Below are positions 1-64,000 of a DNA stretch of 64,000 nt, piece after piece. This DNA comes from Alphaproteobacteria bacterium Ga0077535 (GTDB lineage: Bacteria; Pseudomonadota; Alphaproteobacteria; Caulobacterales; Aquidulcibacteraceae): NCBI GenBank assembly GCA_001464425.1, contig LNEK01000004.1, positions 62,001 to 126,000 on the forward strand, given 5' to 3'. Below the pieces are notes generated by a model. It saw nothing but the letters and a program-made list of their open reading frames with translations, had not been told where the DNA came from and did not search any database. A program made the position numbers and the translations under genes. The stretch's first letter is position 1. Each line of letters opens with the position of its first letter.

Positions 1-1293
1 GAAGGCGCTCATCACCAGCGAGCCTTTGCCGCGATTGGCAAGCGCGATGGCGTCGTCGGCGTCTTTGTAGGGCATCAGTGTTGAGACCGGGCCGAAAGCT
101 TCGACGTCGTGCACGGCCTGCGCGCTCCAGGGATTTTCGCAACGCAGGAGAACGGGCGAGATGAAGGCGCCCTTCTCATTGATGGGGGAAGCGGTGGGGT
201 CGCCATAGACAATTGCTGCATCGGCGCTGATCTTTTTGACCTTGGCGCGGACGTCGTCGCGTTGGCTTACGCTGACCAGCGCGCCCATGCGGGTGGTTTC
301 ATCGCGGGGATCGCCGATCGTGGTTTTCGAGAGCTGGGCGATCAGCGCTTCTTGCGCCGCATCGAGCAGAGCGGCCGGGACCATGGCGCGGCGGATCGCG
401 GTGCACTTTTGGCCCGCCTTCGTCGTCATTTCCTTGGCGACCTCTTTGATGAAGAGATCGAACTCAGGCGAATCCGATTTAGCGTCGGGGCCGAGGATGG
501 AGGCGTTGAGCGAGTCTTGCTCCGCAACGAAACGCACGCTTTCGCGCGTGATGACCGGATGCGTTCGCAACTTGGACGCAGTTTGCGCGGAGCCAGTGAA
601 GGAGACGACGTCCTGCGTCGTCAGGTGCTCGAAGAGATCGCCGGTCGAACCGACGATCAGCTGCAACGCGCCTTTGGGCAACACGTTGGCGTCGAGCATG
701 ATGCGCACAGCAGCTTCGGTGAGATAGGCCGTAGCACTGGCAGGCTTCACGATGGCTGGCACGCCAGCGAGGAAAGTCGGCGCCAGCTTTTCCAGCACGC
801 CCCAGACGGGGAAGTTGAAGGCGTTGATGTGGACGGCGACGCCTTGAAGTGACGTGTAAACGTGGAGGCCTTGGAACGTGCCATAACGCGAGAGCGCTTC
901 GACATTGCCGTCGATCAGGATGCGCTCATTCGGAAGTTCGCGACGCCCTTTGCCCTGATAGACGGCGAACGTGCCGATGCCGCCATCGATATCGATCCAG
1001 CTATCGGCTTTGGTGGCGCCGGTATTGTAGCTGAGTTCGTAGAGCGCTTCCTTCTTAGCCGTCAGCGCGTCCGCCAGCGCCTTCAACATAAGCGCGCGTT
1101 GATGGAAGGTGAGCGCGCGCAGTGCGGGGCCGCCGTGCTCGCGGGCGTGCTGCAACATCGCAGCAAAGTCGAGACCCTGCGATGAGGTGAGCGCGACGAC
1201 GTCGCCGTCGATGGCGGAACGAAGCTCGGCCATGCCGTCCGAACCGGCGACCCATTTGCCTTCAGCGTAGTTTTGCAGGGTGATCGGCTTCAT
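1..1293 (-). CDS. paaZ: PaaZ aldehyde dehydrogenase domain (partial, 3' end off window)
   Basis: This is the N-terminal 431 codons of a phenylacetate-pathway protein of the PaaZ/PaaN family, which opens oxepin-CoA and oxidises the resulting semialdehyde. The visible part is an aldehyde dehydrogenase domain: NAFNFPVWG near residue 157, FTGSAQT near 232, a general-base Glu in FVAEQDSLN near 258 and the nucleophilic Cys in GQKCTAIRR near 297, matching the spacing in E. coli PaaZ. The frame stays open to base 1, so the expected C-terminal MaoC-like hydratase domain, if present, lies outside. The ATG is 2 nt after the paaG stop, so the two are co-transcribed away from paaABCDE. Confidence 0.9.
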   Translation of the reverse strand, partial: MKPITLQNYAEGKWVAGSDGMAELRSAIDGDVVALTSSQGLDFAAMLQHAREHGGPALRALTFHQRALMLKALADALTAKKEALYELSYNTGATKADSWIDIDGGIGTFAVYQGKGRRELPNERILIDGNVEALSRYGTFQGLHVYTSLQGVAVHINAFNFPVWGVLEKLAPTFLAGVPAIVKPASATAYLTEAAVRIMLDANVLPKGALQLIVGSTGDLFEHLTTQDVVSFTGSAQTASKLRTHPVITRESVRFVAEQDSLNASILGPDAKSDSPEFDLFIKEVAKEMTTKAGQKCTAIRRAMVPAALLDAAQEALIAQLSKTTIGDPRDETTRMGALVSVSQRDDVRAKVKKISADAAIVYGDPTASPINEKGAFISPVLLRCENPWSAQAVHDVEAFGPVSTLMPYKDADDAIALANRGKGSLVMSAF

Positions 1294-1295
1294 CG

Positions 1296-2084
1296 TCAGT
1301 TTCCCGAAAACTTCGGCGTGCGCTTTTCCATGAAGGCGGCGACGCCTTCTTTGTAATCGCTGGTGCGGCCGAGTTCGCTTTGCGTGGCGCGCTCAATGTG
1401 CAGATGATCTTCGAATGACGACACCCAAGCGGCGCGGATGAGCTTCTTGGTGGCGGCCAGACCTTTCGTCGGGGCCGTCGCAAACTTGGCGGCGAGCACG
1501 TTTACTTCTTCCGCCAGCTTGTCGTCATCGACGCACTTCCAGATCAGGCCCCAGGCTTCGGCGCGCTCAGCGCTGAGCGGCTCGCCTGTCAGCGCAAGAC
1601 CCATCGCGCGCGCTTGGCCGGCGAGACGCGGCAACATCCAAGTGCCGCCGCTATCGGGGATGAGGCCAATATTGGCGAAGCTCTGAATGAACTTGGCGCT
1701 GCGTGCAGCGATGACGATGTCGCACGCGAGCGCGATGTTGGCGCCGGCGCCGGCGGCGACGCCATTTACAGCGCAGATCACTGGCATTTCGAGTGTCGCC
1801 AGACGGCGCACGAGCGGGTTGTAACGTTTATCGAGCGACTCACCGAGATCGACGCCGTCGCCACCGGGCGCCACGGCGCGATCCGACAAATCTTGGCCCG
1901 CGCAGAAGCCGCGGCCGGCGCCTGTCAGCACCAGCACACGCGCATCGCTCTTCGACACGGCTTCGAGCGCACGCGACACTTCGGTGTGCATCTCGACGGT
2001 GAAACTGTTGAGCCGATCGGGGCGGTTCAGCGTCAGCCTCGCTGCGCCCTCGGCGATTTCGAGTTGAATGGTTGCGAAATCCAT
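1296..2084 (-). CDS. paaG: PaaG-type enoyl-CoA isomerase/hydratase
   Basis: A crotonase-fold protein of 262 residues, the length of E. coli PaaG, which isomerises ring-1,2-epoxyphenylacetyl-CoA to oxepin-CoA. Visible motifs are the oxyanion-hole segment GAGRGFCAGQDLSD, VNGVAAGAGANIALACD and IPDSGGTWMLPRLAG with the conserved acidic residue. I start it at the ATG at 2084 (MDFATIQ) because GAGGAGG lies about 9 nt upstream; a longer frame from 2141 lacks such a site. It is the first gene of the minus-strand paaG-paaZ unit, divergent from paaA. PaaB/PaaG paralogues are hard to separate without alignment. Confidence 0.88.
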   Translation of the reverse strand: MDFATIQLEIAEGAARLTLNRPDRLNSFTVEMHTEVSRALEAVSKSDARVLVLTGAGRGFCAGQDLSDRAVAPGGDGVDLGESLDKRYNPLVRRLATLEMPVICAVNGVAAGAGANIALACDIVIAARSAKFIQSFANIGLIPDSGGTWMLPRLAGQARAMGLALTGEPLSAERAEAWGLIWKCVDDDKLAEEVNVLAAKFATAPTKGLAATKKLIRAAWVSSFEDHLHIERATQSELGRTSDYKEGVAAFMEKRTPKFSGN

Positions 2085-2202
2085 GGGCCGTGCCCTCCTC
2101 GCGCGTGGCGGTGGCGTATGATAGAACGCGTAGTCGGTCAATTCGTCGGCGCGACGGCGGGGATAGCTGAATTTGCGGGCCTTTTCGCAGCCCTCGCATT
2201 AA

Positions 2203-2230
2203 TTGACCGATCGGTCAGCGAATGTTATAT
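2203..2230 (+). promoter_or_regulatory. Putative paaA promoter
   Basis: TTGACC at 2203-2208 and TTATAT at 2225-2230 are separated by 16 nt and lie about 30 nt before the paaA ATG. This is the best sigma70-like match in the intergenic region between paaG and paaA. It is a sequence inference only; no start site is known. Confidence 0.5.
2204..2217. promoter_or_regulatory. Palindromic operator in the paa promoter (TetR/PaaR type)
   Basis: TGACCGATCGGTCA is a perfect 14-bp palindrome. It overlaps the -35 element of the putative paaA promoter and lies in the divergent region shared with paaG. Palindromes of this GACCGNNCGGTC form are typical TetR-family operators. The obvious candidate repressor is the TetR protein at 6544-7143, which closes the cluster. 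That binding is inferred, not shown. Confidence 0.55.
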
Positions 2231-2259
2231 TTGGGTCCAAGTTCCGAGAGGCATGAGCC

Positions 2260-3249
2260 ATGTACACGACCGACATGAGCGGCAGCAAAAAAGCCGAAGC
2301 GGTGGCGGAAGATCCGGCGAAGGTTGCGGCGTTCGAGGCGCGCGTCGCCAACGATGAGTTCATCGAGCCGAAGGATTGGATGCCGGAAGCTTATCGCAAG
2401 ACGTTGGTGCGGCAGATGTCGCAACATGCGCATAGCGAAATCGTCGGCATGCTGCCAGAGGGCAATTGGATCACGCGCGCGCCGAACCTGCGCCGCAAGG
2501 CGATCCTGCTGGCGAAGGTGCAGGATGAGGCCGGGCACGGGCTCTATCTGTACTCAGCGGCGGAAACGCTCGGCACCTCTCGCGATGAAATGACCGAAGC
2601 TCTGCTCTCCGGCAAAGCCAAGTACTCGACCATCTTCAACTATCCGACGCTCACTTGGGCTGACATCGGCGCGATCGGCTGGCTCGTCGATGGCGCGGCG
2701 ATCATGAACCAGGTGCCGCTGCAGCGGACGTCGTATGGCCCCTACGCGCGCGCGATGGTGCGCATCTGCAAGGAAGAGAGCTTCCACCAGCGCCAGGGCT
2801 ACGAGATCATGATGCATCTTGCGGCCGGCACGGACGCGCAAAAGCGCATGGCGCAAGATGCGCTGAACCGCTGGTGGTGGCCGTCTCTCATGATGTTCGG
2901 ACCGCCGGACGATAAGTCGCCGAACACCGAGCAGAGCATGCGCTGGCGTATCAAGCGCGACACCAACGATGATCTGCGTCAGAAGTTCGTCGATATCACG
3001 GTGCCGCAAGCGGAAGCGATTGGGCTTACTGTGCCAGACGACAAGCTGAAGTGGAACGAAGAACGCGGCGCTTACGACTTCGGCGACGTGGATTGGGAAG
3101 AATTTTACGCGGTCGTCAAAGGCGAAGGTCCGGTTGCGAAGGAACGCATGCAAGCGCGCGTGAAGGCCTGGGAAGATGGCGCTTGGGTGCGCGATGCGGC
3201 GCGGGTGCATGCTGAGAAGCGCGCTGCGGCGAAATTGGCGGCGGAGTAA
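2260..3249 (+). CDS. paaA: Phenylacetyl-CoA 1,2-epoxidase, catalytic subunit A
   Basis: Diiron oxygenase subunit that epoxidises the aromatic ring of phenylacetyl-CoA together with PaaB, PaaC and PaaE. The 329-residue product shows the ligand motifs of the ferritin-like bundle: DEAGH (E90, H93) and EESFH (E173, H176), with E60 in SQHAHSE. A GAGAGG ribosome-binding site lies 8 nt before the ATG. It heads paaABCDE, with 3 nt to paaB. Transcription probably starts at the promoter at 2203-2230. Confidence 0.95.
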
Positions 3250-3252
3250 GCG

Positions 3253-3546
3253 ATGAGCGACGCATCTAAAGAATGGCCGCTGTGGGAAGTGTTTGTGCGT
3301 GGCAAAGGCGGGCTTTCGCACCGCCATGTCGGCAGCGTACACGCGGCTGACGCCAAGATGGCGGTTGAGCATGCGCGCGATACATATACGCGGCGGATGG
3401 AGGGCGTCAGTCTGTGGGTGCTGCCGTCGGCACAGATCACCTCCTCCGATCCAGGCGATGCAGCGGCCTTGTTCGAACCGGCGGAAGACAAGGTCTATCG
3501 CCACCCGACTTTTTACAAAATTCCTGACGGCATCACGCACATCTGA
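3253..3546 (+). CDS. paaB: Phenylacetyl-CoA epoxidase subunit B
   Basis: Small 97-residue structural subunit that bridges PaaA-PaaC heterodimers in the epoxidase complex. The N-terminal WPLWEVFVRGKGGLSH and the later YTRR segment are characteristic of PaaB, as is the length. Its TGA overlaps the ATG of paaC by one base (TGATG), so translation is coupled. Confidence 0.93.
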   Translation: MSDASKEWPLWEVFVRGKGGLSHRHVGSVHAADAKMAVEHARDTYTRRMEGVSLWVLPSAQITSSDPGDAAALFEPAEDKVYRHPTFYKIPDGITHI

Positions 3547-4295
3547 TGGACGCGCTCGCAACTTACGCGCTGCGGCTGGGCGACGATTCGCTCATTCTCG
3601 GCCAACGCCTCGGAGAATGGTGCGGGCACGCGCCGGCGCTTGAGGTTGATCTCTCGCTCGCCAACGTCGCGCTCGATCAGATTGGGCAAGCCACGCATTT
3701 TTTGAATCTAGCCGGAGAGATCGAAGGCGCGGGACGCGACGGCGATAAGCTCGCCTTCCATCGCGACGTGATGGATTTCACCAATTGCTTGCTGGTTGAG
3801 CAGCAGAACGGCGATTTTGCGCAGACGATCGCGCGGCAGTTTTTGTTCTCGCATTATCAGGAATTGATGTTCGCGGCGCTGGCGGCTTCGAAAGATGCGC
3901 GCTTTGCGGCGATCGCGGCCAAAGCGGTGAAGGAAGTGACCTACCACGCGACTTTGGCGAGCGACTGGGTCGTGCGCCTGGGTGACGGCACCGAGGAGAG
4001 CCGCGCGCGCATGATCGCTGGGCTCGATTGGATGTGGCGCTTCGCGGACGAATTGTTCGAGATGGATGATGTCGATGCAGCAGCGTTGGCGGCGGGCGTT
4101 GGCGCCGACAAAGCGGCGCTCCGCGGCGCATGGGATCAGCGCATCGACTTGGCGTTGGCGGACGCCACGCTCGCACGCCCCGCAGCGCGGCGGCCTGTGC
4201 TTGGCGGGCGCACCGGGCGCCACTCGGAGCATCTGGGGCATTTGCTGAGCGAGATGCAGTTCTTGCAACGCGCTTATCCGGGCGCGACGTGGTGA
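3546..4295 (+). CDS. paaC: Phenylacetyl-CoA epoxidase structural subunit C
   Basis: A 249-residue ferritin-like paralogue of PaaA that is catalytically silent and holds PaaA in the active complex. Recognisable segments are RLGDDSLILGQRLGEWCGHAP, NVALDQIGQATHFL and VKEVTYH. Length and position between paaB and paaD agree. The stop overlaps the start of paaD by 3 nt. Confidence 0.93.
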   Translation: MDALATYALRLGDDSLILGQRLGEWCGHAPALEVDLSLANVALDQIGQATHFLNLAGEIEGAGRDGDKLAFHRDVMDFTNCLLVEQQNGDFAQTIARQFLFSHYQELMFAALAASKDARFAAIAAKAVKEVTYHATLASDWVVRLGDGTEESRARMIAGLDWMWRFADELFEMDDVDAAALAAGVGADKAALRGAWDQRIDLALADATLARPAARRPVLGGRTGRHSEHLGHLLSEMQFLQRAYPGATW

Positions 4296-4777
4296 TCGCG
4301 GTGGCGGCGATCAGCAGCGTCGAGCGCATCCGAGCAATTCTGGCGAACGTGCCGGATCCGGAGATTCCTGCGGTGTCCGTGGTCGATCTCGGCATCGTGC
4401 GCGAAATCGCCGAAGACGCGGTGACGATCACGCCAACCTACACCGGCTGCCCGGCGACTTTGGCGATCGAGCAGATGATCCGGGTTGCGCTCGATGATAG
4501 CGGCTTCGCGCATGTTGCGATCGAAACGACGCTCGCGCCGCCGTGGTCCACCGATTGGATCAGCGACGAGGGCCGCGAGAAGCTGCGCGCTTACGGCATC
4601 GCGCCGCCGCCGAAGGGCGCCGGCGCTTCGGCGTTGAAGAATGCGCAAGCGGCGGAATGCCCACGCTGTGGATCATCTAACACGGAAGAGATTTCGCGGT
4701 TTGGCTCGACGCCATGCAAAGCCCTGTGGCGCTGCAAGTCATGCGCGGAACCGTTCGATAGATTCAAGTGCCACTGA
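4292..4777 (+). CDS. paaD: PaaD, epoxidase maturation protein (DUF59/MIP18 family)
   Basis: Needed for assembly of the epoxidase system, probably iron-sulfur or diiron maturation. After the DUF59 domain (ILANVPDPEIPAVSVVDLGIV; TPTYTGCPA) there is a C-terminal Cys cluster, CPRCGSS... CKALWRCKSCAEPF, suited to binding metal. I start it at GTG 4292 (VIAVAAISSVERI), which overlaps the paaC stop and gives 161 residues. Longer in-frame starts lie inside paaC and are unlikely. The stop overlaps the paaE ATG. Confidence 0.9.
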   Translation: MIAVAAISSVERIRAILANVPDPEIPAVSVVDLGIVREIAEDAVTITPTYTGCPATLAIEQMIRVALDDSGFAHVAIETTLAPPWSTDWISDEGREKLRAYGIAPPPKGAGASALKNAQAAECPRCGSSNTEEISRFGSTPCKALWRCKSCAEPFDRFKCH

Positions 4778-5853
4778 TGAGCATAGACTTTCACAAACTG
4801 CGCGTTGCCGAAGTGAAGCGCGAGACGCCGGATGCGGTGTCGGTGCGACTTGAGCTGCCGGAGCACCTGCGCGAGGCGTTCGCGTTTCGGGCTGGGCAGC
4901 ACCTCACCTTTCGCCGTGAAATTGGCGGCGAAGAGGTGCGGCGCAATTATTCGCTGTGCGTCAGCCCCAGCGAAGGCATGCTGAAGATTGGCGTGAAGCA
5001 GATTGCGGGCGGGGTGTTTTCGAGCTGGGTCAATACAGCGCTGAAAGCGGGCGATGAAATCGAAGTAATGGCGCCGCATGGCTCGTTTTGCTGGAGCTTC
5101 GATGCGGGCGCGCGCAACGAGTACGTGGCGTTCGCGGGCGGCTCGGGCATCACGCCGATCCTGTCGCTGATCAAAACGGCCTTGGCGATCGAGCCGAATT
5201 CGCGCTTCACGCTATTCTACGGCAACCGCAATTCGATGGGCGTCATGTTCCTCGAGGAGATCGCGGGACTGAAGGACCGCTACCTTGATCGACTGAGCGT
5301 CTATCACTTCCTCGAAGAGGAAGAAGAAGAGATCGCGCTGTTCAATGGCCGGCTCGATCGCACAAAGGCCGATGAAATCCTCTCCTCGCTGGTGCGCGTG
5401 GATAATGTCAACGCGTTCTTCATTTGCGGGCCGGGGCCGATGATGGACGCGATCGAGGAAGCCCTGCTCGCGCGCAAGGTGGAAAAGCCGCGCATTCTGA
5501 TCGAGCGTTTCACGACAGGGCCGATGTCGGCGGCGCAAGCCGCCGCGGCGCGCGAACTGGAAGAGAAAGCGGCGGGCCTCAAGATGAACGTCACGCTTAA
5601 TGGCCGGCGCGTTCAGGTCGCATTCGATCCCGATAAGCACTCGATTTTGGACAATGTGCGCGCGGCAGGCTTGCCCGCGCCGTTCGCCTGTAAGGGCGGT
5701 GTCTGCGCGACCTGCCGCGCTAAAGTGACGGCGGGCGAAGTGCAGATGAAGGTGAACTACGGGCTCTCAGAGCAGGAGCTCGCCGACGGTTTCGTGCTGA
5801 CCTGCCAAGCAATGCCGGTGACAGAAGGCGTGGCGTTGACGTACGACGTCTAA
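4777..5853 (+). CDS. paaE: Phenylacetyl-CoA epoxidase reductase subunit E
   Basis: NADPH-dependent flavin/2Fe-2S oxidoreductase that feeds electrons to PaaA. N-terminal FAD domain with RRNYSLC, then the nucleotide-binding part (FAGGSGITPILSL, FYGNRN, FICGPGPMMD), and a C-terminal plant-type ferredoxin domain with FACKGGVCATCRAKV and a distal LTCQA cysteine. The ATG at 4777 overlaps the paaD stop as TGATG; a GTG nine bases earlier is possible but less natural. A glutamate run (EEEEEE) near residue 180 is an ordinary linker oddity. Confidence 0.94.
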   Translation: MSIDFHKLRVAEVKRETPDAVSVRLELPEHLREAFAFRAGQHLTFRREIGGEEVRRNYSLCVSPSEGMLKIGVKQIAGGVFSSWVNTALKAGDEIEVMAPHGSFCWSFDAGARNEYVAFAGGSGITPILSLIKTALAIEPNSRFTLFYGNRNSMGVMFLEEIAGLKDRYLDRLSVYHFLEEEEEEIALFNGRLDRTKADEILSSLVRVDNVNAFFICGPGPMMDAIEEALLARKVEKPRILIERFTTGPMSAAQAAAARELEEKAAGLKMNVTLNGRRVQVAFDPDKHSILDNVRAAGLPAPFACKGGVCATCRAKVTAGEVQMKVNYGLSEQELADGFVLTCQAMPVTEGVALTYDV

Positions 5854-5856
5854 GTT

Positions 5857-6537
5857 ATGAGCAACAATGGTTGGGATACGTCCGCATCCGCATGGATTGC
5901 GGACATGGGCGAGCACGGCGATTTTGGTCGCCGGGGCGCAAAGAGCGCGCTCGATGTCGGCTGCGGCGAAGGCCGCTTCTGCCGGATGCTGAACGCCAAG
6001 GGCATTGCGACAACGGGCGTCGATCCAACGGCGGCGCTCGTCGCGCATGCGTGCGCGGCCGATGTGAATGGCGGTGTGTACCTGGAAGCCGCAGCGGAGA
6101 GTTTGCCGTTCGAGAACGGGTCTTTCGACTTGGTTGTCAGCTACCTCGCGCTTATCGACATTCCAGACTATGCGTCAGGCATCGCTGAGATGGTGCGCGT
6201 GCTTAAGCCAGGCGGCGCGTTGCTGATCGCCAACCTCAACGGCTTCAATACAGCCGGCGCCGAGACCGGATGGGTGCGCGGGGCGCTAGGTAAGCTGTTG
6301 TACTATCCCGTCGATCATTATTTGGACGAGCGCGCCTTCTGGACCGAATGGCGCGGCATCCGCATCGTCAATCACCATCGCCCGCTGCAAGCGTACATGC
6401 AGGCGCTGTTGCGCGAAGGCATGAAGCTCACGCACTTTGAAGAGCCCGCTCCGATCGCTGGCGCACCTCCGGAAAAGGCGGAACGCTATCGCCGCGCGCC
6501 GTGGTTTTTGGTGATGGAGTGGGTGAAGCCCGGTTAG
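5857..6537 (+). CDS. Class I SAM-dependent methyltransferase, substrate unknown
   Basis: A 226-residue Rossmann-fold methyltransferase with the AdoMet motif I ALDVGCGEGRFCRML, motif II VDPTAAL, a motif around FDLVVSYLALIDI and the post-motif VLKPGGALLIAN. It follows paaE by 3 nt and so is probably in the paa transcript, but no paa step needs a methyl transfer. The substrate cannot be told from sequence; methyltransferase type 11 is the closest label. It converges on the TetR gene with only 6 nt between stops. Confidence 0.8.
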   Translation: MSNNGWDTSASAWIADMGEHGDFGRRGAKSALDVGCGEGRFCRMLNAKGIATTGVDPTAALVAHACAADVNGGVYLEAAAESLPFENGSFDLVVSYLALIDIPDYASGIAEMVRVLKPGGALLIANLNGFNTAGAETGWVRGALGKLLYYPVDHYLDERAFWTEWRGIRIVNHHRPLQAYMQALLREGMKLTHFEEPAPIAGAPPEKAERYRRAPWFLVMEWVKPG

Positions 6538-6543
6538 GGCCGT

Positions 6544-7143
6544 TCACTCCGCCGCTTTGCGGATGCCGCCGAGTGTTACGTCGACCGCCATCTCAGCTAG
6601 CGCGCCCGCGCTCACAGGACCGCGTGGATCGAACCATGTGTGCGTCCAATTGATTTGACCGAAGAAGAGCATGGCGGCGGAGAACGCAGCGCCGCTTTTG
6701 CGTTTCAGCGACGGTTCGATTTCCACAAGCAGCTTCTGCACGATCTCGATCAACCTACGCTGCACAGCGACGATCTCGGTGCGGCGGGCTTTCGGCAGAT
6801 GGTCGAGATCATTCAGGAGCACTTTGTGTCGATCTGCGGCGCCGACATAGAGCGCCATGAAGCGGTGCGCGAGTTCGCGCAGCTTGCGCGCTGGCGGTTC
6901 GACGCCGGCGGTGGCTTCCGTGGCGGCCTCTTCCAGCGCGCGCACGTGGCTGATCATCACGTCGAAGAGGATGTCGTCCTTCGATTGATAGTAATGGTAG
7001 ATCAGCGATTTGGAGAACTTGCCGCGCTTGGCAAGATCGGCGACCGAGGCGCCGTTGTAGCCTTCACGCGCGAACAACGTGGCGGCCGTGTTCACGATCG
7101 CCTCTTTCCGTTCGTCATAATCGGCTGCTTGCGTGCGGGCCAT
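6544..7143 (-). CDS. paaR: TetR/AcrR regulator, PaaR-like
   Basis: A 199-residue TetR-family repressor. The N-terminal helix-turn-helix reads TAATLFAREGYNGASVADLAK... SKSLIYHYYQSKDDIL; the C-terminal ligand domain ends with FGQINWTHTWFDP, a segment common in TetR proteins that bind acyl-CoA. Its place at the end of paa genes suggests it represses them until phenylacetyl-CoA appears, acting at the palindrome 2204-2217. The symbol rests on context and general resemblance. There is no equal palindrome before its own start. Confidence 0.75.
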   Translation of the reverse strand: MARTQAADYDERKEAIVNTAATLFAREGYNGASVADLAKRGKFSKSLIYHYYQSKDDILFDVMISHVRALEEAATEATAGVEPPARKLRELAHRFMALYVGAADRHKVLLNDLDHLPKARRTEIVAVQRRLIEIVQKLLVEIEPSLKRKSGAAFSAAMLFFGQINWTHTWFDPRGPVSAGALAEMAVDVTLGGIRKAAE

Positions 7144-7168
7144 GTCGCGATCCTAGCACGGCGGAAGC

Positions 7169-8305
7169 TCAGCGCGAGCGGCCGCGGGCTGTGACCGGCC
7201 AAATATCGATCAAGGTATCGCCGCGGACGACGTGATAGGCGTCGTAGAGGTTCACGGTGGGGTCGCAATGCGGGGCGGTGAGCGTCACGCTATCGCCGAG
7301 CTTGAATTCGTGGCCGGGCGCGATGAGCGCCGCGTGCTCATCGCCCATGAAGAAAAACGCGGACGTGGCCGGGGCGCCTGCGGCGATGGCGGGGTTGCCG
7401 CCATCGGTGGAGAGGGCTTTGAAGCCGGCGTCGATCGTCGCCATGCTTGGCGCGTTGGCGCTGATGACGTGCGCATCGATGTAGAGCGCGGTTTCGAACG
7501 GCGGAATCGCCTCGCCGCTCAAATCGCAGTCGAGATATTGTTTGTCCATAAACACGTAGGAGCCGACTTGCAGCTCGTTGATCACGCCGAGGCCAGCGTC
7601 GATCCGATGCGTGCCGGTGCCGCCGCCGGTGATGATTTCCGGCACGAGGCCGTTGGCGGCGAGCAGATCGATGACAGAACGCAGATAGGCCGTGCGATCT
7701 TCGATGGCGGCGCGGCGATCGGCAAACGATTCGATGTGCTGCTGCGCGCCGCAATAGAATTGCACGCCTGCGAACCGCAACGATGGCGCCGCAGAAATGC
7801 GCTGCGCAAGATCGAGCGCAGCTTCCGGCGAGGCAACACCGGTACGACGGATGCCGGGATCGATGTCCACGATGATCGGCAAAGGGCGGGAGGCGTCCCG
7901 CGTGGCGGCTGCAAGCGCATCGACGTTACTTGGATGATCGGCGACCACCATAAGTTCGCCGATGCGTTCGTGCAGAGCCATCAGGCGTGCGATGGCTTGC
8001 GGCGTCACCACGGGCGAGGTGATCAGAATGGCGTTGATACCCTGCCCCGCCAGCGCTTCCGCTTCGCCGAGCTTGGCGCAGCAGACGCCGCGCGCGCCGG
8101 CCGCCATCTGCAGGCGCGCAACGTGTACGCTCTTGTGCGTTTTCGCGTGCGGGCGGAGCCCTATATTGTTAGCACGCGCGAACGCCGCCATGGCTGCGAT
8201 GTTGCGTTCGAGCGCATCGCGATCGAGCACCAGGGCCGGCGTGTTGAGCGCGGCGCGGGAGCCTTGCTGATTGATGAGCGGACGATGGAGCTCGATATCA
8301 GACAT
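7169..8305 (-). CDS. D-threonine aldolase/D-serine dehydratase-like PLP enzyme
   Basis: Fold-type III (alanine racemase N-terminal fold) pyridoxal enzyme of 378 residues. RPHAKTHKS carries the PLP lysine. A glycine-rich phosphate site appears as TGGGTGTHRID, and the C-terminal PHCDPTVNLYD has the His and Cys that bind the divalent metal in the D-threonine aldolase/DSD1 family. The likely reaction is retro-aldol cleavage or dehydration of a D-beta-hydroxy amino acid; the exact substrate is open. Its ATG overlaps the stop of the upstream oxidase gene by one base, so the two are coupled. Confidence 0.8.
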   Translation of the reverse strand: MSDIELHRPLINQQGSRAALNTPALVLDRDALERNIAAMAAFARANNIGLRPHAKTHKSVHVARLQMAAGARGVCCAKLGEAEALAGQGINAILITSPVVTPQAIARLMALHERIGELMVVADHPSNVDALAAATRDASRPLPIIVDIDPGIRRTGVASPEAALDLAQRISAAPSLRFAGVQFYCGAQQHIESFADRRAAIEDRTAYLRSVIDLLAANGLVPEIITGGGTGTHRIDAGLGVINELQVGSYVFMDKQYLDCDLSGEAIPPFETALYIDAHVISANAPSMATIDAGFKALSTDGGNPAIAAGAPATSAFFFMGDEHAALIAPGHEFKLGDSVTLTAPHCDPTVNLYDAYHVVRGDTLIDIWPVTARGRSR

Positions 8306-9570
8306 CAGGTTTCCACGAAAAGCGGTGTGAGGTGGGCGTTGGCGAACTTGACCTGCGGATCGTGCGCCGCGCGAACCGCGCGGAAGCGCGCAGCATTAGG
8401 ATAAAGCGCATCGACATCGGCTTTGGTCAATGTGTGACGCTTGGCCCAGTGCGGGCGCCCACCGTGGGCGCGGAAGATGGGCTCGATACCGACGAAGAAA
8501 TCGCGCCATGGCATCTTGAAATATTGATGCGCCGAGATCGAGACGCACGGGCCCGCATGAAACGGGCTCAGCCAAATATCGTCCGCCGCGATGGCGCGAA
8601 ACTCGAATGGGAAGGTGATCGGCAATTTGCGTCTGCGAATGTAAGCGATGGCTTCACGCAGTGCGGCCCAGCCATTGGCGGCCGGGACCTCATATTCCAT
8701 CTCCTCGAAGCGCACGCTGCGCTTGGATGGGAAGATTTGAAACGCGGGGCCGACGCGGCGTTGGCGAATGCCGGGCTCGACGATGAGCGGCTGCAGGCGG
8801 CGCGTGAGGACTGGAAATGTCGCGCAGAGATCGCAGATCAGCTTAAACGCGCGATCGTCCATATCGTTGAGGTGTTTGAGCGGCCCTTCGTTTGGCGCCG
8901 GATTCAACGTTTTCAGGATCGCCTGGTCGCCATACGGGAAGACAAAGAATTCGACGTGACGATTGTTGGCGACGAGATTGTCCCAGTTCTCGGCGACATA
9001 CTCGAACGGGTGCGATTCCACTCGTTCCTCGAGATGGTAAGCCGGCAAGACATCGATCTCGATCCGGGTGGCGACGCCGACGAGGCCGAGCGATAGGCGC
9101 GCGGCTTGGAAGAGATCGTTGTTCTCCGCAGCGCTGCAGCTGATGATGCTGCCATCGGCTTGCATGAGGCGAAAGGAGCGCGCCGTTGTGGAAAGAGAGC
9201 CGAGCGTAGCGCCAGTGCCGTGCGTTCCGGTGCCGATCGCGCCGGCGAGCGATTGTGGGTTCACATCACCCTGGTTGATGAGCGAGAGCCCATCTTCCCA
9301 GAGCGCGGCCGTGAGTTTGGCCAGACTCCAGCCGGCGGGCGCCCACACGCGGGCTCGATCAGCGCTGATCTCAATCGCGCCTTCAAGATCGGAAAGCGAA
9401 ACGAGCGCGCCGTCAGTTTCGCACAACGGCATGAAAGAATGGCCCGCGCCGACAACACGGACTTTTCTCGCAGCGCGGATGATCTCTGCGAGTTCGGCTT
9501 CGGTGCCCGGCGTCGCCAAACGCGCCGGCCGCGCCGTCACACTGCCCGACCAATTCCGCCACTGCGCCAT
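8305..9570 (-). CDS. FAD-linked sugar-1,4-lactone oxidase (gulono/arabinono-lactone type)
   Basis: VAO-family flavoprotein of 421 residues. The FAD-binding domain has VVGAGHSF, where the His is the usual covalent FAD attachment site in gulonolactone and alditol oxidases, and GAIGTGTHGTG. The C-terminal ALO domain ends with GRPHWAKRHTL, the HWxK signature of aldonolactone oxidases. It probably oxidises a sugar lactone or alditol. It forms a two-gene unit with the downstream PLP enzyme. Confidence 0.82.
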   Translation of the reverse strand: MAQWRNWSGSVTARPARLATPGTEAELAEIIRAARKVRVVGAGHSFMPLCETDGALVSLSDLEGAIEISADRARVWAPAGWSLAKLTAALWEDGLSLINQGDVNPQSLAGAIGTGTHGTGATLGSLSTTARSFRLMQADGSIISCSAAENNDLFQAARLSLGLVGVATRIEIDVLPAYHLEERVESHPFEYVAENWDNLVANNRHVEFFVFPYGDQAILKTLNPAPNEGPLKHLNDMDDRAFKLICDLCATFPVLTRRLQPLIVEPGIRQRRVGPAFQIFPSKRSVRFEEMEYEVPAANGWAALREAIAYIRRRKLPITFPFEFRAIAADDIWLSPFHAGPCVSISAHQYFKMPWRDFFVGIEPIFRAHGGRPHWAKRHTLTKADVDALYPNAARFRAVRAAHDPQVKFANAHLTPLFVET

Positions 9571-9632
9571 GCGTGTTCTCCGGCCCCGCTTGTAGACGCC
9601 GAACGCGAGACGCGTCGAGCGGCGCCGTGGCG

Positions 9633-10475
9633 TTAGCGCTTGGCGAGCTTTTTGGCCGCGGGCTTGACCGGCGTCGCTCTCTTTTTAGAAGTGGCCTTCT
9701 TGGCAGGTGCAAGCTCAATCCATGTCGGCGCGTGGTCGCTGGTTTTTTCCCAACCGCGAACCTCGCCATCGACGCCGGCCGCTTTGAGGAGCGGAGCGAC
9801 GTCGGGGCTTAGGAGCAGATGATCGATGCGTAGCCCAGCGTTCCGGGCGTAGGCGTTTCGGAAATAGTCCCAGAACGTATAGATTCGCGCATTGGGATGA
9901 CGCGTGCGGATCGCATCTGTCCAGCCTTGCTTCAAAAGCTTGGCGTATGCTTCTCGCACTTCGATGCGAAAGAGCGCGTCATCGACCCAGCGCTCGGGTT
10001 TGTAGACGTCGAGTTCTGTCGGCATGACGTTGTAGTCGCCGGCGAGGATTGTGGGCCTGCCGGCGGCGAGCAGCTTCTTGGCGTGCGCGCTGAAGCGTTT
10101 GTACCAAGCGAGCTTGTATTCGAACTTCGGGCCGGGCCACGGATTGCCGTTCGGCGCGTAGAGACAGCCGATGGTGAGGCCGCCAATCTCGGCTTCGAGA
10201 TAGCGGCTTTGCAGATCGTCAGAATCGCCGGGGAGCCCGCGCCGCGTTTCCGTTGGGAGCGCAGCGCGCGCAAGGATCGCAACGCCGTTCCAGCTTTTCT
10301 GCCCGTGCCAAATCGCTTGATAGCCGGCTGCCTGGATTGCGGCTTCGGGGAAGCGTTCGTCCGGGGACTTAAGTTCTTGCAGGCAAACAATGTCCGGCTT
10401 GCGGAGTTCAAGCCATTTCAGCAACACAGGTAGCCGCCCGTTAATGCCGTTGACGTTGTAAGTGGCAATGCGCAT
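9633..10475 (-). CDS. xth: Exodeoxyribonuclease III (AP endonuclease)
   Basis: Mg-dependent nuclease of the EEP family acting at abasic sites. MRIATYNVNGINGRL at the start, LQELKS with the metal Glu, GDYNVMP with the catalytic Asp/Asn, and SDHAPTW with the catalytic His are all present. The start at 10475 gives the standard N-terminus; five extra codons upstream are probably not used. The last 22 residues are rich in Lys and Ala (KKATSKKRATPVKP), an extension beyond the usual fold that may help bind DNA. Confidence 0.9.
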   Translation of the reverse strand: MRIATYNVNGINGRLPVLLKWLELRKPDIVCLQELKSPDERFPEAAIQAAGYQAIWHGQKSWNGVAILARAALPTETRRGLPGDSDDLQSRYLEAEIGGLTIGCLYAPNGNPWPGPKFEYKLAWYKRFSAHAKKLLAAGRPTILAGDYNVMPTELDVYKPERWVDDALFRIEVREAYAKLLKQGWTDAIRTRHPNARIYTFWDYFRNAYARNAGLRIDHLLLSPDVAPLLKAAGVDGEVRGWEKTSDHAPTWIELAPAKKATSKKRATPVKPAAKKLAKR

Positions 10476-10511
10476 GCCGGCTAATAGCACGCCGTGGTCA
10501 TAGCGACACGC

Positions 10512-11072
10512 TTAGCGCGCGCGCAGACCGATAAAGCTTCGGCGGCGTTTCGGCGGTGCGCGAGGCATCTCTTCAGGCTCCACCTCGTTGGCCGGTACTG
10601 GCGTCGCAGGCTCAACGGCGGCGCCTTCCAGCGCAGCACGATCCTCGCGGCCAAGGTGGATCTCGTTCGCTTGCGCGCGAGCGGTTTCAATTGCGCGGCG
10701 GAATTGAACTGGGTTCGCCATTGGGGGAAACACGATCACCGCGTCTCCAGTGCCCGTCACGACGATGCGGCCATAGCCGAACATGCGCGCGATCAAGGAT
10801 TGATCAAGTGAGACGCCTTCAACGCTCTCAACGGCCAGCTCTTGCGTATGACGGTTGAGCCAGCCGCGCTTCAAGATGATGCGCCGATCGGTTACCGCAA
10901 AGTCGGTGCTGGTCATGATGATGAGCGAGCGCACGAAGATGAAGATGCCGACGATGATGACGCCGAGAAAGATCAGAGCAGCCCACGCGCCAAACCAGAA
11001 GACACCTGGCCACCTGCCCCGCATCAGGATGGTTTCGCCACTTGCCAGACTGCTGTCGATATACCGCATCAT
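10512..11072 (-). CDS. Membrane protein with bacterial PH domain
   Basis: A 186-residue protein with two adjoining hydrophobic segments near residues 24-55 followed by a bacterial PH (bPH2/DUF304) domain: STDFAVTDRRIILKRG, VESVEGVSLDQSL and YGRIVVTGTGD are the usual landmarks. The C-terminus is a Pro/Glu-rich tail ending in a basic patch. Its role is unknown; such proteins are thought to act in membrane or stress functions. It lies 36 nt upstream of xth on the same strand. Confidence 0.8.
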   Translation of the reverse strand: MMRYIDSSLASGETILMRGRWPGVFWFGAWAALIFLGVIIVGIFIFVRSLIIMTSTDFAVTDRRIILKRGWLNRHTQELAVESVEGVSLDQSLIARMFGYGRIVVTGTGDAVIVFPPMANPVQFRRAIETARAQANEIHLGREDRAALEGAAVEPATPVPANEVEPEEMPRAPPKRRRSFIGLRAR

Positions 11073-11132
11073 TCGCCTCTCAGACGCAACGCACGCTTGC
11101 CGCGTACGTTCCGTCCGAGACTGGCGGATGAC

Positions 11133-11984
11133 TTAATCGGCGCCTTCCACCTTGCGGCCTTGGATGAAGTTCAAGACATCGGCGTTGAACTCGTCCGTAT
11201 TGGTGGCGGCAAAGCCGTGAGCGCCGCCGGCGTACACTTTGAGAACGCCCTGCTTCAGCAGCTTCACGCTTTTGAGCGCCGCCGCTTTGATGGGGACGAT
11301 TTGGTCATCGTCGCCATGGGCGACGAGCACCGGGATATCGATCCTCTTCAAATCCTCGGTGTAATCGACCTCCGAGAATTCGTGGATGCAATCGAGCTGG
11401 CCTTTGATGCCGCCCATAAGGCCCTGCAGCCGAAAACTCTCGCGCTGACCTTCGCTTATCTTCGCGCCTGGCCGATTGTAGCCATAAAACGGCATGGTCA
11501 GATCTTAATAGAATTGCGACCGATCATTACGCGTGCCGGTGCGGATGCCATCGAACGCTTCGATGGGCGTGCCTTCCGGGTTGGCTGGCGTTTTCAACAT
11601 GAGAGGCGGCACGGCACCGAGCAGCACGGCCTTCGACGCGCGTGACGCGCCATAGCGGCCGAGATAATGCGTGACTTCACCGCCGCCGGTGGAATGGCCG
11701 ACCATAACGAGATTTTTTAGATCAAGCGTATCGACCAGCACCGAGAGATCTTCGGCATATTGATCCATATTGTTGCCGTCCCACGTCTGCGACGAGCGGC
11801 CGTGGCTGCGGCGGTCGTGGGCGATGACGCGATAGCCCTGCTCACCGAAGAAGACCATTTGCTTGTCCCAGTCGTCGCTGGAAAGCGGCCAGCCGTGGGA
11901 GAAGAGGATTGGTTGCGCAGACTTCGGGCCCCAATCCTTGTAGAAAATTTGTGCGCCGTCTTTGGCTGTAACGTAGGGCATCAT
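11133..11984 (-). pseudogene. Alpha/beta hydrolase (chloroperoxidase/esterase type) with in-frame TAA
   Basis: Two pieces in the same frame add up to one cofactor-free haloperoxidase/arylesterase-like hydrolase of about 283 codons. Codon 160 (11507-11505) is TAA where relatives have Lys in the segment SQFYKDLTMPFYGYN; three codons later the frame continues with MPFYGYNRPG. The nucleophile GHSTGG lies before the stop; the Asp (HGDDDQIVP) and His (GGAHGFA) lie after it. A single A-to-T change of AAA explains it. Either the gene is inactive, a two-piece enzyme is made by restart at that Met, or the base is a sequencing error. Confidence 0.85.
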
Positions 11985-12007
11985 CGCCTCCTGTCTTTAT
12001 CGGAAAA

Positions 12008-12820
12008 TTAGGCGGCGCGCGCGCCGAGGGAAGCCACGCCGCCGCGTTGGTTGCGCTCCGCCCAGGCGAGTGCGAAGTCGGCGACCTCTTCCCAGCCTGG
12101 CTCAGCGCACAGATAGTGCGAACGGTCTTCGTAGATTTTGAGCTCGGTGAGCGACTTAGCGCGCTTCTGCTTGTTGAAGATCGCCTTGGTCATGCTAGCC
12201 GGCGCGATCAGATCAATTCCGCCGCCGATCAGTAACAGTGGCGCGCGCGTCTTGCTGTTCCACTTGATCGCGCCAGCGCCGCCAGCGAGGACGCCGTCCC
12301 AGTACACTTTGCCGGCGGTTGGCGCGACATAGCGCGCGAAGTGCGCATCGACTTGATCGCGTGGCAAGCCGTTGGCAAATCGCGTGGCGAAGAACTTCTT
12401 CGTCATCGAGATGACCTTACCTCCACTGAAAGGGTCGCTCAGAACTGGCAACGCCGAGATCACAGCATCAAGCGGCAGGCCCACACCGGGGGTCGGCGCA
12501 GGATCGATGGCGACACCAGCGACGCCAAGGCCGCGATCGAGCAGATGCTGCGTGAAGACGCCGCCAGCGCTGTGGCCGATGATGATCGGGCTTTCCGGAA
12601 GCGCGCGGATGATGCGCTCATAGTGCGCGACGATTTCCTTCGGGCCGTATTTGGTGAGCTCTTTGCGCGGGTTGGCCTTGAGATCGACGGGGTCGCCTTC
12701 ATCGCCTGGCCAATCCGGCGTCAGCACCGTGTAGCCCCGCGCCTCGAATCGCGACTTCCAGTTTTCCCAGGCTTTCGAGCTCAGCCACGCGCCGTGCACG
12801 AGAACGATTGTCTTAGTCAT
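12008..12820 (-). CDS. Alpha/beta hydrolase
   Basis: A 270-residue hydrolase with VLVHGAWLSSKAW near the N-terminus (oxyanion hole), the nucleophile elbow IIGHSAGG, and a late Asp (GGIDLIAP) and His (EDRSHYLCAEPGW). GGAGG six bases upstream supports the ATG at 12820 (MTKTIVL). It resembles the lysophospholipase or esterase-like group; the substrate is not evident. It is followed by the broken hydrolase after 23 nt. Confidence 0.82.
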   Translation of the reverse strand: MTKTIVLVHGAWLSSKAWENWKSRFEARGYTVLTPDWPGDEGDPVDLKANPRKELTKYGPKEIVAHYERIIRALPESPIIIGHSAGGVFTQHLLDRGLGVAGVAIDPAPTPGVGLPLDAVISALPVLSDPFSGGKVISMTKKFFATRFANGLPRDQVDAHFARYVAPTAGKVYWDGVLAGGAGAIKWNSKTRAPLLLIGGGIDLIAPASMTKAIFNKQKRAKSLTELKIYEDRSHYLCAEPGWEEVADFALAWAERNQRGGVASLGARAA

Positions 12821-12920
12821 CGGAACCTCCATCCCATTCGATGAAGAGAGGATGCGCCCGACCCCAGCTGATAACCATTCTACATAGGGCTAACGCCCTA
12901 ATACAGGCGTATAGGCACGC

Positions 12921-14117
12921 TCAGGCGGTGGCCGGCAAAATGACCGTAAAGCAGGCGCCGCCTTGCTCACGGTTGCGCACCGAAATGGCGCCGCCGTATG
13001 TCTCCACGATGGATCGGCAAATCGGCAAACCCATGCCCATGCCATTGCTTTTCGTCGTGAAGAAGCTTTCGAACAAACGCACCTGCTGCTCGGGATCGAT
13101 GCCGGGTCCGCTATCCTCGAAATCAAGCCGCACGACGCCGTCTTCAACTTGAGTGCGCACAGTGAGTTGCGTCGACGGCTAGATTGACGACGACTTGCTG
13201 CAATTGTGTGCGATCGGCCAGCACGCGGGGCAACCCCCGCTGCAGCGCTAGTGTTAGTGCAACGCTTTGGCCCTGCAGTTCGTGCGCCAGGAACAGCATC
13301 CCCTCTTCAACGACGCTGTTGAGAGACAACGCCGCAGCTTCAGGGGTGCGGTGGCCAGCCATATCGCGAACGCGTGAGATAATGTTCGCTGCACGCTCCG
13401 CGTCAGCGATGATGCGCTTGGTAAGAGCGCGCACCTCAGCGATATCGGGCTCAGGACGATCCAGCCAGCGCAAGCCGGCGGACGCGTCGTGGCGATAGCG
13501 GCAAGCGGTTGGTTGACCTCGTGCGCGATCGAGGCGGTCAGCTCTCCGAGCATGGAAACACGCGCCGCGTGCGCGAATTCCGCCTGCACCTGGCGCAACA
13601 TCGCGTGCGCCTGAACGCGTTCGGAAATATCGATCACGCCAATCAAGAGCTTGCCCGCGCCCACGGCCTCGGGCGCAAAGCATGCGGTGAACAGCGCGTC
13701 AAACACTTCACCATTGAGTTTTCGAAGCCGAGTTTCAGATGCGTAACTTGGCTTCCCGGTCACCGCCGCGATGACGCTGGCCGCGTAAACGGCATTGCTC
13801 TCTTCCGGCCAATAAATATCCAACGGCCGCAACAGCTCAGCCTTATCGCCGCGCCCGAACAGCGCCACCGTCTGATCGTTCACATCGACGACGCGCGTCA
13901 CGCGCATCATCTCGCGCACGAAATCCGGATGGTCGGCGAAATAGGCAGCGAAGTCGGCCACGCCTTGCTTGCGCAGATCGCGAAGCATGCCGCCGACAGG
14001 TGTAAAATCCAGCTCCCAGAAAGAAGCCGCCATCGCCTGGAAGAGATTGCGGTAGCGATACTCGCTCTCGCGCAACGCCTCCTCGGCGGTTTGGCTCTTA
14101 GGATCGCTGCTTGCCAT
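12921..14117 (-). pseudogene. PAS-domain sensor histidine kinase, frameshifted
   Basis: A cytosolic FixL-like kinase in three frame pieces. Codons 1-208 give a PAS region and the HisKA box SMLGELTASIAHEVNQPLAAI with H199. Then one base is missing near 13484-13491, and the next frame continues SAGLRWLDRPEPDIAEV to QQVVVNLAV. Near 13167-13171 a further stretch of roughly ten or more codons, including the N-box NA residues, is gone out of frame, and the ATPase lid (DSGPGIDPEQQ, GMGLPICRSIVE) follows in a third frame. Two independent lesions argue for a dead gene. The neighbouring response regulators are intact. Confidence 0.85.
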
Positions 14118-14126
14118 GCGTCTCCC

Positions 14127-14555
14127 CTAACGCAGCGTCGGCTCTTTCGCTAGCGCGCGCTCCAAGCAGTCGATCAAGGCCTCGGCGGGAAACGGCTTTT
14201 TGAGAACGCAGAGCGCCCCACTGGCGAAGGCGCGCTCCTTCAGCCCTTCTTCGCCCCGCGCGGTGATCATGATCACCGGCGTCACGCATCCCTGCGCGGT
14301 CAGTTGCAGCTTAAGCTCGATGCCTGAAAGTCCGGGCATCTGGATATCGGTAACGATCGCGGCGCTCCGATCTGCGTGATCGGCTGCGATGAAGTCCTCG
14401 GCGTTAGCGAACCCATGAGCGCGATAGCCGAGCGAGCGCACGAGGCCGACCAAGGCGGTGCGCAGGGAATCATCATCGTCGATGATGGAAATCAGGGTGT
14501 CTTCAGCCACACAGGCTCTATCGGCCTTGGCGGGCGCTGATGAAATCATACGCAT
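14127..14555 (-). CDS. Single-domain response regulator
   Basis: A 142-residue receiver domain without an output domain. IIDDDDSL carries the acidic pocket, VTDIQMPGLSG the phospho-acceptor Asp, MITARG the Thr/Ser switch and VLKKPFP the conserved Lys. It lies 9 nt after the dead kinase gene's upstream end and 17 nt after the FixJ-like gene, so all three were one operon. Such CheY-like proteins in FixLJ-type clusters relay or modulate phosphoryl flow. The ATG at 14555 or the one six bases later are both possible. Confidence 0.85.
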   Translation of the reverse strand: MRMISSAPAKADRACVAEDTLISIIDDDDSLRTALVGLVRSLGYRAHGFANAEDFIAADHADRSAAIVTDIQMPGLSGIELKLQLTAQGCVTPVIMITARGEEGLKERAFASGALCVLKKPFPAEALIDCLERALAKEPTLR

Positions 14556-14572
14556 GTATGAAAATGCAGCGC

Positions 14573-15205
14573 CTATTTTGGCGGCGCGGTGGGCTCCGCG
14601 GTGAGTTCAAGCGCCTCCGCCATCCTCACGAGATCGGCAAGCGTTTTGGCGCCCATCTTCCGCATGGCGGCGCCGCGGTGGATCTTCACCGTGATCTCGC
14701 TGAGATTGAGATCGCCTGCCACTTGCTTGTTCATTTTGCCGGAAGCCACGAGCGCCATCACTTGTCGCTCGCGCGGGGACAGGGTGGCGAACGCGGTGCG
14801 CAGCGCATCAATGCGGCCGCTCTCGGCACGCCGCGCCTCGTCCCTCGCGAGCGCCGCCGCGACGGCGTCCAACATCTCCTGGTCACGGAAGGGCTTGGCG
14901 AGAAAGTCCACTGCGCCAGCCTTCATGGCGCGGACTGTCATTGGAATGTCGCCGTGACCAGTCATCAGCACAGCCGGCAAGCGGACGCCTAGTTCCTCTA
15001 GGCGCTGCTGGAAATCCAAGCCGCTCATGCCCGGCATCCGAACATCGAGAACGAGGCATCCCGGCGCAGCCGTGGAAGGCGGCGCTTCCATGAACGCCGC
15101 GACAGATTCATATTGGCGTGTCTGCAGCCCAGTCGAGCGAAAGAGGCTGTCGAGAGCGCCGCGCAAAGAGGCGTCATCATCAATTATGTGAACGACGGGC
15201 GCCAT
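14573..15205 (-). CDS. FixJ-family response regulator (LuxR-type output)
   Basis: A 210-residue regulator: receiver domain with [19 protein letters not shown] (phospho-Asp) and AKPF, then a LuxR-type helix-turn-helix [29 protein letters not shown] start it at ATG 15205 (MAPVVHIID), the normal N-terminus of the family; upstream codons in frame look like non-coding sequence. With its kinase inactivated, it may answer to another kinase. It is divergent from the CDGSH fusion gene across 111 nt. Confidence 0.9.
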
Positions 15206-15316
15206 TATCGAATACCTACGCCTCTTCAAATCGAGGCGCTGCCTATACCATAATATGATTGCGGCGGGTGCAAGCGTCGCGACGATGTCCAGCGTGACGG
15301 AGACGGAGACAGGACA

Positions 15317-17269
15317 ATGACGCCAGAGCCGATCCTCACGCCGACACGAGAACAGCTCATCCATGCGCTCTATGAAGCCGCAGAGCTGGAGCACAATCTG
15401 ATGTGCACCTATCTCTACGCTGCCTTCTCGATGAAGGACGGTGCGAGCGAGGGCCTAAGCCCCGAAGAAGCTGAGGCGGTGACCCGCTGGCGGCGCGCCA
15501 TCATCGATGTGGCGATCGATGAGATGGGCCACTTGGTTGCTGTGTGGAACATCACGGCGGCGATTGGCGGCACCCCCCGCTTCGGGCGCGGCAACTTCCC
15601 CCTCGATCCGGGCTACCTGCCAGCCGGCGTGGTGGTGAAGCTGGCGCCTTTCAACAAAGACGTGTTGCAGCACTTCATCCATCTTGAGCGACCCATCGGC
15701 TCTGACGAGCCAGACGGCGATGGATACGAACAGCTCTCCTTCAAACGTGGCGCCGTGACGCCGCGGGTGACGCCGATGGCGATCGACTACGAAACCGTGG
15801 GCGAATTCTACCAGACCATGGAATTCGCCCTCGACTTCATGGCCAAGCGGCTGGGCGAAGCCGATCTTTTTTGCGGCGACCCGGGCTTGCAGCTTTCATC
15901 GACCGAAGTCGCGCTCAAGGGCGCAAAGACCGTGCTCTGTTCAAAAACCGCGATCGCCGCCTGCGCTTCGATCATCACCGAAGGCGAAGGCGCAACGGAG
16001 GAAAACGCCAACTCACACTATTGCCGCTTCCGCGCCATTCGCGACGAGTATGAGGCGCTGCTGGCCAAGAACCCTCACTTCGTTCCGGCCTACCCAGCGG
16101 CGGTTAACCCGGTGCTACGCCGGCCGCCAAACATTGAAGGGCGTGTTTGGCTGGAGGATGAGCAATCGTCTGCGGTCGTCGACGTCGCCAACGCCACCTA
16201 TCAGACAATGCTGCGCTTGCTGGCGTATTCCTACGCCGTGCACGGGCCCAGTACAGAAAAGAGCTTTGTGGTCGATCTTAGCATCGACTTGATGAAAGCT
16301 ATGACGTTGTTGGCGGAGAGCGCCGCGCGCCGGCCTGCTGGCCCGTCAAACCCGCACTGCAATGCCGGTATGTCGTTCACAGCATTGCGCGATGCAGCGC
16401 CCTTGCCCCAAACGCCCAGTACGCGCCGCTTCTTCGTTGAACGCATACATGAACTCAGCAAGCACGCGGCCAAGTTGGATCAGAGCGACGTGCGGCTCGC
16501 ACGCGCCGCGGGGCTTCTCCAGGCGCTTGCTGCACGGGCAGAGCGCTTTCCAAGTTTCGCTGAGCAGCCCCCGACTGTGATGACGCACACTGCCCCTGCC
16601 TCGCACACGCCGGCGCCGACTTCGATCGCGGATGGCGCAGAGGTGGTTGCCGGCGAAACAGTGGAGATAACGTTCAACGGCAAGCTCTGCATTCACTCGC
16701 GCTTTTGCGTCACCGGCGCGCCGCGGGTGTTTCTCGCCAACGTCCAGGGACCCTGGATTCATCCGGACGACATGGACGCCGAAGAACTGATGGCCGTGGC
16801 GCGCGAGTGCCCGTCTGGGGCGATCCAATACCGGCGAAGAGACGGCGGGCGTGAAGAGCAGGCGCCGCCTGTGAATCTCATCTCGGTGCGCGAGGCCGGT
16901 CCGTACGCATTCCGCGGGCCGCTCACCATCGATGGCAAACCGATCGGCTACCGCGCTACGCTCTGCCGTTGTGGCGCCTCGAAGAACAAGCCGTTCTGCG
17001 ACAGCTCGCATAAGGAGATCGGCTTCAACGCCAGCGGCGAGCCGCCAACGGGCGAGAAGACCGATATGCTCACCGTTCGCGATGGCCCCGTCGAAGTGAC
17101 GCCGCAACTCGACGGCCCGCTGATGGTGCGCGGTAACCTGGAGATCATTTCAGGCACGGGGCGGGTCGTGGCACGGCAAGAGGCTGCCCGGCTCTGCCGA
17201 TGCGGCCACTCAAACACAAAGCCATTTTGCGACGGCACGCACGCAAAGGTCGGCTTTAGGAGCGGCTAG
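15317..17269 (+). CDS. Ferritin-like / divergent 4Fe-4S / double CDGSH iron-sulfur protein
   Basis: A 650-residue multi-cofactor protein. Residues 1 to about 370 form a ferritin-like domain of the VioB-type family ([34 protein letters not shown]), with possible diiron ligands. Around 449-505 is a Fer4_19-like segment ([13 protein letters not shown]... ARECPSGAI). Residues from 549 and 626 hold two CDGSH clusters, [17 protein letters not shown] and [17 protein letters not shown]. Each CDGSH motif can bind a 2Fe-2S cluster through three Cys and one His. The role is not established; iron or redox stress handling is a guess. A purine-rich GGAGACAGGA precedes the ATG. Confidence 0.85.
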
Positions 17270-17276
17270 GCGTGGG

Positions 17277-17290
17277 ATGACATCTGTCAT
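17277..17290. promoter_or_regulatory. Inverted repeat ATGACA-N2-TGTCAT before the ABC operon
   Basis: A perfect 6-bp inverted repeat with a 2-bp spacer, about 80 nt before the ABC transporter start. A near copy (11 of 14 positions the same) lies at 20753-20766, before the next transcription unit. Both flank the genes of a NarL-type regulator, so they are candidate binding sites for it. No other function is apparent. Confidence 0.5.
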
Positions 17291-17369
17291 GCCGCGTCCT
17301 TGACGGCGCACACTCACCCGCGCGACCGGGATCTGCTCTTTTGGCGTGGCATCGCCGAGGAGAGTACCC

Positions 17370-18281
17370 GTGTCGCCATCTGCTTCATCGACCGTCGCCA
17401 GATTAGAGGGCGTCTCGAAGGCCTATTCAGGCCGGTCTGTTCTGACGGACTTCGATTTCGCTCTTGAAGCGGGATCCGTCGTCGCCCTGCTGGGGCCAAA
17501 CGGCGCCGGCAAATCCACCGTCGCCGGCTTGATCACCGGCCGGCTCGCTGCCGACGCGGGCGCAGTCGCCTTGTTCGACCGCGACCCACGCGACGCTGAC
17601 TCGCGCGCGCGCATGGGCGTGATGTTACAGGCCGCTGGCTTGCCGGAAGCGCTGACAGTAGCGGAAGCGGTTGGGCTACACGCAGGCTACTTCAAACGCC
17701 GCCTCAAAACGAAAGACATCCTCGAACAAGCCGGCCTCACTGCCCTCGCCAAGCGCCGTTGCGACAAGCTCTCGGGCGGCGAGCAACGGCGCGTGCACTT
17801 CGCGCTCGCCATCGCCGGTGCGCCCGACTTCCTCGTCCTCGATGAACCCACCACCGGCTTCGATCCGGAAGCGCGCCGCGCGATGTGGCGCCTCGTGCGT
17901 GAAAAGGCAGATGCTGGCGTCGGTGTTCTGCTGGCAACGCATCACATGGACGAAGCCGAAGCCCTCGCAGATCGCATCGTCGTCATCGCCGACGGCAAGA
18001 TTATCGCCGATGGCCCGCCCGCCGCCATCAAAGCTAAGGTCGCAGGATCAACGATCCGCATCCGCACCGGGCTTTCGCCGGCGCACCTAAAGATGCTTCC
18101 TAGCGCGGCCAAAGTGGATCAGCGCGGCGCCGATACGGCGATTCTGACTACGAATGCGCGCGCGACGCTCGAAGCGCTGTTCAGCGCCGATCCGGCGTTC
18201 ACCGATTTTGAAGTCACCAGCGCTTCGCTTGAAGACGCGCTCGCCGACATCATCGCCAACACTGTGAAGGAGGCCGCCTAA
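17370..18281 (+). CDS. ABC transporter ATP-binding protein
   Basis: Cytoplasmic ATPase of an ABC-2 type exporter, 303 residues. Walker A GPNGAGKST, signature LSGGEQRRV, Walker B FLVLDEPTTGFDP and the switch His in ATHHMD are all intact. I prefer GTG 17370 because GAGGAGAG lies 5-6 nt before it; a GTG 24 bases upstream is the alternative. Its TAA overlaps the permease ATG. Coupling with a DesK/DesR-like pair suggests export of a membrane-active compound sensed by that pair. Confidence 0.9.
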   Translation: MSPSASSTVARLEGVSKAYSGRSVLTDFDFALEAGSVVALLGPNGAGKSTVAGLITGRLAADAGAVALFDRDPRDADSRARMGVMLQAAGLPEALTVAEAVGLHAGYFKRRLKTKDILEQAGLTALAKRRCDKLSGGEQRRVHFALAIAGAPDFLVLDEPTTGFDPEARRAMWRLVREKADAGVGVLLATHHMDEAEALADRIVVIADGKIIADGPPAAIKAKVAGSTIRIRTGLSPAHLKMLPSAAKVDQRGADTAILTTNARATLEALFSADPAFTDFEVTSASLEDALADIIANTVKEAA

Positions 18282-19033
18282 TGTCCGCTCTCGTCGCCGC
18301 CGCGCCTGGCGTTTATGTCCGCGAAGCTGGTGCGGAAGTGATCAAGTCCGCGCGCATGCCGCAATTTATCATACCCACTATCGTGCTGCCGCCTGCCTTC
18401 TACGCGCTGTTCGCGCTCGGCATGGGCAGTGGAAATGTCGAAATGGCGACACGCACGCTGGCGACCTTCGGCGTATTCGCGGTCATGGGCCCGGCCCTGT
18501 TCGGCTTCGGCGCCAATGTCGCCGGCGAGCGTGAAACGGGGCAGCTTGAATTAAAGCGGCTGTCGCCGATGCCGGCTGGCGCGCACATTGCGGCTAAGCT
18601 GGTGGCGACGATCGTGTTCAGCGCCTTTGCCTTCGCGCTGATCTATGGGCTGGCCATCTTCGCTGGCGTGCGCTTGGCGCCGACGCAATGGGCGACCCTT
18701 GCTACGGTCCACACGATCGCAGTGCTGCCGTTCGCCCTGATTGGCCTCGGCTTCGGTTATCGACTGGGCCAGAAAGGCGCAATCGCGATTGCGAACATCG
18801 TATTTTTGGCGATGGCGGTGATGGGCGGTCTCTGGATGCCGGTTGCGGTGCTGCCTGAGTTTATCCAGACGATCGCCTGGGCGCTGCCGTCCTATCACCT
18901 GGGCGAAATAGCGCTGATGGCGGTCGGGCAAAGTGATGCGGCTAACCTTTGGCTCCATGCTGGCCCCCTGGCGCTGATCACGTCGGCAGCGGCGATCTTC
19001 GCCTGGACAGGCCAAGGCCGCCACGCCGCTTGA
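18281..19033 (+). CDS. ABC-2 type transporter permease
   Basis: Integral membrane protein of 250 residues with about six hydrophobic segments (for example IIPTIVLPPAFYALFALGMG, IVFSAFAFALIYGLAIF, IVFLAMAVMGGLW). The cytosolic stretch GERETGQLELKRLSPMP and the late PSYHLGEIA are typical of ABC-2 exporters such as DrrB/NodJ or YadH types. It starts in a TAATG overlap with the ATPase gene and ends 2 nt before the kinase ATG. Confidence 0.88.
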   Translation: MSALVAAAPGVYVREAGAEVIKSARMPQFIIPTIVLPPAFYALFALGMGSGNVEMATRTLATFGVFAVMGPALFGFGANVAGERETGQLELKRLSPMPAGAHIAAKLVATIVFSAFAFALIYGLAIFAGVRLAPTQWATLATVHTIAVLPFALIGLGFGYRLGQKGAIAIANIVFLAMAVMGGLWMPVAVLPEFIQTIAWALPSYHLGEIALMAVGQSDAANLWLHAGPLALITSAAAIFAWTGQGRHAA

Positions 19034-19035
19034 CC

Positions 19036-20145
19036 ATGAGCAAGGTTTGCATGGATTCTACGACCATGGCGAAGCATGAGCGGCACAAGTGGTTCAGCAT
19101 CGACAGCCCGATCATCTGGCTGGCGTATCTGCCGCTCTTCTTCATTCCCTGGTTTATCAACGCACCCACAACACCACAGTTAATCGGCGGGCTTATCGGC
19201 CTGGTCGTATTCCTCGGCCTCTATTTCGCATCGATCCCGGCAACTGGCGTTCGCCTCATCAGCTACGCAATAGCAACGCTGCTTCTATCGTTTGCTCTCG
19301 CTTACACGCACAGCAATTGGACCGTCATCGCCATTTACGCGGCTGCGATGATCGGCGAACTCCGCCCCGCACGCCGCGCAGGCATATTTCTGGGCGCCTT
19401 CGCCTTAGCTACACTGGCTGCCGGGCTTGCTCTGCAGCAACATCCATTTTACTGGGCGCTCGGCGTGTTCTTCATGCTGATGATTGGCGCTGCCAACATC
19501 TCCCGCTCTGCACTTCAGGACAAGAACCGCGCGCTCGCTAGTGCGCAGGATGAAGTCAAGCAAATGGCGGCAACCGCCGAGCGCGAGCGCATCGGCCGCG
19601 ACCTGCACGATTTGCTCGGCCGCACGCTGACGCTCATCGCCATAAAGGCGGACCTCGCCGTCAAACTGGCGCCGCGCGACGCCGAAAAAGCGGAGGCCGA
19701 GATGCGTGAAGTGGCCGCCGCCGCGCGCGACGCTTTGGCAGAGGTGCGCGCCGCGGTCGCTGGCATGACCGGCGCCACGCTCGGCCGCGAAATCGCCAGC
19801 GCGCAGACGGCGCTCGCGGCCGCTGGCATCGCCTGCATTGTCGAGGGCGATGTAGAGGAGATCGAGCAAGGCGCCGGCGCTGTGCTTGCAATGGCGCTGC
19901 GCGAAGCGATCACGAACGTGATCCGGCACTCTGGCGCGCGCACGTGCCGCATCGTGCTGACAGAAGGGGCCAACGGGCTTGAACTCAGCGTGACGGATGA
20001 TGGCGACGGTCAAGCCGTACGCGAAGGTGGCGGCATTGGGGGCGTGCGCTCACGTCTCGCTGCGGCCGGTGGCGGACTAAGCGTCACTGGCGGTGCAGAG
20101 GGAACGCAGCTGATCGCGCGCGTGCCGCTGGAAGCGTCGGCATGA
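19036..20145 (+). CDS. DesK/LiaS-type membrane histidine kinase
   Basis: A 369-residue sensor kinase with four to five membrane segments in the first 165 residues, a short coiled linker, a HisKA_3 box ERERIGRDLHDLLGRTLT with the phospho-His, and a HATPase with ALREAITNVIRHSGA (N box) and DDGDGQAVREGGGIGGVRSRLAAAGG (G boxes). There is no large extracytoplasmic loop, which suggests that it senses the membrane or its transporter. The start ATG follows the permease stop by 2 nt. The end overlaps the regulator gene. Confidence 0.88.
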   Translation: MSKVCMDSTTMAKHERHKWFSIDSPIIWLAYLPLFFIPWFINAPTTPQLIGGLIGLVVFLGLYFASIPATGVRLISYAIATLLLSFALAYTHSNWTVIAIYAAAMIGELRPARRAGIFLGAFALATLAAGLALQQHPFYWALGVFFMLMIGAANISRSALQDKNRALASAQDEVKQMAATAERERIGRDLHDLLGRTLTLIAIKADLAVKLAPRDAEKAEAEMREVAAAARDALAEVRAAVAGMTGATLGREIASAQTALAAAGIACIVEGDVEEIEQGAGAVLAMALREAITNVIRHSGARTCRIVLTEGANGLELSVTDDGDGQAVREGGGIGGVRSRLAAAGGGLSVTGGAEGTQLIARVPLEASA

Positions 20146-20747
20146 TCCGGGTCGTGATCGCGGAGGATCAGGCGCTTGTGCTGGGCGCATTGGCGGCCCT
20201 GCTCTCGCTTGAGAACGACATCGAGATCGTCGCTCGCGTTGGCGATGGCGCGGCGGCCATGGACGCGGTGCGCGCGTATAAGCCGGACATTCTCCTCTCC
20301 GATATCGAAATGCCGAAGCTCTCTGGTCTCGATGTCGCCGAAGCCATCACCAAAGAGAACTTGGCCACCAAGGTCTTCATCGTCACGACGTTCGGCCGCG
20401 CGGGATATTTGCGCCGTGCGATGGATGCCGGCGTACGGGGATATTTGTTGAAGGATGCGCCCGCGGACGTGCTGGCCGCCGCCATTCGAAAAGTCGCCGC
20501 GGGCGGGCGCGCAATAGCACCGGAATTGGCCGAAGCCGCTTGGGATGCGCCGGCCAACCCACTCTCCGACCGCGAGCGCGACGTATTGCGTCTCGCAGAT
20601 GAGGGTCGGTCCAACAAAGATATCGCGCGCGTGCTGGACCTATCCCCAGGCACAGTGCGCAATTACTTGTCCGAAGCTTCCGCCAAGCTCGGCGCGGCCA
20701 GCCGTATCGAAGCCGGTCGCATCGCGCGCGACAAGGGCTGGCTCTAG
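20142..20747 (+). CDS. NarL/DesR-type response regulator
   Basis: A 201-residue regulator: receiver with VIAEDQALVLGAL, LSDIEMPKLSG (phospho-Asp) and LKDAPAD, followed by a LuxR-type domain SDRERDVLRLADEGRSNKDIARVLDLSPGTVRNYLSEA. ATGA overlap with the kinase gene marks them as a pair. The two ATGA(C/T)-type inverted repeats at 17277 and 20753 are its probable sites, which would give autoregulation of the ABC operon and control of the following hydrolase. Confidence 0.9.
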   Translation: MIRVVIAEDQALVLGALAALLSLENDIEIVARVGDGAAAMDAVRAYKPDILLSDIEMPKLSGLDVAEAITKENLATKVFIVTTFGRAGYLRRAMDAGVRGYLLKDAPADVLAAAIRKVAAGGRAIAPELAEAAWDAPANPLSDRERDVLRLADEGRSNKDIARVLDLSPGTVRNYLSEASAKLGAASRIEAGRIARDKGWL

Positions 20748-20752
20748 CCGGC

Positions 20753-20766
20753 ATGATGTTTGTCAT
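20753..20766. promoter_or_regulatory. Second inverted-repeat site (ATGATG-N2-TGTCAT)
   Basis: An imperfect copy of the repeat at 17277-17290. It begins 5 nt after the response-regulator stop and about 75 nt before the hydrolase gene, the same distance as the first copy from its gene. That shared geometry is what supports it. Confidence 0.45.
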
Positions 20767-20840
20767 CCGCGCACGCTGACCACTTGCACTGCCGAGTGGC
20801 GAGGGCACACGCCATTGTGCCACCGTCAAAGGAGCGCACG

Positions 20841-21863
20841 ATGCGGTGGAAGAACGGGTTGATCCTTGCTGCAACGGTTGCGGCGCTTATTGGCGGTGCC
20901 GCCATGTTCAAGCTCCTCGCGCCTGAAGGCTACGGCCTACAGGAAGTCGAAGTGCTCGATCCCGGCCCCACCGGCGTGCGCGTGGAGGAGGCAGGTCTCT
21001 TCGGCAATTACTATCCCGCTGATGGCGACGGCCCACATCCTGGCATTCTGTTGCTCGGCGGCTCGGAAGGCGGCCTGGGCCGTGGCGTGAAGCACATGGC
21101 GCTGGCGCTGCAACGCGAGGGCTTTAGCGTTTTCCAGCTTGCGTATTTCGGCGCGCCCAGCACGTCCGAATCGCTTGAGCGCATTCCTCTCGAACTTTTC
21201 GACCGAGGTCTTCAATGGCTCGGCGCACAGCCTGGTGTCGATGCCGAACGCTTGGCGCTCGTTGGGGGCTCGAAGGGCGCGGAAGCGGTGTTGCTGGTAG
21301 CGACGCGCCACCCCGAATTGCGCGCCGTCGTCGCCGGCATGCCGACGAGCGTCGCGTGGAACGGCATCAACTGGCAGCGCGGTGGTCAAAGCGAGAGCTC
21401 TTCTTGGACGAGCGACGGGCAAGAGATCGCCACCATGCCCTTCTCAACGTGGAATCAAGCTGAAGGGGTGATCAGCGTTTATCGCTCCGTCCAAGATCCG
21501 GACCAAAGCGCTGCAGCCGAGCGCGCCGCAATCCCAATCGAACGCGCGCGCGCAGCAACGATGCTCGTATGCGGCGAAGCGGAGACGATGTGGCCGGCTT
21601 GCCCGATGTCACGCGAAGTACAAACACGCGCTACGCAGCGCGGCGGCCCGCAAGTGCATGTGCTCTCGTACGCGGACGCAGGCCACCTGGTGTTTGGCCC
21701 GCCGATAACCCGCGACAACCCGTTCTACGAACGCCTCGACATGTTCGGCGGCACTGTCGAAGGCAACGCCGCCGCCCGTGCAGATAGCTGGCCGCGTGTG
21801 ATCGCTTTCTTGCGCGAAGCTACGGCGCCTTTGCCGGATCAACCTGCTGCAGAACCGCAATGA
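20841..21863 (+). CDS. Membrane-anchored hydrolase, BAAT C-terminal family
   Basis: A 340-residue protein with an N-terminal hydrophobic anchor or signal (GLILAATVAALIGGAAMF, residues 6-23) and an alpha/beta hydrolase of the acyl-CoA thioester hydrolase/bile-acid-CoA:amino acid acyltransferase C-terminal family. Visible are LLLGGSEGGLGRG, the nucleophile elbow LVGGSKGAEA and the catalytic His in SYADAGHLVFG. AGGAG lies 6 nt upstream of ATG 20841. The function is unknown; its operator-like site links it to the ABC/two-component system. The last 44 nt overlap the convergent hisC end. Confidence 0.78.
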   Translation: MRWKNGLILAATVAALIGGAAMFKLLAPEGYGLQEVEVLDPGPTGVRVEEAGLFGNYYPADGDGPHPGILLLGGSEGGLGRGVKHMALALQREGFSVFQLAYFGAPSTSESLERIPLELFDRGLQWLGAQPGVDAERLALVGGSKGAEAVLLVATRHPELRAVVAGMPTSVAWNGINWQRGGQSESSSWTSDGQEIATMPFSTWNQAEGVISVYRSVQDPDQSAAAERAAIPIERARAATMLVCGEAETMWPACPMSREVQTRATQRGGPQVHVLSYADAGHLVFGPPITRDNPFYERLDMFGGTVEGNAAARADSWPRVIAFLREATAPLPDQPAAEPQ

Positions 21864-22908
21864 CGCGCTTGATGTCGTCGGGGGTCCCAATGCTGATGCG
21901 CAACCAATCAGGCATGCCATAGTTCGCCAGATGGCGAACAAGTATGCTGTGCTGCGCGAACGTGGCGTCCGCTGCTTTGGCGTCGTCGAAGCATGCAGTG
22001 ACAAAATTCGTTGCGGACGGCAGCGTGCGCAACCCCTTGTCCCGCAACGCGGCGTCCAGCTCGCGTCGGCCTTGATCGAACGCCGCCACGGAGCGCCGCA
22101 CGAACGCGTCATCGCCAAGCGCTGCCACAGCCGCGGCTTCGCCGGCACGCGGCACAGAGAAGGGCAAACGAATGCGGTCGAGAGCGGAAACCACGGAGGA
22201 CGACCCGTACGCCCAGCCAATGCGCAGCGACGCTAATCCGTAAGCCTTCGAAAAGGTGCGCGTCACAAGCACGTTCTGTTTATCGCGCGACCAATCCAAA
22301 CCGTCGGAGAAACCTTCGATGCCGATCGCGCATTCCGCGTAGGCGCCGTCCAGAACGAGCAGAACACACGCAGGCAGACCTGCATGCAAGCGTTCGATCT
22401 CGGAGAACGGAAGCCAAGTGCCGGTCGGATTTGCTGGGTTCGCGACGAACACGACGCGCGTGCTCTCATCAACGGCTGCGAGAATTTCATCGACGTCAGC
22501 CACAAAGTCAGGCTCGGGCGCGGACTTCATACGAGCGCCCGTCGCCGCGACGGCGATCGCCCAAGCTGCAAATCCATATTGCGGCTGCACGGCATTATCG
22601 CCGGGGCCGAGATAGGCTTGAGCGGCGAAGGCGAAGACTTCGTCGGATCCCGCTCCGAATACTAAACGCTCCGGCTCAAGCTTGAACTTCTCCGCGATGG
22701 CGCCGCGAAGACGCGACGTGTTGGCGTCAGGATAGAGATGAAGCTCCGAAGCGGCAGCAAGGAACGCAGCGCGCGCAGCTTCGCTGCAACCGAAAGGGTT
22801 TTCATTTGCTGACAGTTTTAGCGGCCGCTCCACGCCTGCCAACTTCGCACGACCCGGCACATACGCCGCGATGTCCAGGATGCCTGGCTTGGGAATGGGG
22901 CCAGTCAT
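21820..22908 (-). CDS. hisC: Histidinol-phosphate aminotransferase
   Basis: PLP aminotransferase of fold type I, 362 residues, converting imidazole acetol phosphate to histidinol phosphate. [42 protein letters not shown] and the PLP lysine in [17 protein letters not shown] define it. It is the last gene of the his operon; its ATG overlaps the hisIE stop by 4 nt. Its 3' end runs 44 nt into the convergent hydrolase gene. Confidence 0.92.
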
Positions 22909-23525
22909 GGCCTTTGCTCCGCGCGTGCGGCCAGAACGGTCATCACGTCATTGAGGCTCAAGCCGCGCGCTTTGAGCAGGATGGTGAGGTGATAGAGCAA
23001 GTCGGCCGCTTCGTTGCAGAGCTCAGCATCGTCACCGGCGACGCCGGCAAGTGCGGTCTCGACCCCCTCCTCACCCACTTTCTGAGCAACCCGCTTCACA
23101 CCGCGCGCGAGCAGCCGGGCCGTCCCGCTTTCTTCCGGCGAAGCTAAAGCGCGCTGCGCAATTGTACGCTCCAATTCGCCAAGATGGCCGAGGCCCGGCG
23201 CGATCGCAGCGCCAAAACAGCTCACCGTGCCGAGGTGACAGGCCGGACCCGCGGGCTCGACCGATAGCAACAGCGTGTCGCCATCACAATCGAGCGTGAC
23301 CTCCACGATCTTCAGAGTGTTGCCGGAGGTTTCGCCCTTACGCCAACGTGTCTGCCGTGAGCGCGAAAAGAACGTCGCTTCACCGGAAGCTAACGTTTCA
23401 TCGAGAGCGGCACGATCCATCCAGGCGACCATCAGAACTTGCAGAGTGAGACAATCCTGCGCGACGGCGCATATGAGTCCGCCACCCTTATCGAAGTCCA
23501 CTTTATCTGCATCAAACGCAATCAC
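22905..23525 (-). CDS. hisIE: Bifunctional phosphoribosyl-AMP cyclohydrolase / phosphoribosyl-ATP diphosphatase
   Basis: A 206-residue fusion for steps two and three of histidine synthesis. The HisI half has [36 protein letters not shown] and the Zn-binding CHLGTVSCF; the HisE half has the all-helical MazG-like [11 protein letters not shown] and [10 protein letters not shown]. Many alphaproteobacteria keep hisI and hisE apart, so the fused form is a useful marker. It overlaps hisF and hisC by 4 nt each. Confidence 0.93.
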
Positions 23526-24289
23526 AGGCGCACCTCCAAACCGGCGTCGCGCACAGCGCGTTTCACATCACCCACCGAAACCAAGCCAGCATGGAAGATC
23601 CCCGCAGCCAGCGCCGCTGATACGTCAGCCTCCAAGAACACGTCGGCGAAATGCGAGGCTGCTCCGGCGCCGCCGGACGCAACGAGAGGGATAGTCAGTC
23701 GCTCGCGCGCCGCTTTGAGTTGCGGGATATCGTAGCCCCCGCGCACGCCGTCTTGATCCATGCAGTTCAGCACGATCTCGCCGGCGCCGCGCTCTTGCGC
23801 CTCGACAATCCAATCAAGCATGAGACGCGGAGTCTGCCGAACGGTTTCCGCCGCACCGGTGTATTGAAACGTGCGCCAGGCGCCGTCGATAAGCCGGCTA
23901 TCGACGCCGACGACTACGCATTGCGAACCTGCCACCGACGCGATCTCACTGATGAGGTCCGGTCGTTCGAGCGCCGGCGAATTGATGGACACTTTGTCAG
24001 CGCCATGCTCGAGGCAGGCGATGGCTTGCTCGCGCGATCGAATGCCTCCCGCCACGGCGAGCGGAATGTCCAGCGCGCGCGCCACACGTGAAAGCCAGGC
24101 GTAGTCAATCGTGCGCCGTTCGACTGACGCGGTGATGTCGTAAATGACGATCTCATCGGCGCCTTCATCGCGGTAGCGACGCGCGAGTTCCGCAGGATCA
24201 CCCATGTCGGCGTGGCCTTCGAACCTCACACCCTTGACGACGCGGCCACCTTTCACGTCCAGGCAAGCGATGATGCGTTTAGAGGGCAA
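23522..24289 (-). CDS. hisF: Imidazole glycerol phosphate synthase cyclase subunit
   Basis: TIM-barrel cyclase of 255 residues that uses ammonia delivered by HisH. The catalytic Asp residues are in ACLDVKGG and VVGVDSR, and GGAGAASHF is a phosphate-binding loop. The start is a TTG at 24289: GGAGG lies six bases upstream and the protein then begins [12 protein letters not shown] as usual; no ATG or GTG fits. The start lies within the last 11 nt of hisA, so translation is coupled. Confidence 0.92.
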
Positions 24290-25001
24290 GGGCGTCCTCC
24301 AGAGTGAAACGCTTCTCGTAAAGCGCGCGGCCGATAATCGCGGCGCTGGCGCCGGCGCCTTTAAGCGCGGCCAAGTCTGCCAGCGTCGAGACGCCGCCGG
24401 ACGCCTGCAGCTCAATATCCGGTCGCAGTGCGCGGAACGCTTGCATCAAATCTAAATTGGGGCCGCTTAAGGCGCCGTCGCGGGCGATATCTGTCACCAA
24501 TGCGTGGCTGAGTTCGTCAGGGGGAAAAGCGCCAAGCACCTCCTCCAATGTCTTTCCGCCGTCCGCCGCCCAGCCATCCGTCGCGACGCGCCAACCCGCC
24601 TCAGCCGCGCGCACGTCAAGCGCGATGCATATCCGATCGGCGCCGAATGCGGCGATCCACTCGCGCGCTTCAGCGGGACGCCGAACGGCCACTGAGCCCA
24701 CGACCACTCGCGTCACGCCAGCACGAAGCAACGCGTAGACATCCTCGCGCGTGCGTACACCGCCGCCCGACTGCACCTTCAGCCCGGTCTCTTGGGCAAG
24801 ACGCGCGATTAGCTCATGCTGCGCCGGACGCCCGAGACGCGCACCATCTAGGTCCACGATGTGCACCCAGGTGGCGCCCGCTTCAGCGAACTGCCGCAAC
24901 TGTGCGAATGGGTCGCCGTAATTTGTCACGGCGTCGAAGCGACCCTGCAACAGGCGAACGCATGCGCCTTCGCGCAAATCGATAGCAGGCAAGATCAGCA
25001 T
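24279..25001 (-). CDS. hisA: ProFAR isomerase
   Basis: TIM-barrel isomerase of 240 residues, paralogous to HisF. PAIDLREGACVRLLQG carries the N-terminal catalytic Asp, VHIVDLDGA, SGGGVRTREDV and LVTDIARDGALSGPNLD (second catalytic Asp) follow, and the C-terminal half repeats the phosphate loop ASGGVSTLADL. It overlaps hisH by 7 nt upstream and hisF by 11 nt downstream. Confidence 0.93.
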   Translation of the reverse strand: MLILPAIDLREGACVRLLQGRFDAVTNYGDPFAQLRQFAEAGATWVHIVDLDGARLGRPAQHELIARLAQETGLKVQSGGGVRTREDVYALLRAGVTRVVVGSVAVRRPAEAREWIAAFGADRICIALDVRAAEAGWRVATDGWAADGGKTLEEVLGAFPPDELSHALVTDIARDGALSGPNLDLMQAFRALRPDIELQASGGVSTLADLAALKGAGASAAIIGRALYEKRFTLEDALAL

Positions 25002-25588
25002 GGCAGCGCCAAGAAGTTTCTGAGCACACGAGCGCCCACAGCCCCTGATCGCTCTGGGTGGAATTGGCAGCCAAAGACATTGCCGCGCGCTACGGCCGCA
25101 GAAAACGGCCGACCATAGTCGGCCGTCGCGACGGTCGCGTCATCGACTGGGCAAGCGTATGAGTGAACGAAATAGGCGTACTCGCCTGAGGCAACGCCTT
25201 CAAACAGCGCGGTCTCGCGTTCGAATTGCAATGCGCTCCAACCCATATGCGGGATCGGCAAACGCGACGTAGGTTCAAGAGCAGTGACGTCCCCCGCGAG
25301 AAGCCCAAGACCCGCCACATCGCCTTCCTGGCTAAAGTCATAAAGCAGCTGCTGCCCGAGACAGATGCCGAGCAACGGACGCGGAAATTTGCGCAGCACT
25401 TGGCGCAGCCCATCATCGAGGAGCCGCATCGCGGCGGCGGCAGCGCCAACGCCTGGCAAAATCACCCGCTCCGCTTCAGCTATGCGTGCTGCATCGTCTG
25501 TAAGCTCCGCGGCCGCGCCGAGCCGCTCTAGCGCGAACATCACCGACGCAGTATTGCCAACGCCAAGTCTAATCACCGCGACGCTCAT
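24995..25588 (-). CDS. hisH: Imidazole glycerol phosphate synthase glutaminase subunit
   Basis: Class I glutamine amidotransferase of 197 residues. The triad is complete: nucleophile in LGICLGQQLL, and His/Glu in CQFHPERS. ILPGVGA and PHMGW are family landmarks. The N-terminus (VIRLGVGNTASV) differs slightly from the usual DYGxGNxxS. The ATG overlaps the end of the hisDB gene. Confidence 0.92.
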   Translation of the reverse strand: MSVAVIRLGVGNTASVMFALERLGAAAELTDDAARIAEAERVILPGVGAAAAAMRLLDDGLRQVLRKFPRPLLGICLGQQLLYDFSQEGDVAGLGLLAGDVTALEPTSRLPIPHMGWSALQFERETALFEGVASGEYAYFVHSYACPVDDATVATADYGRPFSAAVARGNVFGCQFHPERSGAVGARVLRNFLALPC

Positions 25589-27480
25589 ATGACGCCCTTC
25601 GTCGATGGCAATTCGGCGCCCTCAACGCGCACCGCCTGCCGCAATGCACGCCCCAGCGCTTTGAAACACGCCTCGGTTTTGTGGTGATCGTTTTCACCCG
25701 AGACAGATACGTGGATCGTCGCGCCCAACGCTTGCGCCAGAGACCGAAATACGTGCTCCGTCATTTCGGTCGGATAGCCGCCGAGCGCAGCTGCAGTGAA
25801 CTCGCCCTCGAACACCAGATACGGCCGTCCACCAAGATCGATCGAAATCTTCGCCTCGGCTTCATCCATGGGGAGCACAAAGCCAAAGCGAGCGATGCCG
25901 CGGCGTGCGCCAAGTGCGGTGTTCAGCGCTTGGCCGAACGCTATGGCGCAATCTTCGATGCTGTGGTGTGCATCAATGTGCAGATCGCCCGCACACGACA
26001 GCGTCAGCGAAAAGCCGCCATGGTGTGCAATCTGCTCCAGCATGTGATCGAAGAAGCCAACGCCGCTCGCGATCTGCACGGGCGCCGCACGATCGAGGTC
26101 AACGCTTACCGCAATTTGAGTCTCCTTAGTGGCGCGGTTGATCTCGCCGCGCCGCCGACGAGTGATTTCTGCAGCCGACCGTGTGGCTTGAATCGCAGCA
26201 CCGCGAACATCGGCGGCACGCGCGTGCGCTTCCAACCCCTCCAACCGCGCGAGACGCGCCGCCGGGCCAGCGATCATGCGCACACCAGCCTCACTCACCG
26301 TCTGCACCGCGAAGCTTTTCATGAACGATGCGGCGCTAACGCCGCCATAGGCCTTCGCCGCGGCATCCGTAGGCAGAACGTGGCTCGGCCCGACAACATA
26401 ATCGCCAAACGTCTCGGCGCTCAGCGCGCCCACGAACACGGCCCCAGCATTGCTGATCAGGCGCAACAGTGCTTCCGGATCAGACACCTGCAGGGACAAG
26501 TGTTCCGGCGCATATTCGTTCGCAACCGCGGCCGCCTCTTCAAGCGACCCGACACGAATAGCCCGCGCCTGTTCTAAAGATCGGCGCGCGATGGCCTCGC
26601 GCGGAAGTCCTGATACCTGCCGCTCCACCTCGGCTTCCACCTCGGCTAACACTTCGTCCGATGTTGAAAGCACAACCACTTGCGCGTCGGCATCGTGCTC
26701 TGCTTGGCTCAAAAGGTCGGCAGCAACGAACCGCGCATTTGCGCTGCGATCGGCGATGACCATGAGTTCACTCGGCCCCGCGGGCAGATCAATGGCGGGG
26801 CCACCACTCAGGCCGGCCGCATATCGCTTCGCTTCGGCGACATAGATATTCCCGGGGCCAAAAATCTTGAGCGCCTTCGGCGTGAACACACCGAGCGCCA
26901 ACGCGGCAATCGCCTGGGCGCCGCCGATCACCCACAAGCGCTCGATCCCGCACGCCGCGGCCGCGACGATCATAGCCGGGTGCGGTTGCCCGTCCGAACC
27001 GGGCGGCGTTGTAACGACGCGTTCGGTGACGCCTGCAACGCGCGCCGGCTCGGCCAGCATAATGAGCGTGGACACAAGCGGCGCGCTGCCGGCCGGCACA
27101 TAAAGGCCGCATGTTTCGATCGGCCGCCACTCAACGCGCGTGCGGACGCCGGGCATGCTTTCGATCGTCTGCGGCTTCGGCTTCGTCGCTTCGTGATAGA
27201 AGCGCACTTGATCGACGGCGAACGCGATGGCGTCGAGGTCCTCTGGCGCTAGTCTTGCGCGCGCTTGCTCGACAGTTCGGGCGTCAAGTTCGAGTATCGC
27301 AGGCGCACAGCGATCCAGCTTGACCGCCCACTGCGCGAGCGCCTCTTCCCCGCCCTGCGCCACCTCATCGAACAGCTGGCGCACAAAGCCTGACACCTCC
27401 GGCGAACAGCGTTGATCGGGCCGCGCAAGCACACGCTGACGCTCGTCCGCGCTGAGCTCACCCCATGCATAGCGTTTCAT
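25585..27480 (-). CDS. hisDB: HisD-HisB fusion: histidinol dehydrogenase + imidazoleglycerol-phosphate dehydratase
   Basis: One uninterrupted 631-codon frame. Residues 1 to about 430 are histidinol dehydrogenase (CGLYVPAGSAPL, GPGNIYVAEAKR, LPAGPSE, SQAEHDADAQ, EYAPEHLSLQ with the metal and catalytic His/Glu residues). From about 435 (TRRRRGEINRATKETQI) to the end is the dehydratase with its metal motifs DHMLEQIAHHG, DAHHSIEDCA and ENDHHKTEA. All active-site residues of both halves are visible. HisB is usually separate or fused to a phosphatase; this partner is unusual. No histidinol-phosphate phosphatase is encoded in the operon. Confidence 0.92.
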   Translation of the reverse strand: MKRYAWGELSADERQRVLARPDQRCSPEVSGFVRQLFDEVAQGGEEALAQWAVKLDRCAPAILELDARTVEQARARLAPEDLDAIAFAVDQVRFYHEATKPKPQTIESMPGVRTRVEWRPIETCGLYVPAGSAPLVSTLIMLAEPARVAGVTERVVTTPPGSDGQPHPAMIVAAAACGIERLWVIGGAQAIAALALGVFTPKALKIFGPGNIYVAEAKRYAAGLSGGPAIDLPAGPSELMVIADRSANARFVAADLLSQAEHDADAQVVVLSTSDEVLAEVEAEVERQVSGLPREAIARRSLEQARAIRVGSLEEAAAVANEYAPEHLSLQVSDPEALLRLISNAGAVFVGALSAETFGDYVVGPSHVLPTDAAAKAYGGVSAASFMKSFAVQTVSEAGVRMIAGPAARLARLEGLEAHARAADVRGAAIQATRSAAEITRRRRGEINRATKETQIAVSVDLDRAAPVQIASGVGFFDHMLEQIAHHGGFSLTLSCAGDLHIDAHHSIEDCAIAFGQALNTALGARRGIARFGFVLPMDEAEAKISIDLGGRPYLVFEGEFTAAALGGYPTEMTEHVFRSLAQALGATIHVSVSGENDHHKTEACFKALGRALRQAVRVEGAELPSTKGVI

Positions 27481-27487
27481 GGCGCCC

Positions 27488-28366
27488 TCACATCATCTTC
27501 TCGATGGGAAGAACGAGGATCGCTGAAGCGCCGGCCTCCTTAAGTGCCTCCAGCGTCTCCCAAAACACCGATTCCTGGCAGACTGCGTGCACAGCAACCA
27601 AATCCTCGCGCCCCGCCAATGTCATCACCGTGGGCGCACCGGCGCCCGGCAAGATTTCGGTGATACGCGCCAGCGCCGAACTTGGCGCATTCATCATCAC
27701 GTATTTTGCGCCCTGCGAGGCGACGACGCCGCGGAAGCGCGACAACAAGCTATCGGCCACGCGCTCCAACTCAGGATCCACACTTCGTGTTGCGCGCACG
27801 AGCACGGCTTCGCTCTGCAAGACTGTCGTCTGCGCAACGAGGCCATTGGCCTCGAGCGTCGCGCCGGTTGAGACGAGGTCGCAGATAGCGTCGGCCAGCT
27901 TCAAGCGCGGCGCCACTTCAACCGCACCGCGCATGGTGACGATGCTGGCGTCAACGCCCGCTTCGGCCAGAAAGCGCTTGAGCAGATTGGGGTATGTGGT
28001 CGCAATGCGCAGCCCGCGCAGCGATTGCGGGCCACGGTAATCGAAGCCGGCCGGCGTGGCGATGGCGAGGCGGCAGCGGCCAAATCCCAGCGGCATCACT
28101 TCGTGCAGGCCGTTGCCGCCGCCAGCTGCGCGCTCCGCCAGCACATTGCGGCCGACGATCCCGAGATCAGCGACACCATCCGCCACAAATGTCGGGATGT
28201 CGTCGTCTCGCAAACACCAAAGGTCGATCGGCGCGTTTTCGGCGCTGTAGGCCAGGTCACTGGCGCTCTTGGTCAGGCGATAGCCAGCAGACCCGATGAG
28301 ATCGAGGCTGCGCTCGGCCAGGCGGCCGCTCTTTTGGATGGCGATGTGCAAACGCTTGGGGGTCAT
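27488..28366 (-). CDS. hisG: ATP phosphoribosyltransferase, long form
   Basis: First enzyme of histidine synthesis, 292 residues from ATG 28366 (MTPKRLHIAIQKSGRL). LCLRDDDIP-like WCLRDDDIPTFVADGVADLGIVGRN and the PRPP loop DLVSTGATLEANGL are clear. The length and C-terminal region (MTLAGREDLVAVHAV) fit the long HisG with its own regulatory domain, which does not need HisZ. A start ten codons upstream is possible but less typical. It is the first structural gene after the leader and hairpin at 28419-28568. Confidence 0.92.
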   Translation of the reverse strand: MTPKRLHIAIQKSGRLAERSLDLIGSAGYRLTKSASDLAYSAENAPIDLWCLRDDDIPTFVADGVADLGIVGRNVLAERAAGGGNGLHEVMPLGFGRCRLAIATPAGFDYRGPQSLRGLRIATTYPNLLKRFLAEAGVDASIVTMRGAVEVAPRLKLADAICDLVSTGATLEANGLVAQTTVLQSEAVLVRATRSVDPELERVADSLLSRFRGVVASQGAKYVMMNAPSSALARITEILPGAGAPTVMTLAGREDLVAVHAVCQESVFWETLEALKEAGASAILVLPIEKMM

Positions 28367-28418
28367 GACGTACTCACGCGGCGCAAAGGTGCGCATCGGG
28401 CGAATTGAAAAGGCTCTG

Positions 28419-28446
28419 GAGCGAAAAGCGCTCAGCGCTTTCGCTC
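28419..28446 (-). terminator. Hairpin in the his leader (putative attenuator terminator)
   Basis: On the minus strand GAGCGAAAGCGC and GCGCTTTTCGCTC pair around a 3-nt loop with a single bulged T: a 12-bp stem. It lies 26 nt after the leader peptide stop and about 50 nt before hisG. The U-rich part after it is weak and displaced (CCTTTTCAATT), so its efficiency is uncertain. An upstream segment, CTCT... CCGTT near 28455-28470, could pair with AACGG..AGAG and block the 5' arm, as an antiterminator would. Confidence 0.55.
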
Positions 28447-28472
28447 TTTCCGTTTAACGGCGGATCAGAGCG

Positions 28473-28568
28473 TCAATGTCGCGGCGCGTGATGCGCGGCG
28501 TGAGCGTGATGATGAGGGACGCAGAACGCATGCGCCAGCGCACCCCGGGCGGGGCTCGCGGTAAGCAT
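28473..28568 (-). CDS. hisL: his operon leader peptide (His-rich)
   Basis: A 31-codon frame from ATG 28568 to TGA 28475-28473. Eight codons are His, seven of them within the last thirteen: CCTCATCATCACGCTCAC followed by GCGGCGCATCACGC... and a final CAT just before the stop. It sits between a plausible promoter and a hairpin ahead of hisG, the layout of a classical his attenuator, in which ribosome stalling at His codons decides whether the hairpin forms. The Shine-Dalgarno site is poor. Other frames here show no such bias. Confidence 0.75.
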   Translation of the reverse strand: MLTASPARGALAHAFCVPHHHAHAAHHAPRH

Positions 28569-28618
28569 GAGATCAGCGGCAGTACGCATGGTCTGAGCGG
28601 CGTCCTTGTACAGCGCCC

Positions 28619-28647
28619 AATAAGGGGCACGATCCGCGTCGGGTCAA
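28619..28647 (-). promoter_or_regulatory. Putative his operon promoter
   Basis: On the minus strand TTGACC (28647-28642) and CTTATT (28624-28619) are 17 nt apart and lie about 50 nt before the leader peptide start. The -35 is good and the -10 is weak, so this is a moderate prediction. Confidence 0.35.
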
Positions 28648-28713
28648 TATGAATGATACGGCCAAGAGGTCGCATCGAGGTAGCGCACCGCCCCAGACCA
28701 GGCTTCCCCCCTC

Positions 28714-29187
28714 TCAGCCGCGCGCACCGTTAATCTGAAGGAGACGGAAATTCAGCGCCGCGGCCACGCTTACCCAGGCAAGATACGGTGCGAGAAGAAG
28801 CGCCGCGAAAGAGCTTATGCCGGCAAAGACTGCAATGAGAGCGGCGATCATCAGCCAGAGGCAAACGACATCCACCATTGCAAGGTCGAGGCGTTTCAGT
28901 CCGAAGAACAGAAACGACCATATCGCGTTCACGATCAAATGCGCCGCGAACAGCGCCAGAGCGGGCCAAGCCGAAACGCCAGCGGCCTCCCAAACCATCC
29001 AGGCTGAAACCGCCATCGCGCAAAACAACACGGACCAAACAAGCGGAAAGCCCCAATTGGGCGGCGTCCATTTAGGCTTGCGCAAATTCGCGTACCAAAC
29101 GCCCGGGCGAAAGACGGCGCCTGTTGAGGCGGCCGCAAAGCTCGCGACGAAGAACACCGCCAGGGCGATGGCAGAAGACACGTCCAC
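28714..29187 (-). CDS. tspO: TspO/MBR family membrane protein
   Basis: A 157-residue tryptophan-rich sensory protein with five membrane helices. The loop WYANLRKPKWTPPNWGFPLVW is the TspO signature. The GTG at 29187 (VDVSSAIALAVFF), 4 nt after the preceding stop, gives the standard length; the longer frame to 29259 overlaps the upstream gene. TspO proteins bind tetrapyrroles and affect stress or photosynthesis regulation in alphaproteobacteria. It is co-transcribed with the host-attachment gene. Confidence 0.88.
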   Translation of the reverse strand: MDVSSAIALAVFFVASFAAASTGAVFRPGVWYANLRKPKWTPPNWGFPLVWSVLFCAMAVSAWMVWEAAGVSAWPALALFAAHLIVNAIWSFLFFGLKRLDLAMVDVVCLWLMIAALIAVFAGISSFAALLLAPYLAWVSVAAALNFRLLQINGARG

Positions 29188-29191
29188 GAAA

Positions 29192-29608
29192 TTACTCTGA
29201 CTGGAGCGCGGCCAGAATGTCCTGAGCGCTTCGGCCCACCAATTCCTTGTGCACCTCACCTAGGAGCACCGCTTCGAGCGATTTGTCATATCGCTGCCGC
29301 AGCTCGCCAAGCGTTCGGGGCGGAGCGATGACGACAAGATGTTCGATCTTATTTCCCACGACCTGCTGCTTGAGCCAGTCCGCTACGGCGGCGGCGTGAG
29401 AATCTTCTTCGAGCTGGTGGCCGGTCGGATTTGCCGAGCTTGAATGGTGGCGCGCGCCCGCGCCCTTATTGTGCCCCTCAATCGTCGGCGACTCCATCGG
29501 CGACAATTCCGGCTCGGCTTCATTCCCGGTGTTGCGGAAGAGCTCCAGGTTTTCGCCGTCAACGACAGCGACGACAGTTCCGTGCGGCAGCAACATGCGT
29601 GTCTCCAT
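29192..29608 (-). CDS. Host attachment family protein (baeRF12-like)
   Basis: A 138-residue protein of the family named for Agrobacterium attachment to host cells, structurally linked to bacterial eRF1-like (baeRF) proteins. LPHGTVVAVVDGENLELFRNTG near the start, HNKGAGARHHSS in the middle and HLVVIAPPRTLGELRQRYDK late are family features. The real role is uncertain; stress or translation links have been suggested. It heads the unit with tspO. Confidence 0.82.
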   Translation of the reverse strand: METRMLLPHGTVVAVVDGENLELFRNTGNEAEPELSPMESPTIEGHNKGAGARHHSSSANPTGHQLEEDSHAAAVADWLKQQVVGNKIEHLVVIAPPRTLGELRQRYDKSLEAVLLGEVHKELVGRSAQDILAALQSE

Positions 29609-29738
29609 GAAACGCCACGAGCGTCCCTCACCTCAACTGGCTCGGCTAGGCGCTTAGTCAAGCGCAAGCGCGATGGGCCCTACCCGAGGAGGCGCCACTT
29701 AAAGCGGCGCCTCCAATTCTCTTCAGCAAATGCGCATT

Positions 29739-29753
29739 TTGTGCATTGCACAA
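29739..29753. promoter_or_regulatory. Palindrome TTGTGCA-T-TGCACAA upstream of the ilv leader
   Basis: A perfect 7-bp inverted repeat with one central base, about 40 nt before the leader peptide start. The region 29609-29793 otherwise holds no gene. It could be an operator for a LysR- or Lrp-type regulator of the branched-chain operon. No regulator gene of that kind is in the window. Confidence 0.35.
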
Positions 29754-29793
29754 ATTTCTAAACTGGGTTTTCCTCTCAGTGGGAGCCAATTCT

Positions 29794-29940
29794 GTGTCTA
29801 TGCGTACGCGCACCTCTTCTCGTTCGACGGCGATTGCGATCGCTGCGGACACGCGCGCGCTCGTACCGGTCGTAGGTCTTCTTCTTAGCGTACTCGCGCT
29901 TATTCTTACGCGCGGAGTGGCGTGGCTGCATGTGACCTGA
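29794..29940 (+). CDS. ilvL: ilv-leu operon leader peptide
   Basis: A 46- to 48-codon frame (ATG 29800, or GTG 29794 with GGGAG 8 nt upstream) ending at TGA 29938-29940. Counting from ATG, 17 of 46 residues are Leu (8), Val (6) or Ile (3), concentrated in [17 protein letters not shown]. Three consecutive CTT Leu codons and repeated GTA Val codons are not the CTG/GTC preferred in the nearby genes, as expected for stalling codons. A strong terminator begins 27 nt after the stop and ilvD follows, so this is a multivalent attenuator leader. Confidence 0.78.
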
Positions 29941-29967
29941 CCTTTACAAACAGGATCGCCAGCATCA

Positions 29968-29997
29968 CCCCGCTCCCGAAAGGCAGCGGGGTTTTTT
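29968..29997 (+). terminator. Intrinsic terminator/attenuator before ilvD
   Basis: CCCCGCT (29968-29974) pairs with AGCGGGG (29985-29991) and is followed at once by six T. A few more pairs can form inside (CC with GG). It is the best intrinsic terminator in the window. It lies between the leader peptide and ilvD, where a plain terminator would make no sense, so it is most probably an attenuator. Confidence 0.85.
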
Positions 29998-30028
29998 GTT
30001 GCTTGGCGGTCCGCCTACCGGACCCGAG

Positions 30029-31750
30029 ATGAGCAAGAATCCCATCCAGAACAGCGAAAGGCCGCTCCGAAGCGCGGTCGTTACCAGAGGCGCAAACCGC
30101 GCTGCTGCGCGCTCGTATTTGCGCGCCGCCGGGCTGGGCGACGACGACTTCTCGCGCCCGCTGATCGCTGTGGTGAACACATGGTCTTCGGTCACGCCGT
30201 GCAACATGCACCTGGGCGATTTGGCTGAACCAGTGCGGCGCGGCGTGCGCGAAGCCGGCGGCGTGCCGATCGATTTCAACACCATCGTCGTCACCGACGG
30301 CATCTCGATGGGCACGCCCGGCATGAAGGCGTCGCTGATCTCACGCGAGGTGATCGCCGATTCCATTGAACTCGCAGTCCAGGGCCATCAGCTCGATGGC
30401 GTCGTCTGCATTGTCGGTTGCGACAAGACCATTCCAGCCGCGGCCATGGCGCTGGCGCGCATGGATGTGCCCGGGCTTGTGCTCTACGGCGGCACGATCA
30501 TGGCGGGACGCCATGCGGACAAAGACATTTCCATCCAGGACGTTTTCGAGGCCATCGGCGCGCACGGCGCCGGTGCGCTCGACGATGACGGGCTGAAAGC
30601 CGTCGAGAGCGCGGCGTGCCCCGGCGCCGGCGCATGCGGCGGGCAGTTCACCGCCAATACGATGGCGATGGCGCTCAGCATGATGGGGCTCTCCCCGATG
30701 GGCGCAAACGATGTACCGGCCGTGCATCCGGGCAAAGCTGCCGAAGCGGAGCGATGCGGCAATCTGGTCGTGGACCTCGTCCGCCAAGGCCACACGGCGC
30801 GGCGCTTCATCACGCACCGTTCGCTTTACAACGCGGCCCTTGCTGTCTCCGCGAGTGGCGGCTCAACCAACGCCGTACTGCACCTGACTGCCATCGCTGC
30901 AGAAGCTGGCCTGTCGTTTGGCATCGAAGACTGCAACGACGCTTGCGAAGCGGCTCCCGTCATTTGCGATCTAAAGCCCGGCGGACGCTTCTTGGCGCAT
31001 GATCTCTTCGCCGCCGGCGGCACGCGCCTAGTCGCCAAGCGGCTGCTGGAAGCGGGTAAGGCGTCAGACACGCCAACCGTCTCGGGTCGATCGCTGACCG
31101 ATGAAGCGGAAGAGGCCATTGAGACCGCGGGCCAGCAAGTCGTGCGCACGTTCACTTCGCCCGTGATCCCGCGCGGCTCGTTCGCGGTGATTTACGGCGA
31201 CATCGCCCCCGAAGGCGCGGTGATCAAACTCGCCGGCCACGACATCGAACGCTTCGAGGGCCCAGCGCGCGTCTTCGATGGCGAGCAAGCGGCGTTTGAA
31301 GCGGTGCAAGCCGGCGCGATCAGCGAAGGCGACGTCATCGTCATCCGGTATGAGGGCCCCAAGGGCGGCCCAGGCATGCGCGAAATGCTGCAGGTCACCG
31401 CCGCGCTCAAGGGCCGGGGCGTCCAGAACGTCGCGCTGATCACCGATGGGCGCTTCTCCGGCGCATCCTACGGCTTTGTCGTGGGGCACGTTGCGCCAGA
31501 AGCCGCAGCGGGTGGGCCGATCGCGCTCATCCACGATGGCGACCGCGTTCGCATCGACGTGCGAGCGCGCTCGATCGATGTCGATGCCGATTTGAGCACA
31601 CGCCGCGCGCAGCCGCCGCAAAAGCCGCCACCCGTGGGCGCATTCGCGAAATACGCCGCGCTCGTCACTTCGAGCGCTCAAGGCGCTGTCACCATTCCCA
31701 ATCCACCGCCCGCGCAGTCGCGCGCGGCAACGCAACGTGAGGCTTCGTGA
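30029..31750 (+). CDS. ilvD: Dihydroxy-acid dehydratase
   Basis: Iron-sulfur dehydratase of 573 residues for valine/isoleucine synthesis. Cluster ligands appear as [14 protein letters not shown] and [33 protein letters not shown] is the C-terminal signature. I use ATG 30029 (MSKNPIQ); an upstream TTG frame overlaps the terminator T-run. It is the first gene of the ilv-leu operon and its TGA overlaps the ilvC ATG. Confidence 0.93.
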
Positions 31751-32751
31751 TGCAGGTTTACACCACCGACGATGTGACGAGTGACGCGCTGAAGAATAAG
31801 CGCATCGCCGTCCTCGGCTATGGCAGCCAAGGCCGCGCGCACGCGCAGAACCTGCGCGACTTCGGTTTCGATGTGGTTGCCGGCGTGCGCAAAGGCGGCA
31901 AAGGCTGGACCAACGCCGCCTCCGACAAAATCGATCGGGCTGAGCCTGAAGATGCGGTCAGCGACGCCGACCTCATAGCATTCCTGACGCCCGACATGGC
32001 GCAGGAAGCGATCTACAACGAGATCATCGCGCCCAAGGCAAAGAAGGGCGCGACGTTGCTGTTCGCGCATGGATTCTCGATCCACTACGGACGCGTCAAA
32101 CCGCGTGAAGACTTGGACGTGGTGCTGGTCGCGCCGAAGGGGCCAGGCGATCTGGTTCGGCGCGAGTTCGTGCGCGGGCGCGGCGTGCCCGCGCTGTTCG
32201 CCGTAAACCAGGACGCCAGCGGCAGCGCCCGCGACAAGGCCATGGCCTACGCCAAGGGCATTGGCGGCGCGATCGGCGGCCTGATCGAAACGACATTCGC
32301 GGAGGAAACCGAAACCGACCTTTTCGGCGAGCAAGCGGTGCTGTGCGGCGGCGCCAAAGAGCTGGTGATGGCCGGCTACCAAACCCTGGTCGACGCCGGC
32401 TACCAGCCAGAAGTCGCCTATTTCGAATGCATGCACGAGCTGAAGCTGATCGTGGACCTGTTCTACGAAGGCGGCATCTCGAAGATGCACGACTTCATCT
32501 CCGAGACTGCAAAGTACGGCGCCGTCGTCTCGGGTCCACGCATCATCACTGATGATACCCGCGCCCGCATGCGCGAGGTGCTGAAGGACATTCAATCTGG
32601 CGCCTTCGCCCGCGATTGGATCCTCGAAAACCAGGCCGGCAAGCCGCGTTACAACGCGATGCTGAACGCCGACCGCACGCATCCGATTGAGACCACCGGC
32701 GCCCAATTGCGCGAGCGGATGGCTTGGCTGAAGCAATCGACGAACGCCTGA
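31750..32751 (+). CDS. ilvC: Ketol-acid reductoisomerase, class I
   Basis: NADPH-dependent reductoisomerase of 333 residues. The nucleotide site reads VLGYGSQGRAHAQNL, VAPKGPGDLVRREF follows, and the knotted C-terminal domain has FGEQAVLCGG, AYFECMHELKLIVDL and SETAKYG with the metal-binding acids. The start overlaps the ilvD stop (TGATG); the GTG one codon earlier is not needed. 8 nt separate it from ilvB. Confidence 0.94.
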   Translation: MQVYTTDDVTSDALKNKRIAVLGYGSQGRAHAQNLRDFGFDVVAGVRKGGKGWTNAASDKIDRAEPEDAVSDADLIAFLTPDMAQEAIYNEIIAPKAKKGATLLFAHGFSIHYGRVKPREDLDVVLVAPKGPGDLVRREFVRGRGVPALFAVNQDASGSARDKAMAYAKGIGGAIGGLIETTFAEETETDLFGEQAVLCGGAKELVMAGYQTLVDAGYQPEVAYFECMHELKLIVDLFYEGGISKMHDFISETAKYGAVVSGPRIITDDTRARMREVLKDIQSGAFARDWILENQAGKPRYNAMLNADRTHPIETTGAQLRERMAWLKQSTNA

Positions 32752-32759
32752 GCCATTCC

Positions 32760-34460
32760 ATGACCGCCTCAAGCGCCGCCCCGAAGATCGCCCCCCTGCC
32801 CGCGCCTAAGACCGGCGCACGCCTCGTTGTCGAGGCGCTTGATGCGCAGGGCGTCGAGTTCGTCTTCGGCTACCCTGGCGGCGCAATCATGCCGGTGTAC
32901 GACGCCATCACCGAAGCGTCGTTCAAGCACATCTTGGTGCGCCACGAGCAAGGCGCGGCGTTTGCGGCGGACGCCTATGCGCGCGTCACCGGCAAGGTCG
33001 GTGTCTGCATGGCGACGTCCGGACCCGGCGCCACCAACCTCGTCACCGGCATCGCCAACGCGATGATGGATTCGGTCCCGCTCGTGTGCATCACCGGCAA
33101 CGTGGCCTCACCGCTGATGGGCACCGACGCGTTCCAAGAGGTCGATATCCTCGGTGTCACGCTGCCGATCGTGAAACACTCATGGATCGTCCGTGACGCC
33201 GCCGATATCCCGGCGATCTTCGCGGAAGCCTTTCGCATCGCCGCTTCGGGCCGCCCCGGCCCAGTTCTGATCGACCTGCCCAAGGATGTGCAGATTCGTG
33301 TCGTCGCCGCGCCCATCCAGGCAACCCCCGCCAAGGACACGGCGCGGCGATTGGACCCTTCGCAAATGCGCCGCGCCGAAGCGGCCATCGGCCTCGCCGA
33401 GCGCCCGTTGCTCTACATCGGCGGCGGCGTCCGCATCGCCAACGCGGTGGCGGAAGTCCGCCAGTTCGCGCGCAACACCGGCATCCCAGCTGTCTCCACG
33501 CTGCAAGGCCTTGGCGCCCTGGCCGCCGATTGGCCCGGAAACCTGGGCATGCTGGGGATGCATGGTACGCGCGCGGCGAATGAGGCGGTGCAAGCTTGCG
33601 ATCTGCTCATCGTGTTGGGCGCCCGCTTCGATGACCGCGCGACCGGCAAGCTCTCTGAGTTCGCGCCGCACGCACGCGTCATACACATCGACATCGACGC
33701 GGCCGAAATCGGCAAGTTGCGCGACGCACACATCGCCATCGCGGGCGATGTGAAAACCGTGCTGCCGGCGCTGTCGCCACGTCCCTTGTCGATCGCGCCT
33801 TGGATCGAGCGTTGCGCGCGTGAGCGCTCCCGGCATGAAGCGCGCTACGATGCGCCCGGTGATGGCGTCTACGCGCCCGCTCTGCTGAAGGAGCTCTCCG
33901 AGCGCGCCGGCGATACATTCGTCGCTGCATGCGACGTCGGCCAGCACCAGATGTGGGCTGCGCAACACTGCCGCTTTGCTTCGCCGTTTGCGCACCTCAC
34001 GTCGGGCGGGCTTGGAGCGATGGGTTACGGCTTGCCGGCGGGCCTAGGCGCGAAACTCGCGCGACCCGATGCGCATGTCGTCACTATTAGCGGCGACGGC
34101 TCTTTCATCATGAACATCCAAGAACTCGCCACGCTGAAGCGCTACGGCATCGCATTGAAAATTGTTCTTTTGGACAACGCCTCGTTGGGCTTGGTTCGTC
34201 AATGGCAAGAATTGTTCTTCGACGGCAATTTCAGCGAGATCGATCTTTCGGACAACCCGGACTTCGCCGCCGTGGCGCGCGCATTCGGCATCGACGCGTT
34301 CCGAATTACTAAGCGCGAGGAAGTCTCAGCGGGGATCGACCGCCTGTTGGCGGCGCCCGGCCCCTGCCTCGCGCACGTTCTGATCGACCCCAAAGAAAAT
34401 GTCTGGCCGCTCGTCCCGCCGGGAAAGAGCAACGCCGAAATGATGCACGGAGAAGCCTGA
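32760..34460 (+). CDS. ilvB: Acetolactate synthase large subunit
   Basis: ThDP-dependent synthase, 566 residues. VFGYPGGAIMPVYD, the cofactor Glu in VRHEQGAAFAADAYAR, SGPGATNLVTGIANA, the FAD region and GDGSFIMNIQELAT with the Mg motif are clear. The middle FAD-binding domain (ARFDDRATGK) is intact. Paired with a 90-residue single-ACT small subunit, the enzyme resembles the IlvGM type more than IlvBN. The stop overlaps the small-subunit ATG by one base. Confidence 0.93.
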   Translation: MTASSAAPKIAPLPAPKTGARLVVEALDAQGVEFVFGYPGGAIMPVYDAITEASFKHILVRHEQGAAFAADAYARVTGKVGVCMATSGPGATNLVTGIANAMMDSVPLVCITGNVASPLMGTDAFQEVDILGVTLPIVKHSWIVRDAADIPAIFAEAFRIAASGRPGPVLIDLPKDVQIRVVAAPIQATPAKDTARRLDPSQMRRAEAAIGLAERPLLYIGGGVRIANAVAEVRQFARNTGIPAVSTLQGLGALAADWPGNLGMLGMHGTRAANEAVQACDLLIVLGARFDDRATGKLSEFAPHARVIHIDIDAAEIGKLRDAHIAIAGDVKTVLPALSPRPLSIAPWIERCARERSRHEARYDAPGDGVYAPALLKELSERAGDTFVAACDVGQHQMWAAQHCRFASPFAHLTSGGLGAMGYGLPAGLGAKLARPDAHVVTISGDGSFIMNIQELATLKRYGIALKIVLLDNASLGLVRQWQELFFDGNFSEIDLSDNPDFAAVARAFGIDAFRITKREEVSAGIDRLLAAPGPCLAHVLIDPKENVWPLVPPGKSNAEMMHGEA

Positions 34461-34732
34461 TGACCGAAATGCTCCTGATCCAGATCGACCGATCCGAAGG
34501 TTCGCTGCAGCGGCTCATCGGCCTCATCGAGCGCCGCGGCTTCACAATCGAGCGCATGAGCCTCGCCGAAGCTGGACTGCATCGTGAAGTGCGCATCGGC
34601 GTGCGCGCCCGCGACGCCGGCCGCGCCGTCGATGTGCTGGCGCGGCAGATCGATCGACTGATCGGCGTGCGCCGTATCGCGCCATCCGCTGACACCGTAC
34701 ACTCAGAGGGGGCTGTACCGTGCACAGCGTGA
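34460..34732 (+). CDS. ilvM: Acetolactate synthase small subunit (ACT only, IlvM-like)
   Basis: A 90-residue ACT-domain protein: LLIQIDRSEGSLQRLIGLIERRGFTIERMSLAEAG is the usual ACT start. It lacks the second half found in IlvN/IlvH, so it matches the IlvM class, whose enzymes are often less sensitive to valine. It overlaps ilvB by one base and leuA by 13 nt. Confidence 0.85.
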   Translation: MTEMLLIQIDRSEGSLQRLIGLIERRGFTIERMSLAEAGLHREVRIGVRARDAGRAVDVLARQIDRLIGVRRIAPSADTVHSEGAVPCTA

Positions 34733-35906
34733 CACCCCCGCGGGACAAAAAGCGCGTTCTGGTCTTCGACACAACTTTGCGTGACGGCGAGCAGGCGCCC
34801 GGCTTCTCGATGTCGCCCGAAGATAAGGTGACGATGGCGAAGGCCCTTTGCGAACTGGGCGTTGACGTCATCGAGGCTGGCTTTGCAGCCGCCTCGCCAG
34901 GCGATGCCGAAGCCGTGCGCCGCGTGGCAGGCGAAGTCGAAGGCCCTGTGTTTTGCTCTCTCTCGCGCGCCAGCGAAGAGGACATCCGCACCGCCTATGG
35001 CGCGCTGCAGAGCGCGCCGAAGAGACGCATCCACATCTTCCTCTCCACCAGCCCCATCCATCGCGCGGCAAAGCTCAACATGAGCGCAAAAGAAGTGCTC
35101 GACTGCGCGGTGCGTTCCGTGACCTTTGCGCGGACGCTGTTCGACGACGTTGAATTTTCGGCGGAAGATGCGATCCGCACTGAGCGCGAGTTCCTTGGCG
35201 ATGTGATGGAAGCCGTCGCTGAAGCAGGCGCGACGACACTGAACATCCCGGACACGGTGGGCTACTCCACACCGCAAGAGATTGGCGAGATTTTTGCCGA
35301 AGTCGCACGCCGGGTAGAGCGGTTCCCCGACGCCGTCATCTCGGCGCACTGCCACAACGATCTCGGCATGGCCGTCGCTAACACGCTCTCGGCCGTCGCC
35401 AACGGCGCGCGGCAAGTTGAGGTCGCGGTCAACGGCATCGGCGAACGCGCCGGCAATTGCGCGCTTGAAGAAGTGGTCATGGCGCTGAAGACGCGAAGCG
35501 ATCTTTTCGGCGTCCACACCGGCGTCGATACGACCAAGCTCGTGCAAACCAGCCGCTTGCTCTCGGCGCTGACGCGCTCCCCCGTGGTACGCAACAAAGC
35601 CATTGTCGGCATCAATGCGTTCGCACACGAGGCCGGCATCCATCAGCAACCTATGAGATCATGCGCCCCGAAGATGTGGGCTTTGCTGGCACACGACTGG
35701 TGCTCGGCAAACACTCCGGTCGCCACGCCATCGCACAGCGTGCGGAATCTCTGGGCTATCGTCTGAACGGCAACGAACTCGGCGCCGTGTTTGCGGACTT
35801 CAAGCGCCGGGCTGACGAGATCGGCGAGATCGACGATGGCGAACTCGCCGCCATCATAGCGGGCGCCACACGAACGGCCGGAGGCGCCCATGTCCTCGCC
35901 TCCTAA
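34720..35906 (+). pseudogene. leuA: 2-isopropylmalate synthase, frameshifted by a short deletion
   Basis: First leucine-specific enzyme. The frame from GTG 34720 (GAGGGGG upstream) shows DTTLRDGEQAPGFSM, SAHCHNDLGMAVANT and FAHEAGIHQ up to residue 309. There the conserved linker (normally about seven residues after HQ, D/H-G-V/M-L...) is missing together with one extra base: bases ...CATCAG join CAACCTATGAG, and the true frame resumes as TYEIMRPEDVGFAGTRLVLGKHSGRH to a TGA at 35906. About 22 nt appear lost. As written the enzyme is truncated at 348 codons with a wrong tail. Even if repaired it would be about 400 residues and lack the C-terminal leucine-binding regulatory domain. Confidence 0.85.
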
Positions 35907-37320
35907 CCAACCGCGCACGCTGTTCGACAAGATCTGGGACGCGCACGTCGTGCAGGCCGAGACCAAAGAGACACCGGCCGTACTCTACGTCGATCTGCAT
36001 CTCGTGCACGAGGTAACGAGCCCACAGGCGTTCACCGCGCTCGATGAGCGTGGTCTCCGCGTGCGGCGCCCAGACCGAACCTACGCCACAATCGATCACT
36101 CAACGCCGACGCTTCCTGCCGACGCTGACGGGGCCCGCCCGTACGCCACGCCGGCCGCAGCGGCCCAGGTGGAGACTCTGCGGCAGAACTGCGCCAAGCA
36201 CGGTATCCAGCTCGCCGACTGGGACAGCGCCGATCGCGGCATCGTTCACGTCATCGGGCCGGAGCTGGGCCTCACGCATCCCGGCACGGTGATCGTCTGC
36301 GGCGATAGCCACACGGCCACACACGGCGCGTTCGGGGCGCTCGCTTTTGGCATCGGCACATCCGAAGTCGGCCACGTGCTTGCGACGCAATGCCTGCTCC
36401 AGCGCAAACCGCAGCGCATGCGCGTCACGGTCAACGGCCGCTTGCGGCCGGGCGTTCTGGCGAAAGACCTGACACTCGCGGTGATCGCGCGCATCGGCTT
36501 CGGCGGCGGTTCGGGCTTCGTCATCGAGTACGCCGGCGAGTGCATCCGCAATCTCGACATGGAAGGGCGCATGACGCTCTGCAACATGTCGATCGAAGCC
36601 GGCGCGCGCGCCGGCATGGTTGCGCCGGATGAAACGACGTTCGCATTCTTGCGTGGCCGCCGTCACGCACCACAAGGCGAGGCGTTCGAGGCGGCAGTCG
36701 CCAAATGGCGCGAGCTGCGCACGGACGACGGCGCGGTGTTTGACAGCGAAATCGAAATCGACGCGGCGGAGATCACGCCGATGGCAACGTTCGGCACGAC
36801 GCCGGACGCCTCCGTCCCGGTCGGATCGCTTGTCCCAGCGCCGCGTTCCGACTCCGAATCCAAAGCGCTCGAATACATGCGTTTCGAGCCCGGCGTCGCC
36901 AACACGCACCATGATGTGAATGTCGTCTTCATCGGCTCCTGCACCAATGGCCGCATCTCCGATCTCCGCGACGCTGCCGCCATTCTGCGCGGCCGCTTCG
37001 TGAAAGACGGTGTGCGCATGCTCGTCGTGCCAGGCTCGGAAGCGGTGCGCCGCCAAGCTGAGGCGGAGGGACTCGATCGTGTGTTCATCGAAGCGGGCGC
37101 CGAGTGGCGTCTGCCCGGGTGCTCCATGTGCATCGCCATGAACGGCGACTTCGTGGGACCCGGCCAACTCGCCGTCTCCACCTCGAACCGCAATTTCGAG
37201 GGCCGCCAAGGCAAGGGCGCGCGCACGATCCTGGCGAGCCCCGCCACAGCGGCGGCAAGCGCGATCGCAGGCGTCCTCGCCGACCCACGAACATTTGCGC
37301 GGGAGGCCGAGCATGCCTGA
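35890..37320 (+). CDS. leuC: 3-isopropylmalate dehydratase large subunit
   Basis: Aconitase-family subunit of 476 residues. The 4Fe-4S ligands are in FIGSCTNGR and [35 protein letters not shown] is the substrate-binding signature. GGAGG precedes the ATG by 5 nt. The start overlaps the repaired leuA frame by 17 nt, so coupling to leuA translation may matter. Confidence 0.94.
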
Positions 37321-37891
37321 ACGCTTCACCACGCTGGCCTCAAGCACGTTCGTGCTGCCGCAAGCCAACATCGACACCGATCAGATCATTCCGGCGCGGT
37401 TCTTGACCACCACGAGCCAAAAGGGTCTGGGCGCGGCGGCGTTCTATGATTGGCGCTACGATGCTCAAGGCGATCTCCTCCCTGACGCGCCGCTAAACAC
37501 GGTCGATACGACTGAACATCGCGTGCTTGTCGCCGGCGACAATTTCGCGTGCGGCTCGTCGCGTGAACACGCGCCCTGGGCGCTGCTCGATTTCGGCTTT
37601 CGCGCCGTGATCTCGACGAGCATCGCTGACATCTTCGCATCCAATGCACTGAAGAACGGGCTGCTGCCGATCAGCGTCGATCCCGAGACACACGCGCGTT
37701 TGCTCGCCGAGCCCGGCGGGCGCGTGATCATCGATCTCGAGCGCTCCGAGCTTTCGATTGGCAACGAGCCGCCGATTTCCTTCAAGACCGAACCTTTCGC
37801 CCGGCGCTGTCTTCTCGACGGCGTCGACACCCTGGGCTGGCTGCTGGAGCGCCTGCCCGCCATCGAAGACTTTGAATCGAGACCCGCATGA
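37313..37891 (+). CDS. leuD: 3-isopropylmalate dehydratase small subunit
   Basis: The swivel domain partner of LeuC, 192 residues. [13 protein letters not shown] and the active-site [13 protein letters not shown] are intact. GGGAGG lies just before ATG 37313, which sits in the last bases of leuC; six codons upstream in frame are probably unused. The TGA overlaps the leuB ATG (ATGA). Confidence 0.93.
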
Positions 37892-38976
37892 AAAACTTCA
37901 ACATCACGCTCTTGCCGGGCGACGGGGTCGGCCCCGAGGTGACGCGTGCAGCGCAGGAAGTGCTGCATGCGGTCGCTGAGCGATTTCACTGTCGCTTCAC
38001 CTTCGACTCTCACTTGATCGGCGGCGCTGCCATCGACGCGACGGGCGAGCCGCTTCCTGCAGAGACGGTCGCAGCGTGCAAGCGAGCCGACGCGGTATTT
38101 CTCGGCGCTGTCGGCGGCCCGAAATGGGATCGTGGCCCGCGTCGCCCCGAGCAGGGCTTGCTCGAACTTCGCCGCGCGCTCGGCGTCTTCGCGAATATCC
38201 GCCCCGCTCGCGTGTATGATGACCTGCTCGATCAATCCCCGCTGCGCCGGGACATCGTCGCCGACACTGATTTCGTCATCTTTCGTGAGCTCACGGGCGG
38301 TTCGTACTTCGGTGAGAAGCAACGCACCGATACGTTCGCGAGTGACCAATGCCTCTATACAGTTGGCGAGATCGAGCGCATTGCGCGCGCCGCGTTCGCC
38401 GCCGCTCGCGCGCGCCGCGGCAAGCTCACTTCGGTCGATAAAGCCAACGTGCTCGAAACCAGCAAGCTTTGGCGCGAGGTCGTCACCCGCATTCACGATG
38501 CCGACTTCCGCGATGTGAAGCTGGAGCATGCCTTGGTGGATTCCACTGCGATGCAGCTCATCCGGCAACCGCGCGCCTATGACGTGATCCTGACCGAGAA
38601 TATGTTTGGCGACATTCTGTCCGACGAGGCATCCGTGCTTGGCGGCTCCATCGGGTTGGCGCCATCCGCTTCGCTCGGTGCAGATCGACCTGGCTTGTTC
38701 GAGCCGGTGCACGGGTCCGCGCCTGACATCGCTGGCCGAGATATCTGCAATCCAATTGGCGCCATTCTCTCGATCGCATTGCTGCTGCGCTACGGCCTGA
38801 AGCAGGAAGACGAAGCCAGCGCTGTCGAAGCCGCGGTCGATACTGCGATCGCGCGCGGCGCCCGCACTGCCGACCTTGCCGGTGAGCTTGGCTGCCAGGC
38901 GATGGCCGAAACCATTGCGGATGAATTGCTGCGCGCAGCCCCGCGCGCTTCCTACGCGCAAATGCACTGGGGATGA
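37888..38976 (+). CDS. leuB: 3-isopropylmalate dehydrogenase
   Basis: NAD-dependent oxidative decarboxylase, 362 residues. LLPGDGVGPEVT, FANIRPARVY, the catalytic Tyr/Lys region FRELTGGSYFG and SVDKANVLETSKLW, and the metal site TENMFGDILSDEAS are all present; the NAD site is EPVHGSAPDIAG. It begins in an ATGA overlap with leuD and is followed by ilvE after 27 nt. Confidence 0.94.
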   Translation: MKNFNITLLPGDGVGPEVTRAAQEVLHAVAERFHCRFTFDSHLIGGAAIDATGEPLPAETVAACKRADAVFLGAVGGPKWDRGPRRPEQGLLELRRALGVFANIRPARVYDDLLDQSPLRRDIVADTDFVIFRELTGGSYFGEKQRTDTFASDQCLYTVGEIERIARAAFAAARARRGKLTSVDKANVLETSKLWREVVTRIHDADFRDVKLEHALVDSTAMQLIRQPRAYDVILTENMFGDILSDEASVLGGSIGLAPSASLGADRPGLFEPVHGSAPDIAGRDICNPIGAILSIALLLRYGLKQEDEASAVEAAVDTAIARGARTADLAGELGCQAMAETIADELLRAAPRASYAQMHWG

Positions 38977-39003
38977 GCGCCAGATGATCAATGGAGCAAG
39001 CAA

Positions 39004-39915
39004 GTGGCGTTAGTTCCCTTCGATGATCGTGATGGATGGATTTGGCTGGATGGGCATTTCGTTCCGTGGCGCAGCGCCAATCTGCACGTGCTCAGCCACG
39101 CGCTGCACTATGGCTCGGCCGTGTTCGAAGGCGTGCGCATGTACGAAGGCCGCATCTTTGAATTGGAAGCGCACACGCGCAGGCTGTTTCGCTCTGCCGA
39201 ACTGCTCGATTTTGGGATTCCCTTCACTCAGAGCGAGATCAACCGCGCCTGCATCGAGGCGTGCGCCCGCAATGGCCTTTCCGACTGTTATCTGCGTCCG
39301 ATCGCTTGGCGCGGCGCCGAGCAGCTCAGCGTCTCGGCGCTTCAAACACAGACGCGCGTCGCAATCGCGGTGTGGGAGTGGCCGAAATATTTCGATGCCG
39401 AGCGGATCAAGCAAGGTGTGCGCTTGTGCTGGGCCAAATATCGCCGCCCGCCCGCCGAAGCGGCGCCGACATCTGCGAAGGCAGCTGGTCTCTACATGAT
39501 CTGCACCGTCTCCAAGAATGCCGCCGAGCGCGCCGGCTACGACGATGCTCTTATGCTCGATTGCACCGGCGCGATCGCCGAAACCACGGGCGCGAATATT
39601 TTCTTCGTCCGCGAGGGCGCGCTTTACACACCGACGCCTGATTGCTTCCTCGATGGCATTACGCGTCAGACCGTCATTTCGATCGCGCGGAAGGCTGGCA
39701 TTCGGGTGATCGAGACTCGGATCGACCCAGCCGAACTGCCGAGCTTCTCGGAATGCTTCATCGTCGGCACCGCCGCGGAAGTGACGCCGGTGGGCGAGAT
39801 CGACGGTTTCCGGTTCCGGCCAGGTCAACTCACGTTCGATCTGATCGAGCGCTATAGCGCTGCCGTCCGCGCGCACGTTCACGCTGTCGCTGATCTCGTG
39901 CCGGAGACGGCCTAG
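39004..39915 (+). CDS. ilvE: Branched-chain amino-acid aminotransferase
   Basis: Class IV PLP transaminase of 303 residues. HALHYGSAVFEGVRMYEG, the PLP lysine in SAKAAGLYMICTV, and GAIAETTGANIFFVR plus ITRQTVISIARKAGI mark the family. Start is GTG 39004 with GGAG seven bases upstream. It completes the ilv-leu operon. D-amino-acid transaminase is an alternative class IV activity, but the context favours BCAT. Confidence 0.9.
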   Translation: MALVPFDDRDGWIWLDGHFVPWRSANLHVLSHALHYGSAVFEGVRMYEGRIFELEAHTRRLFRSAELLDFGIPFTQSEINRACIEACARNGLSDCYLRPIAWRGAEQLSVSALQTQTRVAIAVWEWPKYFDAERIKQGVRLCWAKYRRPPAEAAPTSAKAAGLYMICTVSKNAAERAGYDDALMLDCTGAIAETTGANIFFVREGALYTPTPDCFLDGITRQTVISIARKAGIRVIETRIDPAELPSFSECFIVGTAAEVTPVGEIDGFRFRPGQLTFDLIERYSAAVRAHVHAVADLVPETA

Positions 39916-39960
39916 CGCGCGGCGCTGGATCATTATCGCCGCGCCATCTAGAACCGGCCC

Positions 39961-41064
39961 ATGCTGTCCGTCGCAAAACGCGTCGTTGTGAAAATTGGCT
40001 CGGCGCTTCTGGTGGATCCGGAAAGCGGCGCGCCTGCAATGGCGTGGCTCGCTTCGCTGGCCGACGATATCGCCGCCATGCGCGAGGCGGGACAGCAAGT
40101 GCTGATCGTTTCTTCGGGCGCAATTGCGATTGGCCGCCATCGGCTTGGGCTCCCGAAAGCTTTGCGCCTGGAGCAAAAGCAGGCGGCCGCGGCGGCCGGG
40201 CAATCGCGCTTGATGGCGGCTTATGAGCGCGCGTTCGAACCGCACTCGGTTCCGGTGGCTCAGGCATTGCTTACGGCGGACGACACCGAGCAGCGCCGCC
40301 GATGGCTCAATGCCCGCGCCACTTTGGAGGCGCTGCTTGAGCTCGGCGCAGTGCCGGTGATCAACGAAAACGACACCGTCGCCACCGCCGAAATTCGATA
40401 TGGCGATAATGACCGGCTCGCAGCGCGCGCCGCGCAAATGGTTTCCGCCGACGTGCTTGTATTGCTTTCGGACATCGACGGCCTTTACGAAAGCGATCCA
40501 CGCCTGGCGCCCAACGCCGCCTTCGTTGCGCAGGTGACCGCGATCACACCCGCGATCGAGGCGATGGCTGGCGATCCCGGCGCACTTGGCTCCGGCGGCA
40601 TGCGCACAAAGATCGAAGCGGCGAAGATCGCGACCGGCGCGGGCTGCGCGGTGGTGATTACGCGCGGGACGACACTCCATCCCTTGCGTGGGCTGATGAA
40701 CGGCGGACGCGCGACTTGGTTTTTGCCGCAGGCGACCGCACGCGCTGCGTATAAGAGCTGGATCGCTGGAACGCTTTCGCCGTGTGGCGCGATTGCGATT
40801 GATGCGGGCGCTGCAAACGCGCTGCGGGGCGGCAAGAGTCTGCTTGTCTCCGGCCTCATCTCCATAGCGGGGGACTTCGAAAAAGGCGACGCGGTGCGGA
40901 TCGTCGATCAAGCCGGCGCGGAAATCGGTCGCGGCATTTCCCGCTACGATGCTGCGGATGCAAACCGCATTCGCGGCTTGCGTAGTGCGGATCTGCCGAC
41001 GGCGCTGGGATATGCGGGCGGGCCTGTCATTATTCATGCTGATGATTTGGTGCTGACCGGATGA
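39961..41064 (+). CDS. proB: Glutamate 5-kinase
   Basis: First proline-synthesis enzyme, 367 residues: an amino-acid kinase domain ([50 protein letters not shown] cut here as landmarks INENDTV and [32 protein letters not shown]) followed by a C-terminal PUA domain ([17 protein letters not shown]). It lies 45 nt after ilvE on the same strand and may share the transcript. Its TGA overlaps the proA start. Confidence 0.94.
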
Positions 41065-42326
41065 GCGCGGACACCCTCCAGGTGCAGATGCGCGAGCTCG
41101 GTCGGCGCGCACGCGAGGCGGCGAAGGCGATTGCGCTCGCTTCGTCGGCACAGCGCACAGCTGCGATCGAAGCGATGGGGCGGCGCTTGCGCGTGCACGC
41201 TGGGACGATCCTGGAAGCCAACGCGGCGGATGTGGCTAAGGGCAGAGAAAGCGGGCTGAGCGCGGCGGTGCTGGATCGCTTGCAGCTGGATGAGGCGCGC
41301 TTGCGCGCTATTGCCGATGGCATTGATACGATTGCGGCGCTCGCCGATCCAGTTGGTGCAGTGATTGCCGAGTGGTCGCGGCCCAATGGGTTGCGCATTG
41401 AGCGGGTGCGTACGCCGATTGGCGTCATTGGTATGATCTTCGAAAGCCGTCCGAACGTTGCGGCTGATGCTGGCGCGTTGGCGTTGCGGGCGGGCAATGC
41501 GCTTATCTTGCGCGGTGGCAGCGATAGCGCGGCGAGTGTGGCGGCGATCGTCGACGCATTGCGAGAAGGCTTGGTCGAAGCCGCGCTGCCGGCGGATGCG
41601 ATCCAGTCGGCGCCGAGCACTGATCGCGCCATTGTTGGCATGATGTTGGCCGGGCTCGACGGCGCCATCGACGTTCTTATTCCGCGCGGCGGCAAAGCGC
41701 TGGTGGCGCGCGTGCAGCAAGAAGCGCGTGTGCCGGTGTTCGCGCACTTGGAGGGCATCTGCCATACCTACGTCCACAGCGCAGCGGCGCCTGACAAAGC
41801 TGTTTCCATCACGGTCAACGCCAAGATGCGCCGCGTTTCCGTGTGCGGCGCCACTGAAACACTGCTGATCGACCGCGCCGTCGCGGGCGCTTTGCTGCCG
41901 ATGATCGCTGAGGCGCTGAGATCGCAAGGCTGCACTTTGCGTGGCGATGCAGAAGCGCAATCGATCGTGGCCATGGACGCGGCCAGCGACGAGGATTGGC
42001 GCACCGAATATCTGGCGCCGGTGCTCGCGATCCGCGTTGTCGATGGCATAGAAGCAGCGATGGCGCACATCGCGCAATACGGCTCCGGCCACACGGAATG
42101 CATCGTCACGGAAGATGCGAAAGCTGCGGAAACGTTTCTGCGCGAGGTCGACAGCGCCATTGTGCTGCACAACGCCTCAACGCAATTTGCGGACGGCGGC
42201 GAGTTCGGCTTCGGCGGTGAAATCGGCATCGCCACCGGCCGCCTCCACGCCCGCGGTCCGATCGGCGCCGAGCAATTGACGACGTTCAAATACGTGGTTC
42301 ACGGTGCGGGACAAATCCGGCCTTAA
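41061..42326 (+). CDS. proA: Gamma-glutamyl phosphate reductase
   Basis: ALDH-fold reductase, 421 residues, second step of proline synthesis. [42 protein letters not shown] and the catalytic Cys in [10 protein letters not shown] are intact; the end has [26 protein letters not shown] overlap with proB shows coupling. The strand then runs into a non-coding gap. Confidence 0.94.
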
Positions 42327-42370
42327 GGCGCGCGTCATCCTTGTGGGCTTTCGCCGGAAAAATGGAGAGC

Positions 42371-42442
42371 GGGACGCGATGGGTCTCGTCTCTGTAATGC
42401 GCTGCGTGAACAGCGCGAAATAGACGCGATCCATCGCGTCCC
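42371..42442. repeat. 72-nt inverted-repeat structure between proA and the antiporter gene
   Basis: GGGACGCGATGG (42371-42382) is a perfect 12-bp inverse of CCATCGCGTCCC (42431-42442). Inside lies a second hairpin, GCGCTG/CAGCGC (42399-42416). The right arm can instead form a local hairpin, GACGCGAT-CC-ATCGCGTC (42423-42440). The gap 42327-42692 between convergent genes holds nothing else I can recognise. It may act as a bidirectional terminator, a REP-like element or a small RNA; there is no T-run to settle it. Confidence 0.6.
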
Positions 42443-42692
42443 ATGATCGATTTCTACCGGCTTGGCGCGAGGAGGTTTTTCACTCCCGTGGCTCAGCGCC
42501 GGCAGCGTGCAGGCTGTCTTGTTCGTTGACAGTCCCCGGTGCGTACTCCCGTGGATCGTCTCGCTCACGCTTCACGCTCAATCATATCGCTCGTCGCATT
42601 GGGTCGAACATTGGCCAACTGCCCTCCAGCGGAGCGATGCGTGCATTGTACGGCAGCTTTGGAGGTGTGGGATAAGCTTTTTCAGCGCCCGC

Positions 42693-43928
42693 TCATGCAC
42701 GATCCAGCCAACGCATTGCAGGCGTGGCGCTTATGCCGTGAATGAGAACCGAGATCACCACAACCAGACCGGTGATCGCCCACAGCTTCTCACTTGTGAC
42801 GAACTCACCGTGATTGACGCCATAAGCGATGTAATAGAACGACCCGATGCCGCGGATGCCGAAGAAGGAAATCAGGCCCCGGGTTTTGGCGGAATGCCCA
42901 GAACCGAGGAGGGATATCCATCCCGCCAGCGGCCGGATCACCAACACGATGGCGAGCGCGACCAGACAATCGGTCCATGTCACGCTAGCGAACAATCCCG
43001 TGGCGATCGCTCCCCCAAACAAGACCAGCACGAGCATCATCAACAGACGTTCGATCTGCTCGGAAAAGTCGTGCAGAGCTTCGTGGTATTCGTGATTGCG
43101 TTCGCGGTCGCGCAGCACAATAGCGGCGACAAAAACGGCGAGAAAGCCATAGCCGTGGCAAATCTCCGCGCATGTGTACGCAACAAGAGTCGCGCCAATG
43201 GCCACCAGCCCATCGCGTGTCCCTGATAGGTTCGAGCGCGCTCGACCGAATGTGAGCCACCCCAAGGCGCGTCCCACCAGCCACCCTATGCCGACGCCGG
43301 CGCCGATGCGCCACAACACATCGCCTACGAGCCAGCCGCCGAGTTCGGCGCCGCTCGGCCACGCGCTCGATGACACGGCGGCCGCACCGAACACGAGCGC
43401 AAGATGCACAAAGGGAAATGCAAGGCCGTCATTGAGGCCAGCTTCCGACGTAAGCGCGAACCGGACTTCGTCTTCCCTGCCTGCACGGGGTGGGCCGACC
43501 TGCACCTCTGACGCTAGCACTGGATCTGTTGGCGCCAAGGCCGCGCCAAGCAGCAGCGCCAGCGCAATCGGAAGCTCCAACACGTAAAAGCCGAGCAGAG
43601 TGACGGCGAGGATCGTGACCGGCATCGCAACGGCGAGGAGCCGCCACGTCGTCGCCCACGCGCGCAGGCCGATCCTGCGATCGATCTTCAGGCCCGCCCC
43701 CATAAGCGAGATGATGACGACCGCTTCGCAGAGCTTTTCGACGATGGTGTCGTACGTACGGGGGTCTGGATCGAACTCCAGAAACTGAAATCCGAAAAGA
43801 CCAGCGCCTAGCCCGACACAGACGATGGACAACGACAGCGGGGCTGCTTTGAGCGCGAGCGGTAGCCACGCGACCAAAAGCACGATCACGCCCAATCCCA
43901 ATAAGAAAGCAATGTAAGCGTCAATCAC
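42693..43928 (-). CDS. Cation:proton antiporter (CPA1 type)
   Basis: A 411-residue polytopic membrane protein with about twelve helices of the Na+/H+ exchanger domain. AALAPTDPVLASEVQVG holds the TDPV motif and ALTSEAGLNDGLAFPFV the acidic transport residues (ND). FFGIRGIGSFYYIAYG and the C-terminal helices agree. Alone on its strand, about 100 nt from the GNAT gene. Ion specificity cannot be read off. Confidence 0.88.
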   Translation of the reverse strand: MIDAYIAFLLGLGVIVLLVAWLPLALKAAPLSLSIVCVGLGAGLFGFQFLEFDPDPRTYDTIVEKLCEAVVIISLMGAGLKIDRRIGLRAWATTWRLLAVAMPVTILAVTLLGFYVLELPIALALLLGAALAPTDPVLASEVQVGPPRAGREDEVRFALTSEAGLNDGLAFPFVHLALVFGAAAVSSSAWPSGAELGGWLVGDVLWRIGAGVGIGWLVGRALGWLTFGRARSNLSGTRDGLVAIGATLVAYTCAEICHGYGFLAVFVAAIVLRDRERNHEYHEALHDFSEQIERLLMMLVLVLFGGAIATGLFASVTWTDCLVALAIVLVIRPLAGWISLLGSGHSAKTRGLISFFGIRGIGSFYYIAYGVNHGEFVTSEKLWAITGLVVVISVLIHGISATPAMRWLDRA

Positions 43929-44032
43929 GTCGCCACCCCTGGCGCCGAGTTGAGGCCGCCGCTTTACAACAAGCTAGGCCTCCCGCGGCGGTTAGCCAGG
44001 GGACCTTACGCAACTGAGCACGTCAGCGGCTA

Positions 44033-44464
44033 TCAGAGCGACTTACAAAAGAAGCGCCGGCTGTGCTCGCGCGGGTATTTTTCGAGTAGCCCAAACTGGC
44101 GATACCCAAGGCGCTCATAAAATCCCACCGCCTGAAAGTCGAAGGTATCGAGCCAAACCGAGTGGCAGTTCCTTGCCTTCGCGGCGTCTTCGGCCGCTTG
44201 TAACAGGCCGAGCCCGTGGCCCTGCCCCCTCAGAGCTTCAGGCACAAACAACAATTCTACGAACAGCCATCCAAAGCTCGTGCGCCCCCAAAGGCCGCCC
44301 ACAGTTTCACCGGTGTCGTTCTTCAAGAGAACCGCCAACGCGCTCGCTTCGATAGGCCCAGCGCGACTCTCGTTGAACGCACGAATGCCTGACGCGATGA
44401 TTTCGCGATCTGCGGGCTCGGCGCTCGCAGAAACGATAATGGATGCCGTCACAAGCGCTCCCAT
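44033..44464 (-). CDS. GNAT acetyltransferase
   Basis: A 143-residue N-acetyltransferase. The acetyl-CoA loop motif is LFVPEALRGQGHGLGLLQAAEDAAKARN cut to its key part VPEALRGQGHG, and the C-terminal FYERLGYRQFG is the usual end of the fold. The substrate is unknown. No coupled neighbour. Confidence 0.82.
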   Translation of the reverse strand: MGALVTASIIVSASAEPADREIIASGIRAFNESRAGPIEASALAVLLKNDTGETVGGLWGRTSFGWLFVELLFVPEALRGQGHGLGLLQAAEDAAKARNCHSVWLDTFDFQAVGFYERLGYRQFGLLEKYPREHSRRFFCKSL

Positions 44465-44504
44465 TCACTAGACGCTGGCTGAGCGCCGCTCGACTTCTAG
44501 ACGC

Positions 44505-44774
44505 TCATCGCACCGTCTCTTTCGGGACGGAAGCGCTGCTTATTCTGCTTTCGAACTTCGGCTTAGGCAAAAGCCGGAATCTGGTCTGGCACCATGCGAA
44601 ATCGACGCCGACATCGAGCAAAGCATCTGATCGCCCACACGGACACGCAAATTCCATAACGGCGCCGACCGTGTAGGTCTCGCCGGCAACGAGCGGCACC
44701 GGCTCTCCGGTAACATGATTGGGAGCGGCATTGACGCAAAGCACCAGATCGCCGGGACCGACGGCATAGCTCAT
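44505..44774 (-). CDS. Small hypothetical protein
   Basis: An 89-residue protein, unrecognised. It starts MSYAVGPGDLVLCVNAAP, has a CPCG pair in the middle and FAWCQTRFRLLPKP near the end. The layout (short beta-rich protein ending in a RFRPL-like motif) resembles small proteins that recur in alphaproteobacterial prophages, but I cannot name a family. Codon use is like its neighbours. Confidence 0.55.
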   Translation of the reverse strand: MSYAVGPGDLVLCVNAAPNHVTGEPVPLVAGETYTVGAVMEFACPCGRSDALLDVGVDFAWCQTRFRLLPKPKFESRISSASVPKETVR

Positions 44775-44820
44775 GGCATTCTTCCCTTACGCAGATCGGA
44801 AAATATGCTCATGCGCCGCC

Positions 44821-46254
44821 TTAGTCGATCCCAGGCGCGCGCTGCGGCACGACAGAAGCGACGTCGGGGAAAAATCGCGCCGCGATTTCGACCCGAAAGC
44901 ATGCACCGCCGGCAGCCGCGCATGAGGCCGACACGTCTCCACCCAACAATCGCGCCACACGTTGGCTGAGCGCGAGGCCCAGACCCATGCCCTCAAAGTG
45001 TCGGGTCTGAGTGCTGTCAGGCTGGCTGAATGGCTCAAACAACTGGTCCAAGCGCGTCGGATCTAAACTGACGCCATTGTCTTCGATCTCAATCACCAGC
45101 CAAGAGATGCTCTCATCGACCCTCTGCGAGATGCGAATCTCAATCCGGCCGTTGGCGGTGGAACGCGCCGCGTTGGAGAGCAAGCCATGCAGGCAAAGGC
45201 CGAGCCTGCCTCCGTCGGTGAGCCACACGCCCGGCTCTGTCCTATCGATAACTTGGATCTCAGTGCCATTGGCCCGCGCGAGCGAGTCAACTGTATCGAC
45301 GGCCTCTTGCACAAACTCTGTCGGCCGGCATTCATCAAGGTCTATGCTGATCTTTCCAGCGTCGAGCGCCGCAAGCTTCAGAACATCGTTGATCATACTG
45401 CGTAATTTGAACGCCGCTTCAAGCACGCTGCGATTGTCTGCCGCCGCATCGCCAGAGTCGCTATCGTCGGCTTCCTCGATCAACATTTCGCTGTAGCCAA
45501 TAATGGCGTTGAGCGGGGTTCGCAGTTCGTGGCTCACATTGGCCATGAACTCGGACTTCGAGCGGGCAAGCTCCTCCGCCGCCGCCTGCCCCTCACGGGC
45601 ATCCTTGGTGTTGTTCGCCGCTTCAATCAGTAGCGCGCTCGACTTACCGACGACTGCGCGAAAAGTGGCGACGGAAAGGCTCGCCGCCAGAGCGAGCAAC
45701 GTCATCATGGCGGCGTTCCAGAAGGAAACCTCCTCCATGCGCATCCAATCGTTGGGCGCAGTGCCCAGCGCCTCATAGCTCGATGGCGGCAACACCTCCC
45801 GCACGACATGAAGGCCGGCATAGGTCAACGCCACGGCCAAGACCCAAATCAAGCCCGCCCGAACGCCCAGCAACAGAGTGCCAAGCAGCGGCAGCAGCAT
45901 CAGAAAGAACGACGTTGTCGAGATAACACCGCCCAGCGCCCCGGCTGTTAGCGTCACGACAAGGTAGAGTGTGACGAGATAAACGTGGCAGAGCAGATCG
46001 AGATCGATCTTCGAACGCATCGCCAAATACGGGAAGGGCGCAAACGCAAACGGGGTTAGCGCGCACAGGAACGCGACAAAGGGACGCCCGCTGATGACAC
46101 TGCCGCTGGTCAGCACAACCCACACGGTTGCGATGACAATGGTCAGCAACGCTGTGAACGTTAACAAACGCTTGCGCGTAACTTGAAGCAGAGAGGCGTC
46201 GGACCGGGGCGGATCAAACAGTCGTTCCCAGAAAGCGTCGAAATAGGCGAACAT
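44821..46254 (-). CDS. Membrane sensor histidine kinase
   Basis: A 477-residue hybrid-free kinase. About six membrane helices fill residues 30-205 with no sizeable external domain; then a short coiled coil and the HisKA box SKSEFMANVSHELRTPLNAIIGYSEMLIEE with the phospho-His. The HATPase has GLLSNAAR (N box), EIEDNGVSLDPT and HFEGMGLGLALSQRV. No response regulator lies next to it, so it is an orphan. Resembles the PleC/DivJ-type kinase core of alphaproteobacteria. Confidence 0.88.
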   Translation of the reverse strand: MFAYFDAFWERLFDPPRSDASLLQVTRKRLLTFTALLTIVIATVWVVLTSGSVISGRPFVAFLCALTPFAFAPFPYLAMRSKIDLDLLCHVYLVTLYLVVTLTAGALGGVISTTSFFLMLLPLLGTLLLGVRAGLIWVLAVALTYAGLHVVREVLPPSSYEALGTAPNDWMRMEEVSFWNAAMMTLLALAASLSVATFRAVVGKSSALLIEAANNTKDAREGQAAAEELARSKSEFMANVSHELRTPLNAIIGYSEMLIEEADDSDSGDAAADNRSVLEAAFKLRSMINDVLKLAALDAGKISIDLDECRPTEFVQEAVDTVDSLARANGTEIQVIDRTEPGVWLTDGGRLGLCLHGLLSNAARSTANGRIEIRISQRVDESISWLVIEIEDNGVSLDPTRLDQLFEPFSQPDSTQTRHFEGMGLGLALSQRVARLLGGDVSASCAAAGGACFRVEIAARFFPDVASVVPQRAPGID

Positions 46255-46577
46255 CTAAACGAGTATGGCGCCCCTGCGCTAAAGAACCGGAAATTGCCGG
46301 CTCGTTGCCGTCCAAGCATCCGCGTCTCCCGCGACAACGCTCCTGTTGCTGAGAGCCGGGTGACCGTTTGCTCAGCGCCACGGCCCGCCCGCCCGACTTA
46401 GTTCTCGAATGGCCGACGCGCTCCAATCGTGCCGTAGATCACATTCGCTGCGCTAAGGCCTGATGTCGCCGATTCCAGTCATTGCCGCCCACAGAACCGG
46501 TCATTCCGTCCCGGCTGGCGTCCTACACGAAGCTCCGGGTATGAAACTGCGAACTAACCTTGGAACCGAGGGTGAGT
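46255..46577. other. Intergenic region, no gene seen
   Basis: 323 nt between the divergent kinase and nitroreductase genes. No convincing short gene, tRNA or strong hairpin was found. It must hold both promoters; GAGGGTGAGT just before 46578 is the nitroreductase ribosome-binding site. Confidence 0.6.
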
Positions 46578-47255
46578 ATGCCAAGCGCAACCGTACTTGA
46601 GCCGCTGACGGGCTACCGCCGGTACGCACCGGCTGAGATGCACGAAAAGGCGCGAGCCTTCTACGCCAACATCGCGCGTCGGCGAACTGTCCGCGATTTC
46701 GACAACGCCCAAGTCCCTCGTGACGTGCTTGAGCAATGTCTGCTGGCCGCAGGCACTGCGCCGTCTGGGGCCAACCAACAGCCATGGTTCTTCACCGTCA
46801 TCACCGACACTTCGGTCAAACGGAAAATTCGCGAAGCCGCCGAGGCCGAGGAACGCGAATTCTACGCCGAACGTGCTCCACAAGAATGGCTTGAGGCATT
46901 AGCGCCGCTTGGCACCGACCCAAACAAACCCTTTCTCGAAGATGCGCCTGCACTGATCGCGATCTTCGCTCAAAAATATGGCGTTCGCGCAGATGGCAGC
47001 CGGTTTAGTCATTACTACGTGCCTGAATCCGTGGGCATCGCGACGGGCTTCTTGATCGCAGCGCTCCATGAAGCCGGTCTTGCCACGCTGACACATACTC
47101 CCAGTCCCATGGGGTTTCTCAACACGATCTGCGGCCGGCCGAAGTCGGAAAAACCTGTCATCCTCCTGATCGTCGGATATCCCAAGGCAGACTGCCAAGT
47201 ACCGGCCTATGGCGGCGTCAAAAAACCTCTCGCGGAGATATCTTCCTGGCTGTGA
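46578..47255 (+). CDS. Nitroreductase family flavoprotein
   Basis: A 225-residue FMN-dependent oxidoreductase. [20 protein letters not shown] binds FMN phosphate, and [16 protein letters not shown] and [17 protein letters not shown] are family landmarks; the pattern is nearest the iodotyrosine deiodinase-like branch of nitroreductases. ATG 46578 follows a good ribosome-binding site; six upstream codons are not needed. Its stop is 7 nt before the IS30-type remnant, so it marks the left edge of the mobile region. Confidence 0.88.
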
Positions 47256-47261
47256 GCGCCT

Positions 47262-47445
47262 ATTTCTGCGATCCGCAAAGCCCATGGCAGCGTGGCTCAA
47301 ACGAAAACACCAACCGGCTGCTGCGCCAGTACTTCCCGCGCGGAACGGATCTCGCCCGCGCCGCCTCAACGAACGCCCACGGAAAACGCTGGACTTCCGC
47401 ACCCCCGCAGAGCGATTTAGTGAGTGTGTTGCGTCGATCAGTTGA
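47262..47445 (+). pseudogene. IS30-type transposase remnant (C-terminal end)
   Basis: YFCDPQSPWQRGSNENTNRLLRQYFPRGTDLA is the C-terminal catalytic part of IS30 transposases, with the final Glu of the DDE triad in SNENTN. After DLARA the frame breaks and LNERPRKTLDFRTPAERF continues in another frame to a TGA; roughly ten codons between are missing. No 5' part or terminal repeats remain. A dead scar of an insertion sequence. Confidence 0.8.
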
Positions 47446-47657
47446 GGCCGCACCCAAAACGGCCGCCCCGACGAGGTGAACTTACGCTGCTTTCCCAGTG
47501 GACTTCCGTTGTGTTCCGAGCATGCATGCGTCAGCGCATTGGCGCAGCACGAGGTGAATGACTCGACAGGTTCAGTGCTGAGATTAAGCCCTTTCCCCCG
47601 AGGTTTCCGGGGCTTGCTCTCGTGCCGGCGCGTTGCCGGCAACGAAGGAGCAACAAC

Positions 47658-47972
47658 ATGGCCTCAAAAGAGCCCAAGCCGCGCGCGATCCGCCTTCCTG
47701 CCAAAGTCGGCAGAAAGAGCCAAAGAGCAGCCGCTTCTACTGCCAAACAAACGAAGGTCAGCGCCAAGCCGACAACCAAGCTTGATAGCGTGATTTCAGC
47801 ACTTCGCGCGCCGAAAGGCGCAACGTTGGCTCAGCTTATGGCGCTCACCGGCTGGCAAATGCATTCCGTGCGCGGAGTGATGTCCGGCGCACTAAAGAAG
47901 AAGCGCGGTCTGGCGATCGTGTCGTCGAAGACCGGGGACGAGCGCGTCTATCGCATCGAGAGCCGCAGATGA
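47658..47972 (+). CDS. DUF3489 protein
   Basis: A 104-residue protein: a basic, low-complexity N-terminal third and a winged-helix-like DUF3489 domain (KLDSVISALRAPKGATLAQLMALTGWQMHSVRG, landmark TGWQMHSVRGVMSGALKKK). Such proteins regularly sit beside DUF2924 and a large serine recombinase, as here. GAAGGAG upstream supports ATG 47658. ATGA overlap with the next gene. DNA binding is likely, the role is unknown. Confidence 0.8.
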   Translation: MASKEPKPRAIRLPAKVGRKSQRAAASTAKQTKVSAKPTTKLDSVISALRAPKGATLAQLMALTGWQMHSVRGVMSGALKKKRGLAIVSSKTGDERVYRIESRR

Positions 47973-48157
47973 CACGTGCGGTTCAAGACGCGATTTGGGA
48001 GGCGATCGTCGATCGCGCCGAGTTGCTGCACGGCAAGGCAGTTAACGGCCAAACCAGACCGAGCTGGTGCAGAGCAACAAAAGTCGTCGCGCTCGCCGAC
48101 CAAATCTCAACGCTCGCGCGCGCCACGGCCTTGCTGGCAGCTAAGAGACACACATGA
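47969..48157 (+). CDS. Small protein in the recombinase module
   Basis: A 62-residue helical protein of unknown function. It is supported by ATGA overlaps at both ends (with DUF3489 and with DUF2924), which makes a chance frame unlikely. Landmarks are WEAIVDRAELLHG and VVALADQISTLARA. Confidence 0.6.
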   Translation: MTRAVQDAIWEAIVDRAELLHGKAVNGQTRPSWCRATKVVALADQISTLARATALLAAKRHT

Positions 48158-48585
48158 CCGATCTCGCTGCGCTTCGCACACTGAAGCTAACCGAGCTGCG
48201 CAAGGCTTGGCGCAATCAATTCGCCAGCGATCCGCCGCCCTTCCACTCTCGCGATTTGCTACTTCGGGCGTTCGTCCATCGGCTGGAAGTCGCAACCTTC
48301 GGCGATCTATCCCCACGCTTAAAGAAGCGGCTGACGGAGTTGGCCCAGCAGTTCGAAGCCGATCCCGATTTTGATCCGGCGCCGCGGCAAGCGCCGTCAG
48401 TGGGAAGCGCGCTGGTTCGGGACTGGAATGGGGTCAGGCACTTGGTGCTCGTGACTCCAGGCGGCTTTCAATACCTCGACAAGACGTACGCCTCGCTCAG
48501 CCAAGTGGCGAAGGTCATCACCGGCGCACATTGGAGCGGACCGCGATTTTTCGGGCTGGTCGGTGAAGGTCTGGAGCGCGCATGA
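48154..48585 (+). CDS. DUF2924 protein
   Basis: A 143-residue DUF2924 member. LRKAWRNQFASDPPPFHSRDLLLRAFVHRLEV is the N-terminal helical part and VRDWNGVRHLVLVTPGGFQYLDKTYASLSQVAKVITG, with landmarks LVRDWNG and SLSQVAKVITGAHWSGPRFFGL, the C-terminal part. The latter resembles modules thought to bind DNA in recombinase partners. ATGA overlaps on both sides tie it to the recombinase. Confidence 0.85.
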   Translation: MTDLAALRTLKLTELRKAWRNQFASDPPPFHSRDLLLRAFVHRLEVATFGDLSPRLKKRLTELAQQFEADPDFDPAPRQAPSVGSALVRDWNGVRHLVLVTPGGFQYLDKTYASLSQVAKVITGAHWSGPRFFGLVGEGLERA

Positions 48586-50159
48586 AAAAGCTCCGCTGCG
48601 CCATCTATACCCGAAAGTCCACCGACGAAGGGCTCGACCAGAGCTTCAATTCGCTCGACGCACAACGCGAGGCGTGTGGCGCCTACATTCTCTCTCAGGC
48701 TGGCGAAGGCTGGGTCGCCGCCAAGAACATCTACGACGATGGCGGTTTCTCAGGCGGGAGTATGGATCGCCCTGCTTTGAAGCAATTGCTGGCTGAGGTG
48801 GAAGCGGGACGCGTGGATGTCATCGTCGTCTACAAGGTGGACCGCCTCACCCGTTCGCTTGCGGATTTCGCCCGCATAGTCGAAGTCCTGGACCAGGCCG
48901 GGGCTTCGTTCGTCTCCGTGACCCAAGCCTTCAACACGACCACGTCGATGGGGCGCTTGACGCTAAACGTGCTTCTATCCTTCGCCCAATTCGAGCGAGA
49001 GGTGACTGGTGAGCGCATACGCGATAAGATCGCACAATCAAAAGCACGCGGCATGTGGATGGGCGGGCACCCTCCGCTGGGATACGAAGTCCGAGATCGC
49101 GCGCTCCACATCAATGCAGCTGAAGCCGACACCGTTCGCCTGATTTTCGATCGCTATCTCAGCGCCCGCAGCGTCTATGAGCTGCGTGACTCCCTCAACA
49201 GCGACGACATCAAATCAAAGGCCTGGATTTCCAGCACCGGAAAAGAGCATGGAGGTGTGCTGTTCACCCATGGCGCGCTCTACCACATCCTCGCCAATCG
49301 GATTTATGTCGGCGAGATCGTACATCGCGAGCTAAGTTATCCCGGTCAACACGCGCCAATAATCACGCCCGAAGTCTTTACGGCGGTGCAGCAGAAGCTA
49401 AAGGCCGGCGTGCTGGGTTCGCCGATCACATTAAAGAAACGAGGTCACGCACCGACGCTTCTAGGAAAGCTTTTCGACGACAGCGGCAGTCCAATGACGA
49501 GCACGCACGCCAACAAAGGTCAACGCCGCTACCTCTATTACGTGTCAACCGCTCGCACCCAGCGCAGACTGGCCGGCTCGCTCGCCAGAGTGTCAGCGCC
49601 AAGGCTGGAGCAGCTGGTCAGCGAGATTGTAAATCCAATACTCGATCCACATTTCGCCTTTAGTTCAGAAGCCTCGACCTCCAACGCGATCCGCCGTGTC
49701 GAACTCGGCCGCGAGCGGATCACCATCGAACTCGAAGCGTCCTGTGTGTCGCGTTCGCACTTCGATGCTCTGGAGGACAATGCTGAATCGGTCCGTGTCG
49801 AACGCACACATCAGCTTGCGCGCCCGAGCATGGCGCGTCGCCTCCTATCGGCCGGCAATGAGCGTGCAAGGGAGCCGCGCATTGACCGAGCGCTCGTGCG
49901 CGGAATCGTTCAGGCGCGGCGCTGGCAAGCGATGATCACCTCAAGCGATGCCGCGTCGATCCTGGACATTGCCCAGAGCGAGGGCGTTTGCCCGATCTAT
50001 ATGGGCCAATTGCTTCCGCTTGCTTTCCTGGCGCCCGACCTCATCGAGGCGATCATCGACGGGCGCCAACCTACACGCCTTTCGCTGATCGGCCTGATCA
50101 AGGCGACACTGCCCATGCGCTGGGACGAGCAGCGCGCCCTCTTTGCGCGGTTCGCATAG
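48582..50159 (+). CDS. Large serine recombinase
   Basis: A 525-residue site-specific recombinase. The resolvase domain has the nucleophile in AIYTRKSTDEG (Ser13) with the Arg residues in VYKVDRLTRS; QFEREVTGERIRDKIAQSKARG is the start of the recombinase domain, and a zinc-ribbon-like part (GKLFDDSGSPMTSTHANKGQRRYLYY) follows. The C-terminus has a helix-turn-helix-like tail. It is the last gene of a coupled four-gene module, probably the integrase of a former phage or element. Attachment sites were not identified. Confidence 0.9.
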   Translation: MKKLRCAIYTRKSTDEGLDQSFNSLDAQREACGAYILSQAGEGWVAAKNIYDDGGFSGGSMDRPALKQLLAEVEAGRVDVIVVYKVDRLTRSLADFARIVEVLDQAGASFVSVTQAFNTTTSMGRLTLNVLLSFAQFEREVTGERIRDKIAQSKARGMWMGGHPPLGYEVRDRALHINAAEADTVRLIFDRYLSARSVYELRDSLNSDDIKSKAWISSTGKEHGGVLFTHGALYHILANRIYVGEIVHRELSYPGQHAPIITPEVFTAVQQKLKAGVLGSPITLKKRGHAPTLLGKLFDDSGSPMTSTHANKGQRRYLYYVSTARTQRRLAGSLARVSAPRLEQLVSEIVNPILDPHFAFSSEASTSNAIRRVELGRERITIELEASCVSRSHFDALEDNAESVRVERTHQLARPSMARRLLSAGNERAREPRIDRALVRGIVQARRWQAMITSSDAASILDIAQSEGVCPIYMGQLLPLAFLAPDLIEAIIDGRQPTRLSLIGLIKATLPMRWDEQRALFARFA

Positions 50160-50361
50160 CGTTATCGCGCACCGAGCAGGCTAGCGAACCGGTCTCTGAC
50201 GAAAAAGTCCAAGGTTTGAAATCGGCCCCGAGAGATAAACCGTAATTTGCGCGTACATCTGCGTTCGCTGGCGTCTCTCTACCTTGAGGTTGAAAGCCAA
50301 GGTCGCGGAATTGGCGGGGTTTTTTGCATCCCTGTGCGGGACCGCTAAACTCGCGGGATCT

Positions 50362-50406
50362 TGGTGGTGGCGGGTGGACTTGAACCACCTACCTTGGGGT
50401 TATGAA
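50362..50406 (-). repeat. tRNA (CAT anticodon) 3' fragment, putative att site
   Basis: Read on the minus strand, this is the 3' part of a tRNA: loop TTCATAA (anticodon CAT), stem CCCCA, variable AGGTA, T arm GGTGG-TTCAAGT-CCACC, acceptor strand CGCCACC, discriminator A and CCA. The 5' half is absent: bases beyond 50406 do not complete the anticodon stem. A 3' tRNA piece next to a tyrosine integrase (50575) is what integration into a tRNA leaves. The rest of 50160-50574 shows no gene. Confidence 0.75.
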
Positions 50407-50574
50407 GGGCGGCCGGGCTGTTTTCCCGCGACTTCCGCATTCTGCTTTTCTATTCCTAACCATTTGCTTTGGCGAGACTTTTGTTGCGTTCGTCGCTGAC
50501 AGAGGTTTCCACTACGTTCTGCGGAATTGCTCCGCTCCAGGTGCCTATACGGTGTCAAAATCGGAGCGTGAAAC

Positions 50575-51951
50575 GTGGCAGAGAAGGCAATACATGCGCG
50601 CATTGGCGTGCGCACGGTCGAAGCATTGGAATGTTCGCCCGACAAGGCGACGCGCGTTCGTTTGTGGGACGACAAGCTCCGAGGCTTCGGCGTTCGCGTC
50701 TCCGCCAACGGCCGCAAGACCTACATCGTCCGCTACAAATGGCGCGGCAAGAGTCAAACCTACACGATCGGCGTGCACGGAAGCCCTTGGAAGCCAGACG
50801 AAGCGCGTGCGCGCGCCAATGCGGTGCTGCAACAGGCCGAACGCGGTGAAGACCCGAGCCAAGCCAAGCGCGAGCAGCGCACGGCGCTTACAGTCTCGGA
50901 CCTAATTGCGCTCTGGCTCCGCGACGGACCAATTTCCCGACCGACCAAGCGCGCCTGGAGCTGGAAAACTGACGGCTCGCGGCTGCGCAAACATGCGGCG
51001 CCCATCATCGGGCGCATGCTGGCTAAGGAGGTCAAACGCCGGGACATAGAATTCATGCAGGCCGAAGTCGCGCGCGGCGTCACCGCCGATAAAGAGCGCC
51101 GCAAAGGCAAAGGCCGCGTCAGGGCGACCGGCGGCGCGCTCGTGGCGGCCAATGTGGTTCAATGTGTCTCAGCCATGTACGGCTGGGCGCTCGATCAAGA
51201 ACTGGTCGAAAGCAATCCATGCCTGCGTGTGAAGCGCGCCAAACATAACAGGCGCGTGCGCTTCCTGAGTGAGGAAGAAACCAAGCGCCTCGTGGCGACG
51301 CTCGATCAGATGGAAACGGCAAACGAGATCAATGCCGCCCATCTCGCGATCCTGCGCCTGCTATTGCTAACCGGGGCTCGCAAGTCGGAAATCTCCGATC
51401 TCAAATGGTCAGAGATTGATTGGGAACGGCGCTGCATCTTCCTACCGATCGAAAGATCAAAGACGGGCCATCGCGATCCTATTCGCCTCGCCACGCCGGC
51501 ATATGAAATCCTACGGGAGCGCCTGGAGTTGGTCGGAACCGAAAATCCAAAGGTCTTCCCAAGCCAGATCAAGGGACGCGGTATTTCCACTGCGGTCGAC
51601 AACACCTGGAAGGTCGTGCGCGCGCGGGCCGAATTGGTCGACTTCCGGCTTCACGACCTCCGCCACAACGCAGCGAGCGTCGCCGTCAACGAAGGCGTCT
51701 CCCTCTATCTTGCCGGCAAGCTACTCGGACATCGCAACGCCTCGATCACTGAGCGTTACGCCCACGTCGCCAACGACCCCGTGCACAAAGCTGCGGAGGC
51801 GGTGGCGTCGCGGATCCTCGCGACGGCTCACCCAAAACCTCAAAAGCCGCAGAGCCGCGCTTTGCCGCTTTCGGCCGTAGTCACTGTGTCGATGCAGCCA
51901 GTCACTTCCCTTTCGTATCATAACATGATACGTCATGGCGAAGAGCGATGA
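50575..51951 (+). CDS. Tyrosine integrase (P4/DUF4102 type)
   Basis: A 458-residue phage-type integrase with a DUF4102-like N-terminus (LRGFGVRVSANGRKTYIVRYKWRG), a central core-binding region and the catalytic domain: Arg in LTGARKSEISDLKW, Lys in SKTGHRDP, HDLRHNAAS (H-x-x-R) and LGHRNASITERYAHV with the Tyr nucleophile. GTG start with GGAG upstream. It faces right, away from the tRNA fragment about 170 nt to its left. ATGA overlap with higB. Confidence 0.92.
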   Translation: MAEKAIHARIGVRTVEALECSPDKATRVRLWDDKLRGFGVRVSANGRKTYIVRYKWRGKSQTYTIGVHGSPWKPDEARARANAVLQQAERGEDPSQAKREQRTALTVSDLIALWLRDGPISRPTKRAWSWKTDGSRLRKHAAPIIGRMLAKEVKRRDIEFMQAEVARGVTADKERRKGKGRVRATGGALVAANVVQCVSAMYGWALDQELVESNPCLRVKRAKHNRRVRFLSEEETKRLVATLDQMETANEINAAHLAILRLLLLTGARKSEISDLKWSEIDWERRCIFLPIERSKTGHRDPIRLATPAYEILRERLELVGTENPKVFPSQIKGRGISTAVDNTWKVVRARAELVDFRLHDLRHNAASVAVNEGVSLYLAGKLLGHRNASITERYAHVANDPVHKAAEAVASRILATAHPKPQKPQSRALPLSAVVTVSMQPVTSLSYHNMIRHGEER

Positions 51952-52202
51952 TCCAGTCCTTCAAGGGTAATTGGGCCGAAGCTCTGCATAGGCTGGAAAG
52001 CCCCGGAAAAGGCTTTCCGGCAGACCTCGTTCGCACCGCGCAGCGCAAACTTGCGATGCTTGATGCGGCAGTGCGGCTAGAAAATCTGCGTCTGCCGCCA
52101 GGCAATAGGGAGCATTCGATCCGCATCAACGACCAATGGCGGATTTGCTTCAAGTGGACTGACGCCGGCCCGGAGGACGTGGAAATTGTCGACTACCACT
52201 GA
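51948..52202 (+). CDS. higB: HigB-type toxin (RelE/ParE superfamily)
   Basis: An 84-residue toxin. LAMLDAAVRLENLRLPPGN and HSIRINDQWRICFKW... VEIVDYH follow the HigB/killer-protein pattern, with the conserved Arg/Trp strand at the end. Such toxins cleave mRNA on the ribosome. The start overlaps the integrase stop, and the antitoxin gene overlaps it by 17 nt; toxin-first order is typical of higBA. Confidence 0.88.
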   Translation: MIQSFKGNWAEALHRLESPGKGFPADLVRTAQRKLAMLDAAVRLENLRLPPGNREHSIRINDQWRICFKWTDAGPEDVEIVDYH

Positions 52203-52521
52203 AACGCCCGCACCTGCGAACAGGCGAAAGAAGCTGAAGCCAGTGCATCCTGGCGAAATTCTTCGCGAGGAGTTTTTAACCCCGCTTGCGCTCACGCCGT
52301 ACGCACTCGCGAAAGCTGCCCATGTCCCCCGTACGCGCATTGAACGGCTCGTACGCGAAGAAACGCCCGTGACAGCCGATACCGCGTTGCGCCTTGAGCG
52401 CGTTCTTGGCGTTGACGCTGCATTTTGGACAAATCTCCAATCCGCCTACGACCTTCGCGTGGCCGAGCTTGAGAGTGGCGAGGAATATCGCACGCTGAAG
52501 CGATTGGTGCGGGCTCCCTGA
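52186..52521 (+). CDS. higA: HigA-type antitoxin
   Basis: A 111-residue XRE-family protein: VHPGEILREEFLTPLALTPYALAKAAHVPRTRIERLVREE (landmark HPGEILREEF) is the usual HigA start, followed by the HTH helices and NLQSAYDLRVAE. The start is probably TTG 52186 with GGAGG about nine bases upstream; no ATG is available. It should bind HigB and repress the pair. Confidence 0.88.
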   Translation: MSTTTETPAPANRRKKLKPVHPGEILREEFLTPLALTPYALAKAAHVPRTRIERLVREETPVTADTALRLERVLGVDAAFWTNLQSAYDLRVAELESGEEYRTLKRLVRAP

Positions 52522-52582
52522 ATCACGAGGAAGAGCTCGGAATAACGAAGAAAAAGACCGGGACTTGATGGCAAGATAAAAT

Positions 52583-52687
52583 GCCGCTGCACCTTGGATA
52601 GGCGCAGCGGCTTGTCTGCACATCTTATTTTCCAGGGCGTCACACATTGCGTTTTACGACGCACAATGTGTTCGCACCTTGGATAGG
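52583..52687. other. oriT-like repeat region before the relaxase
   Basis: GCACCTTGGATAGG occurs twice as a 14-bp direct repeat (52589-52602, 52674-52687). The first copy sits in the loop of a GCCGCTGC/GCAGCGGC hairpin (52583-52611). Between the copies is an 8-bp inverted repeat, ACACATTG/CAATGTGT (52642-52671). Its reverse complement contains CTATCC, loosely like the nick sites of VirD2/MOBP systems. Immediately upstream of a relaxase gene, this is the expected place for oriT. Confidence 0.45.
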
Positions 52688-52724
52688 ATTCGCCGCTCGC
52701 GCCGAACATTTCGGAGCGTTGGCA

Positions 52725-54734
52725 ATGACCGATCGGCGGCAAGACGATTTGTTCGAAGGCGATTTCGGGCGGCGCAAGCCGCGCGCGCCTGAGCCAGCGG
52801 CGAAAGCGCCAAAGGTGCGCACGGCCGGCGAAAGCCGCGTCCGCTCAGCGTGGTTCAACCGATCGCGCGGCGCCGGCGCCGTAAAGCTCGCTGAGCCGCG
52901 CGACACGGCTTCGCAGCGCGTCATCGTGAAGGCGCGGTTTGTGGTTCACGACAAAGTTGGCGCCGGCGGCGGCGGTGGCGGCGCGCGTTCGCTGATGCGG
53001 CATACGCTCTATGTCGAGCGCGAGGGCGCTGGCCGCGACGGCGATGAGGTCAAGGTCTTCGACCGTCACTTGGAGAAAGCCGATGGCGCGGCCTTTGTCG
53101 ATCGCTGCGCCGATGACCGTCACCACTTCCGGATCATCATCTCCCCCGAGAACGGCGCCGAACTCCAAAACCTCCGCGATTACACCCGCGAGCTGATGCA
53201 CCGGGCCGAGCGGGATCTAGGCACGCGCCTCGACTGGATCGCCGCCGAGCACCACGACACCGGCCGGCCGCACGTCCATCTGCTGATTCGGGGCGTACGG
53301 GACACTGGCCGCGACCTTATCATCCCGCGCGCCTACATCTCGTATGGCATGCGCGACTTGGCTCAGGAGATCGCCACGCGGGAGCTCGGGCCCCGCCTGG
53401 AGAACGGGCTCTCCCGCGAACTCGACACCCGCGCCGAGCGCGCGGCTAAGCTTGAGCGGCCAACGCACCTCGACGCCCTGCTCCGCGAGCACGCCCGCGA
53501 CAACGATGTCAGGCTGACCGACCTCCCCCAGGATGGAGGCACGCGCGGGCCGTTGGTGCAGCGGCTCAACCGGCTGGAGGATTGGGGACTAGCGCAGCGC
53601 GCCGACACTGGCGTGTGGCGGCTTGACCCTGAACTTGAAGACAAGCTTACGCGCCTCGGGGATGTGCGCGAGCGCGAGCGGGCGACAGCGCGGCTCATGG
53701 CGAAGGAGGATCGCGGCATCGAGCCCGAGCGGCTGCGGGAATTGGAGGCGGCGCATTCGAGCCAACGCGCCACCGGCCGGCTCATCGGCTTTGAACAGAT
53801 GGGCGGCGATCCGCGTGGCCCATTCGTCATCGCCATGGAAGGCATCGACGGCAAAGTCTGGACGGCCAGGGTGGCGACACGCGAGCGGCTGCGCGAGATC
53901 GCTGGGGTCGAGCGCGGCGCGATCCTTCAACTTGAGCGCAGCGAGCCCACTCTCAAACCGGCCGACCGGACCATCCTTGCGGTGGCGCGCGAGAACGGTC
54001 TCGCCTATTCCGCGGAGTTACATGCGCAAACGATCCCATCCGATCGCGCCAACTACTTCCAGATGCACGAGCGCCGCCTGGAGGCGCTGCGGCGCGTGGG
54101 CATTGTCGAGCGCAGCTCCGAGGGCGTCTTTCGGCTTCCCGCCGATTACGAGGCAAAGGTGCGCCAGTACGAAGGGCGAGGCGCGCGCCAAGACGTACGG
54201 CTGACGTTGCTCGATCCGCATTCTCTGGAGCGGCAAACCAATTATCGCGGACCGACTTGGCTTGATCGGGTCAGCCTGGGGCTCGAAGACACAAGCCAGC
54301 TCAAACGTGAGCATTTCGGCCGAGAAGTTCACGAGGCTTGCGAAAATCGCGCGCGGACACTGGATTCAATGGGAATCGCCCGCGACAGCGACGACCGCCT
54401 GCATGGCGACCGAGACTGGCAGCGTCAGCTGCGACAGATTGAAAGAGAAGATTTGCTGAATCGGATCGAGCGCGACACCGGCCGCGTGCCGCACTTTGCG
54501 CGTGACGGCGATCGGGTCGCTGGGGTGTTCGCGCAGCGCATGCATGCAGCAGAGCGCAGTTTTGCGCTGATCTTCCACGGGCGCAGCGCAACGCTCGTGC
54601 CCTGGCGTGCTGAGATGGATCGCGCCTCCAATCAGCTCATAGCGGGCCGCGTCAACGAGCGCAGTTTTGACTTCAAGGTCGGACGCGAGGCGGAGAAGGC
54701 AATGAAGGCGATGGCGCCATGGTTGGGCCGTTAG
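52725..54734 (+). CDS. Relaxase/mobilisation nuclease with DUF3363 (VirD2-like)
   Basis: A 669-residue relaxase. The HUH motif is AEHHDTGRPHVHLLIRG (three His), preceded by HHFRIIISPENG; a Gly run (GAGGGGGG) lies near residue 80. The C-terminal half is the DUF3363 region common to plasmid and ICE relaxases of alphaproteobacteria. ATG 52725 has GGAG eight bases upstream. It should nick at an oriT just upstream and lead single-stranded transfer. No type IV secretion genes are present, so the element is mobilisable, not self-transmissible, within this window. Confidence 0.88.
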   Translation: MTDRRQDDLFEGDFGRRKPRAPEPAAKAPKVRTAGESRVRSAWFNRSRGAGAVKLAEPRDTASQRVIVKARFVVHDKVGAGGGGGGARSLMRHTLYVEREGAGRDGDEVKVFDRHLEKADGAAFVDRCADDRHHFRIIISPENGAELQNLRDYTRELMHRAERDLGTRLDWIAAEHHDTGRPHVHLLIRGVRDTGRDLIIPRAYISYGMRDLAQEIATRELGPRLENGLSRELDTRAERAAKLERPTHLDALLREHARDNDVRLTDLPQDGGTRGPLVQRLNRLEDWGLAQRADTGVWRLDPELEDKLTRLGDVRERERATARLMAKEDRGIEPERLRELEAAHSSQRATGRLIGFEQMGGDPRGPFVIAMEGIDGKVWTARVATRERLREIAGVERGAILQLERSEPTLKPADRTILAVARENGLAYSAELHAQTIPSDRANYFQMHERRLEALRRVGIVERSSEGVFRLPADYEAKVRQYEGRGARQDVRLTLLDPHSLERQTNYRGPTWLDRVSLGLEDTSQLKREHFGREVHEACENRARTLDSMGIARDSDDRLHGDRDWQRQLRQIEREDLLNRIERDTGRVPHFARDGDRVAGVFAQRMHAAERSFALIFHGRSATLVPWRAEMDRASNQLIAGRVNERSFDFKVGREAEKAMKAMAPWLGR

Positions 54735-54814
54735 CAAATCCCGCGAGATATGCAGCGCGTTGGGCCTTAGCTGCGGTCTTGAACTCACGGCTCTACACAG
54801 TGAGGTCCTGACGT

Positions 54815-55051
54815 CTAACGCTTCAAGCGAACGCCGGCACCGCCCCCAGCATCTTTCGGCATGAACGCGATGCCTCCCTTTTCCAACGCACGCTTTATGG
54901 CATCACGGTTGGGCGCCGTACTGCGCTCCGGTCCTCGCTCACTTTCGATCCTTCGGACGGTCGCCAGCGAAACACCACTCTCATCAGCGAGCGTTTGCTG
55001 ACTCCAATCCAGGAGAGCGCGGGCGGCTCGAATTTGACCAGCAAGAAGCAC
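54815..55051 (-). CDS. XRE-family transcriptional regulator
   Basis: A 78-residue one-domain Cro/CI-type repressor: AGQIRAARALLDWSQQTLADESGVSLATVRRIESERG gives the HTH (key part QQTLADESGVSLATVRR). The start is GTG 55051. Divergent from the small exported proteins beginning at 55138; the 86 nt between probably hold its operator. Typical control gene of an integrative element. Confidence 0.82.
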   Translation of the reverse strand: MLLAGQIRAARALLDWSQQTLADESGVSLATVRRIESERGPERSTAPNRDAIKRALEKGGIAFMPKDAGGGAGVRLKR

Positions 55052-55137
55052 TATTTTCGCTCACATGCGTTTTAATGTTGCGCGATAACGGCGCAGGTGA
55101 TACTTTCCCGCTCACTAAATACTCGAAGGTATAAACA

Positions 55138-55617
55138 ATGTCTCGACGTCCCCCCGGAACGGCGAACGAGAGCGCACGCGCAAAATCCCCAACACGCCGG
55201 CTTGTACTGAGTGGCGCGGCCGCGCCGCTGCTTTCCGGGAGTGCACCGGATCATGCTGCGCCCGTGTGTGAGGCTTGGCTTTCACTTCACGCCGAGCATG
55301 AGCGCCTTGGAAGGCGCTGGCAGCAGATCGAGACGCGGCTCTTCCGGGATCACAACTGGTCGAGGCTCACGCGCGCGCAACGCAAGCGCTTCCCCGAAAA
55401 GCATGAGATGGACGATCTCTATGATCGCATGGACGCGCTCCACGAAAAGAACCGCGTGCTACTCGAGTCGCTTCCCGCGCTCGTCGCGACTTCGCCGCTC
55501 GGCATCTGCGGCAAGCTCGCTATCGCCGCTATCGAGGTGTGTCCGGAGGAAAATGAGGAAGCGCATCGCCTGATCGCCAGCATTCTGCGCGACTATCGCG
55601 CGCTGCACGGCGGCTGA
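55138..55617 (+). CDS. Putative exported small protein (Tat-like leader)
   Basis: A 159-residue protein of unknown function. Residues 19-40 resemble a twin-arginine signal (TRRLVLSGAAAPLLSGS). The rest is charged and helical. It is paralogous to the protein at 55862: both share an Arg-Arg hydrophobic leader, a central RFPE/LPE motif, a LPAL segment and a C-terminal AHRLIASILRDY/AHRVLLSTIEDL motif. First of a tight four-gene set after the relaxase. Confidence 0.65.
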   Translation: MSRRPPGTANESARAKSPTRRLVLSGAAAPLLSGSAPDHAAPVCEAWLSLHAEHERLGRRWQQIETRLFRDHNWSRLTRAQRKRFPEKHEMDDLYDRMDALHEKNRVLLESLPALVATSPLGICGKLAIAAIEVCPEENEEAHRLIASILRDYRALHGG

Positions 55618-55619
55618 CG

Positions 55620-55862
55620 ATGGATTGGGGTTCTCTTTTTTGCTGCGCGCTCTTGCTCATGATGGCGATCATTGTGCTGCGGCTGCTTTGGTATGGGTTG
55701 ATCATTTTGCTCGTGCTGGGTCCGCCCACTTATGCGGGCATTGTGGTCGGACACTTCGTCGGGGTTGAGTTCGATAGTGTTGGAACCGGTCTCCTCGCGG
55801 CAGTGATCATCTCAGGCTGTCTCATTGAGACTGCTCGCTACAGCTTGCGTCGGGTGCGCTGA
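55620..55862 (+). CDS. Small membrane protein
   Basis: An 80-residue hydrophobic protein with two or three membrane helices (CALLLMMAIIVLRLLWYGLIILLVLG; GTGLLAAVIISGCLIET). It lies 2 nt after one exported paralogue and overlaps the other by one base, which suggests a membrane partner for them. No family recognised. Confidence 0.65.
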   Translation: MDWGSLFCCALLLMMAIIVLRLLWYGLIILLVLGPPTYAGIVVGHFVGVEFDSVGTGLLAAVIISGCLIETARYSLRRVR

Positions 55863-56323
55863 TGGCTCGCTTGTCACGCCGTAAAGTCGTCGCCGCCTTG
55901 GGCTCGGCGCCCCTGCTCGCGAACGGCAAGTTCGCGGCTGCGGTTTCCACCGATCCCGTCCTCCTGCTGTGTGCTCACTATGGCGAACTCGTCCGCCGTC
56001 AGGAGCAGCTGATGCGCCAGTGGGGCGATCGCGAGGCGTGGCTCGGAGCCAACCGCGATTGGTTCAATCTCAGCAAAGACGCGCAGCGTGCGCTGCCAGA
56101 AGCACAGCTGCTTTACGCCATCGATGAGGAATACGATCGCTGTGTGCGCGCGGGCGTTCGCATCGTGCGTCGGTTGCGCGCTGTCCCGGCGCTTACGGTG
56201 GAGGGCGCTGCCGCCAAGCTCAGCGTCGTGTCGGAGGTTATTGACCCGGAGGATTATCCCGGCGCCCACCGCGTTCTACTGAGCACCATCGAGGATTTGC
56301 ACGCCATCGGCCGGAAAGGCTGA
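55862..56323 (+). CDS. Putative exported small protein, paralogue of 55138
   Basis: A 153-residue protein with a twin-arginine-like start (SRRKVVAALGSAPLLANG) and a helical body with RALPEAQLLYAIDEEYD and YPGAHRVLLSTIEDLHA. It matches the gene at 55138 in length and motif order, so the pair arose by duplication. Function unknown. The start overlaps the stop of the membrane protein gene. Confidence 0.65.
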   Translation: MARLSRRKVVAALGSAPLLANGKFAAAVSTDPVLLLCAHYGELVRRQEQLMRQWGDREAWLGANRDWFNLSKDAQRALPEAQLLYAIDEEYDRCVRAGVRIVRRLRAVPALTVEGAAAKLSVVSEVIDPEDYPGAHRVLLSTIEDLHAIGRKG

Positions 56324-56327
56324 CGCC

Positions 56328-56660
56328 ATGCGCAAGTGGCGCGCAACGGGCCGCGTGTTCGACCGCTTCGATGCCCTAATCTTTCTGAAGACCCCGCACC
56401 TGGATGTCGGCGCGTGGCGTTTACTCCACGTCGATACGCTAGGTTGCTATTGCGACCATGAGGGCCTGTGTGCGCAGATGGATCGAGCCCAGCGGCGCGG
56501 AGAGCTGGTCACGCTCCGGGGGTTTGCAACGCGGATTAAGCGTCCGGACCCAACAGGTGCGACGCATGAGCTTTCCTTGATTGTCACGAGCGTTCGGGTG
56601 CATTTCGTCAATGGGCTGCGGCGACTGCGAGCCGTGGGGAGCGGCGCGCGTGCGAGTTAG
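56328..56660 (+). CDS. Hypothetical protein
   Basis: A 110-residue unrecognised protein: RKWRATGRVFDRFDALIF at the start and THELSLIVTSVRVHFVNGLRRL near the end, with a Cys pair (LGCYCDHEG). It follows the exported paralogue by 4 nt and converges with the HTH gene, overlapping it by 4 nt. No signal peptide. Confidence 0.55.
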   Translation: MRKWRATGRVFDRFDALIFLKTPHLDVGAWRLLHVDTLGCYCDHEGLCAQMDRAQRRGELVTLRGFATRIKRPDPTGATHELSLIVTSVRVHFVNGLRRLRAVGSGARAS

Positions 56661-56962
56661 GCCTCACGCCCTTGGGTATCGCGGTCATTGGCGGGAAGCG
56701 GCAGGTGATCGTTTGCTGCCGGTCGCAATGGCTCGCCCGACGATTGGCGCGGCGCGCTGCATTGTTGGCGAAAATAGTCGAGCAGATCGCATTCACGGTA
56801 CATCGCGCGGGCGCCGACACGTGTGCACAGCGGCCCTTTGTTCTCACAGAAGAGCCGCGCCAGCGTTTGCGCCGACATGGAGAGACCGAGACCGGTGAGG
56901 AAGATCGCGGCGTCTTTGCGCGATAGCAGGCGATTGATGCGTTGCGGATCGATGCTGGTCAT
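56657..56962 (-). CDS. Excisionase-like HTH protein
   Basis: A 101-residue protein with an N-terminal MerR/AlpA-like helix-turn-helix: MTSIDPQRINRLLSRKDAAIFL (key part LLSRKDAAIFLTGLG) and TRVGARAMYRECDLLDYF, the usual end of an excisionase winged helix. AAGGAG six bases before ATG 56962 decides this start against a longer frame upstream. Probably a directionality factor or regulator of the element. Confidence 0.7.
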   Translation of the reverse strand: MTSIDPQRINRLLSRKDAAIFLTGLGLSMSAQTLARLFCENKGPLCTRVGARAMYRECDLLDYFRQQCSAPRQSSGEPLRPAANDHLPLPANDRDTQGREA

Positions 56963-57431
56963 GTCCAACTCCTTCTGAGCTATCCACAGGCATGCCGAGA
57001 CTCGACGCGAGTTGCGCTCCGTCAACGGACGCATCCGTGTCTCTTGACAGGCGTTCAACGGATGCCGCCAGCGACGGCAACGACGGGAGACGGCCCCGCA
57101 ACACGGGAAACAAGGAAGTGCCACCGTGCTCGCGCGCGCCAAGGGCAAGCGCGTGCCGCGCCGCGCTTCGCGCGTCCCTTGACGCGCACTGCGCGCGATG
57201 GCTGACGCGAAAGCGTCGGGCCGCGGGGCGTCCCTAACATAAGTCGACGACGCCTGCCGGCGGCGTCGACCACAGGGCTTAGGGAGGCTGTTGAACTGTA
57301 CCAGCAAGAGGCCCGGAAGGTGCCGGAGTCCCAAGAGGTCGCTGCTAAGACGATTGGCCGCAGCCAAATCAGCGTAGTTGAAACGTCAACCGCTTGAGCA
57401 AACTCGCTCGCGCCTTCGAGGACGCCGTTTG
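56963..57431. other. Intergenic region with a 28-bp hairpin
   Basis: No convincing gene. GTCGACGACGCC (57243-57254) and GGCGGCGTCGAC (57259-57270) form an inverted repeat with 11 of 12 pairs and a 4-nt loop. It lies between the excisionase-like gene and the second integrase, where an attachment or termination site would be plausible. Confidence 0.45.
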
Positions 57432-58523
57432 ATGGATGACGAACGCGTAGTGACCGTGCAGACTCTCCTGCTTCGGCGCCTGAATGAAATGCCGGTCGGA
57501 AAGCTGAATGACGCCAGCGCGTTGCGCCCCCTCGCGGTCGAAATTGTCAGAGCTTTCAAGTCGAGGAGGCGGCCCAGGGACGCGAGCGCGGCAGTAGACC
57601 CCGTGGTAGGTAGTGGGCCTACATTCGCTGCCGCTGCCCGCATCTACATTGACCTCCACAAGGACACGTGGCGCAATGAAAAGCATGCCGACCAATGGTC
57701 AAACACACTACGCGACTATGCGTTTCCGATCATCGGCAATCTGCCGGTCACTGACGTCGACATCGAGTCGATAACCAAGATTCTTGATCCGATCTGGACA
57801 AAGAAAACCGAAACAGCTTCTCGAGTTCGGGGGCGTGTCGAGCGAATACTCGATTGGGCCACTGTTCGAGGGTATCGAAGCGGACCAAATCCCGCTCGCT
57901 GGCAGGGCCATCTACAGATGGTGTTTCCATCCAGGTTTAAGGTGAGAAAGGTGCGCCACCACCCGGCGTTACCATTCTCCGAAATGCCGACGTTCATGGA
58001 GAAACTACGAGCGATGTCGTCAACGGGCGCGCGCGCTCTTGAATTCACGATCCTCACGGCGTCACGATCCAGCGAAGCTACGCAATCGCGATGGACTGAA
58101 TTTGACCTTGATCGGGCTATTTGGTTGGTCCCCGCCTCGCGCATGAAAGCCGAGCGTCCACATCGTGTGCCGCTCTCCACTGAAGCAATGTCGTTGCTTA
58201 AGAGAGCCGCGGAGCGAAACCGATCTCCCTGGGTCTTTCCCGGGCAAGGGAAACGCGGACCGGTCACGAATATGGTGATGCCAATGGTACTCCGTCGGAT
58301 GCATCGCGATGACATCACCGTACATGGCTTTCGGTCTTCCTTCAGAGATTGGGCTTCGGAAACTACAGATTATCCACGCGAGGTCGCCGAAGCCGCCCTC
58401 GCTCACGTGATTGGCGATAAAGCCGAAGCTGCCTATCGGCGTGGTGACCTTTTCGAGAAACGTCGCGATATGATGCAGGCTTGGGCAAACCACTGCATCG
58501 AATCCGCGTCGCCGGCATCATAG
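57432..58523 (+). CDS. Tyrosine integrase, second
   Basis: A 363-residue P4-type integrase catalytic protein. Arg is in ILTASRSSEATQSRW, the H-x-x-R in VHGFRSSFRDWA, the late His in LAHVIGD and the Tyr in AAYRRGDLFEKRR. The core-binding domain (IYIDLHKDTWRNEKHADQW) is normal, but the DUF4102 domain that usually fills the first 90 residues is replaced by an unrelated 50-residue start. ATG 57432 is chosen over a TTG 54 bases upstream. It may be N-terminally truncated. Confidence 0.82.
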   Translation: MDDERVVTVQTLLLRRLNEMPVGKLNDASALRPLAVEIVRAFKSRRRPRDASAAVDPVVGSGPTFAAAARIYIDLHKDTWRNEKHADQWSNTLRDYAFPIIGNLPVTDVDIESITKILDPIWTKKTETASRVRGRVERILDWATVRGYRSGPNPARWQGHLQMVFPSRFKVRKVRHHPALPFSEMPTFMEKLRAMSSTGARALEFTILTASRSSEATQSRWTEFDLDRAIWLVPASRMKAERPHRVPLSTEAMSLLKRAAERNRSPWVFPGQGKRGPVTNMVMPMVLRRMHRDDITVHGFRSSFRDWASETTDYPREVAEAALAHVIGDKAEAAYRRGDLFEKRRDMMQAWANHCIESASPAS

Positions 58524-58871
58524 CGCGAACAAAGTTAGCTCTCGCAGCTCGCCTCCGTGCGCCAGTCACAATCGTCTGCGGTATCCAATAGCGGTAGTCC
58601 GCATTTGCACGGTTGCAACATTGCCCGGGAGTTTTTGCATTTGGTATCTATTTGGTACCCAGCGAGAAACTTCTGAGCTGAGGCCAGTTAGGATGTTCAG
58701 CGAGCAATCTGAAATATTTCAAGATAACTGTAATCCGGTCAAAGCTCACCCCTACGATGTCAATGCGCGGCCCCTCCCCGGGTGTGCAAAGAATAGAAGT
58801 TGCTCCGGCACCCCTAAACTAAGCACCGCGATGCGGAGCCGAGATGTGCACTCTCCAGGTGACCACGGACC
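58524..58871. other. Intergenic region after the integrase
   Basis: No gene supported. A short direct repeat (TTTGGTATC / TTTGGTACC near 58639-58661) might be part of an attachment site. A 91-codon open frame here has no recognisable features and was not accepted. Confidence 0.4.
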
Positions 58872-59609
58872 GTGGACATATGCTCACGCACCGTGATCGC
58901 GAAGTGCGGCGAGCAGCGGGTGCACCATTGGGCGCACCTCGGCCAGCGGACCTGCGATCAATGGTGGGAGCCTGAAACTGAATGGCATCGCGCCTGGAAG
59001 CGCAAATTTCCGGACGCCTGGCACGAATACATCATGCGCGACGACAGCGGTGAAAAGCACATTGCTGACGTGCAGACGCCGGATGGCGTTGTCATCGAGT
59101 TTCAGCATTCGCATTTGCGAGACGAGGAGCGCTCAGCTCGCGAGCACTTCTACCGCGAGATGGTTTGGGTGATAGATGGATTGCGGTTACGCCGCGACTT
59201 TCCCCGCTTCGAGAAAGGTGCGCGCGATCTACGGCCGGTTCGGCAGGGCCTCTTCACGCATCCCTTTGCCGAGGAATTGTTTCCGAGCAACTGGCTAAGG
59301 GCGTCGGTGCCGGTGTTCTTCGACTTTGGCGCTGGGAGTGTATCACCCGGAGACGCATGCGGACCGATGTGGTGCCTCTTGCCCCAACCGGATGTCGGCG
59401 CAACCGTTTTGAGAATCGCACGAGAAACATTCATCCGCGCGGCGAGCGGGCGAGCTGAGCAGCTTCTCTTCCGGCAACTCCGAAAGCTGCGCGCAGAAGC
59501 GGTTACTGCTGAGCGGCGCAAGCAGGAGCAAGAACGGCTTCGCTATATCGCGGCGATGATGCGCGCTCGGGCAAAACGGGGATGGCGATACGGACGGCGT
59601 TGGCCGTGA
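58872..59609 (+). CDS. CoiA-like nuclease (PD-(D/E)XK)
   Basis: A 245-residue protein like competence protein CoiA. The N-terminus has CGEQRVHHWAHLG, normal for the end of the CoiA zinc-binding part; WEPETEWHRAWKRKFP follows; HIADVQTPDGVVIEFQHS has the D...ExQ nuclease residues; EHFYREMVWVIDG is the next family block. The start is GTG 58872. The protein seems to lack the first 30-60 residues of typical relatives, so it may be shortened. The basic, Arg-rich end is unusual. Confidence 0.7.
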   Translation: MDICSRTVIAKCGEQRVHHWAHLGQRTCDQWWEPETEWHRAWKRKFPDAWHEYIMRDDSGEKHIADVQTPDGVVIEFQHSHLRDEERSAREHFYREMVWVIDGLRLRRDFPRFEKGARDLRPVRQGLFTHPFAEELFPSNWLRASVPVFFDFGAGSVSPGDACGPMWCLLPQPDVGATVLRIARETFIRAASGRAEQLLFRQLRKLRAEAVTAERRKQEQERLRYIAAMMRARAKRGWRYGRRWP

Positions 59610-59753
59610 AGGATCAGCCAAGGCCGGGCATGTTTAACATTTTCGGTCGGATGCCTTGGACCGATGCCAATATAGACCGCACCCCGCCCGGGTAGCCGCA
59701 AAATGGAAACCCGTTCCTGGGTAAAAGCCTATGCCGAGGATGTCTAAATGTGC

Positions 59754-60644
59754 TTATTTTGAAATCCTGTTCGTGGCTCGGAGCACTAGTGTCAGGTACG
59801 CAAACATGCGCAAGAACACATAGTCGATGTCTGCGGCCTCTCGGAGGAGTTCCTGGTTGATCTCTGAGTGCCGTATCCTGAACGTATTCCCCATCTTGGT
59901 AAGAGCGGTCGACTCAACTTCGAGATTCTCCCGAAACGCGGAACCCGGAATCGCAACCCGATCGAGCAACGCTGCTGCGCTCGCGCGTTTGTCCGCTCCC
60001 GGTTCTAAGGTCTTGATCCTCTCGAAGGCATCCCACAATTTTTCGACTGCATCACGCCGATCTGCCAACTTGGGCGAGAGGAAAAGCCTCATCGCAGCGC
60101 CGAGTAAGGCGTCGGTCTCAGAATCCCCGTTGTTGGACGACTTCATCCAACTAAATGCATGAACGACAGGCGGTGGCAGTATGCGGCGCGCCGTTCCGTC
60201 GGTGTTGAGTTCTAACGCTATGCCGTTCCGGGCGAGGACAGCATTTACGTCAGCAACAAACTTCTCGAGACCGCGGTCTCTATCCCACGCCAAATGAGCG
60301 TGCCGAAAATAGCTGTGAAATCCGACCTCGTGCGGCTCACCGACACTCGCCGCGAAGAACTCAAGGATATCGAGTACTGTTGGTGCTAATGGCGTCTCAG
60401 ATGCCGACAACGGCCATTCGACGCCCGGCATGTCCGCGCAGAAGCGCAGTCGTAACGCACTCTCGTCACATCCTGCCGCCGCTCCGCCGTCTGGGCAGCG
60501 CTCGGGAAACCGCCACCCAACGGCTTCGCTGCTCAAGCTGCCAGTGATGACGCTGAACAAGCCGCCCCAGACGCGATCATCGATGGTCTCGATCGTGCGT
60601 GGGCGCGGCCCCTCCTCGCGATCAGTGAAGTATTGGTCTCCCAA
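59754..60644 (-). CDS. Unknown protein in the defence-type cluster
   Basis: A 296-residue protein. The C-terminal third is helical with TFRIRHSEINQELL and DIDYVFLRMFAYLTLVLR, features I have seen in abortive-infection-like proteins, but I cannot assign a family. The only start is TTG 60644; protein-like sequence continues a few codons upstream without ATG or GTG, so the N-terminus may be misjudged or broken. It follows the 189-residue protein by 97 nt, on the same strand as the DUF499 gene. Confidence 0.55.
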   Translation of the reverse strand: MGDQYFTDREEGPRPRTIETIDDRVWGGLFSVITGSLSSEAVGWRFPERCPDGGAAAGCDESALRLRFCADMPGVEWPLSASETPLAPTVLDILEFFAASVGEPHEVGFHSYFRHAHLAWDRDRGLEKFVADVNAVLARNGIALELNTDGTARRILPPPVVHAFSWMKSSNNGDSETDALLGAAMRLFLSPKLADRRDAVEKLWDAFERIKTLEPGADKRASAAALLDRVAIPGSAFRENLEVESTALTKMGNTFRIRHSEINQELLREAADIDYVFLRMFAYLTLVLRATNRISK

Positions 60645-60741
60645 ACGAAGCCACCTCTCAACATGCTTTGTAGCATCTCAAACGATGCTCTCCAATTGTG
60701 GGGAAGAGTAACAACCGAGCCGCGCGCACAGCGAACCCGCG

Positions 60742-61311
60742 CTAAGCAAGCCTGGAACTCAGCCCGAATTGCACCACCTCGCGTAGCGCGGCGGCCGAAG
60801 CTCCCTGCGGATGACGCGAAGCGAATGCCAAAACCAGATGCCCGCGTGAGGTCGTGTAAGTGCCGGCGCGCACTTCCGCTCCAGCAGACGCCAGCCCACA
60901 CTTTTCCTCGTCCGTTTTCGGAAAGGCCGCCCACGCTTTTTCAGAGAATACAAACAGCTTGTTCGGTTGGTGCTCTTCTAGGATTTGCCACAGACGGCCG
61001 CACGCGCGTTCGTTCTCGTCAGTTGACGCCACTGCGAACTTGTCCTCGCTTGCACCGATGATGGCCGGCACAAAATTGAAAAACAGCACACGCTCCCAAA
61101 ATGCCGCCCTGTCGTCGTAGTCGAATGCACGCGCAATCGCTGTGAAAAATCTGTAGGAGGCTGCGCCCGATATGACGTCACCGACGATATCGATAGTCAG
61201 CCCGTCGTGATCACGGTGGTCCGAGTAGTGAGAGTAACCGCAAACTGCGACTCGTTCCCCTGCTATCCCCTCATCGTAGAGCGGCGGCCGCCAGCAACGA
61301 TGTTCAATCAT
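60742..61311 (-). CDS. Possible uracil-DNA-glycosylase-fold protein
   Basis: A 189-residue protein with VAVCGYSHY near the N-terminus, FWERVLFFNFVP in the middle, LFVFSEKAW, and FASRHPQGAS near the end. That order (GxSHY, FxNFVP, VFS, xHPQ/S) resembles the uracil-glycosylase fold. ATG 61311 has AGGAGG five bases upstream. Activity is unproven. It lies between the DUF499 ATPase and the unknown protein. Confidence 0.45.
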   Translation of the reverse strand: MIEHRCWRPPLYDEGIAGERVAVCGYSHYSDHRDHDGLTIDIVGDVISGAASYRFFTAIARAFDYDDRAAFWERVLFFNFVPAIIGASEDKFAVASTDENERACGRLWQILEEHQPNKLFVFSEKAWAAFPKTDEEKCGLASAGAEVRAGTYTTSRGHLVLAFASRHPQGASAAALREVVQFGLSSRLA

Positions 61312-61437
61312 GCGCACCTCCTGGCGGTTTTTGCTGCTGGAGCACGATTGTCTGATCGCGAGCAGTCAGCCGCGCGCGGACACGGACGACCAAGACCATC
61401 CAAATCGTGGCCTTGGGACGGTAGCAGCTCTTCTAGG

Positions 61438-64000
61438 TCATTCCCAATCAGCGCTTTTCAATTTGAGACTGCGGGCGTTTTCGGAAACGGATCGCTTCAG
61501 ACTGTCACTGGCGCCTTCGGGAAACTCTGCTGACACCTCCACAACAACGCGGACATTCGCGTTTGGATCGGAACGCAGGACAGCGACGATTTCATCTGCC
61601 AATTGAACCATGTGCATCTTCGCAGTCGCAGGAGAAATTTCCGCTGTGGCGTAGAATGCTCTCGCGGACGACTGTGTCGGATTAACTCGCGCTTCAGCTA
61701 CGCCCCCGTGACTAGGCCTTTCTGTTTCTCCGATCCCGTACGAGGTCGAATTTGAGCCTTGCGAAGTAGTGGGCTCGGACGGAACGCGAGTGGCATCCTC
61801 AAAGGCCTTTGCAGCATCCGGCTCAATGAGGATCAGGGTATCCTCGAAGTCAGCGTCGCCGGCCCCAAAGCTGAACCCAACGTATCTCTTGCCCTCCTCG
61901 CCCTGAGCAACACCGAAGAAGTCCCTGCTCGCAGAGCCAACCCGGATCGCTTTTGCGAGGACGTCACGCGAACGCAGGCGCGGCATGTATAGGTAGCGCA
62001 GCGTATCTTCGAAGAACGCGGCCGCCTTCGCGGCGACCTGGCCGTCTTTCCAATAAAGCTCCTTGAGCTTTGCTTTCAAATGGATCGGTGACCACGTCGA
62101 AATGACAAGCTCGTTGTCTGAGCAGACGCGCTCTATCTCTCCGCCGATAGACCCCCCGCTTGTCGCGAGCACGAATGCCTCGACATGAGGTTTAGGATCC
62201 GTCGGCGAGTCTTGCGAAGGACAAAGCAGCCACTTGTAGCATTCGCGAGCCGCCCTCGGCAGCACGTCGTTGGCCGCGCGCAACTCTTTCTCAGCCTGAT
62301 TCTTTTGAAGCAGATCGATGTTGAGGCGCCCATCCTCAACGTCATCAACGATGGAGTTCCACGCCAAAGCCACACGCGCGGCATCGACAAGCCGCGAGAG
62401 CGACCCGTGGTCAGCGGCAAGAAACACAATGCGATTGCTGCGATATCTCGGCTTCACGCCATTCTTCGTGGCCGCCTCAAGCACTGCATCAAATGCTGGT
62501 CGCGTCTCGTCGCGTGAATACCAGTGCTCTGGCGGAAGCAAGACAAGTCGAAGTGCAGTGTCGTCGGGCAAATCCGCGTGAGGCGTGAAAACATGGACGC
62601 CATCAAAGATGGAGACGCCGCTAACCGCCTTCTTCAACGCCTCCGCGATTCTTCCGCGTACTTCCGTCTTCTCATCAAAGCGACGTTTGCGATCTTCCAT
62701 CTCGCGGCGGAGGTTGGCGCGCGTATCAAACCAAAAGCGTGTGTTCTCTTGAGATTTGTCGCCGGAGGTATTGAGATAGTGCAGTCGGTCTGCGAGTCGA
62801 TTCAGCGCGTCAGCATAAACCGATGACGACTGCCCAGCCTGGAGACAGCCCAAAATGATCCGAGCGCGGTCTAATCCGCGCGCGGCCACTTTCGTAACAA
62901 CTGAGGACGGCGCGCTGCCAAGGAAGACTGTTCTCGCGATCCGCCGCGCCGCGCCGATCTGACCGAAGCGTGGTTCCTTGTTTTCTAGCTCCACTGTCTC
63001 CGCGCGGTCGCCGTCAATGTCGCGCTCGATGACGGCATCCCACCCAGCAGGAAGATAATACGTGAGCTCGTTGCGACTGCTACCGTCATGCAGCGGCAAA
63101 CTGCCCGGCATGATCATCAAGTCTTTGTTGTCATCTTTCCAAAGACGATAGATGACCTTCGCCATGAGCTTGAGAACGCCGCGCGTGCGCTGAAACCCGT
63201 CAATCGTCGTCCAATCTTCATAGAGACGGTCGAAGACCTCGGGGTGTAGCGGATACGCTTGCAGAAGCCTGTCATAGTAGCGGCGCTCTTGCGTTTCGGA
63301 CGGTAGCTTTGCGCCCTCAGCGATGTACGTATCCGCGAACGCGCGGCACACGGCCTCTCGTGCCTTCTCATCCCGCACCGGTTCAAACAAACGGCGACGC
63401 ACAATTTCGAAGGCTTCCTCGGTAGCGACGGGCTTCCAAATGGCCTGCACCCGCCCGAAGGTCTTCTCCAGCGCCCGCAGCGCGGCGGCACCGCGCTGAC
63501 TGCCTGCTTCCAAATCCGATTCAGGCAACGAGGCGAGCACGATAGCGCGCGGGACCAGCTTAACGGCTTCGGTGAGCGCCTGAACAAAGGAAAGATTGCT
63601 GTCGTAGGTGCCGCCGCTGAGCGCCTGACCTTCGGGGAATTGCCGCACATACGCGACCAGTTCGTCTATCAGCACCACGCACGGCGAGTGACGCTCCAAG
63701 AGGTCCCGCAGCACGTCCTTGCCCGGCGATGTACCGGTGGCATCCGATTCCGCGACGAGCGCAAACGCTTCCGAACCACCGAGTTGCCAAGCAAGCTCGC
63801 CCCAAAGCGTATTGACGACTTGCTGCCCACGTTTCCATGGCTGTCCCGGTCCGTGGGCGGTGCCGTCAATGACTGCTACCCGCGCTTGCGGCACATCCAT
63901 CAACCCCGCGCGATCAACAAGCGCTTGAACGCCTGCAAGGTCGGACAGCGCTGATTTTCGTGTGGCGAGGTGATAGACCGCCAGCATGGTGTGGGTCTTA
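61438..64000 (-). CDS. DUF499 ATPase (partial, 5' end off window)
   Basis: At least 853 codons of a large AAA-like ATPase. The last bases of the window encode KTHTMLAVYHL, the end of the Walker A motif (the Lys and Thr are visible; the Gly residues lie outside). CVVLIDELVAYVRQF is Walker B. The rest matches the DUF499 family (YYLPAGWDAVIE, FTPHADLPDD). These proteins are commonly encoded with DUF1156 methyltransferases and helicases in predicted anti-phage loci. Upstream genes would lie to the right, beyond the window. The true start is not visible. Confidence 0.82.
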   Translation of the reverse strand, partial: KTHTMLAVYHLATRKSALSDLAGVQALVDRAGLMDVPQARVAVIDGTAHGPGQPWKRGQQVVNTLWGELAWQLGGSEAFALVAESDATGTSPGKDVLRDLLERHSPCVVLIDELVAYVRQFPEGQALSGGTYDSNLSFVQALTEAVKLVPRAIVLASLPESDLEAGSQRGAAALRALEKTFGRVQAIWKPVATEEAFEIVRRRLFEPVRDEKAREAVCRAFADTYIAEGAKLPSETQERRYYDRLLQAYPLHPEVFDRLYEDWTTIDGFQRTRGVLKLMAKVIYRLWKDDNKDLMIMPGSLPLHDGSSRNELTYYLPAGWDAVIERDIDGDRAETVELENKEPRFGQIGAARRIARTVFLGSAPSSVVTKVAARGLDRARIILGCLQAGQSSSVYADALNRLADRLHYLNTSGDKSQENTRFWFDTRANLRREMEDRKRRFDEKTEVRGRIAEALKKAVSGVSIFDGVHVFTPHADLPDDTALRLVLLPPEHWYSRDETRPAFDAVLEAATKNGVKPRYRSNRIVFLAADHGSLSRLVDAARVALAWNSIVDDVEDGRLNIDLLQKNQAEKELRAANDVLPRAARECYKWLLCPSQDSPTDPKPHVEAFVLATSGGSIGGEIERVCSDNELVISTWSPIHLKAKLKELYWKDGQVAAKAAAFFEDTLRYLYMPRLRSRDVLAKAIRVGSASRDFFGVAQGEEGKRYVGFSFGAGDADFEDTLILIEPDAAKAFEDATRVPSEPTTSQGSNSTSYGIGETERPSHGGVAEARVNPTQSSARAFYATAEISPATAKMHMVQLADEIVAVLRSDPNANVRVVVEVSAEFPEGASDSLKRSVSENARSLKLKSADWE

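Follow-up and report, generated by a model that had tools for sequence, protein, structure and literature searches.

A putative histidine-sensing leader stands in place of hisR upstream of hisG in a small alphaproteobacterial clade

A histidine-rich leader frame upstream of hisG

The window analysed here, that is, the whole 64,000-nt stretch of contig LNEK01000004.1 from Alphaproteobacteria bacterium Ga0077535, carries a his operon on its minus strand, preceded by a short frame rich in histidine codons. The genes and upstream features are the following:

28642..28647, minus strand: TTGACC, candidate -35 of the leader promoter, kept as TTGAC(C/G) in 8/8 leaders
near 28619-28624, minus strand: CTTATT, a poor candidate -10
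28473..28589, minus strand: leader peptide frame of 38 codons
28473..28514, minus strand: block in which 7 of 13 codons are for His, with the stop, the proposed sensor
27488..28366, minus strand: hisG (long form), the first structural gene
25585..27480, minus strand: hisD-hisB, the next operon gene, a single 631-codon frame with the Pfam domains Histidinol_dh and IGPD
3' of hisD-hisB, minus strand: hisH-, hisA- and hisF-like frames, named from their own sequence

The hisG start is probably at 28366 and not at the 28396 of the open reading frame list, since residue 9 of the query or a later one is the first to be aligned in 30 of the 40 long HisG matches. The leader stop thus lies 106 nt from the likely hisG start in the window. 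The accessible part of PMC1963479 does not name the HisD-HisB fusion.

The original prediction described a 31-codon frame with eight histidines, seven of them within its last 13 residues, and read from ATG 28568 this frame is indeed real. Its start had been misplaced: we rejected the internal ATG in favour of the ATG at 28589, which aligns across all eight leaders that we recovered (see below). The full frame encodes the peptide MRTAADLMLTASPARGALAHAFCVPHHHAHAAHHAPRH followed by the stop, with eight His codons (5 CAT and 3 CAC) and a TGA placed directly after the last of them. In a six-frame translation of the 64-kb window a 13-residue stretch with seven histidines is unique to the leader, the best non-overlapping stretches having five. 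The eight leaders are 29-38 codons long and contain 6-9 His codons, with both CAT and CAC in use, and a His codon immediately precedes the stop in every one. Alignment gaps are multiples of three within the His block, and are not so 3' of the stop. Outside the block change is free, leaders L001 and L002 differing by 5 synonymous codon changes and 8 non-synonymous ones.

The N-terminal half of the peptide is likewise freely variable, as could be expected if the frame were a product of chance or an unrelated His-rich small peptide (for example a metal-binding one) that happens to lie before hisG. We regard such a non-regulatory origin as very improbable, given that the His cluster ranks first of its kind in the window, that the frame is kept before hisG in 8/8 members of the clade and is present only where hisR is missing, and that in all of them the final histidine and stop are followed, at a fixed distance of 1 nt, by an invariant pairing arm.

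A promoter-like pair had also been proposed just upstream of the frame. A strict sigma-70 scan found no leader promoter; what stands of the proposal is the TTGAC(C/G) motif, which is found 37-58 nt upstream of the leader ATG in 8/8 leaders. No clear ribosome-binding site was seen for the window leader, a weakness that had been admitted from the outset. The leader open reading frame of the rnTrpL/peTrpL trp attenuator of Sinorhizobium meliloti is leaderless, according to the accessible part of its description (PMC10117765), and by analogy the leaders L005-L007, whose ATG lies 37-42 nt past TTGAC, might be leaderless as well. The two systems are both alphaproteobacterial leader-peptide attenuators, as proposed here for his, but peTrpL concerns Trp and not His, and the likeness is one of description. 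RF00513 gave no match in the genome of the window.

Two overlapping hairpins follow the leader stop

Downstream of the leader, the RNA can be folded into two hairpins:

28442..28472, minus strand: antiterminator-like hairpin, arms GCTCT (28471-28467) and AGAGC (28447-28443), -14.6 kcal/mol
28419..28446, minus strand: terminator-like second hairpin, 12 pairs with one 1-nt bulge, -16.8 kcal/mol

The second hairpin, which begins 26 nt past the leader stop, is the 12-bp hairpin that had been predicted, and its presence is confirmed; the antiterminator-like one is newly seen and makes the predicted attenuation more credible. Its first arm contains a GCTC located one base past the stop that is invariant in 8/8 leaders and pairs with a downstream GAGC. 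In every leader the pairing joins GCTC(T/C) to (A/G)GAGC over a span of 18-20 nt. In the window, the GAGC at 28446-28443 is common to the antiterminator and to the foot of the second hairpin. When both hairpins were considered jointly against dinucleotide shuffles, 0/300 shuffles were as stable in six leaders and 1/300 in the other two.

Taking away the shared arm lowers the stability of the window's second hairpin from -16.8 to -9.1 kcal/mol. The cost is at least 5 kcal/mol in six leaders (for L007 an arm of 11 nt was blocked instead of 5), 2.6 kcal/mol in L008 (from -12.9 to -10.3) and nothing in L005, where the second hairpin stays at -13.5 kcal/mol. The two structures overlap in most leaders; their mutual exclusion is weak in L008 and absent in L005.

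Compensatory changes were found in the second hairpin, where both partners have changed in four pairs (five cells of the alignment); shuffles gave 1.3 such cells on average, and 2/500 of them reached as high a value. A control in which this hairpin was slid by -2 also gave five two-sided cells, but with 56.4% of cells paired, compared with 80.0% in the true register. In the antiterminator core 97.5% of cells are paired and four of the five pairs never vary; covariation gave no signal there (131/500 shuffles), and is uninformative because the core is nearly invariant. The inner helix of the antiterminator was unsupported on alignment A2.

The proposed mechanism supposes that transcription starts from the TTGAC promoter, that the leader is translated, that ribosomes can stall in it and that the off state is the one with the second hairpin formed. 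A ribosome standing at the stop would cover an arm one base beyond it, by the usual footprint size, and the first codon of the His block is 13 codons before the stop, so that a ribosome halted in the block would leave this arm uncovered; the second hairpin would thus form in the presence of histidine and be weakened without it. When histidyl-tRNA is plentiful, the ribosome would reach the stop and cover the GCTCY arm, GAGC would be free, the second hairpin would form and less transcription would enter hisG. Under a shortage of histidyl-tRNA, it would wait in the block of His codons, and the exposed GCTCY arm would capture GAGC, shortening the second hairpin and allowing transcription to continue into hisG.

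The leader is confined to genomes without HisR

We sought hisG in 61 genomes and compared the upstream DNA of 30 loci. The His-rich leader was found in 8/30 hisG upstream regions, all belonging to the genus of the window (the window's own genome, G001, G006, G009, G010, G017, G019 and G020), and its frame ends 97-128 nt before HisG residue 14 at these eight loci. The remaining 22 regions contain a small gene for HisR, of the TrpR family, with profile matches of 1e-49 or better. Within the genus, HisR is present in 17/30 genomes, at 17 hisG loci, and in 0/8 leader genomes. Profile PF01371 scored above its cut-off in the same 17 genus genomes only; below the cut-off, partial helix-turn-helix matches of 22 bits appeared in G010 and G020, within frames of 341-423 amino acids. 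We read these weak matches as ordinary helix-turn-helix proteins.

Five genomes of the genus have neither leader nor HisR, four of them having no HisG and the fifth, G008, a divergent one. In G007, G021, G024 and G025, rated 92-99% complete, neither HisG nor a match to HisD-HisB was found, and these genomes may either lack histidine synthesis or have assemblies from which the operon is missing. In G008, a divergent HisG (36% identity; contig 2, near 1740822) replaces the usual one, and there is no HisR.

In another collection, comprising 68 hisG loci, we found six leaders, from the same assemblies, and 59 HisR loci, counting L058 (match in two frames) and L098 (a weak match, 1.2e-8). Three loci had neither: L078 has 74 nt of upstream sequence and L096 is cut, and at L089 neither HisR nor a His-rich leader is seen within the 600 nt upstream of hisG. 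In a further 109 hisG upstream regions (108 from across the class plus G008; two of them short; all from operons that open with hisG) we found no such leader, and HisR in four. The leader filter recovered 8/8 known leaders as a positive control. The sole His-rich frame among the 109 regions is at L245, where 46 nt separate its end from the HisG domain, so that it probably lies inside hisG.

A model built from the eight leaders, R1, was run on 398 genomes of the order, with ten candidates scored per genome and E-values that are rough. The eight leaders, which match by construction, scored 66-115 bits and everything else at most 31.5 bits. At E up to 0.1 some match was present in 239/398 genomes, which we read as background, and the two best such matches, L137 and L138, have no leader-like His frame at their loci. 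We hence rejected the idea that the leader has spread through the order, as R1 gives nothing above 31.5 bits beyond the original eight. The conservation anticipated for the His run and the stem in relatives thus holds within one clade, with the His run in 8/8 and some compensatory changes in the stem, but does not extend to the 22/30 loci that have hisR or to the 109 additional regions.

The leader hairpin has no U-tract

None of the eight his leaders has a U-tract abutting the second hairpin, with 0-3 T in the following 8 nt. The window has a single T there, so that the poor U-tract conceded in the original prediction is real. Of the general traits of amino-acid attenuators, the leader frame rich in codons for the product is present in 8/8 and the U-tract terminator is absent in 8/8.

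The leaders of ilvD in the same genus are different. A hairpin with T4-T6 was found at 20/23 ilvD loci, and at 6/7 of those in leader genomes (23 of 30 loci were taken, the other seven being distant paralogues or the second piece of the gene of G023). When the same filter was applied to the his leaders, a T4-T5 run near a hairpin appeared in 2/8 (L001 and L006), where it sits about 7-8 nt beyond the main stem or within its 3' arm. Ordinary terminators therefore appear to be used elsewhere in these bacteria and seemingly not in the his leader. In the window itself, a Leu/Val/Ile-rich frame (29800-29940, plus strand) precedes ilvD, and a hairpin rich in GC and ending in T6 comes after it, the whole covering 29800-29991; judged from its sequence it is likely a branched-chain attenuator, and a leader frame matching it passed the filter at 9/23 genus loci.

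Transcription at the his leader might be stopped by a hairpin poor in U, by Rho or in some other way. In a Rho-dependent version, the C-rich RNA of the His codons would be a Rho loading site, bared by fast translation and release of the ribosome; a ribosome held up at the His codons would shield it, the operon would be read, and the hairpins would tune the process or serve as pauses, not as terminators. The difference in U-tracts between the his and ilvD leaders is in keeping with such a scheme. C exceeds G near the leader end, the best 70-nt segment being at the 95.8th-100th percentile of the window background in 8/8 leaders and overlying the leader end in 6/8. Yet this skew may mean nothing, because His codons are C-rich by nature, and a fixed segment taken from the stop downward ranks merely at the 81st-100th percentile. 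Rho would also have no clear need for conserved overlapping hairpins, and we consider this explanation rather unlikely, though a serious rival.

The missing U-tract would also be accounted for if the leader switch did not end transcription but hid or freed the start of hisG. Attenuators of this type exist (PMC9413887, in the part accessible), and by inspection several leaders have a hairpin just upstream of the hisG start. Against this, the hisG start lies 88-119 nt past the leader stop, outside both hairpins, and its opening cost between the two states has no consistent sign, being higher in 4/8 leaders and lower in 4/8. The lack of a consistent shift disfavours a simple, direct masking of the hisG start, which we rejected as the main mechanism, and translational attenuation appears to us more doubtful than the Rho scheme.

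HisR may be older than the leader

When 30 HisG sequences were placed in a tree, the eight leader-type proteins formed one clade (100/100) amid HisR-type ones, and the fork that joins this clade to seven HisR-type members of the genus has moderate support (87/81). A full-length, single-frame hisD-hisB was found in ten genomes of the genus, the two genes being separate in the others. These ten are six leader genomes and four HisR genomes of the joined seven-member group. A fusion common to leader genomes and to neighbouring HisR genomes fits an order in which HisR is older and the leader newer.

A single switch from HisR to the leader is seen on HisG and not on an independent marker. In a quick rpoB tree the leader genomes are not one group and two changes are needed for seven rows, and an AU test on rpoB with six leader rows did not reject a single leader group (p 0.256). 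Since rpoB does not settle the question, the his operon may instead have been transferred between species. In the window genome (G000, contig 39, about 93635-97641) rpoB is found in two frames with a break near residues 825-837, perhaps a sequencing error.

Discussion

We infer attenuation from what is observed at these loci, namely the frame, its conservation, the hairpins and the exchange with hisR. On these grounds the leader probably senses histidine and controls the his operon by ribosome-mediated attenuation, replacing the repressor HisR in one small clade. A fuller account, which we put forward tentatively and hold to be possible rather than probable, is that the repressor was lost within this genus and that an RNA attenuator arose in the same promoter-proximal place, one that lacks a U-tract and relies on a U-poor hairpin or on Rho, with the stalled ribosome guarding the C-rich transcript of the His codons.

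The original prediction had likened this arrangement to the his attenuators of enterobacteria. The leader resembles hisL (RF00514) in having a short His-rich frame before hisG, alternative hairpins and the same proposed logic. It differs in its single antiterminator arm, placed directly past the stop, and in the missing U-tract, whereas hisL of enterobacteria has a longer set of arms. Indeed, the A-F order of arms was not found in the window leader, and the Rfam model His_leader gave no gathering-level match in the window and, with E allowed to reach 10, nothing within 28340-28680, so that membership in RF00514 was rejected. The attenuation reading survives, as an inference; the enterobacterial layout is unsupported. 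The leader would act like a his attenuator, but one that works without the usual U-tract terminator and is missed by the Rfam model.

HisR, a DNA-binding repressor, occupies the same place before the same operon at 22/30 loci and is absent from the eight leader genomes. The accessible part of PMC9413887 describes HisR as the first gene of Caulobacterales his operons, reports His-leader attenuators in gammaproteobacteria and in HisR-less Firmicutes (the B. cereus group, Peptostreptococcaceae and Erysipelotrichales), and already contains the idea of an exchange between HisR and attenuators. Our case is like those Firmicutes in that a His-leader attenuator, putative here, is found in a HisR-less lineage with hairpins just downstream; they belong to another phylum, and the likeness is of description and not of compared structures. 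His leaders are also known before hisS genes in bacilli (PMC2965389, accessible part). For alphaproteobacteria we found no report of a his attenuator in the literature searched, a body of work in which subscription papers, including the 2004 Vitreschak survey, are largely not represented.

The finding would add an alphaproteobacterial lineage to those with his leaders, together with a leader unseen by the Rfam model. The neighbouring ilv leader, with its ordinary U-tract terminator, sharpens the question of how his attenuation would end transcription. Among closely related genomes, one branch would control this operon through a repressor and another through a leader peptide, and an exchange of protein-based for RNA-based regulation would here be open to study with few other differences.
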